Source of the DNA: Paracoccaceae bacterium
Lineage (GTDB): Bacteria > Pseudomonadota > Alphaproteobacteria > Rhodobacterales > Rhodobacteraceae
Assembly: GCA_007131945.1 (NCBI GenBank)
Contig: SLPP01000228.1
Coordinates: 1-11,961, forward strand
Length of the DNA: 11,961 bases
Direction of reading: 5' to 3'
The number at the start of each line of letters is the position of its first letter. Within the stretch, counting starts at the first letter, position 1. The translations under genes were made by a program, and so were the position numbers. Of the stretch, positions 1 through 11,961 are shown piece by piece. Below the pieces are notes generated by a model. It was not told the origin of the DNA. It did not search any database and saw nothing but the letters and a program-made list of their open reading frames with translations.

Positions 1-413
1 AGGCCCAGATCGGCATGGATCGAGCGTTCGTGGAACTCGTCGAAGATCACCGCCCCCACGCCCTCGAGCGAAGGATCGGCCTGCAGCATCCGCGTCAGGA
101 TCCCCTCGGTGACGACCTCGATCCGCGTCGCCTTCCCCACCCGCGTCTCGCCGCGGATCCGGTAGCCGACGGTCCCGCCGCCCCCCTCGCCCAGCGTCTC
201 GGCCAGCCGCTCGGCGGCGGCGCGGGCGGCGAGCCGGCGCGGCTCGAGCATCACGATCCGCCCCGCGACCGCGCCCAGCAGCGCCAGCGGCACCCGCGTC
301 GTCTTGCCCGCGCCCGGCGGCGCCTGCAGCACCGCCTGCCCCGCCGAAGCCAGCGCGTCACAGAGCCGCGGCAGCAGCGGGTCGACGGGTTGCGGATCGC
401 CGGGCAGGTCCAT
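1..413 (-). CDS. hrpB: ATP-dependent helicase HrpB, N-terminal part (runs off the left edge)
   Basis: Partial gene: the first 137 codons of a DExH-box (superfamily 2) helicase, read leftward and cut by the window edge. Walker A is APPGAGKTT (residues 31-39), followed by LEPRR (56-60), VTEGIL (101-106) and the DExH box DEFHERS (125-131). DEFHERS together with the early position of the P-loop is typical of HrpB, a bacterial relative of the RNA helicase HrpA whose cellular role is not firmly known. The ATG at 413 fits the usual HrpB start. I see no Shine-Dalgarno before it. A -10-like CATAAG (425-420) lies so close that the mRNA could start at or near the ATG. The gene diverges from meaB across 98 bp. 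Family assignment is firm; the C-terminal two thirds cannot be judged. Confidence 0.92.
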
Positions 414-448
414 GCGCGGCTTATGGGCCGCGCCGCGCGCGATTTCCA

Positions 449-482
449 GCCCGGCCCGGCTCTGGACAGCGCCGGGCCGGGC
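449..482. repeat. Perfect 12-bp GC inverted repeat in the hrpB-meaB divergent gap
   Basis: GCCCGGCCCGGC (449-460) and its exact reverse complement GCCGGGCCGGGC (471-482) are separated by a 10-nt loop. The repeat sits between the two divergent starts, ending 29 nt before the meaB ATG. Neither side has a T-run, so it is not an obvious terminator. In RNA it would form a very stable 12-bp stem in the meaB leader if transcription begins upstream of it. Confidence 0.7.
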
Positions 483-511
483 GGGCAAGAGGGGCGCGAC
501 GGAGGACGTGC

Positions 512-1507
512 ATGACCACCGAGCTTGCCCAGGCGATCCTGAAGGCCGACCGCCGCGCGCTCGCGCGCGCGATCACGCTGGTCGAGAGCACCCGCGCCGA
601 TCACCGCGCCCGCGCCGCCGAGCTGCTCGACGAACTGGCCGGCCACGGGCGCGAGGCCCTGCGCATCGGGCTTTCCGGCACGCCCGGCGTCGGCAAGTCC
701 ACCTTCATCGAGGCTTTCGGCATGATGCTCTGCGAAAAGGGGCTGAAGGTCGCGGTGCTGGCGGTCGATCCCTCCTCGGCGCGGACCGGCGGCTCGATCC
801 TCGGCGACAAGACGCGGATGGAGCGGCTGGCGCGGCACCCGAACGCCTTCATCCGCCCCTCGCCCAGCCAGACGCATCTGGGCGGCGTCGCCCGGCGCAC
901 GCGCGAGGCGGTGGCTTTGTGCGAGGCGGCGGGCTTCGACGTCGTCCTGGTCGAGACCGTGGGCGTCGGCCAGTCCGAGACCGTGGTGGCGGAGCTGTCC
1001 GACGTCTTCCTGCTCCTGCTCGCGCCCGCGGGCGGCGACGAGTTGCAGGGGGTGAAGCGCGGCATCATGGAGGTCGCCGACCTGATCGTCGTCAACAAGG
1101 CCGATGGCGAGCTCAAGGCGGCTGCGCAGCGCACCCGCGCCGACTATGCCGGCGCGCTGCGCCTGCTGCGCCCGCGAGCCGCGGACCCGCCCGGTTTTCC
1201 CAAGGCGATCACCGTCTCGGCGCTCGAGGAGAAGGGCCTCGACTCGGTTTGGGAGGAGATCGGCGCGCTCGTCGACTGGCGCCGCGAACAGGGCCACTGG
1301 GCGAAGCGGCGCGCGGCGCAGGCGCGGCACTGGTTCGCCGAGGAGGTGCGCCGGGCGCTGCTTTCGCGCCTGGAAACGCCCGATGCGCGGGCGCGGATGG
1401 CGGAACTGGCCGAGGCGGTCGCCCGCGGCGAGACCAGCGCCGGGGCGGCGGCGCAGGCGCTGCTCGCCGGGCTCGAGCCCCTTGACGGGCGGGCCGGGAG
1501 CGCTTAG
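512..1507 (+). CDS. meaB: Methylmalonyl-CoA mutase-associated GTPase MeaB (ArgK/YgfD family)
   Basis: G3E-type P-loop GTPase of 331 aa, the normal length for the family. MeaB binds adenosylcobalamin-dependent methylmalonyl-CoA mutase, protects it from inactivation and gates cofactor loading in the propionyl-CoA to succinyl-CoA route. Visible motifs: P-loop GTPGVGKST (56-64), AVDPSS (84-89), [10 protein letters not shown] (147-156, the switch region) and the base-recognition motif NKAD (195-198). The C-terminal helical part (about 260-325) is the dimerisation arm. The start is supported by GGAGG at 501-505, 6 nt before the ATG. No mutase or epimerase gene is in the window, so the partner is elsewhere in the genome. 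A terminator-like hairpin follows, so the gene is probably transcribed alone. Confidence 0.95.
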
Positions 1508-1525
1508 ACGCAGGCCGTAGATTCC

Positions 1526-1550
1526 GGGCGCTGCCGCAGCGGCGCCCTTT
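1526..1550 (+). terminator. Probable intrinsic terminator of meaB
   Basis: GGGCGC (1526-1531) pairs with GCGCCC (1542-1547). Inside, T-G, G-C and C-G pairs extend the stem to 9 bp around a CGCA loop. TTT follows at once (1548-1550). It begins 18 nt after the meaB stop. The U-tract is short, so it may be only partly efficient. Confidence 0.5.
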
Positions 1551-1619
1551 GCCATTGACCGGGCGCCCGCCGAGCCAGCTTCCCGTGCGTGCGCCCCGCC
1601 GAGAAACGAGGACGAAACC

Positions 1620-1910
1620 ATGTCGCGCCGCTGCGAACTGACCGGCAAGGGCCCGATGTCGGGCAACAACGTGAGCCACGCCAACAACAAGACCCGGCGC
1701 CGCTTCCTGCCGAACCTGGTGGACGTGACGCTGGCCTCCGAATCGCTCGGCCAGAGCTATTCGATGCGCATCTCGGCCGCGGCCCTGCGCTCGGTCGACC
1801 ATCGCGGCGGGCTCGACGCCTTCCTCGCCAAGGCGAAGGACGAGGAGCTGTCGCCCCGCGCCCTGAAGATCAAGAAGGCGATCGCCAAGGCCGCGCAACC
1901 CGCCGCCTGA
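1620..1910 (+). CDS. rpmB: 50S ribosomal protein L28 (bL28)
   Basis: A 96-aa basic protein of the large ribosomal subunit. The opening [20 protein letters not shown], then [11 protein letters not shown] (25-35) and the lysine-rich tail [15 protein letters not shown] (74-88), are the hallmarks of alphaproteobacterial bL28, and the length is normal for that group. GAGG (1608-1611) lies 8 nt before the ATG. A TTGACC (1555-1560) just after the meaB terminator could be a -35 box, but I see no convincing -10 at 16-18 bp. A strong terminator follows, so the gene appears monocistronic. It is not next to rpmG, its common neighbour in other bacteria. Confidence 0.97.
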
Positions 1911-1935
1911 GCCTCTCCGACCCGATATGTCGCAC

Positions 1936-1959
1936 GGCCCCGCCCCGGCGGGGCCTTTT
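1936..1959 (+). terminator. Intrinsic terminator of rpmB
   Basis: GGCCCCGCC (1936-1944) and GGCGGGGCC (1947-1955) form a GC-only stem of 8-9 bp with a minimal loop, followed directly by TTTT (1956-1959). It starts 25 nt after the rpmB stop. Confidence 0.85.
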
Positions 1960-2079
1960 GCGCTCGATGGCGGCCTTGCCGGGATGAAGGCTCCACGGAT
2001 CATTGGCCCGGCTTGGCGGATCGACGCCCTCGGGGGCGGTCGCGGAACCGGTCGCGCGGCGGCGGCGTCGGATTCCGGC

Positions 2080-2108
2080 TGGCAATGCCGCGCGCGCCGC
2101 GCTAGGTC
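2080..2108 (+). promoter_or_regulatory. Candidate ilvN promoter
   Basis: TGGCAA (2080-2085) and TAGGTC (2103-2108) are 17 bp apart and end 34 nt before the ilvN ATG. The -35 is weak. The TAGGTC -10-like hexamer recurs before the YggT gene and, as TAGGCT, before the P1 peptidase gene. Confidence 0.35.
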
Positions 2109-2142
2109 TGGCGGCGATCCGCAACGACCTACAGGCCGCGCC

Positions 2143-2703
2143 ATGTCCGCATTGAAGATCCAGAAAGGCTCGTCGAAACACTCCGCCTATGATCTGCGCG
2201 ATCCCTTCGCCGAGGTACTGGAGACCCACACGCTCGCCGTGATCGTCGACAACGAGCCCGGCGTGCTGGCGCGCGTGATCGGCCTCTTCTCGGGGCGCGG
2301 CTACAATATCGAGAGCTTGACCGTGGCCGAGACCGACCACGAGGGACACCGGAGCCGCATTACCATCGTCACCACCGGCACGCCGCAGGTGATCGACCAG
2401 ATCAAGAGCCAGCTCGGCCGCATGGTGCCGGTGCACGAGGTGCACGACCTGACCGTCGAGGGCCCGCATGTGGCGCGGGAACTGGCACTGCTCAAGGTGG
2501 CGGGCCAGGGCGAGGCGCGGATCGAGGCGCTGCGGCTGGCCGAGATCTTCCGCGCCAACGTGGTCGATTCGACGCTCGAGAGCTTCGTCTTCGAGATGAC
2601 CGGCGGTCCCGAGAAGATCGATGCCTTCGCCGATCTGATGCGCCCGCTCGGCCTGCGCGAGATCGCCCGGACCGGCGTCGCGGCGCTCGCCCGCGGCAGC
2701 TAG
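2143..2703 (+). CDS. ilvN: Acetolactate synthase small (regulatory) subunit
   Basis: 186-aa regulatory subunit of acetohydroxyacid synthase, the first common step of valine, leucine and isoleucine synthesis. It binds valine and activates the catalytic subunit. An N-terminal ACT domain is clear: HTLAVIVDNEPGVLARVIGL (29-48), then SGRGYNIESLTV (50-61). The C-terminal IlvN domain (about 112-184) contains RIEALRLAEIFRANVVDST and the FVFEMTGGPEKIDAF segment. The open frame continues upstream to 1927 but that part overlaps the rpmB terminator and is not protein-like. ATG 2143 (MSALKIQKGSS) matches the family start, with only a weak AGG (2133-2135). About 25 residues precede the ACT core, longer than in E. 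coli IlvH. The catalytic gene (ilvB/ilvI) is not adjacent: upstream is rpmB, downstream a convergent peptidase gene. Confidence 0.95.
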   Translation: MSALKIQKGSSKHSAYDLRDPFAEVLETHTLAVIVDNEPGVLARVIGLFSGRGYNIESLTVAETDHEGHRSRITIVTTGTPQVIDQIKSQLGRMVPVHEVHDLTVEGPHVARELALLKVAGQGEARIEALRLAEIFRANVVDSTLESFVFEMTGGPEKIDAFADLMRPLGLREIARTGVAALARGS

Positions 2704-2806
2704 CGAAGGCCGCCGTACCTGCCGTCAAGACCCCTTCGTTCCGACCGCGGCCGAAGGAACCGGACGGGTTCCGGCGGTTGCGTCGTGGCCTGTGTCAAAG
2801 GTTTCA

Positions 2807-2835
2807 TTGCGGTTAACTGCGCTTCTTTTTATAAC
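2807..2835 (+). promoter_or_regulatory. Promoter-like pair with no plus-strand gene downstream
   Basis: TTGCGG (2807-2812) and TATAAC (2830-2835), 17 bp apart, are among the best -35/-10 pairs in the window. They read rightward into the 3' end of the minus-strand peptidase gene. Either this drives an antisense or small RNA, or it is an AT-rich coincidence. It overlaps the GGTTAA box of the intergenic module at 2811-2872. Confidence 0.35.
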
Positions 2836-2872
2836 ATTTTCATAGGCTTGCCAAAACGTCCGCATGCGGACG
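2811..2872 (+). repeat. Intergenic module copy 1: GGTTAA, GGCTTG, 16-bp palindrome
   Basis: AT-rich island between convergent ilvN and the P1 peptidase gene. In this strand: GGTTAA (2811-2816), 28 nt, GGCTTG (2845-2850), 6 nt, then the perfect 16-bp palindrome CGTCCGCATGCGGACG (2857-2872). The same order with almost the same spacing occurs at 4076-4014 and 8953-8891 on the minus strand. Confidence 0.55.
2853..2872 (-). terminator. Possible terminator of the P1 peptidase gene
   Basis: Read on the minus strand, the palindrome (2872-2857) can fold into a 6-bp stem with a CATG loop and is followed directly by TTTT (2856-2853), 24 nt after the peptidase stop. This is a plausible short intrinsic terminator. 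The same palindrome is also part of the intergenic module. Confidence 0.4.
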
Positions 2873-2883
2873 CCATCCACGAA

Positions 2884-2911
2884 CGCCGGCCGGGTTCAGC
2901 CCTGGCCGGCG
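2884..2911 (-). repeat. Stem-loop across the P1 peptidase stop codon
   Basis: CGCCGGCC (2884-2891) and GGCCGGCG (2904-2911) form a perfect 8-bp inverted repeat. Two more G-C pairs and one G-T pair inside leave a 6-nt loop. The stop codon (2898-2896) is in the loop region. No T-run follows, so it may stabilise the 3' end or help a rho-dependent stop. Confidence 0.45.
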
Positions 2912-3900
2912 AACTTCTCGGCCCAGCAGGGCAGCCGGTCGCCCGTCGCCGGCCGGGCCAGGTAGACCGCGCGCGCGATGGCGCGGCTCATGCAGACCGC
3001 GGCGGCATGGCCGAGGGTGAGCGCCGCGCCCTCGGGGAGCGGGCGCAGACCGGTCGCGGCGGCGAAGATCAGGTCGCCGTCATGCGGGGTATGCGCGGGC
3101 AGGATGGCGCGGGCGAAGCCGTCATGGGCGGCGGCGGCCATGCGCGCCGCCTCGCCCTTTGTTAGCTGCGCATCGGTGGCGACGATGCCGATCGTCGTTG
3201 CCTCGCCCAGCCGCTTGAGTCGGGGCGGCATCGGCAACGGCTGGCGCGGCGCGGGGCCGAGGCCGCCGAACTCGTCCCCGATCTCGAAGGGCGCGGCCCA
3301 GAAATGCGGGCCGTCGCCGACCGTGACGCTGCCGCCCGCATTGACCGCGACGAGCGCGCCGACGGTGAGGCCGCCGGGCAGCACCAGCGAGGCCGAGCCG
3401 AGGCCGCCCTTGAGCCCGGCTGTCGTCGCCCCGGCGCCCGCGCCGGCGGTGCCGAGATCGAAGGCGGGATCGGCTGCCTGCAGCGCGGCGCGGCCGAGGG
3501 CGGGGTAGGGGTTCGTCCGCCAGTCCTTGTCGCCGCCATTCAGGAGGTCGAAGAGGATCGCGCCGGGGACGATGGGCACCCGGACGTCGCGGACCTGAAA
3601 ACCCCGGCCCATAGCCCGCAACCCGTCGACGACGCCATCCGCGGCACCTAGCCCGAAGGCGGACCCGCCCGACAGGACCAGCGCATCGACCGCCGGCACC
3701 ATCTTGTCGGGCGCCAGCAGGTCGGTCTCGCGCGTGCCCGGCGCGCCGCCCATGACGTGGACGCCGGCGACCATCGGCGCATGGCCCAACAGGACCGTGA
3801 CGCCGCTTTTCAGGCCGGGGTCGGCGGCGTTGCCGACCGCGAGCCCTTGGACATCGGTGATCAGGTTGCGTGGTCCGGGCGCGGCGGTTTCGTGCGGCAT
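2896..3900 (-). CDS. P1-family (DmpA/NylC-like, S58) self-processing peptidase
   Basis: About 334 aa, an Ntn-type amidohydrolase of the DmpA / 6-aminohexanoate-oligomer hydrolase superfamily. Such proteins cut themselves once to expose an N-terminal Ser or Thr nucleophile. Numbering from the ATG at 3903: NLITDVQGLAVGNA (13-26), VLSGGSAFGL (76-85), VAVNAGGSV (185-193) and GEATTIGIVATDAQLTKGE (233-251) are all family hallmarks. The likely nucleophile is in TTIG (from Thr236), preceded by Ala rather than the Asn of NylC. AHDGFARAI (259-267) and HTPHDGD (271-277) follow. Two ATGs are in tandem (3903 and 3900). GAGGG (3910-3906) lies 2 nt from the first and 5 nt from the second, so 3900 is preferred. 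TAGGCT (3927-3922) may be the -10. No signal peptide. Substrate unknown: D-amino-acid peptide or beta-peptide amide are known for relatives. Confidence 0.9.
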   Translation of the reverse strand: MPHETAAPGPRNLITDVQGLAVGNAADPGLKSGVTVLLGHAPMVAGVHVMGGAPGTRETDLLAPDKMVPAVDALVLSGGSAFGLGAADGVVDGLRAMGRGFQVRDVRVPIVPGAILFDLLNGGDKDWRTNPYPALGRAALQAADPAFDLGTAGAGAGATTAGLKGGLGSASLVLPGGLTVGALVAVNAGGSVTVGDGPHFWAAPFEIGDEFGGLGPAPRQPLPMPPRLKRLGEATTIGIVATDAQLTKGEAARMAAAAHDGFARAILPAHTPHDGDLIFAAATGLRPLPEGAALTLGHAAAVCMSRAIARAVYLARPATGDRLPCWAEKFAGQG

Positions 3901-4013
3901 CATGTCCCTCGTTTTGGTACGAGCCTAGCCGGGCGCGCGGACGGTGGGAAGCCGGTCTGGCGGAGAGGCGCAGACCTCGGCAAGGTCTGTCCGGCAGCAC
4001 CCGGCGGCCGAGG

Positions 4014-4076
4014 TGTTCGCATGCGAACATTCGACCAATCAATTGTTTTTACTATGAAACACTTGCGATCTTAACC
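4014..4076 (-). repeat. Intergenic module copy 2: GGTTAA, TGATTG, 16-bp palindrome
   Basis: On the minus strand: GGTTAA (4076-4071), 29 nt, TGATTG (4041-4036), 6 nt, then the perfect palindrome TGTTCGCATGCGAACA (4029-4014). It lies in the AT-rich gap between the glycosyltransferase stop and the start of the P1 peptidase gene, about 110 bp upstream of the latter. It shares the core CGCATGCG and the octamer TTTCATAG with copy 1 and points at the peptidase gene from the other side. It could act as an operator for that gene. Confidence 0.55.
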
Positions 4077-4092
4077 TGATTGAAAGCTTTCC

Positions 4093-5160
4093 TCACGGCG
4101 CTGCATGGCGCGCGGCGACGCGGTCGAGGGCGGCGCCCATCACTGCGGCGGTGTCCGACCAGTCGGGCAGCGCGGCGCCGGCGCGGCTGGCGGCGCAGGC
4201 GCATGCGGCGCGCCCGGCAGGGTCGGTGAGCAGGCGGCGCAGGGCGCCGGCAAAGGCCGAGGCGTCGTCGGGCGGCAACAGCATGCCGGCGGCGGCCGGC
4301 ACGGTTTCGGGCACCGCGCCGGTGGCGCAGGTGACGATCGGGAGGCCGGCAAGCAGCGCCTCGCCGAAGACCATCCCGTAGCCCTCGTACCGGGTGGCGA
4401 GGGCGAAGAGCGTCGCGCGGGCATATAGGTCGTGCAGTTCGGCATCGGGAACACAACCCGCGAAGCGGACGCGGTCGGCGAGGCCCAACCGGTCGCGCTG
4501 CGCGCTCAGCGCCGCCGCGACCGCCGGCTCGTGTACGCGGCCGACGATCTCGGCCCGCCAGTCCAGATCCGCGATCCGTGCCAGCGCATCCAGCAGCACG
4601 TCATGGCCCTTGCGCGCCGCGATCAGCCCGACCGAGAGGATCAGCGGCGGATCGTCGCGCGGCAGGTCGCGGAACACGGGGCGCGTAAAGCCGGGCAGGG
4701 CCACCGAGATGTCCTTTGCCGCGACGCCGAATTCGGCCGCGAGCAGGCGCGCGACATGCGGGCTGGGCACCACGACATGCGCGGCAAGCCGCAGGTTCGA
4801 CGTCTCCCGCGCGATCAGCGCGCGGGCACGGTCGGGGGGCAGCCCGGCTTCCAGCCCCAGCGGATGGTGCAGCATCGCGATCATCGGCGCGCGGATCCGG
4901 GCGAGCCCCTCGGTGTCGATCGCGCCGAAGACCAGCCCGTCGACGATCAGCGGCTCCTCGGTCGGCACCTCGTGCAGCAGGCGCAGCGTCGCGGCCTCGT
5001 CGCCGGGCGGCGGATGCGGAAAGCTCGCGGGTGTCTCGATATGGCGCACACGCCAACCGCGCGCGCGAAGGGCATCGATCAGGTTGCGTTCGTAGATGTA
5101 GCCGCCGGTCTTGGTCAGAAGATCGCCGGGAATCGCGAAGGCGCAGGCTCCGGTCGTCAT
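4093..5160 (-). CDS. Glycosyltransferase family 4 protein
   Basis: 355 aa, GT-B fold, retaining GT4 family, likely cytoplasmic or membrane-associated. The N-terminal domain opens with AFAIPGDLLTKTGGYIYERNL (7-27), the glycine-rich acceptor-side loop, and has MLHHPLGLE (96-104). The C-terminal donor-binding domain shows LSVGLIAARKGHDVLLDAL (175-193) and the EX7E motif with E259 and E267 in RYEGYGMVFGEALLAG (257-272), then TGAVPETV (280-287). Sugar donor and acceptor cannot be told from sequence. The open frame extends upstream to 5415, but that part is Ala/Arg/Pro-rich with no family similarity; ATG 5160 (MTTGACAF) is the sensible start. Its ribosome site is weak. A possible promoter is at 5372-5345. 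It is probably transcribed alone. Confidence 0.88.
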   Translation of the reverse strand: MTTGACAFAIPGDLLTKTGGYIYERNLIDALRARGWRVRHIETPASFPHPPPGDEAATLRLLHEVPTEEPLIVDGLVFGAIDTEGLARIRAPMIAMLHHPLGLEAGLPPDRARALIARETSNLRLAAHVVVPSPHVARLLAAEFGVAAKDISVALPGFTRPVFRDLPRDDPPLILSVGLIAARKGHDVLLDALARIADLDWRAEIVGRVHEPAVAAALSAQRDRLGLADRVRFAGCVPDAELHDLYARATLFALATRYEGYGMVFGEALLAGLPIVTCATGAVPETVPAAAGMLLPPDDASAFAGALRRLLTDPAGRAACACAASRAGAALPDWSDTAAVMGAALDRVAARHAAP

Positions 5161-5344
5161 GCCGACCGTTCCGGAGCAGGGCGAAGCGCCGCGCAACGGC
5201 GCGGCAGAGCGCGGGCTCGCGCCGGCAAGCAGCCCGGCCCTGCAAGACCGCCTCCTGTTGCCGCTTCTCGCCCGTGGCGTCTGATGTCCGGCGCCCGGCG
5301 GCGGGCATACGCGTGATGCATGCTCGAAACCCTTTCGTGGGGCG

Positions 5345-5372
5345 AGAGTAGCGCCCCCGCCCCCGCCCGCAA
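5345..5372 (-). promoter_or_regulatory. Candidate glycosyltransferase promoter
   Basis: On the minus strand, TTGCGG (5372-5367), a 16-bp spacer and TACTCT (5350-5345). It would give a leader of roughly 180 nt before the glycosyltransferase ATG at 5160. Confidence 0.3.
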
Positions 5373-5409
5373 GACAGAGATCGCGCCAGTCAGGACGGCG
5401 GCGCGGGCA

Positions 5410-5438
5410 TTGCATCGGCTGCGGGCGGTGGGCATATA
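5410..5438 (+). promoter_or_regulatory. accA promoter
   Basis: TTGCAT (5410-5415), 17-bp spacer, CATATA (5433-5438). The start of transcription would be near 5445, giving a leader of about 17 nt before the accA ATG. This is the best -35/-10 pair that lies before a gene in the window. Confidence 0.55.
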
Positions 5439-5461
5439 GGCGCGAACGCAGCAGGTGGGCG

Positions 5462-6421
5462 ATGAACTATCTGGAATTCGAGAAACCGCTGGCCGAGATC
5501 GAGGGCAAGGCGACCGAGTTGCGCGCCATGGCGCGGGCCAATCCCGAGATGGATGTCGAGAAGGAGGCCGAGGCGCTGGACCGCAAGGCGCAGCAGCTTC
5601 TCGTCGATCTCTATCGCCAGCTCAGTCCCTGGCGGAAATGCCAGGTCGCGCGCCATCCCGACCGGCCGCACTGCAAGGACTATATCGACGCGCTGTTTTC
5701 CGAGTACACGCCGCTTGCCGGCGACCGGAACTTCGCCGACGACCAGGCGATCATGGGCGGGCTGGCGCGCTTCCGCGACCGCCCGGTGGTGGTGATCGGG
5801 CAGGAGAAGGGCTCGGACACGAAAAGCCGGATCGAGCGGAATTTCGGCATGGCCCGGCCCGAGGGTTACCGTAAGGCGATCCGGCTGATGGACCTCGCGC
5901 ACCGGTTCAAGCTGCCGGTGGTGACGCTCGTCGACACGCCCGGCGCCTATCCCGGCAAGGGGGCCGAGGAACGCGGCCAGGCCGAGGCGATCGCGCGCTG
6001 CACGCAGAAATGCCTCGAGATCGGCGTGCCGCTCGTCTCGGTGGTCATCGGCGAGGGGGGATCGGGCGGGGCGGTGGCGCTGGCCACGGCGAACCGGGTG
6101 CTGATGCTGGAACACTCGGTCTATTCGGTGATCTCGCCCGAGGGCTGCGCCTCGATCCTGTGGAAGGATGCCGAGAAGATGCGCGAGGCGGCCGAGGCGC
6201 TAAGGCTGACGGCGCAGGACCTTCTCAAGCTCGGCGTGATCGACGCGATCATCCCCGAGCCGGTGGGCGGCGCGCAGCGCGACCGCGAGGCCGTGGTCGA
6301 GGCGGTGGGCCGGGCGCTGGGCGAGGTGCTGGAGCGGCTGGTCAAATCCGACGGTGCGACGCTGATCGCCGAGCGGCGGCGGAAGTTCCTCGAGATGGGC
6401 CGCAAGGGGCTCGCCGCCTGA
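5462..6421 (+). CDS. accA: Acetyl-CoA carboxylase carboxyltransferase subunit alpha
   Basis: 319 aa, the same length as E. coli AccA. With AccD it forms the carboxyltransferase that moves the carboxyl group from carboxybiotin to acetyl-CoA, giving malonyl-CoA for fatty-acid synthesis; it is cytoplasmic. It opens with [15 protein letters not shown] (2-16), the usual alpha-subunit start. The crotonase-fold core shows [13 protein letters not shown] (109-121), [17 protein letters not shown] (127-143), [19 protein letters not shown] (155-173) and [13 protein letters not shown] (196-208). Then comes the conserved [16 protein letters not shown] segment (221-236). CAGGTGG lies 3 nt before G-ATG. accD is not adjacent, as is usual. 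Downstream is a hairpin and then the YggT gene with its own likely promoter. Confidence 0.97.
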
Positions 6422-6431
6422 TCGTCCCCGC

Positions 6432-6458
6432 CCGATCGCGGCGCCCTGACGCGATCGG
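6432..6458 (+). terminator. Hairpin downstream of accA
   Basis: CCGATCGCG (6432-6440) and CGCGATCGG (6450-6458) form a perfect 9-bp stem with a 9-nt loop, starting 10 nt after the accA stop. The nearest T-run (TTT, 6468-6470) is 9 nt away, so it is a weak intrinsic terminator or an mRNA 3'-end stabiliser. Confidence 0.45.
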
Positions 6459-6461
6459 CTG

Positions 6462-6490
6462 TTGCCCTTTGCCCCCCCGCGCCTTAGGTC
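6462..6490 (+). promoter_or_regulatory. Candidate promoter of the YggT-family gene (and recQ)
   Basis: TTGCCC (6462-6467), 17-bp spacer, TAGGTC (6485-6490), ending 31 nt before the ATG at 6522. The -10 hexamer is identical to the one proposed for ilvN. Confidence 0.4.
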
Positions 6491-6521
6491 TTTGCCACCG
6501 TCACGCGCGCCCGGAGGTCCG

Positions 6522-6809
6522 ATGCTGTCGCTTCTGCAAATCGTCTATCTGATCCTCGATGTGCTGTGGTTCATCGTGCTGGTCCACGTGGTGCTCAGCT
6601 GGCTGATCAACTTCCAGGTGCTGAACCTGAGCCAGCCGATCGTGGCGCAGATCTGGGACGGGCTGAACCGGCTCTTGGAGCCCTTCTACAGCCGCATCCG
6701 GGCCTTCCTGCCCGACATGGGCGGGATCGACCTGTCGCCGCTGGTGCTGCTCCTGGCGATCTACGCGCTGCGGATCGTAATCGCGAACAACATGCATGCG
6801 TTGATCTGA
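6522..6809 (+). CDS. YggT family membrane protein
   Basis: 95-aa inner-membrane protein with a single YggT domain. One hydrophobic segment is at 4-29 and a second at 72-88, joined by an amphipathic loop with RLLEPFYSRIRAFLPDMGGI (50-69) and then DLSPL (70-74); the R-LLEPF...P..GGiDlSP pattern is the family signature. The function is not settled: relatives have been linked to osmotic tolerance, cell division or thylakoid/nucleoid organisation. The start is chosen for GGAGG (6513-6517), 4 nt before ATG 6522; the frame is open further upstream but that part covers the promoter region and has no membrane character. recQ follows after only 9 nt in the same frame, so the two are probably one transcript. 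Confidence 0.88.
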   Translation: MLSLLQIVYLILDVLWFIVLVHVVLSWLINFQVLNLSQPIVAQIWDGLNRLLEPFYSRIRAFLPDMGGIDLSPLVLLLAIYALRIVIANNMHALI

Positions 6810-6818
6810 CCGCCGCCG

Positions 6819-8864
6819 GTGGCGCTGACCCCAGAGACGGCGCTGGCGCGCATCTTCGGCTTCCCCGCCTTCCGCCCGGGGCAGGAGGAGATCGCGCGGG
6901 CGGTGATCGAAGGGCGCGACGTCCTCGCCATCATGCCGACGGGAGGCGGCAAGTCGCTCTGCTACCAGCTGCCCGCGCTCTGCCGCGAGGGGCTGACGGT
7001 GGTCATCTCGCCCCTGATCGCGCTGATGCGCGACCAGGTCCGGGCGCTGCAGGAGGCCGGCGTGGCGGCGGCGGCGCTGACCTCGGGCAACACGGGCGAG
7101 GAGAACGCCGAGATCACGGCGGCGCTGGGCGAGGGGCGGCTGAAGCTTCTCTACATCGCGCCCGAGCGGCTGGCCTCGGGATCCACGGCGCGGATGCTGC
7201 AGCGGGCGGGCTGCGGGCTCATCGCGGTCGACGAGGCGCATTGCGTCAGCCAGTGGGGGCACGATTTCCGCCCCGACTACCTGCGCATCGGCGAGCTGCG
7301 CCGGCGGCTGGGCGTGCCGCTCGCGGCCTTCACCGCGACGGCGGATGCCGCGACGCGCGACGAGATCGTGGCGCGGCTCTTCGGCGAGGCGGCGCCGCAG
7401 GTCTTCCTGCGCGGCTTCGACCGGCCGAACATCCGCCTCGCCTTCGCGGTGAAGAACAGCCCGCGCAGGCAGATCCTCGCCTTTGCCGACCGCCGGCGCG
7501 GCCAGTCGGGCATCGTCTATTGCGCCACGCGGGCGCGGACCGAGACCCTGGCCGCCGCGCTCGAGGCCGAGGGGCACGCGGCGCGCGCCTATCACGGCGG
7601 GCTCGAGGACTGGGAACGGCGCAAGGTCGAGGCGATGTTCCAGCGCGACGACGGGCTCATCGTCTGCGCCACCGTCGCCTTCGGCATGGGCGTCGACAAG
7701 CCCGACGTGCGCTGGGTGGCGCATGCCGACCTGCCGAAATCGATCGAGGCCTATTACCAGGAGATCGGGCGGGCCGGGCGCGACGGGCTGCCGGCGGACA
7801 CGCTGACGCTCTACGGCCCCGACGACATCCGCCTGCGCCGGGCGCAGATCGACGAAAGCCCCGCCCCGGCCGAACGCCGCGCCGCCGACCATGCACGGCT
7901 GAACGCGCTCCTCGGTCTCGCCGAGGCGACGCGCTGCAGGCGGCAGGTGCTGCTGGAATTCTTCGGCGAGACCTCCGAGCCCTGCGGCAACTGCGACCTC
8001 TGCGCCACCCCGGCGCGGCTTTTCGATGCGACCGAACCCGTGCGCAAGGCGCTCTCGGCGGTGCTGCGCACGGGCGAGAGCTTCGGCGCCGGCCATCTGA
8101 TCGACATCCTGACCGGCAACGCGACCGAGAAGGTGAAGGCGCGCGGCCATGACCGGCTGCCCACCTTCGCCGTGGGGCGCGATCTGCCCCGCGCCGGCTG
8201 GCAGGCGGTGTTCCGGCAGATGATGGGCCGCGACCTCGTGCGCCCGGACCCCGATCGCCACGGCGCGCTCAGGATGACCGAGGCCGCGCGCCCCGTCCTG
8301 CGCGGCGAGGAGCCGGTGCATCTGCGGGAGGACAGCGTCAGCGAGGCCCGCAGCCGGCCCGAGCCGCGGGCGCTGGTCGCCGACGAGGACGCGCCGCTTC
8401 TCGCCGCGCTGAAGGCGCATCGGCGCCGGCTGGCCGAGGCGGCGAAGGTGCCGCCCTATGTCATCTTCAACGATCGCTCGCTGATCGAGATGGCGGAGCG
8501 GCGGCCGGCGACGCTCGATGACTTCGCCGGGATCACCGGGGTCGGGGCGACGAAGCTCGAACGCTACGGCGCGAGCTTTCTCGAGGTGATCACGCGCGAG
8601 GCGGTCGATCTGCCGCATCCCGCGCGCCGGAAGCTGGCGGGCGGCGCGGGGGCGGGGCTCTACGACCGGCTGGAGGCGGCGGCGCGGGAGCTGGAGCGGG
8701 GCGCTGACGGCACCGCAAAGCCGCTTTCCTGCAGCCCCGGGCAACTGGCGCGGATCGCGAAGGAGCGCCCGCGCGACCTCGCGGCGATCAGCCGGCTGCT
8801 GGATCAGCGGCGGGCCGAGCGCTTCGGCGAGGCTTTCCTCGACGTGCTGCGCGAGGCTGACTGA
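6819..8864 (+). CDS. recQ: ATP-dependent DNA helicase RecQ
   Basis: 681-aa 3'-5' DNA helicase for recombination and fork repair. Helicase core: FGFPAFRPGQ (13-22, with the Q-motif side), Walker A MPTGGGKSLCYQLPA (39-53), SPLIALMRDQV (64-74), DEAH (138-141) with HCVSQWGHDFRPDY (141-154), TATAD (172-176), GIVYC (231-235), VAFGMGVDKPDVR (286-298) and QEIGRAGRDG (314-323). The RecQ zinc site is Cys373, Cys389, Cys392 and Cys395. A winged-helix (RQC) region is about 402-495. An HRDC domain is about 522-600 (APLLAALKAHRRRLAEAAKVPPYVIFNDRSL), and residues 637-677 look like part of a second one. It starts with GTG at 6819; an in-frame stop (the yggT stop) lies three codons upstream, so no earlier start exists. 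No Shine-Dalgarno is visible, which suggests translational coupling to yggT. Confidence 0.95.
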   Translation: MALTPETALARIFGFPAFRPGQEEIARAVIEGRDVLAIMPTGGGKSLCYQLPALCREGLTVVISPLIALMRDQVRALQEAGVAAAALTSGNTGEENAEITAALGEGRLKLLYIAPERLASGSTARMLQRAGCGLIAVDEAHCVSQWGHDFRPDYLRIGELRRRLGVPLAAFTATADAATRDEIVARLFGEAAPQVFLRGFDRPNIRLAFAVKNSPRRQILAFADRRRGQSGIVYCATRARTETLAAALEAEGHAARAYHGGLEDWERRKVEAMFQRDDGLIVCATVAFGMGVDKPDVRWVAHADLPKSIEAYYQEIGRAGRDGLPADTLTLYGPDDIRLRRAQIDESPAPAERRAADHARLNALLGLAEATRCRRQVLLEFFGETSEPCGNCDLCATPARLFDATEPVRKALSAVLRTGESFGAGHLIDILTGNATEKVKARGHDRLPTFAVGRDLPRAGWQAVFRQMMGRDLVRPDPDRHGALRMTEAARPVLRGEEPVHLREDSVSEARSRPEPRALVADEDAPLLAALKAHRRRLAEAAKVPPYVIFNDRSLIEMAERRPATLDDFAGITGVGATKLERYGASFLEVITREAVDLPHPARRKLAGGAGAGLYDRLEAAARELERGADGTAKPLSCSPGQLARIAKERPRDLAAISRLLDQRRAERFGEAFLDVLREAD

Positions 8865-8890
8865 CCCCGCCAACCCGCGCGCGGCGACTT

Positions 8891-8953
8891 TGTGCAAGCT
8901 TGCACATCACGACAAGCAGCTGATGCAAAACAAGAAAATCTTTCCTGTTAACC
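8891..8953 (-). repeat. Intergenic module copy 3: GGTTAA, TGCTTG, 16-bp palindrome
   Basis: On the minus strand: GGTTAA (8953-8948), 29 nt, TGCTTG (8918-8913), 6 nt, then the perfect palindrome TGTGCAAGCTTGCACA (8906-8891). Spacing equals copy 2 exactly. It begins 27 nt after the recQ stop, in an AT-rich stretch. The palindrome could fold as a 6-bp stem with an AGCT loop, but no T-run follows on the recQ strand. Confidence 0.55.
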
Positions 8954-9221
8954 GGATCGCAACCTGTGCGCAGACCGCGGCCGGCGGCGGCGGGCGCACG
9001 CGTCTCGCCGCGCTGCCATACGTTCATTCCGGTCACACGACACGTGGCTGGTGTGGGCGGCTGGATCGATTCTGCCGGACGACGCCCTTGAGCGGGAAAG
9101 CCGGGTCATGGAGGCGGCGGCATCGGCGGGCGAGTACCGACGAGGTTGCGGAATAGCCCGGCGGGCATCGGACGACGCCGGCGCTGCGGGCGCCCCTTCG
9201 CATCCCGGCCGGCAGGGGCGC

Positions 9222-9244
9222 GACCGGGCCCGGGGTGCCCGGTC
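9222..9244 (-). terminator. Hairpin downstream of the response regulator gene
   Basis: GACCGGGC (9222-9229) and GCCCGGTC (9237-9244) form a perfect 8-bp stem with a 7-nt loop, 19 nt past the regulator stop. There is no T-run on either side, so its role as a terminator is uncertain. Confidence 0.35.
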
Positions 9245-9263
9245 ACGACGTCCTTTCCCACCA

Positions 9264-9974
9264 TCAGTCGGAAAAGGCGTAGCCGTGCCCGTGGACCGTG
9301 CGGATATAGGGTGCCGCACGGCCGTCCGACGGCGGCAGCTTGCGGCGCAGCCGGCTGACCAGCCCATCGACGGCGCGGTCGTGCATTTCCCACGCGCGCC
9401 CCTTCGCCAGCCGGATCAGCTCGTCCCGGCTCAACGCCTGCCCGCGTCGGTGCAGGAAGGCGGCGAGAAGCTCGAACTCGGCCGAGGTCAGCGCGACCTC
9501 GCTGCCGTCGGGGGCAAGCACGCGTCGGGCGGCAAGGCTGACGCGGTAGCCGTCGAAGGCATGGTCGTCGGGCGGCGGTTCGGCCGCGGCGTTCGGCCGG
9601 CGCACCCGGCGCAGGACCGCATGGATGCGCGCGAGCAGCTCGCGCCGCCGGAAGGGTTTGGTGACGTAGTCGTCGGCGCCAAGTTCCAGCCCGACGACAT
9701 GGTCGGTCTCGTCGCCGCGCCCGGTCAGGATGATGACGCCCGCCGCCGACTTCGCCTTGAGGCGGCGCAGCACCGCCAGTCCATTGCCGTCGGGCAGGCT
9801 CACGTCGATCAGGTAGAGATCGACGCGCCCGTCACCCTGCAGCGCTTCGAATTCCGCCACGGAACCGGCGCGGCGGACGGTGAAGCCCTCGCCCGAGAGC
9901 ATGTTCGACAGAAGGTTACGGACCGCCGGGTCGTCCTCGAGCGCGATGATCGTCCCTGCCAATTCTGCCCCCAT
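9264..9974 (-). CDS. OmpR/PhoB-family response regulator transcription factor
   Basis: 236-aa two-component DNA-binding regulator. Receiver domain (about 7-122): acidic pocket E13-D14-D15 in TIIALEDDPAVR, phospho-acceptor Asp57 in LYLIDVSLPDGNG (53-65), Thr84 in ILTGRGDETD, and Lys106 in DDYVTKPF (101-108). The winged-helix DNA-binding domain is about 138-235, with LTSAEFELLAAFL (162-174), VDGLVSRLRRKL (202-213) and the C-terminal IRTVHGHGYAF (224-234). AGGG (9985-9982) lies 7 nt before ATG 9974. An in-frame TTG at 9962 (MAGTIIALEDDP) is an alternative start. No histidine kinase gene is in the window, so the partner and stimulus are unknown. The DUF454 gene ends 59 bp upstream on the same strand. 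Confidence 0.92.
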   Translation of the reverse strand: MGAELAGTIIALEDDPAVRNLLSNMLSGEGFTVRRAGSVAEFEALQGDGRVDLYLIDVSLPDGNGLAVLRRLKAKSAAGVIILTGRGDETDHVVGLELGADDYVTKPFRRRELLARIHAVLRRVRRPNAAAEPPPDDHAFDGYRVSLAARRVLAPDGSEVALTSAEFELLAAFLHRRGQALSRDELIRLAKGRAWEMHDRAVDGLVSRLRRKLPPSDGRAAPYIRTVHGHGYAFSD

Positions 9975-9989
9975 TTCACAACCCTGGGG

Positions 9990-10018
9990 ATAGTAGACGC
10001 TCCGGCGCGGACGGTAAA
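9990..10018 (-). promoter_or_regulatory. Candidate response-regulator promoter
   Basis: On the minus strand, TTTACC (10018-10013), 17-bp spacer, TACTAT (9995-9990). Transcription would start near 9983, only about 9 nt before the ATG, so the ribosome site would lie at the very 5' end of the mRNA. Confidence 0.4.
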
Positions 10019-10033
10019 GCCGACCCGTCCGGT

Positions 10034-10402
10034 TCAATCCCGGCACGCCGGCGCATCCGGGCGCGAGAGGATGAAGAGCGTGACGCAGGCCAGCGCGACC
10101 AGTTGCACGGCGAGGATCGCCGCGCCCACGCCCAGCGCCAGGCTGGTGGCGATCGTGGCGGCGATCGCCACCATCGCCCAGAACTTCGCCCGGCGCGAGA
10201 TCGCCCGGTGGCGCTGCCAGTCGCGGATCGCGGGGCCGAAGCGGGGATGCGTCACCAGCCAGCCGTGCAGGCGGGGTGAACTGCGGGAAAAGGCCCAGGC
10301 AGCGACCAGCAGGAAGGGCGTCGTCGGCACCAGCGGCACGATCAGCCCCGCCGCGCCCAGCGCCACCGCGCCGCTTCCGATCCCGATCCAGACGACTCGC
10401 AT
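10034..10402 (-). CDS. DUF454/YbaN family inner-membrane protein
   Basis: 122-aa membrane protein. GLIVPLVPTTPFLLVAAWAF (19-38) and then SRSSPRLHGWLVTHPRFGPAIRDW (39-62) are the family signature. Hydrophobic segments are at about 4-22, 24-38 and 74-112 (the last long enough for two). The function is not known for the family. The frame is open to 10462, but ATG 10402 has AGGA 6 nt before it and begins directly with the first membrane segment; the longer form would start inside the FNR box. The FNR-type box (10469-10456) is centred about 60 bp upstream of the ATG, and a -10-like TGTTAT (10436-10431) lies at roughly the distance expected for FNR activation. The protein may be made under low oxygen (inference). 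Confidence 0.85.
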   Translation of the reverse strand: MRVVWIGIGSGAVALGAAGLIVPLVPTTPFLLVAAWAFSRSSPRLHGWLVTHPRFGPAIRDWQRHRAISRRAKFWAMVAIAATIATSLALGVGAAILAVQLVALACVTLFILSRPDAPACRD

Positions 10403-10455
10403 GACCGATCCTGTCCGTCCTGCGCCACCGATAACAGCCGCGCGCCCTCCTTGAC

Positions 10456-10469
10456 TTGACATGCATCAA
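10456..10469. promoter_or_regulatory. FNR/FnrL-type binding site
   Basis: TTGAC-ATGC-ATCAA differs at one base from the FNR consensus TTGAT-N4-ATCAA and is a form commonly used by alphaproteobacterial FnrL. It lies in the divergent gap between DUF454 (start 10402) and nnrU (start 10622). Relative to DUF454 it is placed as a class II activator site. On the nnrU side, an upstream TTGACT (10451-10456) plus TTTTCA (10474-10479), 17 bp apart, would overlap it. CRP/FNR relatives such as NnrR cannot be excluded. Confidence 0.75.
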
Positions 10470-10621
10470 GGCGTTTTCAAGCGCCAACGGCCGCGGCGCC
10501 GCGTCGCGCCTGCCCGCGGCTCCCTTGCGCTTGCCGGGCGTGTCCGCTTTCATCGCCCGGCGCGACGAGAGGCGAAGGCGATGCGGAAGCCGATGAGTGC
10601 GTCATTTCGAGCGGGGCGGCG

Positions 10622-11305
10622 ATGCTAGGCGGCTGGGGCGGGTTCGCGGCGGCCTATGCCGCCTTCCTGCTGACGCATGCGATCCCGGTGCGCCCGCCGG
10701 TGCGGCCCTGGCTGGTCGCGCGTCTGGGGCATGCCGGCTTCGGCCTCGCCTATTCGGCGCTGTCGCTGGCGGTGCTGGCCTGGCTCTTGCTCGCGGCGCG
10801 CGCGGCGCCCTTCGTGCCGCTCTGGTCGCCGCCGCCGGGGGCGGCGCATGTCACGCTCCTGGCGATGGCGCTCGCCTGTCTCGCGCTCGCCTTCGCCGCC
10901 TTCCGGCCGAACCCGCTTTCCTTCGCCGGGTGGCGGAATGCCCGGTTCGACCCGAAAGCGCCCGGCATCACCGGCTGGCTGCGGCACCCGGTTCTGGCGG
11001 CGCTGGCGCTCTGGGCCGGCGGCCATCTGGTCCCGAATGGCGATCTGGCGCATGTGCTGATGTTCGGCGGCTTCGCCGGTTTCGCGCTTCTCGGCATGGC
11101 GATGATCGACCGGCGGCGGCGGCGCGAGATGGGGTCCGAGGCCTGGGCGCGGCTGGTCGCCGAGGCGCGCGCGCACCGGCTTTCGCAGGGCGCGGGTCCG
11201 GAGACGGTCCTGCGCCTCGTCTCCGGGCTCGCGCTGGCGGGGCTGCTGGTCGCGGTGCATCCCTGGATCGCGGGCGTGCCGGTCGCTGCCCGTTTCTGGC
11301 CATGA
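10622..11305 (+). CDS. nnrU: NnrU family protein
   Basis: 227-aa polytopic membrane protein. NnrU was described in Rhodobacter in connection with nitric oxide/nitrite metabolism during denitrification; its biochemical role is unknown. Five or six membrane segments: about 5-22, 38-59, 76-95, 122-138, 143-162 and 196-213. Family residues visible: FLLTHAIPVRPPVR (15-28), RLGHAGFGLAYSALSL (34-49), APFVPLW (62-68), RPNPLSF (95-101) and GWLRHPVLAALALWAGGHLVPNGD (118-141). The RHP...LW..HL..NGD pattern resembles isoprenylcysteine-methyltransferase-like membrane proteins. ATG 10622 has only GGGGCGG before it. A 15-codon reading frame with a better ribosome site (GAGGCGAAGG, ATG 10581) overlaps the start. 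The next gene begins in the stop codon (ATGA). The FNR-type box upstream fits the suspected anaerobic role. Confidence 0.85.
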   Translation: MLGGWGGFAAAYAAFLLTHAIPVRPPVRPWLVARLGHAGFGLAYSALSLAVLAWLLLAARAAPFVPLWSPPPGAAHVTLLAMALACLALAFAAFRPNPLSFAGWRNARFDPKAPGITGWLRHPVLAALALWAGGHLVPNGDLAHVLMFGGFAGFALLGMAMIDRRRRREMGSEAWARLVAEARAHRLSQGAGPETVLRLVSGLALAGLLVAVHPWIAGVPVAARFWP

Positions 11306-11961
11306 CCGCGATCCGCATAGAGGCCCGCCCGGCCCGTTTCGGCCGGGCGACCCGCGGCCGGTGGCCGGCGCTCGTCGCGCTCGGCGTGGTCGCCGTGCTT
11401 GGCGCGACCGGGGCGCGGGCCGATGCGGAGGCGGAGGCGCCGCTTGCGACGCTCGCCGCGCCGGTCAAGGGCGATGCGGCCTCCTGCGGGTTCGATGAAT
11501 GCGCGATGGGCAACCTGATCGCCGAGGCGATGCTTGCCCATGCCGCGTCCGAGGCTGACGGGTCCGGGCCGCCCCGGATCGCGGTCGCGATCGTGCCGGC
11601 GGACGCGATCGCCGGTCCGCTCGCCGCCGGGCCGGTCGCGCGCGCCGACCTGCGCGCCGTGCTGCCCGAGGCGGCGCGCCTCGTGCGGTTCGACCTGACC
11701 GGCGCGGAACTGCTGGCGGCGCTGGAGCAGGGCGCATCCGGGCCGGGCCCCCTGCTGCAGGTCGCGGGGTTGCGCTACGCGTTCGATCCCGACCTGCCGG
11801 CCGGGCAGCGGGTGTCCGAGGTGCGGCTCTGGCGCCCCGCGGGCACGGTGATGGTGCGCCACGGCAACGAATGGAACCTCATGCACCAGTCGGCGCGCTG
11901 GCTGCGCCTCGACCCGGCGGCGCGCTACCTCGTCGTCGCGACCGATGCGCTGCGCCGGGAG
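11302..11961 (+). CDS. Secreted 5'-nucleotidase C-terminal-domain protein (runs off the right edge)
   Basis: 220 codons visible, no stop before the edge. Residues 20-40 form a signal peptide: RGR, then a hydrophobic core (WPALVALGVVAVLGATG), then ARA with cleavage likely after Ala40, so the protein is probably periplasmic. It then goes straight into the C-terminal substrate-binding domain of the UshA/5'-nucleotidase family: SCGFDECAMGNLIAEAM (61-77), GPVARADLRAVLPEAARLV (110-128), LTGAELLAALEQG (132-144) and LLQVAGLRYAFDP (151-163). The metallophosphoesterase domain that normally precedes this is absent; the space before it holds only the signal peptide. It shares ATGA with the nnrU stop, so the two are co-translated. 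It may bind nucleotides rather than hydrolyse them (inference). Confidence 0.82.
   Translation, partial: MTAIRIEARPARFGRATRGRWPALVALGVVAVLGATGARADAEAEAPLATLAAPVKGDAASCGFDECAMGNLIAEAMLAHAASEADGSGPPRIAVAIVPADAIAGPLAAGPVARADLRAVLPEAARLVRFDLTGAELLAALEQGASGPGPLLQVAGLRYAFDPDLPAGQRVSEVRLWRPAGTVMVRHGNEWNLMHQSARWLRLDPAARYLVVATDALRRE

Follow-up and report, generated by a model that had tools for sequence, protein, structure and literature searches.

A repeated extragenic element with an IHF-like site and a palindrome at gene ends in some Rhodobacteraceae

Known extragenic palindromes and the element in the window

The RIB/BIME-1 elements of E. coli are extragenic repeated palindromes that contain an IHF-interacting sequence and reside at the 3′ ends of transcription units (described in part of PMC2817692). 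They are the closest known kind to the repeated Rhodobacteraceae element described here, and the relationship is one of analogy rather than of membership. Like RIB/BIME-1, the element has a predicted IHF site inside it, recognized by sequence only (strict core TCAR-N4-YTR in 105 of 161 copies from the source genome's own clade), and like RIB/BIME-1 it is located at the 3′ ends of transcription units, with 91 of the 119 copies placed in all 1.07 Mb lying in convergent gaps, 26 in tandem gaps, and 2 in divergent gaps. In contrast to RIB/BIME-1, in which two opposed REP palindromes flank the IHF site, each element has a single palindrome, which stands at a fixed distance of 6 nt from the IHF-like site, and an extra box on the left. 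Further differences are that the palindrome arms co-vary or are genus-specific, that paired copies are periodically spaced, and that the GTAG tag and, in 12 of 13 carriers, the Y1 transposase are missing. With the REP/RAYT repeats the element shares a high-copy extragenic palindrome (at least 150 copies), but membership of that class fails because of this absence of the Y1 family (PF01797, TnpA-REP transposase) from 12 carriers, the source genome among them, with partial matches in G012 only. For the same reason, mobilization by RAYT is unsupported, and no GTRG-type tag is present at the palindrome foot in the logo of 130 copies.

P1-type parS occurs at few sites on a plasmid, whereas the element occupies at least 150 sites, many of them between converging genes. 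In P1-type plasmid parS, boxes flank an IHF bend on either side (as set out in part of PMC5016525), and the element may be alike in having boxes around an IHF-like bend, its right side being palindromic and its left side containing a half-site in the genomes G159 and G106; here, too, the comparison is one of likeness and not an assignment. The full site of CtrA has the form TTAA-N7-TTAA (as given in part of PMC6180460), which is found exactly in 9 of the 14 element copies of G075. In contrast to CtrA full sites, the element does not lie at promoters, and its first half reads TTTC, TTGA, or TTGC in most genomes examined. Noc-binding and SlmA-type sites resemble the element as palindromes that are scattered over the chromosome; they have a fixed sequence per species and are not known to contain an IHF part or to be tied to converging genes. 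The U-tract of an intrinsic terminator is lacking, as the 8 nt that follow the palindrome contain 2.3 T on average. No relevant literature on Rhodobacteraceae intergenic palindromes or convergent genes was found, and a 2025 survey of REP sequences (PMC12306157) mentions neither "Rhodobacter" nor "Paracoccus".

The window, which is the whole stretch of 11,961 nt that was analysed, holds three copies of the element (Table 1). A preliminary description of this DNA had reported three islands with a common layout, and on rechecking, all of its coordinates and spacings proved correct: the distance from GGTTAA to the palindrome is 46, 47, and 47 nt, and the gap between [GT]G[AC]TTG and the palindrome is 6 nt in each element. 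Its statement that TTAA occurs nowhere else in the window also holds, the only positions being 2813, 4071, and 8948, all within the islands, and the three palindromes are the sole perfect ones of at least 16 bp. The IHF-like site, which combines the A/T-rich spacer with the CTTG block, and the upstream TTTC of the left box are features beyond that description, as are the location between convergent genes and the tail-out orientation of paired copies. The left module of element 1 is a putative response-regulator-type box, judging from its letters. A search of the window with the Rfam 15 covariance models gave four sub-gathering matches and none at gathering score. The genes of the window are ordinary (MeaB GTPase, ilvN, S58 peptidase, glycosyltransferase, accA, YggT, recQ, OmpR-type response regulator, DUF454, and NnrU); the gene for the OmpR-type response regulator (9264-9974) is the convergent neighbour of element 3.

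Table 1. Positions of the three elements and their parts in the window
Feature	Coordinates	Strand	Basis or setting
Element 1, whole	2802..2872	+	Covariance-model match 2789-2878, 81.4 bits
Element 1, setting	ilvN stop 2703; S58-peptidase gene stop 2896		Convergent gap
Element 1, left module TTTC-N7-TTAAC	2802..2817	+	Sequence; 130-copy logo
Element 1, IHF-like site (WATCAANNNNTTR with mismatches)	2838..2850	+	Sequence, logo, and consensus given in part of PMC10380432
Element 1, A/T-rich flank of IHF-like site	2821-2837	+	
Element 1, 16-bp perfect palindrome CGTCCGCATGCGGACG	2857..2872	+	
Element 2, whole	4014..4085	-	Covariance-model match 4008-4098 (minus), 64.9 bits
Element 2, setting	Glycosyltransferase stop 4093 (minus strand) to S58-peptidase start 3903		Tandem gap
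Element 2, left module TTTC-N7-TTAA(G)	4070..4085	-	Sequence
Element 2, IHF-like site	4036..4048	-	Sequence; position from pattern match and logo
Element 2, 16-bp perfect palindrome TGTTCGCATGCGAACA	4014..4029	-	
Element 3, whole	8891..8962	-	Covariance-model match 8885-8975 (minus), 66.2 bits
Element 3, setting	Palindrome end towards recQ stop 8864; other side, response-regulator gene ending 9264		Convergent gap
Element 3, left module TTGC-N7-TTAAC	8947..8962	-	Sequence
Element 3, IHF-like site	8913..8925	-	Sequence, pattern match, and logo
Element 3, 16-bp perfect palindrome TGTGCAAGCTTGCACA	8891..8906	-	

Copy number and distribution

The pattern GGTTAAN{24,32}KGMTTG has 32 matches in the 3.29-Mb source genome, compared with 2 for a reversed-pattern control, an excess in keeping with the repeated family first proposed from the window. 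Family members account for 26 of the 30 matches that were fetched; the other four (L012, L017, L021, and L030) are chance matches without a palindrome at the right place, and L021 overlaps a true copy on the opposite strand. A covariance model built from the 26 members matched all 150 candidates scored (of 643 first-look candidates), giving at least 150 copies in this genome, with E-values of at most 1.8e-9 for 149 of them and 5.5e-6 for one that is cut by a contig end. Two near-identical copies close to contig ends in this genome (L118:5058-5148 and L122:9513-9603) are possibly one locus split by the assembly.

In a first survey of 60 genomes, the source genome included, the same-genus genomes G008 (Rhodobacteraceae MAG CSSed165cm_288) and G012 (Pararhodobacter sp. 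SW119) contained at least 72 copies each, and the remaining 15 same-genus genomes contained 0 or 1 copy each. Scoring of 150 candidates per genome yielded 81 copies in G008 and at least 150 copies in G012, in which all 150 candidates matched. Within the family Rhodobacteraceae, 23 of 394 sampled genomes (source genome included) match the first model at E ≤ 1e-4, and 23 of 394 match a broader model at E ≤ 1e-5, both counts being lower bounds from 11 scored candidates per genome. Diverged versions of the element are spread patchily in the family. A GTDB-wide scan with the exact pattern returned nine stretches, three of which were judged genuine, and a plasmid BLAST search with one copy from G142 returned three unrelated matches.

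On the 3′ side of recQ, the position of element 3 in the window is occupied by the element in G012 and G008 as well, with the palindromes GTCCAAGCTTGGAC in G012, TGTCCAAATTTGGACA in G008, and TGTGCAAGCTTGCACA in the window, and no element was present in the 260 nt read downstream of recQ in 11 other genomes. Downstream of ilvN, the element is found in G012 and was not seen in 16 other genomes. The conservation in close relatives that the preliminary description had looked for is thus borne out among close carriers, in which the same junctions are occupied, but not among non-carriers, which lack the element at the two junctions examined. One relative without the element at the ilvN junction (G003, L136) has a 26-bp perfect palindrome, GTGAAGCGCGTTCGAACGCGCTTCAC, 44 nt after the ilvN stop.

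An extragenic element of high copy number that is patchy by clade, has genus-specific palindromes and inverted pairs, and is nearly absent from divergent gaps could be a REP/BIME- or MITE-like selfish repeat that is tolerated between converging genes, with IHF acting as a host factor of transposition and the pairs representing inverted ends. This explanation is considered unlikely, given the missing Y1 (RAYT) transposase described above and a periodic pair spacing that is not expected of such repeats. Moreover, the blocks are near-invariant while the spacer between them diverges, keeping 3-13 of 16 letters (mean 6.6) at orthologous sites, so that the copies look old yet constrained.

Anatomy of the element and variation of its palindrome

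From left to right, the element consists of a left box, an A/T-rich stretch, a site resembling the IHF consensus, a gap of six bases, and a palindrome of 16 bp. Aligned copies of the source genome read about AAAGSTTTCRTTGYGGTTAAC, A/T-rich stretch, TCAATGGCTTG, six bases, and palindrome, and both these copies and the 130-copy logo have one palindrome per element. The distance from GGTTAA to the palindrome is 46 nt in 82 and 47 nt in 46 of the 130 own-clade copies. By eye, the 47-nt copies appear to have AATCC-type left boxes and a T-rich N6 more often than the 46-nt copies, and two sub-families may exist among the own-clade copies.

The core T-C-A-R-N4-T-T-G is preceded by an A/T-rich stretch in the logo, and its letters are conserved in 80, 98, 96, and 91% (TCAR) and in 91, 97, and 92% (TTG) of the 130 own-clade copies; the conventional form of the IHF consensus is WATCAAnnnnTTR (as stated in part of PMC10380432). 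The strict core is also present in 13 of 14 copies in G159, 10 of 20 in G106, 5 of 12 in G426, and 1 of 4 in G142. The IHF-like motif is reversed within about the same stretch in all 14 copies of G075, and it is reversed in 18 of 24 copies of G284 (read by eye; an automatic tally gave 21, with three misfiled), which fits a bend site and not a directional signal. IHF alpha is encoded in all 23 genomes tested, carriers and non-carriers alike. The reversed-motif copies of G284 (e.g., L280, L286, and L292) often share about GCGCGCCACATCGAAA upstream of the left box, and two sub-forms of the element with an identical palindrome occur in this one genome.

Of 161 own-clade copies, 140 have TTTC in the left box, 11 bp ahead of the TTAA-like half. 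In G426 and G029, the first half often reads TTGA or TTGC, and G106 is without a left box at the usual place. The TTAA-likeness of the upstream half peaks at a spacer of 6 in the own clade (2.4-2.6, compared with 2.0-2.2 of 4 at a spacer of 7) and likewise in G142, and a peak at 7 is seen only in G075, G426, G159, and some small sets. The left box appears CtrA-like only in some genera. Base pairing between a left CATTG and a right CAATG, considered by eye on A1, was discarded as inconsistent between copies.

The 161 own-clade copies had been pre-filtered to contain at least 5 of 8 complementary pairs, and the palindrome counts were therefore redone on 140 own-clade copies picked without regard to the palindrome. 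In this set, 126 copies have 7 or 8 of the 8 pairs. The most variable pair of arm positions (4/13) is complementary in 130 of the 140 copies, compared with 41 in shuffles; pairs 3/14, 6/11, and 7/10 are complementary in 132, 131, and 136 copies, compared with 67, 79, and 70 in shuffles, and the central two bases are symmetric in 117 copies. Co-variation of the arms is also seen in the 26 initial copies and in the 161 filtered copies. At orthologous junctions of filtered copies (18 comparisons at 12 element sites, with both flanks aligned in only 3), 93 of 144 pair positions are unchanged, 39 carry two-sided compensated changes, 7 are changed on one side, and 5 otherwise, and in an unfiltered set of 10 comparisons with 80 positions, the corresponding numbers are 43, 26, 4, and 7. 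The co-varying arms, the own-genome family, and the orthologous comparisons support the earlier proposal that the family is kept by constraint and does not consist of simple repeat copies. Template switching in a hairpin is one possible origin of the symmetric change of the palindrome. A division of the palindromes into discrete paralog classes is not favoured because arm class and centre combine widely in a set of 140 symmetric copies.

The excess of compensated over one-sided changes, in the filtered and the palindrome-blind comparisons alike, and the median distance of 38-40 nt between palindrome and stop codon in convergent gaps would suit a 3′-UTR RNA element or a factor-assisted terminator, in which the palindrome forms a hairpin in the facing mRNA and a DNA-bound complex, in place of a U-tract, pauses the polymerase. 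Such an arrangement appears improbable: the palindrome is not followed by a U-tract, its central two bases are usually symmetric, which is needless for an RNA loop, and it is constant, centre included, within several other genomes, in two of which the half-site recurs upstream. Structured RNAs were among the candidates of the preliminary description, and a purely RNA element is further disfavoured by the periodic pair spacing and the reversible IHF-like site.

In most other genera examined, the palindrome is near-constant within a genome and different between genomes, a constancy found among copies retrieved with a palindrome-containing model; the G284 copies and half of those from G106 were retrieved with the palindrome itself. 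It reads CGTCCGAGCTCGGACG in 14 of 14 copies of G075, TGTGCACATGTGCACA in 14 of 14 copies of G159, and GTCCAC-NN-GTGGAC in 20 of 20 copies of G106 (10 of these fetched via the exact palindrome), and its core is TTTCACGCGTGAAA in 12 of 12 copies of G426; G418 departs from this, each of its four copies (L192, L205, L215, and L221) having a different palindrome. The sequence GTCCACATGTGGAC was found at 24 sites in G284 and at 10 in G106, and a search of six other genomes gave no match. The half-site of the palindrome is repeated in the left part of the element in 14 of 14 copies of G159 and 10 of 20 copies of G106, and this was not noticed elsewhere. The palindrome sequence matters in some genera; in the own clade, it is mainly self-complementarity and a few bases that matter.

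Sites for chromosome organization, of the partition or occlusion type, would place a ParB/Noc-like dimer on boxes flanking an IHF bend at 150 or more positions, and P1-type parS offers a precedent in its two kinds of repeat placed asymmetrically around an IHF site (part of PMC5016525). The 16-bp spacerless palindromes agree with this explanation, as do the half-sites that G159 and G106 have to the left of the bend, and genus-specific palindromes would fit a drifting specificity. It is nevertheless judged quite improbable, as the varying palindromes of the own clade would call for a loss of specificity there, the concentration in convergent gaps is not required by such a role, and the palindromes are not known to match standard chromosomal parS.

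Location, proposed function, and paired copies

Among 130 copies examined, 119 lie in gaps, 10 at stretch ends, and 1 overlaps the end of a predicted gene; the own-genome contigs had been chosen for carrying copies, and a further contig set largely so. Two 200-kb runs of G012, located on contigs with matches and with copies not individually chosen, contain 31 placed copies, of which 28 are convergent (p = 6e-15; convergent gaps represent 23.6% of intergenic bases). Among gaps of at least 90 nt in these runs, a copy is present in 25 of 41 convergent gaps, a figure that is partly circular because a copy lengthens its own gap; only 3 of the 75 tandem gaps and none of the 53 divergent ones carry a copy. 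Where a convergent gap holds a single copy, its palindrome side is the one closer to a stop codon (median 40 vs. 84 nt; 47 of 67 cases, p = 4e-5). The convergent bias is weaker in other genera, with 41 convergent, 48 tandem, and 8 divergent copies among 97.

Palindromes accompanied by a response-regulator-like box recall the operators of an ordinary transcription regulator, which had also been an early candidate. This explanation is highly improbable because only 2 of the 119 placed copies lie in divergent gaps; the divergent gaps of the two G012 runs are all empty, and the recurring neighbours are unrelated genes. The preliminary interpretation is thus upheld as to a constrained family, but not as to operators or a purely RNA element.

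The favoured reading, which is given about an even chance, is that IHF folds the elements into nucleoprotein sites at gene ends, which probably serve as insulators or as roadblocks to transcription. IHF would bind the central site and bend the DNA sharply, bringing the left response-regulator box, perhaps that of CtrA, beside the right palindrome, which would be bound by a putative factor X. The complex would form at the 3′ ends of genes, mostly in convergent gaps and usually with the palindrome as the part nearest the stop codon, and insulation seems its most likely role, by blocking the read-through of RNA polymerase and/or fixing the topology where transcription units collide. The proteins and the function in this scheme are proposed ones, and CtrA is the least secure of the three proteins. 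The freedom of the palindrome to vary in the own clade counts against a single sequence-specific dimer, and the patchy distribution is odd for a core function. A crude scan for hairpins followed by T-runs placed terminators at 6-19% in intergenic sets and elements, with no useful contrast. A common neighbour gene as a pointer to factor X was sought and discarded, as only scattered and unrelated genes recur.

How converging genes control mutual read-through in bacteria is poorly understood where U-tract terminators are scarce, and the occupation of 25 of 41 longer convergent gaps by an element with an apparent IHF core and periodic partners makes the question directly testable. The element would also provide a counterpart of RIB that does not belong to the REP/RAYT lineage, and its genus-dependent palindrome dialects could lead to a new DNA-binding factor.

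Neighbouring copies within 400 bp are tail-out in 17 of 17 pairs, and in 23 of 23 distinct pairs with later finds, each neighbouring gene being faced by one copy. The distances between the left boxes of a pair cluster near 33, 45, 56, 67, 79, 90, 101, 113, and 124 bp, with six distances taken from model coordinates and one (98) having a weak anchor. The best period of this spacing is 11.35-11.4 bp (R 0.86-0.87), and none of 5000 uniform or jittered sets was as periodic in a test that scanned the observed spacing finer than the nulls. With the off-phase pair included and an orthologous duplicate removed (n = 22), the period is 11.2-11.3 bp (R 0.78-0.81), and 0 of 20,000 sets were as periodic when both were scanned alike. 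The sole exception is the pair at 1295 of L183 in G008, whose left boxes are 164 bp apart and thereby off-phase. Looping work places the helical repeat in living cells at about 11.3 bp, and a pair spacing so close to it argues for proteins on double-stranded DNA, in line with the nucleoprotein reading and not with an RNA element.

In gaps where each of the converging genes has a copy to itself, the complexes of the pair would lie on the same helix face, probably touching. A more specific version of the nucleoprotein reading, offered tentatively and regarded as rather doubtful, is that a CtrA-type regulator, IHF, and a fast-evolving palindrome-binding factor form a dedicated system that marks most longer convergent junctions in some Rhodobacteraceae, the paired complexes locking on one helix face. 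If true, it would amount to a bacterial device that insulates genes transcribed head-on, with a possible link to the cell cycle via CtrA and with genus-specific palindrome dialects. Whatever its cause, the pair spacing documents a helical repeat near 11.3 bp on the chromosome. The L183 pair is the orthologue of a tail-out pair with a spacing of 66/67 bp in G012 and G000, and it offers a natural test of the phasing.
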